DNA from: a bacterium | Lineage (GTDB): Bacteria > Armatimonadota > Zipacnadia > Zipacnadales > UBA11051 | Direction of reading: 5' to 3' | NCBI GenBank assembly: GCA_021372615.1 | Contig: JAJFUB010000135.1 | Span: 1-37,170, forward strand | DNA length: 37,170 nucleotides | Shown: piece after piece, positions 1-37,170 of the stretch | Layout: the number at the start of each line of letters is the position of its first letter | How positions within the stretch are numbered: the stretch's first letter is position 1 | Notes under the pieces: model-generated | Database searches by the model: none | The model's input: the letters and a program-made list of their open reading frames with translations, nothing else | Told to the model about the DNA's origin: nothing | Translations under genes and position numbers: made by a program

Positions 1-41
1 CCACCCCCCCCGCGACCGGCATCTCCCCAGTTGCTGTGGGA

Positions 42-56
42 GCGGTCACCGACCGC
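42..56. repeat. short palindrome 3' of the DUF4838 gene
   Basis: Arms GCGGTC and GACCGC enclose ACC, preceded by GTGGGAGC. The element sits ten bases beyond the stop codon of the minus-strand DUF4838 gene. A similar core (GTAGGAGC followed by GTCACCGACCGC, read on the minus strand) lies beyond the creatininase-like gene near 36049-36090. The position suggests a 3'-end hairpin, but no T-run follows it. Confidence 0.6.
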
Positions 57-65
57 GACCTCTGC

Positions 66-2522
66 CTACTGCAGCCGGTGCAGGCTCACATCATCCAGGT
101 ACACATTCCCGCCCTGGAAGCTGTCCACAATCGGAATGACCAGCAGGCTCTTGACCGCCTTGCCGCCCAACTCCGCCGGGATCTCCATTGCCGCCACCAG
201 CAGCTTCCACTCCCCGGTCGTCGGGCTGATCTTGGTGCTCGCGTTCGGTAGGTTGGCGCCCTGCTCATCCCGCGGGGTGATGACGAGTTCCAGTGTGCCC
301 TTCGGCACGTCCTGGCCCGCGGGCACATACGCCCACGCCAGCGCCACATACCGCCCCGGCCCGGGGAAGGGCAGGCCGTAGACCGGTCCACCCCGGTACA
401 TGTGGTCACACAGCACACTCGTCTTGCCGGTGTGCGCCTGGTCCTGGCTCAGCACCATCTTCCCCACCGGCGGGCCGGTCTCGCCGCCCTCGGGCTTGAC
501 CCACGGGCTCCACGGCTTGATCCCGTCCTCGAAGGAGGCGTTCTGCGTCAGCACCTCCGTCTTGCCATCGGCGACGGCGAGCATGAAGCTCGCCTGCTGC
601 GCCACGAGCGGGCTGTCGGACTTCGCCAGGCTTTCCACCTTCTGCCGCACCGCCCCGCCTTTCATGACATAGTCCATGACTGCCCACAGCCCTGCCCCGC
701 CCCAGGTGTCGCCCGCCAGTGCCGCGAAGCGGTCTATCCCCAGCGGGTTCACCAACACCGGGTCCTTCGGGTACACCTCCAGCGCCAGGTGGCGCCGCCT
801 TTGCGCCATCGCCATGGCCGTGGCCGAGTCGTCGAGTGCTCTGAGCGCATCGGCCTCCGTCGCCAGCGTCGGGGGCACCGCCGCGTTCGCCAGGTACGCC
901 AGCGCCGAGGCCTCGTAGTACTGGAAGGCCTTCTCCAGCAACTCCGCCCGCGCCCGCTGCTTGGGCGTCTCGCACTTGGCGAGGCACGAGTCCAGCAGCC
1001 GCCGGCTCTCGGTGATGTCCTCCCGTTTCACGTCCGCCAGGTAGCCCGGACTGCCGAAGTTCAGGTACTGCCCGCCCTTGGAGAACCACTTGGAGTTCAG
1101 GATGTCCTGGGTCCAGAAGCGCTCCCAGATGGCGTAGTAGGCCGCCAGGTCCGGCGCGGCCTTAGGCCCGACGCAGCGGACGAACCACTCCTTGAGCAGC
1201 GTGTCCACATCCTGGTTCGGGTTCCACCACAGCCTCAGGAAGACGTACGGCTTGGGGCCCTCGCCCCAGTTGGGGTAGATCTCGGCATAGTGCGCCTTCA
1301 CGCCCTGCTGCTGCGCGTAGCGCTCATACACGCCATTGTGGTGGAACCACACCCGCGGCAGGCAATAGGGCGTGCCATAGATGTAGTCATACCACCCCAG
1401 CGTCGGGCTGGCGGCATGCCAGGCCTCCGTGGCCGCATGGCCGTCGCGCTCGACCTCCGGGTCAATCCACTTCATCCGGTCATAGGTCATGTAGGGGATC
1501 AGCCGCTCGTGCACCTTGACGTGCTGGGGCGGCGCCGCCACCTCGCTGTACGCCAGGCAGCCGAACCACTTGTCCGGGTACTGCTTCAGCACCCCGGCGA
1601 TGACCTGGTTGCACCAGTCGTAGTAGATGTCCGAGTAGTCATACATCCCCAGGAAGTTCTTCTGCTCCGGCAGGCGCGCCAGGCACTTCGGGCACCGGCA
1701 GTGCCCGCTGCTGTCGTTGACCCCCAGCGAGAACGACGGCGCCTCGGGGTGGTCCTTGAAGAACTGGCAAATCGCCTCAATCGCCACCTGCACCGTCCCC
1801 GGCTCGCTGAAGCACGGCTGCCAGCCGTGATAGTACTTGTCGGGGGGCAGGGTGCGCGTCTGCCCGTCCTTCATGGGGAAGAACTCGGGATGGGTCTTGG
1901 CATACAGCTCGGGCTTGAAGATGTTCTCGCCCAGGCTGTGATGGAAGCTCACGCGCCCGTGCATGCGGTTGCAGCGCGCCCAGTCCGCCTGCGGCGCCCC
2001 GCGCAGGCCGCTGAACAGCCGCGAGAAGAACACCGGTTGGTCCTGCAGCCTGCCCTCGCGGATGCGGATGGTCCGGGCGGCAGGCACGTCGGCCCCACTC
2101 TCCCCCGGCAGCAGCCACCGCACGCCAAGATACCGCTCGAGCAGGTCATAGACGCCGAACTCGGTGCCCCAGTCCGTCGGCCCACAGATGCTGACCGCCC
2201 GCCCCTTGGCGGTGATGACAAAGCCGTCGTCATCCAGCCCCTGGGGCAGGGAGGCGGGCCACAGCTTCGTCCGCCCGATCAGCACCAGCGGCTGCTTCGC
2301 ATCGGCCTGTAGGTCGCTCTCGGCCACGATCGGCAGCTCCGCCCCGGAGGCCTCCTTGATGATAGCCGCCAGCGTGCCGGCTACCGCCTTGAGCTGGTCC
2401 GACGCCTCCGCCGGCAGCACAATCCGCGCCAGGGGCTTCCCCTCGCGCACGAGAGTAATGTCCGCAGCGAACACACAGCCGGCGGCCAGCAGCATCACGG
2501 CCAGGAGTGCAGTCCGTCGCAT
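66..2522 (-). CDS. secreted DUF4838 protein with C-terminal carbohydrate-binding-like domain
   Basis: The 818-residue protein opens with a signal sequence (MRRTALLAVMLLAAGCVFAAD). The AAGC stretch could be a weak lipobox; cleavage after VFA is the alternative. After an N-terminal beta-rich domain of the sort found before GH20 and GH67 barrels (about 20-160), the middle matches DUF4838: a conserved GVYDLLERYLGVRW segment, then NDSSGHCRCPKC near residues 268-280 with closely spaced cysteines. The last 150 residues (NASFEDG to YLDDVSLH) look like a CBM4/9-type jelly roll. DUF4838 proteins are presumed glycan-active; substrate and chemistry are unknown. The start at 2522 is chosen over an ATG ten codons upstream because GAAGGAG lies about ten bases before it and the signal peptide then begins at residue 1. 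Its only close neighbour is the divergent TPR gene. Confidence 0.85.
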   Translation of the reverse strand: MRRTALLAVMLLAAGCVFAADITLVREGKPLARIVLPAEASDQLKAVAGTLAAIIKEASGAELPIVAESDLQADAKQPLVLIGRTKLWPASLPQGLDDDGFVITAKGRAVSICGPTDWGTEFGVYDLLERYLGVRWLLPGESGADVPAARTIRIREGRLQDQPVFFSRLFSGLRGAPQADWARCNRMHGRVSFHHSLGENIFKPELYAKTHPEFFPMKDGQTRTLPPDKYYHGWQPCFSEPGTVQVAIEAICQFFKDHPEAPSFSLGVNDSSGHCRCPKCLARLPEQKNFLGMYDYSDIYYDWCNQVIAGVLKQYPDKWFGCLAYSEVAAPPQHVKVHERLIPYMTYDRMKWIDPEVERDGHAATEAWHAASPTLGWYDYIYGTPYCLPRVWFHHNGVYERYAQQQGVKAHYAEIYPNWGEGPKPYVFLRLWWNPNQDVDTLLKEWFVRCVGPKAAPDLAAYYAIWERFWTQDILNSKWFSKGGQYLNFGSPGYLADVKREDITESRRLLDSCLAKCETPKQRARAELLEKAFQYYEASALAYLANAAVPPTLATEADALRALDDSATAMAMAQRRRHLALEVYPKDPVLVNPLGIDRFAALAGDTWGGAGLWAVMDYVMKGGAVRQKVESLAKSDSPLVAQQASFMLAVADGKTEVLTQNASFEDGIKPWSPWVKPEGGETGPPVGKMVLSQDQAHTGKTSVLCDHMYRGGPVYGLPFPGPGRYVALAWAYVPAGQDVPKGTLELVITPRDEQGANLPNASTKISPTTGEWKLLVAAMEIPAELGGKAVKSLLVIPIVDSFQGGNVYLDDVSLHRLQ

Positions 2523-2599
2523 GGCAGGCTCATCTCCTTCGGATGCCCCCATGGATGCAGCGTCACGGGGGGAGGTTTCGCTCCGGCGCAGGCCCGACC

Positions 2600-2639
2600 T
2601 GCGTAGCCATACCTACTCAGGATGATGTACCGCTACGCA
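2600..2639. promoter_or_regulatory. dyad symmetry in divergent promoter region
   Basis: Perfect 8-bp inverted half-sites TGCGTAGC (2600-2607) and GCTACGCA (2632-2639) are 24 bases apart. They lie in the intergenic region between the divergent DUF4838 and TPR genes and end one base before the -35 element proposed for the TPR gene. The geometry suits an operator read by a dimer, or a long-loop hairpin. Function is inferred from position only. Confidence 0.35.
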
Positions 2640-2668
2640 TTGCACCGTGACACGTTTGGTGCTATATT
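2640..2668 (+). promoter_or_regulatory. candidate sigma70-type promoter for the TPR gene
   Basis: TTGCAC (2640-2645) and TATATT (2663-2668) are separated by 17 bases. The -10 matches the consensus at five of six positions, the -35 at only three. It is AT-rich against a GC-rich background, and the start codon is 48 bases downstream, after a strong GGGAGGAAG ribosome binding site. Confidence 0.5.
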
Positions 2669-2716
2669 CGCGCGCGTCCCGCCGCACATGCTCCACCACA
2701 CGGGAGGAAGATTCCC

Positions 2717-4942
2717 ATGCATCGCCTCAGTCATGTGTTTGGCCTCACGCTGTTGTTGGGTGTGGTTAGTCTTGCGGGGGCGCAGGACGCCGACTTGCCG
2801 TGGCGTTCGCGGGACTGCAACGTCCATTGGAGCGGCTGCAACTGGATGTGGCTCAACACCCACATCCAGGCCTGGCTCACCGGTCCGGACGGCAACGACC
2901 CGGGCCCTGACGGCGCCAGTCACTTCAAAGTGCAGAACGACTCGAAGTACCCGTGCTACGTCTCCGGCACGGCCATCGGCATCGGCAGCGGGAGCGCCGC
3001 CGGCCTGGTCGAGGCGGGCCGCACCCGCCTGATCTCCCTGGCCATCCCCCACGACAAGGACCACCCGATTACGCTGATTACCGTCAGCTTCAAGTGGGTG
3101 GACGAGGCCGCCGCCGAGGAGGCCGCGCGCAGACGCGCCGAGGAGGAACGCAAACGCCAGGAAGAGGAGCAGAAGCGCCAGGAAGAGGAGAAGAAGAAGG
3201 CTGAGGAGCAGCGCCAGCGCCAGGCCGAGGAGGCCCGGCGGCAGGCCGCGGCCGCGGCCCAACAGCAGGCCCAACAGGCGGCGGCCCAACGCGCGCAGCA
3301 GACTGAGACAGTCCGCCAGATACTCCTGCAGTCCCAACAGCGCCTCCAGAACATCAACCAGGGCGCCGAGGCCATCGCCCAGCTCATCACCGGCTACAAC
3401 CCCAACCGCCGGCTGACCGAAGCCGAGTGGAAGGACAGGATGCAGCGCGGCTACCAGGCGAACGACCTGCGCGCGGAGGGAGACTACCTCTACGAGATCG
3501 GCTGCCTCGACGCCGCGATGGCGCAGTACAACGCGGCCCTGGCCCTACGGGATGACCATGATGACTCCTACTTCGGCAGAGGGCGTGTCCTGTACGACCG
3601 CGGTGAATATGACGAAGCCATCGCGCAGTTCACAGCGGCGCTCAAGGCGTGCAGGTACCCCACCGGTCAGGTTGAGTACTACTGCTGGCGGGCCAGGAGC
3701 TACCTGCAGAAGGGGGACTTCGGCAAGTGCCTCACCGACTGCGGCAAGGTCATCAAGCTGGACGCCAAGAACGAGTACCACCGGCTGCCGGAAGCCTACA
3801 GCTTGCGTGGCACAGCCTATGCACTGCAGGGCAAGCCTGACCTGGCCCTCAAGGACCACGACCAGGCAGTCCAGATGCGACCCACGCAGGAGATCCGCCT
3901 CCGGCGCGCCCGGCACTACATTAGCGTCGCCCGCTACGCCGACGCGATTGCCGACTGCTCCGCACCCATCGCGGAGTGTCTTGACAGCAAGGACCTCGAC
4001 GAGGTCCCCCACGAGGTGGCGGACGCCTACTACACGCGGGGTGTGGCGCGACTGCTGGCCGGTGACGCCACCGAGGCCAAGCGGGATGCGCAGCGCAGCC
4101 GGCAGTACGGTGTCGCCGATGACTGGTATGATCTGTACCAGAAAGTCGGCCTCCCGAGCGCGCCCGACCAGGCCCAGGCCGAGGCGCTCATCCGACTCGG
4201 CGGGCGCCTCTACGACAACGGTTTCCGGAACAACGACCGGGATAAGGCGCCGGCGCTGTTCGCCAAGGCGGCGGAGCTGTGCCCGACCAGCGCCCTGCCC
4301 CGTCTGTGCCATGCGCGCAGCATGATCACCCTCGACTGGGACCAGCACTACGCCGATTATGACGCCGCGGTGCGGGCCGATCCCGACTGCGCGCTGGCCC
4401 GGCTGCTGCGCGGGAGGGAGATCTGCGGTACCGAGCGCTGGTCAGAGGGGATCGCGGACCTCACGCGCGCCATGGAACTCGACCCGGAGCTGGCCTCGAG
4501 TGCGACCTACTGCACGAGGGCGAGTGCCTGGAGGTCTCGCGGCAACCTGGACGCGGCCGTTGACGACTACACGGCCGCCCTGCGGCTCGATGCCACGAGC
4601 ATTGATGCGTACTTCGGCCGCGGCGAGGCGCTCCGGCAGAAGGGCAGCATGGAAGCGGCGCTCAGCGATCTGAACGAGGCGATCCGTCTGGCCCCCAAGC
4701 ACGACTGGGCCCTGGCCTCACGCGGGGCCGTGTACCTGGCGAAGGGCGATACCGCCCACGCCCTGGCTGACCTGAACGAGGCCATCCGACTGCGCCCCAA
4801 GTACCCGTGGGCCCAGTATGTCCGCGCCGCCGTGTACCTGCGCCAGGGCGACCAAACGGCTGCCCGCGCGGACGCCATGGCCGCCAAGCAGCAGCGCTAC
4901 ACCAGCGACTGGCTGCAGGTGTATCAGACCCTCGGCCTGTAG
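2717..4942 (+). CDS. secreted tetratricopeptide-repeat protein with coiled coil
   Basis: A 741-residue protein with a signal peptide (MHRLSHVFGLTLLLGVVSLAGA, likely cut before QD). Residues 23-115 form a small Trp- and Cys-containing domain that I do not recognise. Residues about 118-205 are a highly charged Glu/Arg/Lys/Gln segment, probably a long coiled coil, grading into an Ala/Gln-rich stretch. From about 255 to the end are TPR units (for example GEYDEAIAQFTAALK, GNLDAAVDDYTAALRLD, GDTAHALADLNEAIRLRP), including two near-identical units at the end. GGGAGGAAG six bases before the ATG supports the start. TPR arrays mediate protein-protein contacts; with the signal peptide this one is probably a periplasmic scaffold. 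Partners are unknown. It stands alone between a divergent gene and a convergent one. Confidence 0.85.
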   Translation: MHRLSHVFGLTLLLGVVSLAGAQDADLPWRSRDCNVHWSGCNWMWLNTHIQAWLTGPDGNDPGPDGASHFKVQNDSKYPCYVSGTAIGIGSGSAAGLVEAGRTRLISLAIPHDKDHPITLITVSFKWVDEAAAEEAARRRAEEERKRQEEEQKRQEEEKKKAEEQRQRQAEEARRQAAAAAQQQAQQAAAQRAQQTETVRQILLQSQQRLQNINQGAEAIAQLITGYNPNRRLTEAEWKDRMQRGYQANDLRAEGDYLYEIGCLDAAMAQYNAALALRDDHDDSYFGRGRVLYDRGEYDEAIAQFTAALKACRYPTGQVEYYCWRARSYLQKGDFGKCLTDCGKVIKLDAKNEYHRLPEAYSLRGTAYALQGKPDLALKDHDQAVQMRPTQEIRLRRARHYISVARYADAIADCSAPIAECLDSKDLDEVPHEVADAYYTRGVARLLAGDATEAKRDAQRSRQYGVADDWYDLYQKVGLPSAPDQAQAEALIRLGGRLYDNGFRNNDRDKAPALFAKAAELCPTSALPRLCHARSMITLDWDQHYADYDAAVRADPDCALARLLRGREICGTERWSEGIADLTRAMELDPELASSATYCTRASAWRSRGNLDAAVDDYTAALRLDATSIDAYFGRGEALRQKGSMEAALSDLNEAIRLAPKHDWALASRGAVYLAKGDTAHALADLNEAIRLRPKYPWAQYVRAAVYLRQGDQTAARADAMAAKQQRYTSDWLQVYQTLGL

Positions 4943-4969
4943 CCCCCACCTTCCTCCCCCGGACACGCG

Positions 4970-4999
4970 AGAGCGGCCGTCATCCCTGACGGCCGCTCT
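4970..4999. terminator. bidirectional hairpin between convergent genes
   Basis: A perfect 12-bp stem (AGAGCGGCCGTC and GACGGCCGCTCT) encloses a six-base loop, midway between the stop of the TPR gene and the stop of the convergent phosphate transporter gene. The following bases are only weakly T-rich, so termination may be factor-assisted. The position strongly suggests a shared terminator. Confidence 0.75.
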
Positions 5000-5011
5000 G
5001 TCGTCTCCGCC

Positions 5012-6055
5012 TCACTGCAGCCCCTGGTACCCTAACGACGCCATGACCCAGTAGGCCAGCATCGCCAGGCCCGCCGAGGCCGGGATCGTCAGCACCCACG
5101 CCGTGACGATGTTCCCCGCCACCTTCCACCGCACCGAACTCAGCCGCCGCGACGAGCCCACCCCCATGATCGAGGAGGAGATCACGTGCGTCGTGCTGAT
5201 GGGCGCGCCCACGTGTGTCGCCGTCTGGATCACCAGCGCCGCGGCTGTCTCGGCGGCGAAGCCGTGGATGAACTTGAGTTCCATCACGTTGCGGCCAATG
5301 GTCTTGATGATCCGCCAGCCGCCGAAGGCCGTCCCCAGCGCCATGGCGCCGGCACAGGCGATCTTGACCCATGTCGGGATGTGGAAGCTGGAGATGAAGC
5401 CGCCCGACAGCAGCGCCATGCTGATGATGCCCATGGACTTCTGCGCATCGTTGCCCCCGTGGCTGAAGGCCATGAAAGCGGCGGACCCCACCTGCAGGTA
5501 CCGGAACCAGTGGTTCAGCTTGTAGGGCGTCGCGCGGCGGAACAGCCACAGCAACAGCACCATGATGAAGAAGCCGCCGATGTACCCGGCAATCGGCGAC
5601 AGGACCAACGCGATCACGATCTTCTCCAGGCCCGCCGGCTTGAACACCCCGTAGTGCAGGCTCCACGTGAGGGTGCCGTCGGCCTGCAGCCAGCGGAACT
5701 GCGACAGCCCGGCCGCCCCGATGACCCCGCCGATCAGCGCGTGGGAGGAGCTGCTGGGCAGGCCGTAGTACCAGGTGATCAGGTTCCAGGCGATGGCCCC
5801 GATCAGGGCCGCGAGCACCACCCCGTGCGTGATGGCCGCCGGGTCCACGATCCCCCTCCCGATCGTCCCGGCCACCGCCTCGGACACGAAGGCCCCCGCG
5901 AAGTTCAGCACCGCCGCCATCAGGATGGCCGCCGGAATGGTCAGCGCCTTCGTCAGGACTGAGGTCGCGATCGCGTTGGCGGTGTCGTGGAAGCCGTTGA
6001 TGAAGTCGAAAGCCAGTGCCGCCACGACAATGGCGATCAACAGCGGATCAAGCAT
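5012..6055 (-). CDS. pit: PiT-family inorganic phosphate transporter
   Basis: The 347-residue membrane protein carries the duplicated signatures of the PiT family: FINGFHDTANAIATSV near residues 18-33, GLPSSSSHALIGG near 98-110, and in the second half AFSHGGNDAQKSMGIIS and PISTTHVISS. Hydrophobic segments fill both halves. PiT proteins import phosphate, usually as a metal-phosphate complex, with protons or sodium. The start at 6055 (MLDPLLIAIVV) is preferred over a longer reading because it overlaps the upstream DUF47 gene by eight bases (ATGCTTGA), giving translational coupling. DUF47 plus PiT is a widely conserved pair, so phosphate is the likely substrate. Confidence 0.93.
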   Translation of the reverse strand: MLDPLLIAIVVAALAFDFINGFHDTANAIATSVLTKALTIPAAILMAAVLNFAGAFVSEAVAGTIGRGIVDPAAITHGVVLAALIGAIAWNLITWYYGLPSSSSHALIGGVIGAAGLSQFRWLQADGTLTWSLHYGVFKPAGLEKIVIALVLSPIAGYIGGFFIMVLLLWLFRRATPYKLNHWFRYLQVGSAAFMAFSHGGNDAQKSMGIISMALLSGGFISSFHIPTWVKIACAGAMALGTAFGGWRIIKTIGRNVMELKFIHGFAAETAAALVIQTATHVGAPISTTHVISSSIMGVGSSRRLSSVRWKVAGNIVTAWVLTIPASAGLAMLAYWVMASLGYQGLQ

Positions 6056-6722
6056 TCTTGACCACCACGGCCTCGACGAGGTTCGCCGCATCCTCGCAGG
6101 TGTCCAGCGCCTCCTCCATCATCTCGTAGATATCCTTCCACTTGATGATGTCGCGCGCGTCGGGCGTCTCGCGGAACAGCGCGCCGAGCGCCTCCTTCAG
6201 CAGCGCGTCGCCCCGGTTCTCCAGCTCGTTGATCGTGGCGCAGTAATGGCTGCTGCCCGGCTGCAGGGCGTGCAGGGCGTGCATGTTGTCGCGCAGCACC
6301 GTCGTCGCCTGCAGCAGCAGGTCGGCAATCTTCTGGCAGTACGCCGTCGGCTCCTTGATGTCGTAGGTGCGGAAGCGGTCAATCACGCCCTTGACGTGGT
6401 CCGCGACATCATCCAGCCGCTCGGCCAACCGGTAGATGTCCTCACGGTCCAGCATCATCGGCGTAACAAAGGTGGTATTCAACCGCTCCACAATGCCGTG
6501 CACGACCTCATCGCTGGCGTGCTCGACCTCGTCAATCTTGCCGATGGCGTACGGCATCCGCTGGAAGTTGTCCACCACTTCCTTCAGGGTTGCGGCCGCC
6601 TCCAGCGCATGGTCGCTCAGCTCCTGGAACAGCGCGAAGAAGTCCTCTTCCTTGGGCATGAAGGCGCCGAGCACCCGCTGGAAGCCGGCCAGGGGGCGGC
6701 GCTTGGACGGGGGTTGGGGCAT
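6048..6722 (-). CDS. DUF47 / PhoU-like phosphate transport regulator
   Basis: This 224-residue, mostly helical protein belongs to the DUF47 (TIGR00153) family. Recognisable segments are FALFQELSDHALEAAATLKEVV near the N-terminus, VEHASDEVVHGIVERLNTTF, then TPMMLDREDIYRLAERLDDVADHVKG. The family is structurally related to PhoU, and its genes precede PiT transporter genes in many bacteria, where the protein is thought to regulate or assist transport. It probably acts at the cytoplasmic face of the membrane. AAGGAG lies 11 bases before the start. Its last codons overlap the start of the PiT gene. The pair is the whole operon: the next gene upstream is on the other strand. Confidence 0.9.
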   Translation of the reverse strand: MPQPPSKRRPLAGFQRVLGAFMPKEEDFFALFQELSDHALEAAATLKEVVDNFQRMPYAIGKIDEVEHASDEVVHGIVERLNTTFVTPMMLDREDIYRLAERLDDVADHVKGVIDRFRTYDIKEPTAYCQKIADLLLQATTVLRDNMHALHALQPGSSHYCATINELENRGDALLKEALGALFRETPDARDIIKWKDIYEMMEEALDTCEDAANLVEAVVVKNA

Positions 6723-6772
6723 CGAGGGAACAGCTCCTTAACAGTAGGCTAGTCTGGCCCTAACAATGGATT

Positions 6773-6801
6773 ATTCTACCTCAGAACCGGGGAGAGCGAA
6801 A
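6773..6801 (-). promoter_or_regulatory. weak candidate promoter for the DUF47-pit pair
   Basis: Read on the minus strand, TAGAAT (6773-6778) lies 17 bases downstream of TTTCGC (6796-6801) and about 50 bases before the DUF47 start. The -10 is good, the -35 poor. It is the only clearly AT-rich spot in the region. Confidence 0.3.
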
Positions 6802-6820
6802 AGGCCCTTCTCGGCCCGGC

Positions 6821-6890
6821 CGTTGGAGCGCGGCTCTCCAGAGCCGCAGCCGTTGGCCGTAGGAGCGCCGGCTTCCAGCCGGCAGCCGTT
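6821..6890. repeat. two tandem mini-palindromes with shared flanks and different stems
   Basis: Two consecutive units of about 35 bases. Unit 1 has stem GCGGCTC/GAGCCGC with loop TCCA. Unit 2 has stem GCCGGCT/AGCCGGC with loop TCC. Both are preceded by CGTTGGAGCG or CGTAGGAGCG and followed by CAGCCGTTG. The flanks are shared while the arms differ yet stay complementary. The pair lies between the divergent DUF47 gene and the methyltransferase and may run into the first codons of the latter. Related copies occur inside hypF. Confidence 0.75.
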
Positions 6891-6893
6891 GCC

Positions 6894-7829
6894 GTGCCCC
6901 GGAGAAGGGCCTCGCCCGCACCGGCGCGAATAGACCCCTCGGTGAGGCCCTTGGCGCGCAAAGAATGGCGAGACAAGAACAAGCTCAACGACCTGAGCAC
7001 CCGTGACTGGCTCCTGTTCCAAAAGAGCTGGTTCGTCCACAACCCCCCGCCGCGGCAGAAGGGCGTCCTGCGCCACCCGGCCAAGTTCCCCGAGACGATG
7101 ATCGAGGAGTTCATCCGCTTCTTCACCAAGGCCGGGCAGGTCGTCCTGGACCCCATGGCCGGCACCGGCAGCACGATCATCGCCGCCGCCCGCACCGGCC
7201 GCATCGGCATCGGGGTGGAGTTGCAGGACCAATACGCACAGATCGCCCGCGAATGGCTGGCGGAGGAGCTCTGTAGGGCGGGGGCTTGTACCCCGCCTGC
7301 CGATAGCGGTGTCGAGGCATCGGGCGGGGTACAAGCCCCCGCCCTACAGTCCCGCATCATCACCGGCGACGCCCTCCGCCTCGGCCGCCTCAAGCTCCCG
7401 CCGGTTGACTACTGCATCACCTCCCCCCCATACTGGGACATGCTCCGTCGCCAGGGCTTCGAGACCCAGCAGAAGCGCGCCGCAGCGGACGATCTGGACA
7501 TGTACTACTCCGACGACGAGGCCGACCTGGGTAACATCGCCGACTACGACCACTTCCTGCGCCTGCTGCTGCGGGTCTACCGCCAGGTGGCGAAGGTGCT
7601 GCGGCCCGGGGCCTACCTGACCGTCATCGTCAAGAACGTGAAGAAGGGCGGCACGATCTACCCGCTGGCCTGGGACCTGGGCCGGGGCCTCGGCCGCTTC
7701 CTGACGCTCAAGGACGAGAAGATCTGGTGCCAGGACAACCAGCGCCTCGCGCCCTACGGCATGGGCAACGCCTGGGTGTCCAACACGATGCACCACTACT
7801 GCCTGAACTTCCGGAAGGACCAGCCATGA
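6894..7829 (+). CDS. site-specific DNA methyltransferase, probably N4-cytosine type
   Basis: A 311-residue protein of the N6_N4_Mtase fold (PF01555). The AdoMet-binding motif is DPMAGTGST at residues 86-94, preceded by the conserved HPAKFPETMIEEFIRFF; the catalytic motif is TSPPYW at 176-181, where Ser-Pro-Pro-Tyr points to N4-cytosine methylation. The C-terminal LAWDLGRGLGRF and IWCQDN segments agree with the family. No restriction endonuclease is adjacent, so it looks like an orphan enzyme. Residues 127-152 are encoded by a perfect inverted repeat described separately; the usual family sequence seems to resume at IITGDA. The start is uncertain: GTG at 6894 falls in a repeat, and GTG at 6942 is an alternative without a clear ribosome binding site. 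Its stop overlaps the next gene (ATGA). Confidence 0.85.
   Translation: MPRRRASPAPARIDPSVRPLARKEWRDKNKLNDLSTRDWLLFQKSWFVHNPPPRQKGVLRHPAKFPETMIEEFIRFFTKAGQVVLDPMAGTGSTIIAAARTGRIGIGVELQDQYAQIAREWLAEELCRAGACTPPADSGVEASGGVQAPALQSRIITGDALRLGRLKLPPVDYCITSPPYWDMLRRQGFETQQKRAAADDLDMYYSDDEADLGNIADYDHFLRLLLRVYRQVAKVLRPGAYLTVIVKNVKKGGTIYPLAWDLGRGLGRFLTLKDEKIWCQDNQRLAPYGMGNAWVSNTMHHYCLNFRKDQP
7271..7349. repeat. 79-bp perfect inverted repeat inside the methyltransferase gene
   Basis: The 27-base arms 7271-7297 and 7323-7349 are perfect reverse complements, separated by 25 bases. The left arm starts CTGTAGGGCGGGGGCTTG. The element is read through in frame as a 26-residue peptide (RAGACTPP to VQAPALQ) between the AdoMet-binding region and the catalytic motif. 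It could form a very stable hairpin in DNA or mRNA. Confidence 0.9.
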
Positions 7830-9229
7830 CAGTGCACGTGCCGGCCGTCGCAGCGCCCGTCGCGGCGGAAGTGGATGTGCTGGTGTGTGGAGGCGGCCTG
7901 GGGGGCGTGGCCGCCGCGACCGCCGCCGCGCGCGCGGGGGCCCGCACGCTGCTGGTGGAGCGCAACAGCACTCTCGGCGGCGTCGCCACCGCCGGCATGT
8001 GCTGCTCGATCTTCAACTGCTACCTCACTGCCAGTGGTGCCTCGGGCGTGACCGGCCTCGCCGTCGAGGTCGCCGACCGCCTGGCTGCCGCCGAGGGCTA
8101 TGGCGCGAAGTGGCGCCGCCACAAGGGCCACATCATCTACGACCTGGAAGCTGCCAAGCTGGAGTTGCTGGAGCTGGTCGAGCAGGCCGGAGCGGCGGTG
8201 CGCCTGGGCGGGGTCGTGACCGGCGCCCTCACCGACGGCGACAACCTCCGGGGCGTAATCGTCCATACCAAGCACGGCCCGCAGGCGCTGCGGGCCCGCG
8301 TGGTCGTGGATGCCACCGGCGATGCCGATGTGGCGGCCCTGGCGGGCACGCCGCTGCATCGCCAGGAGCGCGGCCTGCACACCCTCTGCTTCCGCCTGGG
8401 CCGGGTGGACGTGGACGCCTTCGTCCGCTACTTCGCCGAGAACCCCGCCGAATACGCCGAGCACATGGATGTGGACTGGACGCTGCCCGAGGCCCTCGCC
8501 CAGTACGAGGACTGCGGCACCTTCCTGTTCCCCCACGGCGGCGGGATGCAGATGACCGCCTTTCAGCAGGCCCGGCGCGACGGCCTGCTCCCGGAGACGG
8601 TCGGCCTGCAGGACCAGGTGGACGCCGCCCAGATGCACGCCCTACGTCGCACCGGCATCGTCCACGTCATCTCCGGCTTCACCCATTTCGACGGGCTGGA
8701 CCCTGACCTCATCACCCGCAGCCTCAACGATGGCCGCCGTATGGTCTTCATCCTGGCCGAGGTCTATCGCCGCTACATCCCGGGCTTCGCCGACTGTTTC
8801 GTAGCCAGCACTGCCGACAACCTCGGCGTCCGCGCCTCGCGCTACCTCGACGGGGACTTCGTCTTCACCCGGGAGATGCGGCAGGCCGGGGTGCGCTGGC
8901 CCGACGCCGTCGGTCGCCTGGTCGGCTGGGATGACGCGGTGCGCCACCACGGCAAGAACGCCTGGGGCGTGCAGACCATGCAGGACGACAGCTTCGATGT
9001 GCCTTACCGCTGCCTGCTGCCGCGCCGCACCGAAGGCCTGCTCATGGGCGCCGGGCGCAGCGTCAGCGCCGCCGAGCCGTTCCTGCTGCGCACCATGGTG
9101 CAGACGATGGTGGTCGGCCAGGGCGCCGGCGTAGCGGCTGCCGTCGCGGCCCGCGCCGGAGTCACCCCGCGCGCGGTCCCGCTCGCGGACGTCCAGGCTG
9201 AGCTGCGACGCCAGGGGGTAGCGCTGTGA
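7826..9229 (+). CDS. FAD-dependent oxidoreductase (FAD_oxidored family)
   Basis: A 467-residue protein with an N-terminal Rossmann FAD-binding motif VLVCGGGLGGVAAA (about 18-31) ending in the ribose-binding glutamate of LLVERNSTLGG. A second dinucleotide-fold segment, VVVDATGDADVAALAGTP, and the C-terminal block PYRCLLPRRTEGLLMGAGRSVSA are typical of PF12831 (FAD_oxidored). Family members are flavoproteins of mostly unknown substrate and are abundant in glycan-degrading, uncultured phyla. The ATG at 7826 overlaps the methyltransferase stop and follows GGAAGGA; the longer reading frame upstream is ignored. The protein is a distant paralogue of the second half of the larger protein encoded at 15853-18606. 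No signal peptide is visible, so it is probably cytoplasmic. Confidence 0.88.
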   Translation: MTVHVPAVAAPVAAEVDVLVCGGGLGGVAAATAAARAGARTLLVERNSTLGGVATAGMCCSIFNCYLTASGASGVTGLAVEVADRLAAAEGYGAKWRRHKGHIIYDLEAAKLELLELVEQAGAAVRLGGVVTGALTDGDNLRGVIVHTKHGPQALRARVVVDATGDADVAALAGTPLHRQERGLHTLCFRLGRVDVDAFVRYFAENPAEYAEHMDVDWTLPEALAQYEDCGTFLFPHGGGMQMTAFQQARRDGLLPETVGLQDQVDAAQMHALRRTGIVHVISGFTHFDGLDPDLITRSLNDGRRMVFILAEVYRRYIPGFADCFVASTADNLGVRASRYLDGDFVFTREMRQAGVRWPDAVGRLVGWDDAVRHHGKNAWGVQTMQDDSFDVPYRCLLPRRTEGLLMGAGRSVSAAEPFLLRTMVQTMVVGQGAGVAAAVAARAGVTPRAVPLADVQAELRRQGVAL

Positions 9230-10404
9230 TGGCCCCACGCCTCCGGGTCGCCTATCTCGACCACGCGGTGGATGTCGGCGGGGGCGCCGAAGAGGCCCTC
9301 GTGGACCTGCTGCGCTTCCTGGATCGCGACTTCGTCGAGCCCCGGCTGATCGTCGCCGAGCGCACCGACTGGCTACGCGACGTGGACCTCGCCGAGGACG
9401 AGATCGTGCGCTTCTTCCCCGAAAGCGGCGAGGTACTGGAGCGCTCGCGTGACACGCTGGGCGACTCGCGTTCGAACCTGCGCAGCCTGCGCCGCAGCCT
9501 CGGCCCCGTGCGCGGCCTGGCCCACCTCCTGCGCCGGCACCACGTGGACATCGTGCACACCAACTCGCTCAAGACGCACGTGCTCGGCGGCCTGGCGGCG
9601 CGGATGGCGCGCAAGCCCCTCGTCTGGGATGTGCGTGACATCCTCGATCCAGGCCCCGCCCGCCGCCTGCTGCTGCAGGTAGCGCGCGTGACGCGTCCTC
9701 ACATCATCGCCATGTCGGCGGCCGTCGGCCGCTTCCTGGAGCCCGCGCACTGCCCGACCAGCGTCGTCCATGGCGGCCGTAGCCCCGAGCATTTCCGCCA
9801 GGTCCCCGCCTCGGACGCCCTGCGCGCCGAGCTGGGTCTCACGCCCGACAACGAGGTCGTGACCGTCATCGCCCGCCTCACCCCCTGGAAGGGCCACATG
9901 GTGCTCCTGGACGCCTTCCGGGCGGTGCATGTCGAGCGCCCGCAGGCGCGGCTGCTCGTCGTCGGCGCCCCGACCTTCTGGGAAGAGACCTACCTGACCG
10001 AACTCCAGGAGCGGGCCGCGCAGCTCGGCTGTGCCGAGGCCATTCGCTGGACCGGCTTCCGCGATGACATCCCCGCCATCCTGTCGCTGACGGATGTCAT
10101 GGTGCTCCCCTCGTTCAACGAGCCCTTTGGCATCGTGATCGTCGAGGCCATGATCGCCGGCAAGCCGGTGATCGTGTGTGACTCGGGCGGCCCGCCGGAG
10201 ATCGTGGAGGACGGCGCCACGGGCCTGATCGTCCCCACGCGCAAGGTCGGGCCGCTCGCCGATGCCCTGGTGACGCTCCTGTCGGATCCGGTCCGCGCCC
10301 ACGAGATGGGCCGCCGCGGCCGCAAGCGTGCCGTCGAGCACTTCGACATCCGCCGCTCCGTGCGTGACATCGAGCACATCTACCGCCAGATCATGGCCCG
10401 CTAG
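9229..10404 (+). CDS. GT4-type glycosyltransferase
   Basis: A 391-residue GT-B glycosyltransferase. The N-terminal domain starts with RVAYLDHAVDVGGGAEEALVDLL, the acceptor-side loop pattern of family GT4, and contains DIVHTNSLKTHVLGGLAAR. The C-terminal nucleotide-sugar domain has VTVIARLTPWKGH, then the E-x7-E signature EPFGIVIVE, followed by AGKPVIVCDSGGPPEIVEDGATGLIV. It probably transfers a hexose from a nucleotide sugar in cell-surface polysaccharide or lipid-linked glycan synthesis; donor and acceptor cannot be read from the sequence. ATG at 9229 shares one base with the FAD gene's stop (TGATG); GTG at 9226 is an alternative. The tight overlaps make methyltransferase, FAD protein and glycosyltransferase one transcription unit. 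Confidence 0.9.
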   Translation: MAPRLRVAYLDHAVDVGGGAEEALVDLLRFLDRDFVEPRLIVAERTDWLRDVDLAEDEIVRFFPESGEVLERSRDTLGDSRSNLRSLRRSLGPVRGLAHLLRRHHVDIVHTNSLKTHVLGGLAARMARKPLVWDVRDILDPGPARRLLLQVARVTRPHIIAMSAAVGRFLEPAHCPTSVVHGGRSPEHFRQVPASDALRAELGLTPDNEVVTVIARLTPWKGHMVLLDAFRAVHVERPQARLLVVGAPTFWEETYLTELQERAAQLGCAEAIRWTGFRDDIPAILSLTDVMVLPSFNEPFGIVIVEAMIAGKPVIVCDSGGPPEIVEDGATGLIVPTRKVGPLADALVTLLSDPVRAHEMGRRGRKRAVEHFDIRRSVRDIEHIYRQIMAR

Positions 10405-10560
10405 TGCCGGCTCGCGGAAGCTCGCGTCACAATAGGCGGTGGGCGTCGCGGCGAGGTCGCTGCGCGGCGTCACCGCGACACCCACGACCTGTCTGCGTCA
10501 GCACGCAACCCGATGCAAGTCAGCACTAGTGTGCTGTCCAGGTGATGGTTAGAGGCTGTC

Positions 10561-10612
10561 CAGTAGGGCAGGCGGCTCGCCTGCCCGCGCGGGCGGGCCG
10601 CCCGCGCTACTG
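10561..10612. repeat. compound inverted repeat
   Basis: Outer arms CAGTAG and CTACTG bracket two internal hairpins: GGGCAGGC/GCCTGCCC with a five-base loop and GCGCGGGC/GCCCGCGC with a five-base loop. The layout (outer short inverted repeat, two inner stem-loops) resembles a miniature mobile palindrome such as a bacterial interspersed mosaic unit. Confidence 0.7.
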
Positions 10613-10662
10613 GGACCACAGAGCCAATCGCGGGACACAACACCAGTCCGCACCGGGCGCAG

Positions 10663-10689
10663 CGGTACGCCCGACACTCCTGTCGGGCG
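10663..10689 (+). repeat. palindrome GCCCGACA/TGTCGGGC, intergenic copy
   Basis: The core GCCCGACA-CTCC-TGTCGGGC is preceded by CGGTAC and followed by G. The same element, with the GGTAC flank, occurs three times inside the ABC permease gene (29406-29513). Here it lies 22 bases before a start codon. Confidence 0.8.
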
Positions 10690-10711
10690 CAAAGGACTAC
10701 GGACCCCACCC

Positions 10712-11368
10712 ATGTCCAACACACCCCTCCTCAAGATCTGCGGTCTCACCACCATCGCCGACCTCGGCCACGCCCGCCGCTGCGGCGCGGACTTCCTGGG
10801 CCTGGTCGTGGAGCGTCCGGGCGTGGCGCGCTCGGTGAAGCTGTGGCAGGCCGAGCGCCTGGCGCGCGTGGCGCCCCGGCAGACCGTGGCCGTGGTCGTC
10901 AGTGACCACCTGGACTTCCTGCGTCAGGTGGCCGAGCGCCTGCACCCGCGCGCCCTGCAGATCCACAGCGCCCACGCCGCCTCCCTGGCGTCCGAGTTGC
11001 GCGGCCTCTGCCCGATATGGACTGCGGTCGGCTTGCCGCCGCGGGGCGAAGCGGCGCAGGCAGCGGAGGCCCTGGAGGCCATCGCGGCGGCCGCCACGGC
11101 CGGGGCGGAGATGATCGTCCTCGACACCTCCGTCAGGGGGCAGACCGGCGGCACCGGCCGGACCTCGGACTGGGAGGTCGCGGCCGAGGTCGTCCGGCGC
11201 TCGCCGCTGCCGGTCCTGCTGGCCGGTGGGATCGGCCCGGACAACGCCGCCGAGGCCCTGGCGCGGGTGCGGCCGGCGGGGCTCGACGCCAGCAGTCGCT
11301 TGGAGATCGCCCCCGGCCGCAAGGACCCTGTCGCGGTCCGCGACCTCGTCCGCGCGGTCAAAGCATAG
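10712..11368 (+). CDS. trpF: phosphoribosylanthranilate isomerase-like protein (TrpF)
   Basis: A 218-residue TIM-barrel protein. Family landmarks are LLKICGLTT with the catalytic cysteine at residue 10, GADFLGLVV, IVLDT with the expected catalytic aspartate, GGTGRTSDW, and LLAGGIGPDNAAEAL followed by GLDASSRLEIAPGRKD, the phosphate-binding end of the barrel. TrpF converts phosphoribosylanthranilate to CdRP in tryptophan synthesis. Two points are less standard: QIHSAH replaces the usual QLHG, and no other trp gene is in the window, so a related non-tryptophan isomerase cannot be excluded. The start follows a poorly placed AAAGGA about 15 bases upstream; repeats fill the upstream region. Confidence 0.8.
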   Translation: MSNTPLLKICGLTTIADLGHARRCGADFLGLVVERPGVARSVKLWQAERLARVAPRQTVAVVVSDHLDFLRQVAERLHPRALQIHSAHAASLASELRGLCPIWTAVGLPPRGEAAQAAEALEAIAAAATAGAEMIVLDTSVRGQTGGTGRTSDWEVAAEVVRRSPLPVLLAGGIGPDNAAEALARVRPAGLDASSRLEIAPGRKDPVAVRDLVRAVKA

Positions 11369-11456
11369 CCGCATGTCGGGAGCTTTGTAGGCAGCAGGAA
11401 GTCAGCGTGTTGTCGGCGAAGGAGGACGCAGTAGCGAACCACCAAAGGAGGTCAGC

Positions 11457-12164
11457 ATGTTCCGACGCGGCTTCACACTGATTGAGCTACTCGTGGTCAT
11501 CGCCATTATCGCCATCCTGGCAGCCATCCTCTTCCCGGTCTTTGCCAAGGCGCGCGAGAAGGCCCGCCAGGCCAGTTGTCTGGCCAATGTCAAGCAGATG
11601 GCGCTGGGCATCATGCAGTACACGCAGGACTATGACGAGAAGGTCGTGCCGGCGCTGATCTACGCCTGGGGCGCCGGCGCCGGGCCGGTCACCAACAACT
11701 CCGCCTTCTACGACGCCCGCAACGGCTTCGACCTCATCTACCCGTACGTCAAGAACGTGCAGATGGTCTACTGCCCCTCCGGCTACACGAGCGGCTCGAC
11801 CTATGCCGGCAACTACGGCTTCAACCAGGCCATCTGCGTGGATGCCCGCAACCCGGTCACCACACCCCCCATCAGTCTCGGCGCCATCACCAAGCCCGCC
11901 GAGTGCTTCATGGCTCTCGACGCCGGTCCGTACATGTGCGGCTACACCAACATCACCGCCCCAAACGGCAACTTCTGGTACATCCCCGGCACTGCCGCCG
12001 GCCGCAGCCCCACCGCCGGCTCGTATGCCCTGACGGGCTTCTACGCGACGGACTACGCCTCCGGCCGCCACAACCAGGGCGTCAATGTCGCCCTCGCCGA
12101 CGGCCACGCCAAGTGGTTCTCCGGCGCCTCGCTGATGAACCACCCCGAGTACTGGGCGCCCTAG
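11457..12164 (+). CDS. type IV pilin-like / type II secretion pseudopilin with H-x9-DG motif
   Basis: The 235-residue protein starts with a short leader, then the prepilin-peptidase site [17 protein letters not shown], where the first mature residue is Phe and Glu5 is present. The hydrophobic helix follows, then [18 protein letters not shown] and [18 protein letters not shown]. The C-terminus carries [12 protein letters not shown], the H-x9-DG motif. Such proteins occur in dozens to hundreds of copies per genome in Armatimonadota and Planctomycetes-like bacteria; their role is thought to be in surface filaments or type II secretion. AAAGGAGG lies five bases before the ATG, the strongest ribosome binding site in the window, suggesting high expression. 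The gene stands alone, as is usual for this family. Confidence 0.93.
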
Positions 12165-12200
12165 AACGGACTGGGCGGAGTTGGCGCTGGCCAAGGCGGT

Positions 12201-12234
12201 GGGTGGCGCGTCGTGTGCGCCGGGCCCCGCCGCC
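12201..12234 (+). repeat. GCGTCGTGTGCG-type dispersed repeat, copy 1
   Basis: The segment contains GGCGCGTCGTGTGCGC followed by CGGGCCCCGCCGCC. It matches 32 of 34 positions of the arm at 19194-19227 and resembles 28454-28483. It lies in the convergent intergenic region after the pseudopilin gene; the tail CGGGCCCCGCCGCCG occurs again about 50 bases downstream. Confidence 0.75.
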
Positions 12235-12245
12235 GATAGTCAGTA

Positions 12246-12267
12246 GCGCGGGCGACCTCGCCCGCGC
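12246..12267. repeat. perfect short palindrome
   Basis: GCGCGGGCGA and TCGCCCGCGC are separated by CC, flanked by two partial copies of the GGGCCCCGCCGCC motif. It lies downstream of the pseudopilin gene, ahead of the terminator-like hairpin at 12307-12331. Confidence 0.6.
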
Positions 12268-12306
12268 ACACCGGGCCCCGCCGCCGGCGCAGCACAGCAA
12301 CAGAGC

Positions 12307-12331
12307 GGGGCGCACCGATCCGGTGCGCCCC
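12307..12331. terminator. hairpin between convergent pseudopilin and flavoprotein genes
   Basis: An 11-bp perfect stem (GGGGCGCACCG and CGGTGCGCCCC) with loop ATC is followed on the plus strand by CTGCCGTTTCC. It lies 25 bases from the stop of the convergent minus-strand gene, as expected of a shared terminator. Confidence 0.7.
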
Positions 12332-12355
12332 TGCCGTTTCCGCGTCCAGAGCCGC

Positions 12356-12817
12356 TCAGCCGTTGGCTTTGCCTGTCAGGGAGGTGATGCGAATGCGGAC
12401 GACCGTGGTGCCCTCGATGCCGCCGTCCTTGTACGTCTGTGGCTCGGGCGTGAAGTGGCTCATCAGCACATCGAGGCCGTGCTTCTTCCCCTCGTGGTCC
12501 TCGACCATCTCCGCGACCCCCTCGCCGGTGACACTGGCGTAGGCGAAGCCCCAGCCGCAGGCCACCTCGCCGGGCTTGACCTCATACTCCGCCTCAATGG
12601 CGAAGGCCACCTGCGGGTGGGCCCGCAGCAGGTCAATCTTGCGCCCCTCGGCGGCGCAATGGAGGTACAGGCACTCCCCGTCATAGCCGTAGCTCATGGG
12701 GATGACGTAAGGGGCGCCCTCATCGTGCATCGCCAGGTACAGGACCTGGTGGCGGCGCAGCAGGGCGTCCATCGCGGCGCGGTCGGCGATCTCGCGGTCG
12801 TGACGGCGCATGGGCAT
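12356..12817 (-). CDS. pyridoxamine 5'-phosphate oxidase-like flavin split-barrel protein
   Basis: A 153-residue protein of the FMN-binding split-barrel superfamily, nearest to the NimA/PNPOx-like group. Supporting segments are LLRRHQVLYLAMHDEGAPYVIPMSYGYDGECLYLHCAAEGRKIDLLRAHPQVAF read in pieces: a substrate/flavin strand, the LYLHCA strand and the K-ID-L-R helix typical of the family. Such proteins bind FMN, F420 or heme; reactions range from nitroimidazole reduction to unknown. Two starts six bases apart (12817 and 12811) are possible, neither with a strong ribosome binding site. It follows the polyphosphate glucokinase gene by ten bases and is the last gene of that operon. No link between its function and sugar use is obvious. 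Confidence 0.85.
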   Translation of the reverse strand: MPMRRHDREIADRAAMDALLRRHQVLYLAMHDEGAPYVIPMSYGYDGECLYLHCAAEGRKIDLLRAHPQVAFAIEAEYEVKPGEVACGWGFAYASVTGEGVAEMVEDHEGKKHGLDVLMSHFTPEPQTYKDGGIEGTTVVRIRITSLTGKANG

Positions 12818-12827
12818 GCCTGGCTCT

Positions 12828-13598
12828 TCAGTCGCTGATGAGGCTCGTCGGCGGCAGTCCCTCAGACATGCGGCGCGCGGCCAGCGCCGCGCCGATCATC
12901 CCCGCCTCGTTCCGCATCTGCGCCACCTCCACCCGCGCCCGCGTCTCGATGAAGGACAGCCACTTCTCCGGCTTGTTGCTGATCCCCCCGCCGATGACGA
13001 ACAGGTCCGGCCAGAAGAGTGCGTCGAGCGCCCGGATGTACTCGCCGGCCCGCTGCGCCCACTTCTCCCAGCTCAAGTCGTCGCGCTTGCGGGCCGCGTC
13101 GGAGGCGACGCTCTCCCCCTCGCGCCCGTTGACGTCCATGTGCCCCAGCTCCAGGTTCGGCACCAGCCGCCGCTCCACAAACAGCGCCGTGCCGATGCCG
13201 GTGCCGAAGGTCAGCATCATCACCACCCCGCGCTCCGGCCGGCCGGCCCCGAACTGCATCTCGGCCAGTCCGGCGGCGTCGGCATCGTTGAGCACGACCG
13301 TGGCGCAGCCCGTCGTGTCGCCGATCAGCCCGGCCGCGTCGGTGCCGATCCACTCCTTGTCCACGTTCGCCGCCGTGTGCGCCACGCCGTCCTTGATGAC
13401 CGCCGGGAAGGTGCAGCCGACCGGCCCGGTCCAGACGAAGTGCGACACGATCTTGGCGATGACATCGGCAACAGCCCTGGGCTTGGAGGGGTCTGGCGTA
13501 GTGATGCGATGCCGCTCGGACATCAGCTCACCCTTGTCCGTGTCCACCGGAGCGCCCTTGATGCCCGTGCCGCCGATGTCTATGCCCAGTACCTGCAT
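12828..13598 (-). CDS. ppgK: polyphosphate glucokinase (ROK family)
   Basis: A 256-residue ROK-family kinase. [12 protein letters not shown] at residues 4-15 is the phosphate-1 motif; [41 protein letters not shown] with the catalytic aspartate, and [12 protein letters not shown] match strictly polyphosphate-dependent glucokinases (EC 2.7.1.63) rather than ATP-ROK enzymes. [15 protein letters not shown] completes the C-lobe. The enzyme makes glucose 6-phosphate with inorganic polyphosphate in the cytoplasm. The start at 13598 (MQVLGIDI) is preceded by GGGAGAG; the longer frame upstream is not family-like. It sits 106 bases downstream of the GH42 gene, suggesting use of glucose released from galactosides. 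Dual ATP/polyphosphate use is possible and cannot be excluded from sequence. Confidence 0.92.
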
Positions 13599-13704
13599 GT
13601 CACTCTCCCGTCGGTTGCTGTCCCCGTACTGTATTCGCCCTCCGGGCGTTGCGGACCTCTCCGCGCGCGTCACACCCGCCCCCCCGGGCCTCGGCCCGTG
13701 GAGG

Positions 13705-15828
13705 TCAGACAAGCAGCAGCACCTTGCTCTCGTACGGTGCGAACTGCAGGTCGAGGGTCGTGTCGCCGCCCTGCAGCAGATCCCGGGCCTCGCTGCCGGC
13801 GAGGCCCTCCACCTCGATGCGCCCCGCGCGGGGGGCATCCGCGAGGTTCAGAGCGATGAGCAGGTGCTGCCCGTCCGGCGTGGACAGCACACTGGCGCGG
13901 ATGTCATCCGGCGTCCGCACCCGCGCCTGCACGCCGGCCTGCGCCGCCAGGTCGAGCACGAGCCCGGCCACGCCGCCCCCGGCAATCTCACGCCCCTCGC
14001 GCGTGAAGTCGTCCCCGACGCCCTGCTTGGTCGAGCACGCGAGCCCCAGGTTCACGCCCGACATGATCGCCTGCCCGCGCCCGTACCCGTGCCGGAGCAC
14101 CGCCGCCTGGCCGTCGTCGTACCTGGCCACGACTTCAGCCCCCGAGGGCTGCCAGAAGGCCTGGAACAGGCTGCCCTCGACGGCGATCTCGCGCTCCCCC
14201 TGGGTTAGCATGATCCGCCGGCCACGCCCCTGCACGAGGTCGCGCTCACGCACGCCGAAGACCTCGGCGAAGCCCCCGCCGGGGACTTCACGCGGCAGCG
14301 ACAGGTCGTGGTTGAAGCCGCACAGGTACGGGTCGGACAGCAGCGTGCCGCCCTGGCGGACGTACTCCCGGAGTGGCTCCCGCGCGGCCTCGCACAGCGC
14401 CGCGGGGTTGGGCAGGACGATCAGCTTGTACCGTGCCAGCGCCGCTGCGGCGAGCCGCTCCTCATGCAGCACATCCACCGGGATGTTGGCGTCCCAGAAG
14501 ATGCGATAGGCGCCGCTGAGGGCGTCCACGCTGAGCTGGCAGTTGCGGTGCTGCGTCCAGTCGGCCATGAAGGTGCGGTAGCTGAACAGCAGGGCGACTT
14601 CGGCCGGCTCCACCCGCGCGGAGCGGAAGAGCGCCGCATGGTCATTGAGCGTCTTGCCAACTTGCGCCACAGCGCGCAGCAGCTCCGTCTCCTCCCCGGC
14701 GTAGTCCGTCAGCCCGAAGGCCCCGATCTCCGACCCGTGTGCTTCCTTGCGATACTGCCAGAACAGCAGCCCCTGCGCCCCGTGGCGCAGTGACTCCCAA
14801 CAGAACATCGCCTCGACCTCCGGCCGGATGCGGCCGTTGCGGCCAAAGCCCTGGCCGTAGTCACCCGCCCCCAGCTCCGACTGCCAGAACTCCTTGCCCC
14901 CGGCGGCGCAGCGGGTGGCGTCCGTGCCCAGGCCCACCATCAGCGTCTGCGGCACGGACGACGGGAAGGCGCTGTAGCCCCACATGTCCACCGAGTCGGC
15001 GTTCTTCCAGTCGTCGAAGGCCATCGCCCCGAGCTGCCCGCACGTCACGCACCCGCCGCCCCAGGCGTGGGCGATGACCGGCTTGCGCGTGTGCTTGCGG
15101 ATGAGATCGCTGCGGCGCTGCACCAGCGCGGCAATGCTCTCGGCGGCGAAGGTGCGGAAGTCCACCCAGTCGCTGAAGCCGAAGAGCCACGTCGGCGGCC
15201 GCACCTCGGCCCAGTCCGAAAAGCGCCGTCCCCATGCCTCGCCGACGCCTGCAAGCGTCCCGTACTTCCCGCGCAGCCACTGGCGGAACGCCTCCCGGCT
15301 GGCCTCGCAGTAGCAGAAGCAGCCGATGGGGTTCTCCGTCATGTCCACCCACACATGCGGCTCGTTGATCGGCTCGAAGAAGGCGACGGCGGGGTGATCG
15401 CCGCAGTGGCTGACGACGCCCTCGATGAAGCGCGCCTCCAGCTCCTGCGTCAGGGCGTGGTCCGGACACAGCCCCGGCCACCCGCCCGAGGGCGTGTTGG
15501 CGCGCTGAGCGGACTCGAACGGCCGCCCCTTGATGTCCACATACCACAGGTCGCGGTGCTGGCGGATCGCCCATTCGGGGCAGCCGTGCAGGTGCATCAG
15601 CAGCCCCACTCGCAGTTCGTTCGCCGCCGCGAGGTCCAGGAACGTGTCGAGATAGTCGAAGTCAATCTCGCCGGGCCGGGGTTCGAGTACGCCCCACACG
15701 AGCCAGGCGCGGATCGTGTTGAAGCCGGCGGCGCGCATGTTCGCCAGGTCGCGCGCCCAGTCCGCACGCGGCGGCGTCAGCCCCCGCAGGTATTGCGAGC
15801 CGAAGGGGAAGTGGTCGGATGCAGCCAT
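13705..15828 (-). CDS. GH42 beta-galactosidase
   Basis: A 707-residue glycoside hydrolase family 42 enzyme. The TIM barrel opens with [25 protein letters not shown] and contains the acid/base Glu156 in EPINEPHVW and the probable nucleophile Glu318 in [25 protein letters not shown] and [15 protein letters not shown] are also typical. The middle trimerisation-type domain (about 400-620, including [24 protein letters not shown]) and a small beta C-terminal domain complete the normal length. No signal peptide is seen, so it probably hydrolyses imported galactosides in the cytoplasm. GAGG lies upstream of the ATG. It lies 24 bases after the FAD/HEAT gene and upstream of ppgK, in one operon. Confidence 0.93.
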
Positions 15829-15852
15829 GTTCGCATTCGCCTCAGCTAGAGA

Positions 15853-18606
15853 TCATCCCAGCAGCCGGGCCGCATACGCGCGGACATACGCGCGCGGATC
15901 GTCCGCGTATGGGGCCGCCAGCTCCGGCGCCGGGGCGCCGAGCTGCCGGAGTGCGTCGGCGGTCGCCAGGTGCAGCGCCCACGTGATGTCGTGCCCGCGC
16001 GCCTCGTCATGCCTCATCGAGTTCTGGATGCGGCCGGTCGTCGGCAGGTCATCCCGCGCGATGAACGCCCGCAGTGGCGCCACCCCCGCCGGATCGCCGA
16101 TGCGCCCCAGTGCCCGCACCGCCGCGATCAGCACATCGGCCGGAGCGTCCTCGGCCAGCACTGCCGCCGTCGGCGCCACCGCGCCGCGCTCCTGCAGCCG
16201 CCCCAGCAGCGCCATCGCCACGACCCAGCGCGGGGCCATGCGGATCAGGTAGTAGTCCGGCTCATCGAGACGGCTGCGGGGCAGGCGCTCGTCGCGGGCG
16301 GCGAAGACCGCCAGCAGCTCCTCGGCCGCCTCCGGCAGGCCGGTCATCGCCCCGGCCACGGCACACCACCAGCGCGTGTTCTCATTGTCCGAGGCCAGAC
16401 CCGCCCGCAGCGCCGGGGCGGCCGCCGTCCCGTGCTGATACAGGTGCCACACGGCGACCCGTGGCAGCTCGTCCACGAGTTCGGCTACGAGGGCCTCGGG
16501 AGCGGGCAGGGCCTCCTCGGCCGGCCAGTCGTCCAGCATCGCTCCCGTCTCACGCAGCTTGCCCTGCAGTTCGGCCACCTCGAACCCGCGCACATCGCCC
16601 CCGTCCGCCGCGGCCAGTGCTGCCGCTGTGCCCGCGGCTTCGCCGATGCGGTACATGTCGCGGATCATGCGGAAGAGCATATGGGCCTCGCGGCTGACCG
16701 AGACGGCGCGGCACGCGACCAGCACGTTGGCCACCCCCTGCGGCGTCAGGCAGCGGTACGGCAGCTCGTGTGGCATCGAGCGCTGCCAGAACCCCAGCCC
16801 CCACACCCATAGCAGCGCCTCGTCGTTCTCGTTCTCATAGTCGTAGGCGTGGTTGTCCTGATGTCCGCGCGTGAAGGCGATCACGTCAGGGAAGTGGCGG
16901 TTCGCCACCTGGTCGGCGAGCGTGAGCGTGTAGTCGCCCACAATGTGCCGGCTCTGGCGCAAGCCCAGGAGATACGAGATGTTGAAGGGGCGGTCCTCGG
17001 CGGCGAACGTGTCGCGCCAGTAGAGCTGCAGGGCGTGCCGCCGCCCGCGCGTGAGGTCCGCCACATCGCGCGGGTCCACGTAGCCGGCGTCGAAGTTGTG
17101 CATGGTCAGCTTGTCGCCCGCAAAGCGCGCCGCACTCTGGCTGTACTGGTGGCTCACGCCGTCGCTCGCGCGGCCGTAGGCCATCGGCGCCCCGGCATGG
17201 GCCGCCACGTCGGCGTCGCCGGTGCCATCCACGACGACCGCCGGGGCTACCAGGTGCAGGCGTCCCGGCGCCGCCAGCAGGACGTTCGCGACGCGGTCGC
17301 CCGCGCGCGTGGCGGCGACTGCAGTCCAGCCGTAGCGCACGGCCACTCCGGCCTCGCCCAGGAGGCGGTCCAGCGCCAGCTTCCGCGCCTCGGGATGGAA
17401 GCCGTGCATGCGGTCGCGCCCGCCCATGTCATCGGCGATCAGGTCCGCCGCCGCGTGCAGCTCGTCCTGCAGGCCGCCCTCGACGCCCCAGTAGTAGGCG
17501 TGGATGCCGCCGCAGGTCGGGATCCCGCCCAGCGCCCAACCGGCCTCGAACAGCAGCGTCTGCGCCCCATTCCGCGCCGCGGCCCACCCGGCAATGGCCC
17601 CGCCCGTCCCGCCGCCGAAGACAGTGACATCGCTGGCCTCGGCCTGGAGGCTGATGTCTTCGGCGAGGCTCAGATCATCCGGCGCCGCACCGCCTGCTGC
17701 CGCCGCCAACGCCCCGGCCCGCGCCCCGTCGGCCGACAGCGCCGCCAGGTCGCCCCAGCCCGCGTTGCTGACCCACGCCCCCGCCCCAAGCAGGTTCGGC
17801 AGCGGCGCCTCGGCCGACGCCAGGTGCGCCCCGCTGAGCGGCACCATCACATGCCCCGAATGCGACACGAGCGCACCGGCCAGCCCCGGCACGGCTTCGC
17901 GGCACGCCTTCGCCACGGCCTGCTCGGCCAGCCGCGACGCCCGATGCAGCGCCGCCGGCACCACCTCGCCATCATATGGCGCGCTCCCCGTCAGCGTCAC
18001 ACACACCTCGCCCGGCCACGTCGGGTACGCCGCGAGCGCGAAGCCCTCAACCTCGCCCGGCAGCCCGGACAGGTCCTCGCCGGCGAACTGGAAGGTGAGC
18101 GTGCGCGTGGCCGTGACCGTCTCGGGCACGACGAACTCCGCCCCCGCGTTCCGGAAGAGCACGCCGCCCTCGGTCGCGTCCACGATGGCGCCCGCGGCGA
18201 TCGTGTACAGGCCGTCCTTGCCGGCCATGAGCACACCCGCTGCCCGCCCCTCGCGCTCGATGGCGCGAATGGGGATCGCGTACAGCAGCACGGTCACACC
18301 GGCCTCGGTCAGCATCTGGTCCGCGACCATCTGCGCCAGGGCCGGGTCCAGCCAGCCCCCGTGCGCCCCACCGGCCGCGGCAACTCGGTCGGCCAGGGCG
18401 GACAGGTGCGCGTCAGCCGGCTCGCCGACGCGGCCCTGCAGGGCGATGGTCAGTTCGCTCGCCAACGCCGGCCCGGCGGCGGCGACCATGGTCTGCCGGC
18501 CGTGCACGGTCGCTTCCAGGGCGGCCGAGAACGCCACGAGGCCATCGCCGATGACGATGACCTCACTGTTGAAGCGTTGACGGGCATGGAGGGGATACAT
18601 GGACAC
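15853..18606 (-). CDS. tandem FAD-oxidoreductase protein with C-terminal HEAT-like repeats
   Basis: About 917 residues in three parts. Residues 14-310 resemble an FAD_oxidored domain, but the nucleotide loop reads GDGLVAFSAA and the ribose-binding acidic residue is gone (TMVAAAGP), so FAD binding there is doubtful. Residues about 322-690 are a second, intact copy: DVTVFGGGTGGAIAG, LLFEAGWALGGIPTCGG, VVVDGTGDADVAAHAG, and PYRCLTPQGVANVLVACRAVSV. From about 705 to the end are helical HEAT-like repeats (VLIAAVRALGRIGDPAGVAPLRAFI). No export signal is convincing. GTG at 18606 is chosen because AGGAG lies ten bases before it; ATG at 18600 (MYPLHARQ) is the alternative. It lies upstream of GH42, so it may oxidise a sugar or derivative; substrate unknown. 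Confidence 0.8.
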   Translation of the reverse strand: MSMYPLHARQRFNSEVIVIGDGLVAFSAALEATVHGRQTMVAAAGPALASELTIALQGRVGEPADAHLSALADRVAAAGGAHGGWLDPALAQMVADQMLTEAGVTVLLYAIPIRAIEREGRAAGVLMAGKDGLYTIAAGAIVDATEGGVLFRNAGAEFVVPETVTATRTLTFQFAGEDLSGLPGEVEGFALAAYPTWPGEVCVTLTGSAPYDGEVVPAALHRASRLAEQAVAKACREAVPGLAGALVSHSGHVMVPLSGAHLASAEAPLPNLLGAGAWVSNAGWGDLAALSADGARAGALAAAAGGAAPDDLSLAEDISLQAEASDVTVFGGGTGGAIAGWAAARNGAQTLLFEAGWALGGIPTCGGIHAYYWGVEGGLQDELHAAADLIADDMGGRDRMHGFHPEARKLALDRLLGEAGVAVRYGWTAVAATRAGDRVANVLLAAPGRLHLVAPAVVVDGTGDADVAAHAGAPMAYGRASDGVSHQYSQSAARFAGDKLTMHNFDAGYVDPRDVADLTRGRRHALQLYWRDTFAAEDRPFNISYLLGLRQSRHIVGDYTLTLADQVANRHFPDVIAFTRGHQDNHAYDYENENDEALLWVWGLGFWQRSMPHELPYRCLTPQGVANVLVACRAVSVSREAHMLFRMIRDMYRIGEAAGTAAALAAADGGDVRGFEVAELQGKLRETGAMLDDWPAEEALPAPEALVAELVDELPRVAVWHLYQHGTAAAPALRAGLASDNENTRWWCAVAGAMTGLPEAAEELLAVFAARDERLPRSRLDEPDYYLIRMAPRWVVAMALLGRLQERGAVAPTAAVLAEDAPADVLIAAVRALGRIGDPAGVAPLRAFIARDDLPTTGRIQNSMRHDEARGHDITWALHLATADALRQLGAPAPELAAPYADDPRAYVRAYAARLLG

Positions 18607-18642
18607 GATGGCAGTACTCCTGTAGCAGTAGTGATCCGGTTG

Positions 18643-18676
18643 TGTGAGTGAGCCGATTATGTGAATGAGCCGAGTC
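18643..18676. promoter_or_regulatory. 17-bp direct repeats, candidate operator
   Basis: Two adjacent units start TGTGAGTGAGCCGA and TGTGAATGAGCCGA, 17 bases apart, 40-70 bases upstream of the FAD/HEAT gene. On the minus strand a possible -10 (CATAAT) spans their junction; no good -35 is seen. This suggests a regulated internal promoter for the FAD/GH42/ppgK genes. Confidence 0.4.
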
Positions 18677-18682
18677 ACGGGG

Positions 18683-18714
18683 TGTCCGCCGTAGCGCACA
18701 GCGCGAAGGCGGAC
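18683..18714. terminator. possible hairpin after the cupin gene
   Basis: GTCCGCC and GGCGGAC form a seven-bp stem over a 17-base loop that itself contains GCGC-ACA-GCGC. It follows the cupin stop by about 20 bases and has no T-run. It may attenuate transcription from the cupin gene into the operon. Confidence 0.4.
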
Positions 18715-18734
18715 GGGGCCCCGTGAACCAGCCG

Positions 18735-19070
18735 CTACCCGCCGGGCAGGTAGTCCTCCCGCACTGGCGCAAAGACCTCCACCGCCACCGCGTCAGCCGT
18801 CGCCTGCGCCTCGTGCTCCACCTCGCCGGGAATGCACCAGCTATCGCCCGGCGCCACGTCGTACTCGTGCTCGCCGATGGTCAGGCGCATGTGGCCGCTG
18901 ACGAGATAGCCGGTCTGCTCGTGGGGGTGTGCGTGCCGGGGCAGGACACTGCCCGTCTTCAGGCGGAACTCCGCCATGAGCGTCCTGTCACCATGCGCCA
19001 GCGTCTTGCGCGTGATGCCGGGCACCGCCGGAAGATGGTCGTCGTCACTGTGTCGGCTGAACATGGCCAT
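18735..19070 (-). CDS. small cupin-domain protein
   Basis: A 111-residue single-domain cupin. Motif 1 is GSVLPRHAHPHEQTGYLVSG, with two histidines and a glutamate as metal ligands; motif 2 is PGDSWCIPGEVEHEA, with the fourth histidine ligand. The metal site looks complete. Cupins of this size include isomerases, dioxygenases and sugar- or metabolite-sensing proteins; the product cannot be named more closely. ATG at 19070 or, with better spacing from GAGAG, at 19064 can serve as start. It heads the minus-strand run that continues with the FAD/HEAT, GH42 and ppgK genes after a 128-base gap, so it may belong to that pathway, but a separate promoter in the gap is likely. Confidence 0.85.
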   Translation of the reverse strand: MAMFSRHSDDDHLPAVPGITRKTLAHGDRTLMAEFRLKTGSVLPRHAHPHEQTGYLVSGHMRLTIGEHEYDVAPGDSWCIPGEVEHEAQATADAVAVEVFAPVREDYLPGG

Positions 19071-19193
19071 TGGCTCTCACCACCCCGTCCTTTCCTTCCC
19101 TCTGAGCCGAAGTCCTCTCCCCTGTGCAGGGCGAACCGCGTCGTCCGGCGAAGTCATGCCTGAACGCGATCTACCGAGGTCCGCACAGGCGGC

Positions 19194-19272
19194 GGGTGCC
19201 GCGTCGTGTGCGGCGGGCCCCGCCGCCCGGGGGACGCCAGCCGTGGGGCCCACCGCACACGACGCGGCACCC
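19194..19272. repeat. long inverted repeat of the GCGTCGTGTGCG family, copy 2
   Basis: Arms 19194-19221 and 19245-19272 pair over 28 positions with a single mismatch; the outer 20 bases of each arm are perfect. The left arm contains GCCGCGTCGTGTGCGG then GGGCCCC. The element sits between the divergent cupin and radical SAM genes. Single-arm relatives occur at 12201-12234 and 28454-28483. Confidence 0.9.
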
Positions 19273-19319
19273 ACGGCCTGAGTGCGTCCCGGCACCCAGC
19301 CCGCAACTGAGGTCAGCCC

Positions 19320-20621
19320 ATGTATGAGCTTCGCCCCCCGAGTATCGTGGTCTTGCAGGACGTGCTCGACGATCCCGCCATGGCGGCGTCGTACGAGCGG
19401 ATGCGTGCCGCCCTGCCGCCCGAGACGCCCGTGCAGGTCGTGACCGACGACCAGATCGCCGACCTGGTCATGGAGCAGGACTGGCCCAGCCTGTGCCATC
19501 GCATGGGCATGCCCCCTCCCGCCGGCGACCCCGTCCTGTTCGTGGGCCGCATGCGCTGGGACGGCCAGTGGCCCCGCTGGCAGGAGACCATCCAGCAACG
19601 CCATCCCAACGCCCCCTTGGCGATGCTGCAGAAGCTCTTCGGCTATGACGCCTTCAGCTATGCCGGCGGCTGCAAGGACCCCTCCGGCCCCGAGCAGCCC
19701 TTCGGCGTGTGCCGGCCCGCCTGGCGGCTGCACCTGACGTGGGGCTGCCCGCACAAGTGCTTCTACTGCGGCTTCACCGGCGCCATGACCGCCATGGTCA
19801 ACCTCGACGAGTACCGCGAGAGGCTCGCGCGGCTCGTCGAGAAGAACCCCTGGGAGTTGTGCTGGCTCTATGACGACGATGGCGAGGCCCTCGCGCTGGA
19901 GCCCGAACTGGGCGGCATGAAGATGCTGGCCGAGTACTTCGGCACGACCGAGGACCGCTACCTCACTGTCCACACCAAGAGCGCCAACGTGGACTTCCTG
20001 GAGCACCTGGACCATCGCGGCCACACGATTCTCACCTGGAGCCTCACCGGCCGCACTCAGAGCGCCCTCATGGAGGCCCGCAGCGGCACCATGGAGGAGC
20101 GCATCGCGGCCGCCGCCAGGGCCATCTCCTGGGGCTACACGGCGCGCTTCAAGTTCAAGCCCATTGTCCCGGTCGTGGGCTGGCGCGAGGAGCTGGCGGA
20201 GATGATCCGCCTCGTTTTCGAGCAGACCCGCCCCGACAACATCACGCTCTTCACGCTGGCGTGGATGAGCCACGCCGACCTGGTCAAGCTGGCCGACACG
20301 AGCATGATTGACCCCTGGGCCCTGGACGCCGCCGCGGCCGCCGCTGACGAGATGAAGGGCGTGACCACCGGCCCCTTCCCGCCTCACGTCCGCCAGGCCA
20401 TCTACGACTTCGCCCTCGAGGAGATCCGCAAGTACGACCGTGAAGTCCCGGTCGCCCTCTCCACGGAGACCGCCGAGATGTGGCGTATCATGGGGCCGAA
20501 GCTGGGCGTGGACCCCAACAACTACGTCTGCGGCTGCGGCCCCCAGGTCACGCCCGGCCTGCGCAAGCTGCCGTGCAACCCATGGCGGGTCGCCGACCCC
20601 GTCGCCCTGGCGGAGGGATAA
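19320..20621 (+). CDS. spore photoproduct lyase-like radical SAM protein
   Basis: A 433-residue radical SAM enzyme. The cluster motif is C143-x3-C147-x2-C150 in WGCPHKCFYCGF. Downstream, LTVHTKSANVDFLEHL, LTWSLTGRTQSALMEARSGTMEERIAAA and FKFKPIVPVVGWREELAEMI follow the layout of spore photoproduct lyase, a DNA-repair radical SAM family. The 130-residue N-terminal part and a C-terminal CGCGPQVTPG are extra features. The organism is unlikely to sporulate, and adduct-binding residues cannot be judged by eye, so a DNA-repair role is unproven. GAGGTCAGCCC precedes the ATG. HypF starts 26 bases after its stop, suggesting one transcript with the hyp genes and a possible role in metal-cofactor or hydrogenase biology. 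Confidence 0.82.
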   Translation: MYELRPPSIVVLQDVLDDPAMAASYERMRAALPPETPVQVVTDDQIADLVMEQDWPSLCHRMGMPPPAGDPVLFVGRMRWDGQWPRWQETIQQRHPNAPLAMLQKLFGYDAFSYAGGCKDPSGPEQPFGVCRPAWRLHLTWGCPHKCFYCGFTGAMTAMVNLDEYRERLARLVEKNPWELCWLYDDDGEALALEPELGGMKMLAEYFGTTEDRYLTVHTKSANVDFLEHLDHRGHTILTWSLTGRTQSALMEARSGTMEERIAAAARAISWGYTARFKFKPIVPVVGWREELAEMIRLVFEQTRPDNITLFTLAWMSHADLVKLADTSMIDPWALDAAAAAADEMKGVTTGPFPPHVRQAIYDFALEEIRKYDREVPVALSTETAEMWRIMGPKLGVDPNNYVCGCGPQVTPGLRKLPCNPWRVADPVALAEG

Positions 20622-20647
20622 CGCCCCACCGGCGAGGACCTCAACTG

Positions 20648-23041
<2,394 letters not shown>

Positions 23042-23076
23042 AAGGGTTCGCCCAAGACCCGCACAAGGAGCCACGC

Positions 23077-23322
23077 ATGTGTCTGGCAGTGCCCGGCCAG
23101 ATCGTCGAGACTGCTGAAGAGGGCCTCGCCCGCACTGCGCGGGTGAGTTTCGGCGGTCTGGTCAAGCAGATCAGCCTCGCCGTCCTGCCCGAGGCGCGGG
23201 TCGGCGACTACGTCATGGTCCACGCCGGCTTCGCCATCAGCGTCGTGGATGAAGCCGAGGCGGCCGAAGTCTGGGGCGTCCTGGAGCAGATGGCGGCCCT
23301 GGCGGAGGAGGAGACGCCATGA
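23077..23322 (+). CDS. hypC: hydrogenase maturation chaperone HypC
   Basis: An 81-residue HypC/HybG protein. It begins [10 protein letters not shown], with the N-terminal cysteine that binds the Fe(CN)2CO precursor after Met removal; [33 protein letters not shown] forms the rest of the barrel (quoted in pieces: VSFGG, VGDYV, VHAGFAI). HypC works with HypD to carry the iron centre to the hydrogenase large subunit. AAGGAG lies six bases before the ATG. It is 35 bases after hypF and overlaps hypD by ATGA. Confidence 0.95.
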
Positions 23323-24446
23323 GGTTCGTCAGCGAGTACCGCGACGCCGCGGCCTGCCAACAGCTCGCCCAGGCCATCGAGCGCCTTGTGACGCGCCCCT
23401 GGACGATCATGGAGGTCTGCGGCGGCCAGACCCATGCCATCGTGAAGTTCGGCCTGGACCAACTGCTGCCCCCGCAGGTGACGCTGATCCACGGCCCCGG
23501 CTGCCCGGTGTGTGTGACGCCGCTGGAGATGATCGAGAAGGCCCTGCAACTGGCCGCCCGGCCGGAAGTGACCTTCTGCTCCTTCGGCGACATGCTCCGC
23601 GTGCCAGGCTGCAGCCAGGACCTGCTGGCGGTCAAGGCCTCCGGCGGTGACGTGCGCGTCGTCTACTCCCCCCTCGACGCGGTGCAGCTGGCCCGCGACG
23701 AGCCGGACCGCGAGGTCGTCTTCTTCGCCGTCGGGTTCGAGACGACCGCACCTGCCAACGCCATGGCGGCAGTTCAGGCGCACGAGCTGGGTCTGCCCAA
23801 CTTCTCCCTGCTCGTCTCCCATGTGCTCGTCCCACCGGCCGTCGAGAGCCTGCTCTCCGCGCCCGACTGCCGCATCGAGGGCCTCCTCGCCGCCGGCCAT
23901 GTCTGCACCGTGATGGGCTGCCACGAGTATGAGCCCCTGGCGGCGCGCTACCATGTGCCCATCGTCGTCACCGGCTTCGAGCCGGTGGACATCCTGCAGG
24001 GCGTGCATGCCTGCCTGAGGCAGCTTGAGGAGGGCCGGGCCGAGGTGGAGAACGCCTATGCCCGGTCGGTGCGGCCGGAGGGCAACCAGCCGGCCCAGGA
24101 GCTGATCCGCGAGGTCTTCGAGGTCGTGCCCCGCAAGTGGCGCGGCCTGGGCGAGATCCCCCGCAGCGGCCTGGGCCTGCGCGAGCCCTATGCCGCCCTC
24201 GATGCCGAGCGCCGCTTCGGCCTCACCGACACCGACGTGCCCGAGCCGGAGGCGTGCCTGAGCGGCCAGGTGCTGCAGGGCCTCACCCGCCCCATGGACT
24301 GCCCGGCGTTCGGCCGGGAGTGCACCCCGGAGCATCCCCTCGGCGCGACGATGGTGTCGTCGGAGGGCACGTGCGCAGCCTACTACCACTACCGGCGCCA
24401 ACGCGGGCTGCAAAGCCCGCGCTCCCCCGCGGAGGGTTCGGCATGA
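23319..24446 (+). CDS. hypD: hydrogenase maturation Fe-S protein HypD
   Basis: A 375-residue HypD. Conserved motifs are VCGGQTHAI with Cys34, [10 protein letters not shown] (Cys62 and Cys65), the central [11 protein letters not shown] and [16 protein letters not shown], and the C-terminal Fe-S cysteines in [27 protein letters not shown]. HypD with HypC is the scaffold on which cyanide and CO are attached to iron. Normal family sequence ends near AYYHYRRQ; the remaining dozen residues ([13 protein letters not shown]) come from a palindrome and look like an appended tail. GGAGGAGG precedes the start, which overlaps hypC. Its stop overlaps hypE (ATGA). Confidence 0.95.
24402..24421. repeat. palindrome at the hypD 3' end
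   Basis: CGCGGGCT and AGCCCGCG flank the tetraloop GCAA. It encodes the extra C-terminal residues of HypD and lies just before the hypE ribosome binding site (GGAGG at 24431). The arms share GCGGGCT with the larger hypF element. Confidence 0.8.
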
Positions 24447-25498
24447 GCGACCTGCAGTGCCCCATCCCCAAACGCGACTACGACCGCGTGCTCACGGCCC
24501 ACGGCGGCGGCGGACGGCTGATGCAACAACTCCTCGCCGACATCTTCTTCCCCGCCTTCGCCAACGATCTCCTCGGCCGCCGCCACGATGCGGCCGTCCT
24601 CACACTGGAGGGCGGGGCTGCCGGTCCGCGCCTGGCCTTCACCACCGACAGCTACGTGATCCGCCCGCTCTTCTTCCCCGGCGGCAGCATCGGCCACCTG
24701 GCCGTCTACGGCACAGTCAACGACCTCGCCATGGCCGGCGCCCGCCCGCTGGTGCTCAGCGCCGGCTTCATCCTCGAAGAGGGCTTCCCGATTGAGGAGC
24801 TGCAGCGTGTGGTGGCGGACATGCGCGACGCGGCGGCCGCCGCGCAGGTGCAGATCGTCACCGGCGACACCAAGGTCGTCGAGCACGGCCGCGAGGACGG
24901 CCTCTATGTCAACACGGCGGGGATCGGCGCCATCGAGCACAACCTGACCATCGAGCCGCAGAGCGTGCGGCCGGGTGATGCCATCATCCTCAGCGGCGAC
25001 ATCGCTCGCCACGGCATCGCCGTCATGAGCGTGCGGGAGGGGCTGGAGTTCGAGAGTGCCATCGAGAGTGACTGCGCGCCCCTGGCCGGTCTCGTCGGGG
25101 ACCTGCTGGCGGAGGGGCTACAGGTCCATTGCCTGCGCGACCTCACGCGCGGGGGTCTGGCCGCCGGTGTCATCGAGATTGCGCAGACAGCGGGGCTGCA
25201 GGTCCACCTGCGCGAGCGTGACATCCCGGTGCGCGACGACGTCCTGGGGGCCTGTGAGATCCTGGGGCTCGATCCGCTCTACGTGGCGAACGAGGGCCGC
25301 TGTGTCGCCTTCGTGCCCGCAGAGCAAGCCGACCGTGCCGTGGCCACGATGCGCTCCCATCCCGCCGGCGCGGCCGCCACGGTGATCGGCCACGTGACCG
25401 CAGGCGCCGACCCCGGCCTGGTGACCCTGGAGACCGTCACGGGCACCTCGCGCGTGGTGGACCTCCTCAGCGGGGAGCAACTACCGCGCATCTGCTAG
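24443..25498 (+). CDS. hypE: hydrogenase maturation protein HypE
   Basis: A 351-residue HypE of the PurM/ThiL-type ATPase fold. [14 protein letters not shown] near the N-terminus, [44 protein letters not shown], and [12 protein letters not shown] are the ATP-binding family blocks; [17 protein letters not shown] is another. The protein ends exactly in PRIC, the conserved C-terminus whose cysteine is carbamoylated by HypF and dehydrated to a thiocyanate. All of this argues for a working enzyme. The start overlaps hypD by ATGA, with GGAGG seven bases upstream. It is the last gene of the hyp operon; the next gene is convergent. Confidence 0.96.
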
Positions 25499-25539
25499 CC
25501 CCATCCGCGTGGGGCCGGACATCCTGGACGGCCCGCCCC

Positions 25540-28368
25540 CTACGGCGTCGCCCCGAATACCTCCACCTCATCCAGCATCGCCCACCCTCTCCGCTCTGCC
25601 CGAATCCGTACATACCGCGCCGCCGTGCCCGGCAGGTGCACCGTCAGGAACGTCGTCTGGCCCCGCCCGCCGGGCTCTGCCGGCGGGGCGTCGCTCTGCC
25701 TCGGAGCGCTCCACGTCTCCCCGTCGGCGGAGGTCGTGACCGTCACCGCGCTCGGGAAGTACACTCCCCCGGGGCCGCCGCCTACGCAGTGCACCCGCAC
25801 GATGCCGACCGGCGTCGGCTGCAGCAGGTCCACCGTCACCTCCGGGCTGCCCTCACTCCACCCGACCGACTTGCCCCAGCCCTCGCCAGGGCGCGAGTAC
25901 ACCCCATCGGTCAGCCGACCGCCCGTGTCCGCGTACTTGGCGGAGGAAGTCGGTGGCGTCGTGCTGTACGAGCCTCCCCCGGCCACGTTCTTGCCCCCCG
26001 ACAGCACTTCGACCTCACTGAGCATCAGCCACGACTTGGGCCGGAAGGAGAGCTTGACGAAGCGCACCGGTGCGGACGGGAAGCTGAGCTGCAGCCACGC
26101 CAACTCACTCAGCTCCTCCCCCACCGTCTCCGAGCCGGTCACGCTCTTCTCCGGGTTGTTGTCGCGCAGCAGCCGCCACTTCACCCCGTCCTCCGAGCCG
26201 AGGACGCAGATGCTGTCAGGGCAGTGCACCGCGGCGTACCCGCCGCCCTGCGCATGCACCCGCACCGCCTCGACCTGCCGCACCGCTCCCAGGTCCAGCA
26301 CCACGGACACCGCTTGGTTGAACCAGCCCACCGTCTTCCCGTCCCCGAACCCCTTCTCGGTCAGCACACCATCGGTCAGTTCCTTGCCCTCGGTATCGGC
26401 GTACCTGGCCGGGAAGGGCGGGGCGAGGCGATAGGGCTTGCCGGAGGCCAGGTTGGTCGCCCGCTGCACCTGGAACTCGTCCCAGGAGGTGTTCGGGCCG
26501 CCGGTCAGGTTGAAGGTGACCGTCTTCGTCGGCGCCGGTGGAAGCGGCATCTCGAGCCACGACTCCCCGGGGCGAGTCACGCGCTGGACCGAGCCCCCCG
26601 CGGGCTTCGCGTCGCCGGCGAGGCTCACGCTGCAGGTTGCCGGCGGGGCGCCCGCGGGAGACACGACATGCACCCGCGCGTTCTGCAAGTACCACGGCTC
26701 GGCGAAGTCGAAGCCCACACTCCCCCGGCCGTTCTTGAAGCGCACCGCGGCCGACGGCTGGGTCGCCGGGGCGAGGCGCCCGTCGGTCAGGACCGTGTTG
26801 CCGCTCGGGGCGCTCCCCGGCTGCAACTCCCCCTGCACGACCGCTGGCACGCCCCACAGTTGGTGCTGGCCCGGGAAGACGACGACTTCATCCACACCGA
26901 GTCGCTGCCCCTCCGTGCCGGATAGCTCCAGGCGCAGGTACCGGGCGAACCGCGGCGCGAACAGGGTCACGGCGAACCCGCTGCGCCACTGCCCCGACTG
27001 CCCCAGCGGCGGGCAGCCGACCTCCGTGCCCTCCTGGTAGTGCGTGCCGTCGCTGCTGGTGGACACCCGAACCGTGGCCGCCGCCGCGGGGCTGCCGCCC
27101 TCGCGGGAAGCGAGATGTACGCGCACATCGCCGACGATCTGCGCGCCGCCCAGATCCACGTCCAGCCGTGCCGGGGCCGCGGCCGACAGCACGCGCCCGG
27201 CCTGCTCGGCCCGGCACAGCCACAGCCCGTCCGTCAGCGTCGGCGCCGCCTGCCCGTTGAGCTTGCAGGCCGCTCCCTCCGCCAGCGACACCGGCCGCCG
27301 CCGGTACGTGCCCTTGTGGAAGCGGTACAGGTCGTCGTACAGCCGGTTGCACTCGGGGTTGTCGCTGGCATACAGCTTGGCGACGGAGTCGTAGCTCTGG
27401 TAGTAGGCGCGGGCGCAGCCGTGCATGTAGCCGTCCAGCTCCGCCGCGCCATGGTTGAGATACAGTTGCAGCTCCAGCCGGTTGCCCGGGTCGGTGTCGG
27501 TGGCGTAGTCCAGCTCCATCTCGACACCCAGGCCCCCCTCGCGGGCGAGGTTGGCGTTCCGGGTGAGCCGCTCCTCATCGGCCACGACGGCCCCCACCGG
27601 CACGCTCATGAAGGCATAGTTGGGCTGCATGATCGCCAGGTCGAAGCCCAGGTTGCGCCACTTCTCGAAGCCCGGCGCCGAGAACCACGGGATCCAGTGG
27701 AAGTTCAGCCCCTGCTCGTGCAGGTACTGACCGGTGGCGCGCCCCACGGCCTCGTCGCGGCCCCCGATCCCCTCGTTCATCCAGTAGCAGCCGTCCAGCT
27801 TCAGGTGGCGGTAGTGCTGCTCTCCCCACCGCGTACGGATGGCGTCCACCACCCACCGAAAGGCCTTGACCCGGTCGGCGTCCACGGCGGCGTTCTCGGG
27901 CTGCCCGTCGCCATCCACATCGCCGAAGTCCTTCGTCTGGGGCGACAGGTAGGGGATCATGATGATGACGCGGGAGACACGGCCGGGGGACTTCAGGCGC
28001 TGGCCGACCGCCTCGATGCAGGCATCGAGCGCCGCCAGGTTCCGGTCGGGCATGAAGAGCTGGTCCACGTAGAACTGCCAGTCGCTGAACTTGGCCGACC
28101 CGTTGATGTAGTCGCCCCCGGTCGGCGCGCCCCCGAACATCAGGAACAGCCACGCATCGTAGAACCAGTCGCGCGGCACGCCCCCGGCCGCCTTGTCCAA
28201 GTAGGCAACATAGGGCAGGAAGTCCTGCTGGGCCCAGTGGCCGGGCGCCATGTACGCGAGCATGATGTCGTGCATGCTCCCGTAGCGCTCAGCCTCAGGC
28301 GGCGCATAGTCGGCGTGAACCAGTGAGCTGAGCGGCAGCAGCATGAGGAGGGGAAGAGCGTAGCGCAT
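25540..28368 (-). CDS. secreted DUF4855 protein with discoidin-like domains
   Basis: About 942 residues. A signal peptide (MRYALPLLMLLPLSSLVHA) leads into a DUF4855 domain (about 20-365): YGSMHDIMLAYM, LPYVAYLDKAAGGVPRDWFYDAWLFL, LDGCYWMNEGIGG, PNYAF and a DGYMHGCARAYY segment. The rest is several F5/8 type C (discoidin)-like domains, shown by repeated ARYLRLELSG, RFVKLSF and ARYVRIRAERRGWAMLDEVEVFG endings, usually glycan-binding. DUF4855 is a barrel of presumed glycosidase type. Two in-frame starts 18 bases apart (28386 and 28368) both give a signal peptide; neither has a clear ribosome binding site. It follows the permease gene, so it may hydrolyse the glycan whose product is imported. Confidence 0.82.
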   Translation of the reverse strand: MRYALPLLMLLPLSSLVHADYAPPEAERYGSMHDIMLAYMAPGHWAQQDFLPYVAYLDKAAGGVPRDWFYDAWLFLMFGGAPTGGDYINGSAKFSDWQFYVDQLFMPDRNLAALDACIEAVGQRLKSPGRVSRVIIMIPYLSPQTKDFGDVDGDGQPENAAVDADRVKAFRWVVDAIRTRWGEQHYRHLKLDGCYWMNEGIGGRDEAVGRATGQYLHEQGLNFHWIPWFSAPGFEKWRNLGFDLAIMQPNYAFMSVPVGAVVADEERLTRNANLAREGGLGVEMELDYATDTDPGNRLELQLYLNHGAAELDGYMHGCARAYYQSYDSVAKLYASDNPECNRLYDDLYRFHKGTYRRRPVSLAEGAACKLNGQAAPTLTDGLWLCRAEQAGRVLSAAAPARLDVDLGGAQIVGDVRVHLASREGGSPAAAATVRVSTSSDGTHYQEGTEVGCPPLGQSGQWRSGFAVTLFAPRFARYLRLELSGTEGQRLGVDEVVVFPGQHQLWGVPAVVQGELQPGSAPSGNTVLTDGRLAPATQPSAAVRFKNGRGSVGFDFAEPWYLQNARVHVVSPAGAPPATCSVSLAGDAKPAGGSVQRVTRPGESWLEMPLPPAPTKTVTFNLTGGPNTSWDEFQVQRATNLASGKPYRLAPPFPARYADTEGKELTDGVLTEKGFGDGKTVGWFNQAVSVVLDLGAVRQVEAVRVHAQGGGYAAVHCPDSICVLGSEDGVKWRLLRDNNPEKSVTGSETVGEELSELAWLQLSFPSAPVRFVKLSFRPKSWLMLSEVEVLSGGKNVAGGGSYSTTPPTSSAKYADTGGRLTDGVYSRPGEGWGKSVGWSEGSPEVTVDLLQPTPVGIVRVHCVGGGPGGVYFPSAVTVTTSADGETWSAPRQSDAPPAEPGGRGQTTFLTVHLPGTAARYVRIRAERRGWAMLDEVEVFGATP

Positions 28369-28453
28369 GGCGGAGGGTTCGCCCATGAGTCGTCTTGACC
28401 TGCCAGTGGGGTGCCCACTGCTCGCCGAGACCCGCCAACGCGACACAGGTCGT

Positions 28454-28483
28454 GGGTGTCGCGCCGTGTGCGACGGGCCCCGC
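28454..28483 (+). repeat. GCGTCGTGTGCG-type dispersed repeat, copy 3
   Basis: GTCGCGCCGTGTGCGA followed by CGGGCCCCGC matches 27 of 30 positions of the arm at 19194. It occupies the gap between the permease stop and the DUF4855 start. Confidence 0.7.
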
Positions 28484-28496
28484 GACCTGCGGCTAT

Positions 28497-29732
28497 CTAC
28501 CCCTTCATCCCGCTGAGCACGATCCCGCGCACGAAGTACCGCTGCCCCACCAGGAACACCACGATCACCGGCGCCATGACCATCACACTCGCGGCCATCA
28601 GCAGCGGCCAGTCCGTGTTGTACTGACTCATGAAGGCGTACAGCCCCAGCATCAGCGGGCGCTTCTCCATCGAGTTGATGACGATCAGCGGCCACATGAA
28701 CGAGTTCCACGTGCCCAGGAAGATGAAGGTCGTCAGCGTCGCCAGCGCCGGTCCGGAGAGGGGGAGGATCACATTGCGGTACACACCCCACAACCCGCAG
28801 CCATCCATCTTCGCCGCGTCCTCCAGATCGCGCGGGATGGACAGGAAGAACTGCCGCAGCAGGAACGTGCCGTACGCCGTGAACATCGGCGGCAGGATCA
28901 TCGCCAGGTAGGTGTCCACCCACCCCATCACCTTCAGCAGCACGAACACGGGGATCATGGTCACGACCGACGGCACCATCATCGTGCCCAGGTAGCCCAG
29001 GAAGAGGCGGTCGCGCCCGGGGAAGCTCAGGCGCGCGAAGGCGAAGGCCGCCAGGCTGGACGTGAACACCGCCCCCGCCGTGACCAGGATCGTGACGATC
29101 AGCGAGTTGAGGTAGAAGGCGACGAAGGCGTTCCGCAGCGGGAAGCCCGGGAAGTGCAGCGGCCCCAGCTTCGCGAACCCCAGGTTGAGCTGGTAGGGCA
29201 GGTCCCACGACAGCCAGTTGCGCTGCAGCCGCAGTGCGCGCCAGGCCTCCGGGTAGTTGCTCCACCGCAGGCGCACCTGCTTGACCGGGGTGAGCACGCC
29301 AGGAGCCAGGCGCACGGTGAAGGGCTGCCCGAGCTGGCCGTCCGCCAGCAGCGCCGCCACCTCGGCCTCCCCGGGCGCGGTGCGCAGCCGCACGACGCGC
29401 TGCCCGGTACGCCCGACACTCCCGTCGGGCGACACACCGGCATCGGTACGCCCGACACTCTTGTCGGGCGACGCACCCGTACCCCCGCGCCCGACAGGAG
29501 TGTCGGGCGTACCGGCAAGGATGAAGACCGGCAACTCCTCCCCCGTCCTCGGGTCGCGCCATGTCTGCGGCTCGCGCGGGACGAACTGCGGCGGGAACTC
29601 CCCGACCGCATCGGGTGCCTTGAGCGAAGTCGAGACCATCCACAGCAGCGGCAGCAGCATCGTCACGCCGCCGACGATGAGCGCGGCATGCGCGACGGCT
29701 GGCCACGGGTTGCGCGGGCGTCGGCGCTTCAT
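28497..29732 (-). CDS. carbohydrate ABC transporter permease (MalG type)
   Basis: A 411-residue inner-membrane permease. TM1 is about residues 15-38; the remaining helices lie after about 205, with the cytoplasmic EAA-type loop EDAAKMDGCGLWGVYRNVILPLSGPAL that contacts the ATPase, and the family end SQYNTDWPLLMAASVMVMAP. It would be one half of a sugar-importing channel. The MalF-type partner, binding protein and ATPase are not in the window. The external loop after TM1 is very long, and residues 73-111 are encoded by three copies of one palindrome, read as repeating TPD/SPD-x-x-VGR units. The ATG overlaps the stop of the preceding gene (ATGA), so translation is coupled. Confidence 0.9.
   Translation of the reverse strand: MKRRRPRNPWPAVAHAALIVGGVTMLLPLLWMVSTSLKAPDAVGEFPPQFVPREPQTWRDPRTGEELPVFILAGTPDTPVGRGGTGASPDKSVGRTDAGVSPDGSVGRTGQRVVRLRTAPGEAEVAALLADGQLGQPFTVRLAPGVLTPVKQVRLRWSNYPEAWRALRLQRNWLSWDLPYQLNLGFAKLGPLHFPGFPLRNAFVAFYLNSLIVTILVTAGAVFTSSLAAFAFARLSFPGRDRLFLGYLGTMMVPSVVTMIPVFVLLKVMGWVDTYLAMILPPMFTAYGTFLLRQFFLSIPRDLEDAAKMDGCGLWGVYRNVILPLSGPALATLTTFIFLGTWNSFMWPLIVINSMEKRPLMLGLYAFMSQYNTDWPLLMAASVMVMAPVIVVFLVGQRYFVRGIVLSGMKG
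29406..29513. repeat. three copies of the GCCCGACA/TGTCGGGC palindrome inside the permease gene
   Basis: Copies at 29406-29431, 29444-29470 and, inverted, 29489-29513 each carry the GGTAC flank and a GCCCGAC stem with a short loop. The second differs from the intergenic copy at 10663-10689 by one loop base. Because the element is palindromic, both orientations encode similar peptides. The array lies in the external loop of the permease. Confidence 0.9.
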
Positions 29733-30544
29733 GGCAGCGGCTGCCCCGGGGGCGGTGGTGGTGCCAGTGGCAGTGGCGGCGGGGGCGGGGGCACGGGGGG
29801 CCGCGGCGGAGTGGGTGTGGCGGCCTGCAGCGGCTTGAGCACCCCACGGGCCAACTGGAACTGTGCCGAGCTGCGGATGTCGTCCCGCAGGTGGGTGAAG
29901 AAGTCGTCCTCGGTCATCTCGGGGCTCAGGCCGCCGTGCTGTGGCGTCATCTCCTGCATCTTCAGCAGGTGCTGCTCCCACAGTGCCGCCACCGTCGTCG
30001 GCCGGTGGTAGACGATGGTCTTGCTGGGCTGACTATCAATGCTGGGGTGGCTCCGGCGGCCGACGCTGGTGAGGTCCGCGCCATCGTTGAACAGGCTGGT
30101 GAACTCGGCGTAGGTCAGGCCCTGGCCGGAGACGGCCTTGATGGCCCCCGCCGCCCCGGCCGAATGGTAGGTCACGTCCGCGAAGGCCTGGTTCTCCTCG
30201 TGCACGCAGGCATACATGATCGGCGCGAACTGCAGCTCCGGGACCAGGAACGTGGTGAAGTGGCGGAAGCCGAGCGCCGCCAGTTCGTCGAGCAGCCTCT
30301 CGATGCGACCGGCGGCGGGCTCGGGGACCGGTTCGCGCGGCGACTGGAAGCTGATCTCGCGCGGCATCTGCCCGGCCGACAGGTGGATGTTGCAGAGCTT
30401 GAAGAACCCGACGAACCACGCGGACAGGATGAATGTGACCGGGTTGCCGGCCGCGCGGTACAGCTCGCGCCACGTCACCGCCGCCATGTTCACCGAATAC
30501 CACTGCTGGGGGTTGGGGTACTCCGTCAGCGATCGCTCAGCCAT
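29729..30544 (-). CDS. uncharacterised protein with proline-rich C-terminal tail
   Basis: A 271-residue protein I do not recognise. Residues 1-235 look like a soluble alpha/beta domain with conserved-looking stretches (LGFRHFTTFLVPELQFAPIMYACVH in pieces: FRHFTTFLVPEL, FAPIMYACVHEENQAF; then FTSLFNDGADLTSV and TIVYHRPTT). A hydrophobic stretch near residues 35-50 (TFILSAWFVGFFKL) could be one membrane helix. The last 30 residues are almost all Pro with Ala, Leu and Thr, a flexible tail. GGAGG lies before the ATG. It is 15 bases downstream of the UroD-like gene and overlaps the permease start, so it is co-translated with the transporter. A role in transport or sensing is only a guess. Confidence 0.7.
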   Translation of the reverse strand: MAERSLTEYPNPQQWYSVNMAAVTWRELYRAAGNPVTFILSAWFVGFFKLCNIHLSAGQMPREISFQSPREPVPEPAAGRIERLLDELAALGFRHFTTFLVPELQFAPIMYACVHEENQAFADVTYHSAGAAGAIKAVSGQGLTYAEFTSLFNDGADLTSVGRRSHPSIDSQPSKTIVYHRPTTVAALWEQHLLKMQEMTPQHGGLSPEMTEDDFFTHLRDDIRSSAQFQLARGVLKPLQAATPTPPRPPVPPPPPPLPLAPPPPPGQPLP

Positions 30545-30559
30545 GGTTCCCTCCGCCGC

Positions 30560-31792
30560 CTACGCGTATTCGTCCGTGATCCCGCGCACAATCTGCACCC
30601 AGTCACGCAGCAACTCCGGCTTGTGGTCCACCGTCTGCACGTCCTTGAGATTGATGTCCACGTAACAGCCCCTCATCGCTGCCATCCCCTCGCGGATGAT
30701 CCGCTTGATCTTGTCGGGGTAGAACCCACAGCAGATCATCTCCGCCGGGCTAGGCCGCCACGAGATGATGTAGTCCGTGCCGATCTGCTCGGCGCACTTC
30801 GCCGGGTCGGCCACCGGCGTCACCGAGAACCGCCGCAGGTTCCGCACCTGCCGCAGCATGTCCACCTTGTGGGTCAGGTCCTCACAGCACCCGTACGAGG
30901 CGAGGCCGAACTGCTCCATGATCGGGCGCTGGTATTGTAGCAGGAATTCGTCATGCATGCGCGGCCCGATGAGCGCGTACTCCTGGGCGGCAAAGAACGT
31001 CCACAGGCTGCTCCGCTGCACGCCATACACGTTCGGCGCCGGGTCGGGCAGCTCGCGCGAGTAGCACATCGCCTGCGCGTTGTGGTTGGTCAGGCTCCAG
31101 TCGCCCGCCGCCTCGGCCTCGTCGTGGGACTTAAGGATCCCGTCGCGCATGAACGACAGCAGCTCATGCAGCCACGCCACGTTGTCGGTCATGTCGAGCA
31201 TGAGTTGATCCAGGCCGCGCAGGTAGAACAGCGCCGTGGACAGGTCCGCCCACCAGCCCGACCACAGCGGCGACCGGTCCACCGTCACCGTCAGCAGGTC
31301 GCCGACGGCGTCCCCGAGCTTCTGGACGTTGGCCGCCGTCGCCTCCTCATTGATCTCGTGCTTCGGCACGACCATCCTGTCGAGGTCCGACAGCTCCTGC
31401 AGTGCCGGCTTGTGCTTCCACGCCCCGCCCGCCACCCCGCTGTGGGTGTAGGTGTGTCCGACGCCCCAGATGCCGTTCGGCGGGCTCCAGACCGAGGCCC
31501 GCACCGTGAGCCAGGGCTCGATGATCGTGTCCTCGCGCAGGCTGTGCTTGAAGATCGCCTGCTTGAGTTGTGTCTCGTAGGTCCGGTAGAAGGGGTCCTC
31601 ACACCGCGGCTCGGCATCGGGATGCTCGGGCCAGGCCGCCTCCCAGCCGCAGATGATGAGTGGCCGGGTGCGCTCGAAGCTGTTGTGGCCGCGCCACAGC
31701 TCGCGCTTCTCGTCCTGGATCTGGTCGGCCGCGATGTCGGCGACCTGTGTGGCCAGGTTCCGCAGGATGGCGACGTCGGCTGAAGTGGACAT
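30560..31792 (-). CDS. uroporphyrinogen decarboxylase-like (UroD/MtaA superfamily) protein
   Basis: A 410-residue protein resembling divergent members of the UroD superfamily (PF01208), which includes heme-pathway decarboxylases and corrinoid methyltransferases. Supporting features are the barrel-like C-terminal half: SLWTFFAAQEYALIGPRMHDEFLLQYQRPIMEQFG in pieces, YGCCEDLTHKVDMLRQV near 295-310, RRFSVTPVADPAKCAEQIG, and DYIISWRPSPAEMI. A zinc-binding H-x-C motif typical of MtaA-like enzymes is not obvious; the CC pair near 297 could substitute. The substrate is unknown and true heme synthesis is unlikely given the divergence. AAGGAG lies six bases before the ATG. It lies between the PK_C-type gene (39-base gap) and the unknown protein (15-base gap) in one operon. 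Confidence 0.65.
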   Translation of the reverse strand: MSTSADVAILRNLATQVADIAADQIQDEKRELWRGHNSFERTRPLIICGWEAAWPEHPDAEPRCEDPFYRTYETQLKQAIFKHSLREDTIIEPWLTVRASVWSPPNGIWGVGHTYTHSGVAGGAWKHKPALQELSDLDRMVVPKHEINEEATAANVQKLGDAVGDLLTVTVDRSPLWSGWWADLSTALFYLRGLDQLMLDMTDNVAWLHELLSFMRDGILKSHDEAEAAGDWSLTNHNAQAMCYSRELPDPAPNVYGVQRSSLWTFFAAQEYALIGPRMHDEFLLQYQRPIMEQFGLASYGCCEDLTHKVDMLRQVRNLRRFSVTPVADPAKCAEQIGTDYIISWRPSPAEMICCGFYPDKIKRIIREGMAAMRGCYVDINLKDVQTVDHKPELLRDWVQIVRGITDEYA

Positions 31793-31831
31793 GCCGGCTC
31801 CTTCGCGACGGAATTGGGTCAGGCGATTGCC

Positions 31832-32398
31832 TCACCCGCGCGCCATGGCGATGACCTCGCGCACGCGCAGGTCGAAGAAGTTGTTCTGGTGGGCCGCCTT
31901 GAGCACGATGGCGCAGTCGCAGCCCTTGCCGCTGCCGCCCAGCGCGATGATGTCCTCACTCGTCGGGGCGCAGGCCGCGTCGGCGGCCATGACCGCGATC
32001 TCAATCGCGACTTTCATCCCCTGCCCCAGGCACCGGTACGCATACGCGATGATCTCCAGCGGACCGATGGTCCCGAACTTGTTCTTGATCGCGCGCTCCA
32101 CCCCGCTCAGCGCGTGGGAACAGATGACGACCTCAATGCCCTGCGCCCGCAGCTCCTCGCGTCGCGCCACCGGCATCGCGTCATCGCCCTGCTGGAAGCC
32201 CGCGTGGTAGCTGACGCACACCACCCGCATGTCCCGGTCGCCCACAGCGGCCCGCAGCTTCTCGGCGCTGTCGCCGCTCGTCGAGGCCACGACGAGGACC
32301 CGCACGCCCAACTCCTCGGCCCGCTGCACGGCCGCCGCGATGGTCGCCTCCGTATTGGCCGGCCCCGCCTGGTCGAAGTACACGATGTCCTTGCGCAT
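31832..32398 (-). CDS. stand-alone pyruvate kinase C-terminal (alpha/beta) domain protein
   Basis: A 188-residue protein matching PK_C (PF02887) without the catalytic barrel of pyruvate kinase. MRKDIVYFDQAGPANTEATIAAAVQRAEELGVRVLVVASTSG opens as such domains do (quoted: GPANTEATIAAAVQRAEELG), and the C-terminal DIIALGGSGKGCDCAIVLKAAH carries the phosphate-loop-like glycines. In pyruvate kinase this domain binds fructose 1,6-bisphosphate; free-standing versions are widespread and uncharacterised, perhaps metabolite sensors. The start at 32398 is supported by AAGGAG eight bases upstream; the longer open frame is not family-like. It follows the small membrane protein by 13 bases. Confidence 0.8.
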   Translation of the reverse strand: MRKDIVYFDQAGPANTEATIAAAVQRAEELGVRVLVVASTSGDSAEKLRAAVGDRDMRVVCVSYHAGFQQGDDAMPVARREELRAQGIEVVICSHALSGVERAIKNKFGTIGPLEIIAYAYRCLGQGMKVAIEIAVMAADAACAPTSEDIIALGGSGKGCDCAIVLKAAHQNNFFDLRVREVIAMARG

Positions 32399-32411
32399 GA
32401 CGTGGTCTCCT

Positions 32412-32702
32412 TCATGGACGGCGTCGCCGTGGGAGCAGGCACAACCCGACCAGCCCCACGGCGAAGACCAGCGCCCCCTGCAGCGCCCAGACGCCATCGG
32501 CGAAGAGGTTCGTCCGATGGATGTCCTGGGCTCCGAAGGCCACCGTGACGGCCCGCAGGTCCGCCCCCGACGCCGCGACGGCCCGGTAGTGCGCGTACGC
32601 CAACTGCAACTGGCGCCAGTCCTGCAGGGCGAAGTAACCGCTGATGCCAACGACCAGCAGCCCCGGCACGACGACGAGCACGATCAGCAGTAGTTGCCGC
32701 AC
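32412..32702 (-). CDS. small two-helix membrane protein
   Basis: A 96-residue hypothetical with two clear hydrophobic segments (LLLIVLVVVPGLLVVGISGYF near 4-24 and WALQGALVFAVGLVGLCLL near 72-90) and a basic C-terminal end (PRRRRP). The helix spacing, a charged loop and the tight position 13 bases before the PK_C-type gene support a real gene. The start is GTG with a closely spaced GAGGG, so it is weak. Family unknown; it probably sits in the inner membrane. Confidence 0.55.
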   Translation of the reverse strand: MRQLLLIVLVVVPGLLVVGISGYFALQDWRQLQLAYAHYRAVAASGADLRAVTVAFGAQDIHRTNLFADGVWALQGALVFAVGLVGLCLLPRRRRP

Positions 32703-32751
32703 GATCCCTCACAGTACCGCGGGCGGCCGCGCCCGGACGCCACGGGAGCAC

Positions 32752-32943
32752 GGCCAGCAGAGCTGGCCCTGGCACGCGGCGCAGGGGTGCCACGGCCAGG
32801 CCCCCTGGCCGTGCCCGGGCGAGCGCCCGCCTTACAGCGTCTTCCCCGCAACCCGCACCCGGCCTGGACCGCCTTCGTTCAGCGTCCGCAGGACGTTCGG
32901 CGATCCGCAGGATCGCCCCTCAGCCCGGCGCTTCAGCGCCGGG
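32752..32943. repeat. cluster of short palindromes between the GH35 and small membrane protein genes
   Basis: At least five stem-loops: GGCCAGC/GCTGGCC at 32752-32768, CACGGCCAGG/CCTGGCCGTG at 32791-32813, CGTCC-GCA-GGACG at 32883-32895, GGCGATCC-GCA-GGATCGCC at 32899-32917, and CCCGGCGCT/AGCGCCGGG at 32924-32943. The two GCA-loop hairpins again share loop and context but have different arms. The 280-base gap holds no gene. Confidence 0.75.
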
Positions 32944-32982
32944 GAAGGGCGCCCCCTCCTCTCCTCCTCCGGCCTGTCGTCC

Positions 32983-34725
32983 CTAGCCCAACTCCGGCGC
33001 CTCGCGCAACTCCACAACCGCGCCTGCGGTCTCGTGCAGCTCCAACACGATCAGCTCATTCTCGCCCGCCTTGAGCAGTGGCGCCGGGATGTAGAGCGTG
33101 CGCTGCGGGCCGATCTCCCAGTGCCGCCCCAGGTTGAACCCGTTGAGCCAGCAGACGCCTTTCGTCCACCCGGGCAGCGCCAGGAACGTGTCGGCCGGCT
33201 CGTCTACGGTGAACGTCCCTCGGAAGAACGCCGGGCCCGTCAGGCAGTCCACGGGCGCGAACTGCAGCCCCCGCAGGTCCTCCAGCAGCAGCGGGTAGAT
33301 CTCCCAGCCGAACAGGAACTGCTGCCCGTGCCGCGCGCACAGCGTAATGCCCTTGCGGTCGTGCAGGTGGAACCCGTAGTTCACCCGGCCCATGTTCTCG
33401 ACCAGTAGGTCGAGCCGGTGCGCGCCCGGGCCGAACGCCGCCTTCACCTGCGACTCCTCGTCATTGCGGTACACCACGCCCCGGTACTCCCCGTCCACAA
33501 ACACCAGCGCCCGGTCGTGACAGTCCTGCAGGACGATCGGCATCTCATCACGCGGCCCGACGACTTCCGTCCGGTACAGGATGAACCCGAAGTCCTGCCC
33601 GACCGCCTCCATCGGGTCGGGCGTGGCGCTGTGCACCGGCGACGCCAGCCGCTCCAGGTTGTCCAGCAGCCCCGCCCGCTGGGTCAGCGCCACCTGCCCG
33701 TACGCCCGCTTCACCGAGTCCGCCGGCGCCGGCCCGCCCGGCAGCTCCCGCACTTTCCCGATCACCTCGCGGAAGGCGTGGTACTTGGGCGTCAGGTCCC
33801 CGGCCTCATTGATCGGCGCGTCGTCGTCATAGCTGTTGACGGTCGGCTCATAGCCCTTGCCGTGGTTGGCCCCGTTGAAGAACCCGAAGTTGGTGCCGCC
33901 ATGGAACATGTAGATGCTCACTGACGCGCCCTGCCCGAGGATCTCGTCGAGCGTCGCGGCGGCATCTTCCGCGGGGCGCGTGTGGTGCGCCTCGCCCCAG
34001 TGGTCGAACCATCCGCACCAGAACTCCCCGCACATCATCGGCCCGGTCGGCTGCCACTGCCGCAGCTTCGCGAACGCCCCGGTGGCGTTGGAGCCGAAGT
34101 TGGCGACCTTCAGCACGTCGGGCAGCGTCCCGCCCTCGAGCATGAAGTCCCCGGGCCCGTCGGACGTGAACAGCAGCCCCTCATAGCCCCGCGCCCGCAG
34201 CCCGTCGCGGATGTGGGCCAGGTAGGTCTTGTCGTTGCCATAGCTGCCGTACTCATTCTCCACCTGCAGCGCCACGATGGGCCCGCCGGCCGACGCCTGC
34301 AGCGGCACGAGGCGCTCCATCAGCGCGTCCAGGTACCGGTCCACGGCCTCCAGGTACGGCGGGTAGTGGCACCGCAGCCGCATCCCCGGGTCGGCCAGCA
34401 GCCACGCCGGCAGCCCGCCCAGGTCCCATTCCGAGCAGATGTACGGACCCGGCCGCACGATGCACATCAGGCCCTGCTCGGCCGCCATCTCCAGGTACCG
34501 CGGCAGGTCCTGCCAGCCGCTGAAGTCGAACACGCCGGGCCTGATCTCGTGGACATTCCACGCCACATAGGTCTCCAGCGCGTTACAGCCGGACCACGCC
34601 AGCTTCCGCAGCCGGTCCGCCCAGTAGTCGGGGTGGATACGGAAGTAGTGCATGGCCCCGGCAATGATCTGCACGGGCCGTCCGTCCTGCACGAAGTCGT
34701 TGCCGACGATGCTGAGCGGTTGCAT
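32983..34725 (-). CDS. GH35 beta-galactosidase
   Basis: A 580-residue family 35 glycoside hydrolase. The barrel starts with GRPVQIIAGAMHYFRIHPDYWADRL; the acid/base Glu158 is in ALQVENEYGSYGND and the nucleophile Glu234 in MMCGEFWCGWFDHWG. YMFHGGTNFGFFNGAN and YDDDAPINEAGD are hallmarks. The C-terminal third has the usual jelly-roll domains ending in WLNGFNLGRHWEIGPQRTLYIP. It removes terminal beta-galactose from oligosaccharides. No signal peptide is seen, so it is likely cytoplasmic. GAGG precedes the ATG. Repeat-filled gaps on both sides suggest it is transcribed alone. Confidence 0.95.
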   Translation of the reverse strand: MQPLSIVGNDFVQDGRPVQIIAGAMHYFRIHPDYWADRLRKLAWSGCNALETYVAWNVHEIRPGVFDFSGWQDLPRYLEMAAEQGLMCIVRPGPYICSEWDLGGLPAWLLADPGMRLRCHYPPYLEAVDRYLDALMERLVPLQASAGGPIVALQVENEYGSYGNDKTYLAHIRDGLRARGYEGLLFTSDGPGDFMLEGGTLPDVLKVANFGSNATGAFAKLRQWQPTGPMMCGEFWCGWFDHWGEAHHTRPAEDAAATLDEILGQGASVSIYMFHGGTNFGFFNGANHGKGYEPTVNSYDDDAPINEAGDLTPKYHAFREVIGKVRELPGGPAPADSVKRAYGQVALTQRAGLLDNLERLASPVHSATPDPMEAVGQDFGFILYRTEVVGPRDEMPIVLQDCHDRALVFVDGEYRGVVYRNDEESQVKAAFGPGAHRLDLLVENMGRVNYGFHLHDRKGITLCARHGQQFLFGWEIYPLLLEDLRGLQFAPVDCLTGPAFFRGTFTVDEPADTFLALPGWTKGVCWLNGFNLGRHWEIGPQRTLYIPAPLLKAGENELIVLELHETAGAVVELREAPELG

Positions 34726-35079
34726 GGGTTGCCTCTGACGATGGCGGTGGGATGGGGGGACGGGATCCGGGAATCGGGTAAGGCCTTACCCCTCCCTTCA
34801 GGGAGGGGTCGCCGCGAAGCGGCGGGGGTAGGACGCCGTACCACCAGCCGAGAGGCTTCCTACCCCCCCGACCCCCTCCCTCAAGGGAGGGGGAGAAGCC
34901 GTCACCCCTCCCTTCCGCGCTCGTGAGCGAGCGCGGGAGGGGTCGCCGCGTGGCGGCGGGGGTAGGACGCCATGCAGCCGGGGGCCGAGGCAGTGTGCGG
35001 CGAGCCCCACACCAACCCAGGGCCCGCCGCCCTCTCCCCCGATTTCCGAATCCCGATTCCCGATTCCCGCCGTTGCCGT
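34726..35079. other. 354-base intergenic region made largely of repeats
   Basis: No gene is supported. Two direct copies and one inverted copy of a composite GC-rich repeat occupy 34787-34971. The remainder has a short GATTCCCGATTCCCG repeat near 35050-35065 and GCAGTGTGCGGCGAGCCCC near 34990, a faint relative of the GTGTGCG family. A GH35 promoter must lie near the right edge of 34726-34790 but is not recognisable. Confidence 0.6.
34787..34971. repeat. composite inverted/direct repeat, MITE-like
   Basis: Copy 1 (34787-34837) and copy 3 (34901-34971) both have CCCCTCCCTT, a variable hairpin, GGGAGGGGTCGCCGCG, then GGCGGGGGTAGGACGCC; the right 31 bases match at 29 positions. Copy 2 (34854-34900) is a related inverted form (CCTACCCCCCCGACCCCC with CTCCCTCAAGGGAG). 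The structure resembles a non-autonomous miniature element. Confidence 0.8.
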
Positions 35080-36021
35080 TCACAGCTTCCAGGGATCGCG
35101 GCGGCGGAACGGCGTCTTGAACTGGTTCTCGATGCGCCCGGTCTGCTCCAGGTGCATCATGCAGGCTCGGATGCAGCCGCGCGCGCCCTCCAGCGCCCGG
35201 CCGTAGTCGTACGTCGGCCCAACCTTGTAGCGCTGCGCGTCGCCCACGGGCTGCGCGAAGCCCTCCTGGTCGCCGGGGTTGGTCATGAACGGGTTGAACT
35301 CCGGGGACATGCCGCAGAAGTACCGGCTGCACAGGTCGTAGTCAATGTCGCCCCACTCCACATCCACACCGGCCAGCCTGATCTTCACGGACTTGTTGGT
35401 CGGCAGCGCCGCCCCGGTGCAGTCGCGCGCGCACAGCATGCAGCGGTCGCAGATGGTGCCCGGCTGGATGATCGGGTCCGGCTCGAGTTCCGCATCGGTG
35501 ATGATGGCGGCGAGGCGCTGGCGCGGGCCGAACTTCTTGGTCAGCAGCATCTTGCTCCAGCCGATCTCCCCGACCCCGGCGGCCATGGCCGCGATGCGCA
35601 GGTGCAGGAACACATCCGGCGCGGGCCGCCCCTCGGCCACGGGCTTGCTGAACGTCAGCCGTGGCTGCCCGTCGGCGCTGGCGTTGTTGGTCCACGGGAA
35701 GTTGTTGGAGATGGGCACCGCCTCATAGCCCTCATCCTCGATCATGGCCGTGACCTTCCACAGCACCGTCGGCTGCAGCACATGGTTGATCGCTGCGTAG
35801 CCCATCGAGGCGTACGACACGTAGAAGGTCCCCTCCTCGATGCCGCGGAGGCTGCCGCGCGGGATGCGGAAGCCCATGACGATCATGGACTTGGCCTCGG
35901 GGGAGATCTGGCGCGGGTCGCTCTGCAAGGGCGCCCCCTCGAAGCGGTCCATCGAGGCGATCCCGACCACGTCAGCCCCGGCGTTGAGGCAGAACTGCTT
36001 CACATCTGCGGCGGTAAGCAT
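35080..36021 (-). CDS. QueG-like 4Fe-4S protein
   Basis: A 313-residue protein distantly like epoxyqueuosine reductase QueG and related corrinoid-linked reductases. It has the N-terminal helix-rich domain, GEIGWSKMLLTKKFGPRQRLAAIITDAELEPD (in pieces, GEIGWSKML and FGPRQRLAAIITDAELE), then the Fe-S motif C191-x2-C194-x2-C197-x3-C201. Other cysteines at 231, 236, 283 and 287 could bind a second cluster, but the spacing is not canonical, and the HEAT domain of true QueG is absent, so it is probably not QueG itself. AAGGAG precedes ATG 36021; six extra codons upstream are ignored. It is 72 bases downstream of the creatininase-like gene. Confidence 0.75.
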   Translation of the reverse strand: MLTAADVKQFCLNAGADVVGIASMDRFEGAPLQSDPRQISPEAKSMIVMGFRIPRGSLRGIEEGTFYVSYASMGYAAINHVLQPTVLWKVTAMIEDEGYEAVPISNNFPWTNNASADGQPRLTFSKPVAEGRPAPDVFLHLRIAAMAAGVGEIGWSKMLLTKKFGPRQRLAAIITDAELEPDPIIQPGTICDRCMLCARDCTGAALPTNKSVKIRLAGVDVEWGDIDYDLCSRYFCGMSPEFNPFMTNPGDQEGFAQPVGDAQRYKVGPTYDYGRALEGARGCIRACMMHLEQTGRIENQFKTPFRRRDPWKL

Positions 36022-36048
36022 GTGAGTCTCCTTGGACACGTGGGAGGG

Positions 36049-36080
36049 GTCACCGGCCCCGACCCTTCGCGGTCGGTGAC
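36049..36080. repeat. palindrome between the QueG-like and creatininase-like genes
   Basis: GTCACCG and CGGTGAC arms with an inner GACC/GGTC pairing. On the minus strand GTAGGAGC precedes it, as in the element at 42-56. It lies 14 bases beyond the creatininase-like stop and before the ribosome binding site of the QueG-like gene. Confidence 0.65.
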
Positions 36081-36093
36081 GGCTCCTACAGGA

Positions 36094-36837
36094 TCACGAC
36101 AGCAACTCCTCCGCCTTCGCCACCACCCGCTCGACTGTCAGTTGCAGCGTCTTCTCCCCCAGCTCCACGTTGGCCTGCTGGATACCCGCAATGATCTCGG
36201 GGCGGTTGGCCTGCAGTTGCGACCGCCGCGGGTGGCCCAGAATCCGCTCTGCGCGCGGCAGGTCCGTATAGCCAGGCGCGGTCGCCATGATGAGGGAGGT
36301 CTCCCACATGACGCCATGCCCGCCGCTGCCGGGGGTCTCCCGTGCCAGCTCGGCCAGGAAGTCCTGCACGAGGCTGTAGGTCCCTGCCCCGAAGAACTTC
36401 ATGCCGCGAATGACCCCGCCGTGGGCCTCAGTCATGTCGCGCAGCAGCGTGTCAGCCGGGGCGTGGCCGGCCAGCGCGATGGCCGCCCTGAAGCCCATGT
36501 CGGCCATGCCCTCGAGCACCTCGGTGTAGGCCAACTCGCACAGCTCGCGGCTGACGAACAGGCTGGGCGGGTACAGCTCCTTGTCCCCGGCCCGCATCTC
36601 CTCGCGCGACAGGCCGGGGAAGTATGCCGGGGCGAAGGGGATCAGCGGGAACACGATGCCGCCGGTGATCCTGGCGGCGCGCAGGCACACCTCATACGGT
36701 GGCCACATGTCGGTGCCCAGCGGGTTGTGCAGGCCATGCTCCTCGGGCGCGGCAGCGGCCAGGTAGGCCAGTGGCGCCCGCTCGAACTCGGCGGTGAACT
36801 CTTCAGGGAGGAGGTCCTCCCAGCGATGGGATTGCAT
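36094..36837 (-). CDS. creatininase-family protein
   Basis: A 247-residue protein of the creatininase fold (PF02633), which includes amidohydrolases and enzymes of PQQ, mycofactocin and F420-type pathways. Metal-site matches are AAPEEHGLHNPLGTDMW (Glu32, His34, Asp43), AGHAPAD with His125, and HGVMWETSL with Glu179. The usual acidic residue two after His125 is Pro127, so one metal ligand may be lost or supplied by Asp129. Substrate unknown. The start at 36837 is chosen for GAGG nine bases before; ATGs at 36846 and 36852 are possible. It lies upstream of the QueG-like gene on the same strand. Confidence 0.8.
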   Translation of the reverse strand: MQSHRWEDLLPEEFTAEFERAPLAYLAAAAPEEHGLHNPLGTDMWPPYEVCLRAARITGGIVFPLIPFAPAYFPGLSREEMRAGDKELYPPSLFVSRELCELAYTEVLEGMADMGFRAAIALAGHAPADTLLRDMTEAHGGVIRGMKFFGAGTYSLVQDFLAELARETPGSGGHGVMWETSLIMATAPGYTDLPRAERILGHPRRSQLQANRPEIIAGIQQANVELGEKTLQLTVERVVAKAEELLS

Positions 36838-36905
36838 GGTCTCCATCCTCATGTCGGCGGCCCCTTCGGGGCGCGCCGGGATGTGCGAATGTTCCCCGCC
36901 TCCGC

Positions 36906-36925
36906 CCGTGGGCTCCCGCCCACGG
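36906..36925. repeat. CCGTGGGC/GCCCACGG hairpin, first copy
   Basis: Perfect 8-bp arms with loop TCCC. The same arms recur at 37146-37165 with loop GGAA, so the pair bracket the 50-base tandem repeat. Confidence 0.75.
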
Positions 36926-36990
36926 CTACACACGAGGCCCCCTTCGGGGGCACACGACCACGACCACATCCAACGCCCGGGCTACCCCCC

Positions 36991-37130
36991 GTCCGGCGCC
37001 CCGGCGGCCGTGCCCGTTCGGCGTCCTGGCGCCAGTGACCGTCCTGCGCCTCGGCGGCTGTGGCCGCTCGGCGCCCCGGCGTCAGTGGTCGTCCTGTGCC
37101 CCACCGGCCGTGCCCGTTCGGCGCCGAAGG
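36991..37130. repeat. 50-base tandem repeat, about 2.7 units
   Basis: Units start at 36991, 37041 and 37091 with GTCC. Units 1 and 2 match at 40 of 50 positions; unit 3 matches unit 1 at 30 of the first 35, then diverges. Each unit holds GGCCGTGCCCGTTCGGCG or a close variant. It is not a CRISPR: there is no conserved-repeat/unique-spacer alternation. Confidence 0.8.
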
Positions 37131-37145
37131 CGCCCGCGTACGTAG

Positions 37146-37165
37146 CCGTGGGCGGAAGCCCACGG
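37146..37165. repeat. CCGTGGGC/GCCCACGG hairpin, second copy
   Basis: The arms are identical to those at 36906-36925, with loop GGAA, five bases from the window edge. Confidence 0.75.
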
Positions 37166-37170
37166 ACCCT

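Follow-up and report, generated by a model that had tools for sequence, protein, structure and literature searches.

A GTAC-tagged family of REP-like palindromes in an Armatimonadota genome and its in-frame insertion in an ABC transporter permease gene

An ABC transporter permease gene in an Armatimonadota genome was found to contain three copies of a short palindrome, which very probably belong to a family of REP elements with a GTAC tag. Members of this family form tag-outward doublets and would be mobilised by a RAYT transposase. One such doublet appears to have entered the permease gene and to have been extended by a 39-nt duplication, most probably without consequence for the host protein. 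The analysed stretch of DNA comprises 37,170 nt and is referred to here as the window.

Palindrome copies in the window

The element has the structure GGTAC-GCCCGACA-CTCY-TGTCGGGC. Within the permease ORF it occurs in two direct copies and one inverted copy, as described in the original prediction. Copy 1 is located at 29406-29430 (plus strand) and deviates by one mismatch (CTCC/CGTCGGGC), copy 2 is located at 29445-29469 (plus strand) and the inverted copy 3 at 29489-29513 (minus strand). A near-identical intergenic copy had been placed at 10663-10689 and was found as a single extragenic element at 10664-10688 on the plus strand, 25 nt 5' of the ATG start codon of a trpF-like gene. Five matches to the palindrome with up to three mismatches were detected in the window, four of which are these copies, compared to 0.78 expected; none of 100 shuffled sequences reached this number.

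Copies 2 and 3 form a tag-outward, REPIN-like doublet with a 71-nt hairpin, for which folding of 29444-29514 as single-stranded DNA gave -37.3 kcal/mol (z -10.65). Copies 1 and 2 are parts of a tandem unit of 39 nt, corresponding to 13 codons, which is repeated at 85% identity. Since this identity includes the spacer, the permease cluster is read as one doublet plus a local duplication of 13 codons. A threefold amplification within the gene, as initially assumed, is thus retained for one local in-frame duplication of 39 nt, and the rest is better understood as one tag-outward doublet. Clusters of the ++- and +-- type and tandem clusters (arrays of approximately 41-42 nt) are also present outside of genes, away from the permease.

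Further repeats are located in the window. A second, unrelated doublet with a GTAG tag (GTAGGGCAGGCGGCTCGCCTGCC...) forms an inverted repeat at 10560-10613 (plus strand), 50 nt from the GTAC copy in the same intergenic stretch, and its tag plus hairpin has 32 matches genome-wide. At 7271-7349 the 27-nt sequence CTGTAGGGCGGGGGCTTGTACCCCGCC forms a perfect inverted pair separated by 25 nt, and parts of this unit adjoin GTAC elements at several loci (e.g., L044 and L075), as if nested. Another repeat, GC-rich and about 41 nt long (AGGCGGTGGGTGGCGCGTCGTGTGCGCCGGGCCCCGCC...), occurs at positions 10434, 12194, 19187 and 28447 and also at the ends of three other contigs (C4, C29 and C83), apparently break points of the assembly.

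Genome-wide distribution and structure of the element

For the original prediction a genome-wide search had been proposed, with absence of the element elsewhere as the result that would speak against it. Instead, about 115 dispersed copies were found. The 6.41 Mb genome contains 102 sites with the pattern GCCCGACA-N0-10-TGTCGGGC and none with the reversed control pattern, and the 24-mer GTAC form was detected at 115 places on many contigs (up to three mismatches). A purely local origin, in which a chance palindrome of the permease gene was copied in place without any dispersed element, would account for the 39-nt unit and spacer shared by the direct copies, and one local duplication did take place. 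However, about 115 copies are spread over many contigs of the genome and share their tag and end points. This excludes local duplication as the sole origin, an explanation which we regard as hardly conceivable.

In an alignment of 118 copies, conservation starts sharply at GGTAC and stops after TGTCGGGC, followed by a weaker G, a possible pairing partner of the tag's C. The flanks are near background, so that conservation is confined to 25-26 nt. The unit of 25 nt consists of GGTAC and a 20-nt hairpin with a stem of 8-9 bp and the loop CTCY. The foot GGTAC is present in 102 of the 118 copies, and no GTAG foot occurs among the feet listed for the copies of this genome. Neighbouring copies are arranged tag-out in 31 pairs and tag-in in 2; the palindromes of 26 of the 31 tag-out doublets are separated by 12-16 nt of non-conserved sequence, and the doublets fold as a single long single-strand hairpin. 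A larger mobile unit around the element was considered and rejected, as the alignments obtained from flank comparisons were mainly centred on the elements and conservation does not extend beyond 25-26 nt. A systematic count of hairpin feet across the fetched loci gave no further GTAC family.

Position relative to genes

The regions around copies listed at no more than one mismatch were fetched and scored with a three-periodic coding model, resulting in 62 clusters. Of these, 38 are co-directional intergenic, 15 convergent, 3 divergent and 4 intragenic in frame, while 2 are located at contig ends. Hence approximately 58 of the 62 clusters lie outside of coding sequence, many of them near stop codons. 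If the coding fraction is assumed to be 0.80-0.85, the four intragenic clusters (about 6%) mean that the element is massively under-represented within genes. Another four cases, which at first seemed to be intragenic (L029, L035, L063 and L078), were dropped, since the start codon is likely located downstream of the element. The prevalence of co-directional and convergent over divergent positions corresponds to the published REP pattern (PMC3733652).

This distribution, together with the strong fold, would also fit an element acting mainly as an RNA hairpin, i.e., as mRNA stabiliser, attenuator or terminator, with intragenic copies regulating translation or transcript ends; such roles have been proposed for REPs in general (PMC3733652). 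However, the element is not followed by a T-run, no Rfam match was obtained in the window, and the dispersal, the conserved tag and the in-frame intragenic copies would be left unexplained. As a main function this is considered highly improbable, but it is compatible with a REP element as a secondary effect.

In-frame insertion into the permease gene

The host gene at 28497-29732 (minus strand) encodes a MalG-like ABC transporter permease (BPD_transp_1, Pfam PF00528, E 8.7e-19), and the nearest named relatives of the protein belong to the Armatimonadota/Zipacnadia. Residues 76-110 (approximately) are derived from the element and read GTPDTPVGR-GGTGA-SPDKSVGR-TDAGV-SPDGSVGR, in agreement with the predicted TPD/SPD-x-x-VGR repeat. 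This stretch is absent from orthologues with 53-73% identity, and the alignment to the nearest orthologue is interrupted exactly at 76/109. Between the strand 'LPVF' and 'VARL', orthologues have about 10 residues compared to 42 in the permease of the window, a net gain of 32 residues (96 nt). From this comparison, approximately 4 ancestral linker residues seem to have been replaced.

In an AlphaFold model (13 sequences, mean pLDDT 75.9), residues 78-105 are below 50. This segment links strand 66-72 to strand 112-119 in a beta domain, which is flanked by helix 10-36 and helix 202-234, so that the insert is predicted to form a disordered turn. According to the established topology of such permeases, the beta domain is extracytoplasmic. 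The proposed in-frame insertion into an external loop is therefore supported by the additional 96 nt relative to the orthologues and by the predicted extracytoplasmic domain.

The insertion can be explained by a sequence of events in which a RAYT/TnpA-REP HuH transposase, most likely acting in trans, would copy or transfer the element as single-stranded hairpin DNA, mainly in the form of tag-outward inverted doublets (REPINs). One doublet would have entered the permease gene at the point where two beta strands of the extracytoplasmic domain are joined by a turn. It may have persisted because it is free of stop codons in all frames, because the net gain is a multiple of three and because the site tolerates a disordered insert, and the third copy would have arisen later by the 39-nt tandem duplication in frame. 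Most likely, the insert represents selfish DNA which is neutral for the host and would be translated by chance.

Other host proteins and reading registers

The remaining in-frame hosts are SelB, an MttB-like methyltransferase and a DNA methylase; the four host proteins are unrelated to each other. In the MttB-like protein (L046), 22 element residues replace the KHRD of its relatives, a net gain of 18 residues compared to five relatives. In the DNA methylase (L068) the insert is located at a motif junction and separates the SAM-binding from the catalytic half. In the SelB gene (L075, 9687-11684, minus strand), two repeat families contribute to a compound insert in the GTPase domain, situated between residues 60 and 91 (approximately, relative to 5lzb) and including part of the second family.

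It had been suggested that insertion is tolerated in both orientations because these encode similar peptides. This holds for the register xPDxxVG, but other intragenic copies are read as RPTGVSGVP, QECPAY or ARQECRAY, and the registers differ between the cases. Tolerance more likely rests on openness in six frames, a length divisible by three and insertion at linker sites. The GTAC element has no stop codon in any of the six frames and the GTAG form has one. Openness alone is not remarkable, as about 39% of random 26-mers with the same G + C content are also open in six frames.

The encoded repeat xPDxxVGR could also have been spread by selection at the protein level, as a module with a functional or structural role. 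Three near-identical units in one loop and the GTPDTPVGR frame in two other proteins are in line with this assumption. Against it stand the use of other registers, the unrelated hosts, the predicted disorder of the insert and the fact that most copies are non-coding, and we consider selection on the peptide to be very unlikely.

An insertion at the same site in a second genome

The permease orthologue of a second Armatimonadota genome, G028 (L113, 355-1662; also recorded as L084), carries its own, unrelated insert at the homologous turn. The DNA of this insert contains GTAGGGCAAGCGTCTCGCCTGCC, a REP of the GTAG type, whose tag plus hairpin has 27 matches in G028 (up to three mismatches) and none in the control. 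The same turn of the permease was thus reached by two unrelated REP families in independent events. A similar case is recB in two Xanthomonas species, where different REPs are found at approximately the same site (PMC3733652); here it is the turn of an ABC permease in two Armatimonadota genomes.

Comparison with known palindromic repeats

GTAG REPs and REPINs are known as hairpins of 20-40 nt (PMC3733652; PMC3116915; PMC8266576). With these elements the GTAC family shares the hairpin with an unpaired 5' tag, the high copy number and the tag-outward doublets and clusters (PMC3733652; PMC3116915; PMC8266576), and furthermore the location mostly downstream of genes, the presence of several families per genome, the intragenic copies and the presence of RAYT-like genes in the genome. 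It differs in the fourth base of the tag, which is C, in spacers which are not conserved and shorter than the usual 20-100 nt, in the lack of a copy next to a RAYT gene and in the host phylum, Armatimonadota. Among the characters of a REP, copy number, inverted tag-out doublets and extragenic bias were observed, while the tag is not GTAG. The GTAC element would work like a GTAG REP/REPIN and is filed as a variant, since its tag differs.

Insertion into genes is a known kind of event, as intragenic REPs have already been published (PMC3733652). In Opitutus terrae and others they likewise occur as singles, dimers or groups in frame in unrelated proteins but differ in family and tag, and intragenic dimers of 20-30 codons were described (PMC3733652). 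Rickettsia palindromic elements (RPEs) are also palindromic and translated in frame inside unrelated genes. However, they are about 150 nt long (or small and CGTC-tagged) and nearly half of them are intragenic (PMC10969869), compared to units of 25 nt and the small intragenic fraction of the GTAC clusters.

Among 291 Armatimonadota genomes, the palindrome was found in the genome analysed here with GTAC, in G111 (7 copies with GTAG) and in G023, where one copy has GTAG and further copies have a displaced or missing tag. These findings bear on another possibility, namely that the element belongs to a different class of mobile palindromes (CGTC-type REP, Rickettsia RPE or MITE) and resembles GTAG REPs only superficially. 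The absence of an adjacent RAYT gene and of a GTAG tag could be taken in this sense, and CGTC REPs, too, are without a transposase of their own and can be intragenic (PMC3733652). However, the same palindrome is combined with GTAG in G111 and G023. The consensus has neither a CGTC tag nor a unit of about 100-150 nt as in CGTC-type REPs and RPEs, and the 25-nt unit lacks the terminal inverted repeats outside the hairpin and the length of 70-300 nt that characterise MITEs. Membership in such a class is therefore judged unlikely.

Tag and transposase

In the published REP tags (GTAG, GTRG and GYAG) the second and third positions vary and the final G is kept (PMC3733652; PMC3116915). The GTAC tag, with C as fourth base, therefore looks to be what is new in this family. 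In vitro, a change from GTAG to GTAC abolished cleavage by TnpA-REP of S. maltophilia, which speaks against a REP of the usual kind, whereas the Marinomonas enzyme was redirected by GTAC to cleavage at GA and GT (PMC8266576). A RAYT serving the GTAC family would thus be expected to select other cleavage sites. As a tentative and rather speculative scenario, the tag may have switched from GTAG to GTAC with the palindrome kept and a co-adapted RAYT cleaving at GT/GA instead of CT.

Seven Y1 genes, five RAYT-like and two IS200-like, were identified in the genome (assembly 96.7% complete, 171 contigs); the RAYT-like genes are located on C34, C125, C146, C154 and C160. None of the RAYT-like genes in this assembly is located within about 5 kb of a GTAC element, and neither the seven Y1 genes nor the twelve Y1 genes of G111 and G023 adjoin the palindrome in the stretches read. 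Because no RAYT-like gene lies near a GTAC copy, mobilisation by a RAYT is only inferred. The cognate enzyme could be encoded in the unassembled part, act in trans or have been lost. The Y1 gene L022 of the analysed genome is 52% identical to L211 of G111 but was rejected as the element-linked enzyme, as its flanking repeats are of another sequence.

Implications

In a literature search for REPs in Armatimonadetes no paper was found. In this phylum, REPs are now seen to have become part of genes for housekeeping-type proteins, where they would be translated. Two REP families at the same turn of orthologous permeases would mark, as a naturally occurring map, where insertions are permitted. One later REP survey was limited to GTAG/GTGG tags, and searches confined in this way would miss families like GTAC. 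If the switch of the tag took place, the TAG stop would also have been lost and the element would have become translatable in any insertion register. The model that the tag bases choose the cleavage site has so far been tested only with mutated oligonucleotides (PMC8266576), and the GTAC and GTAG forms of one palindrome would provide a natural test of it.
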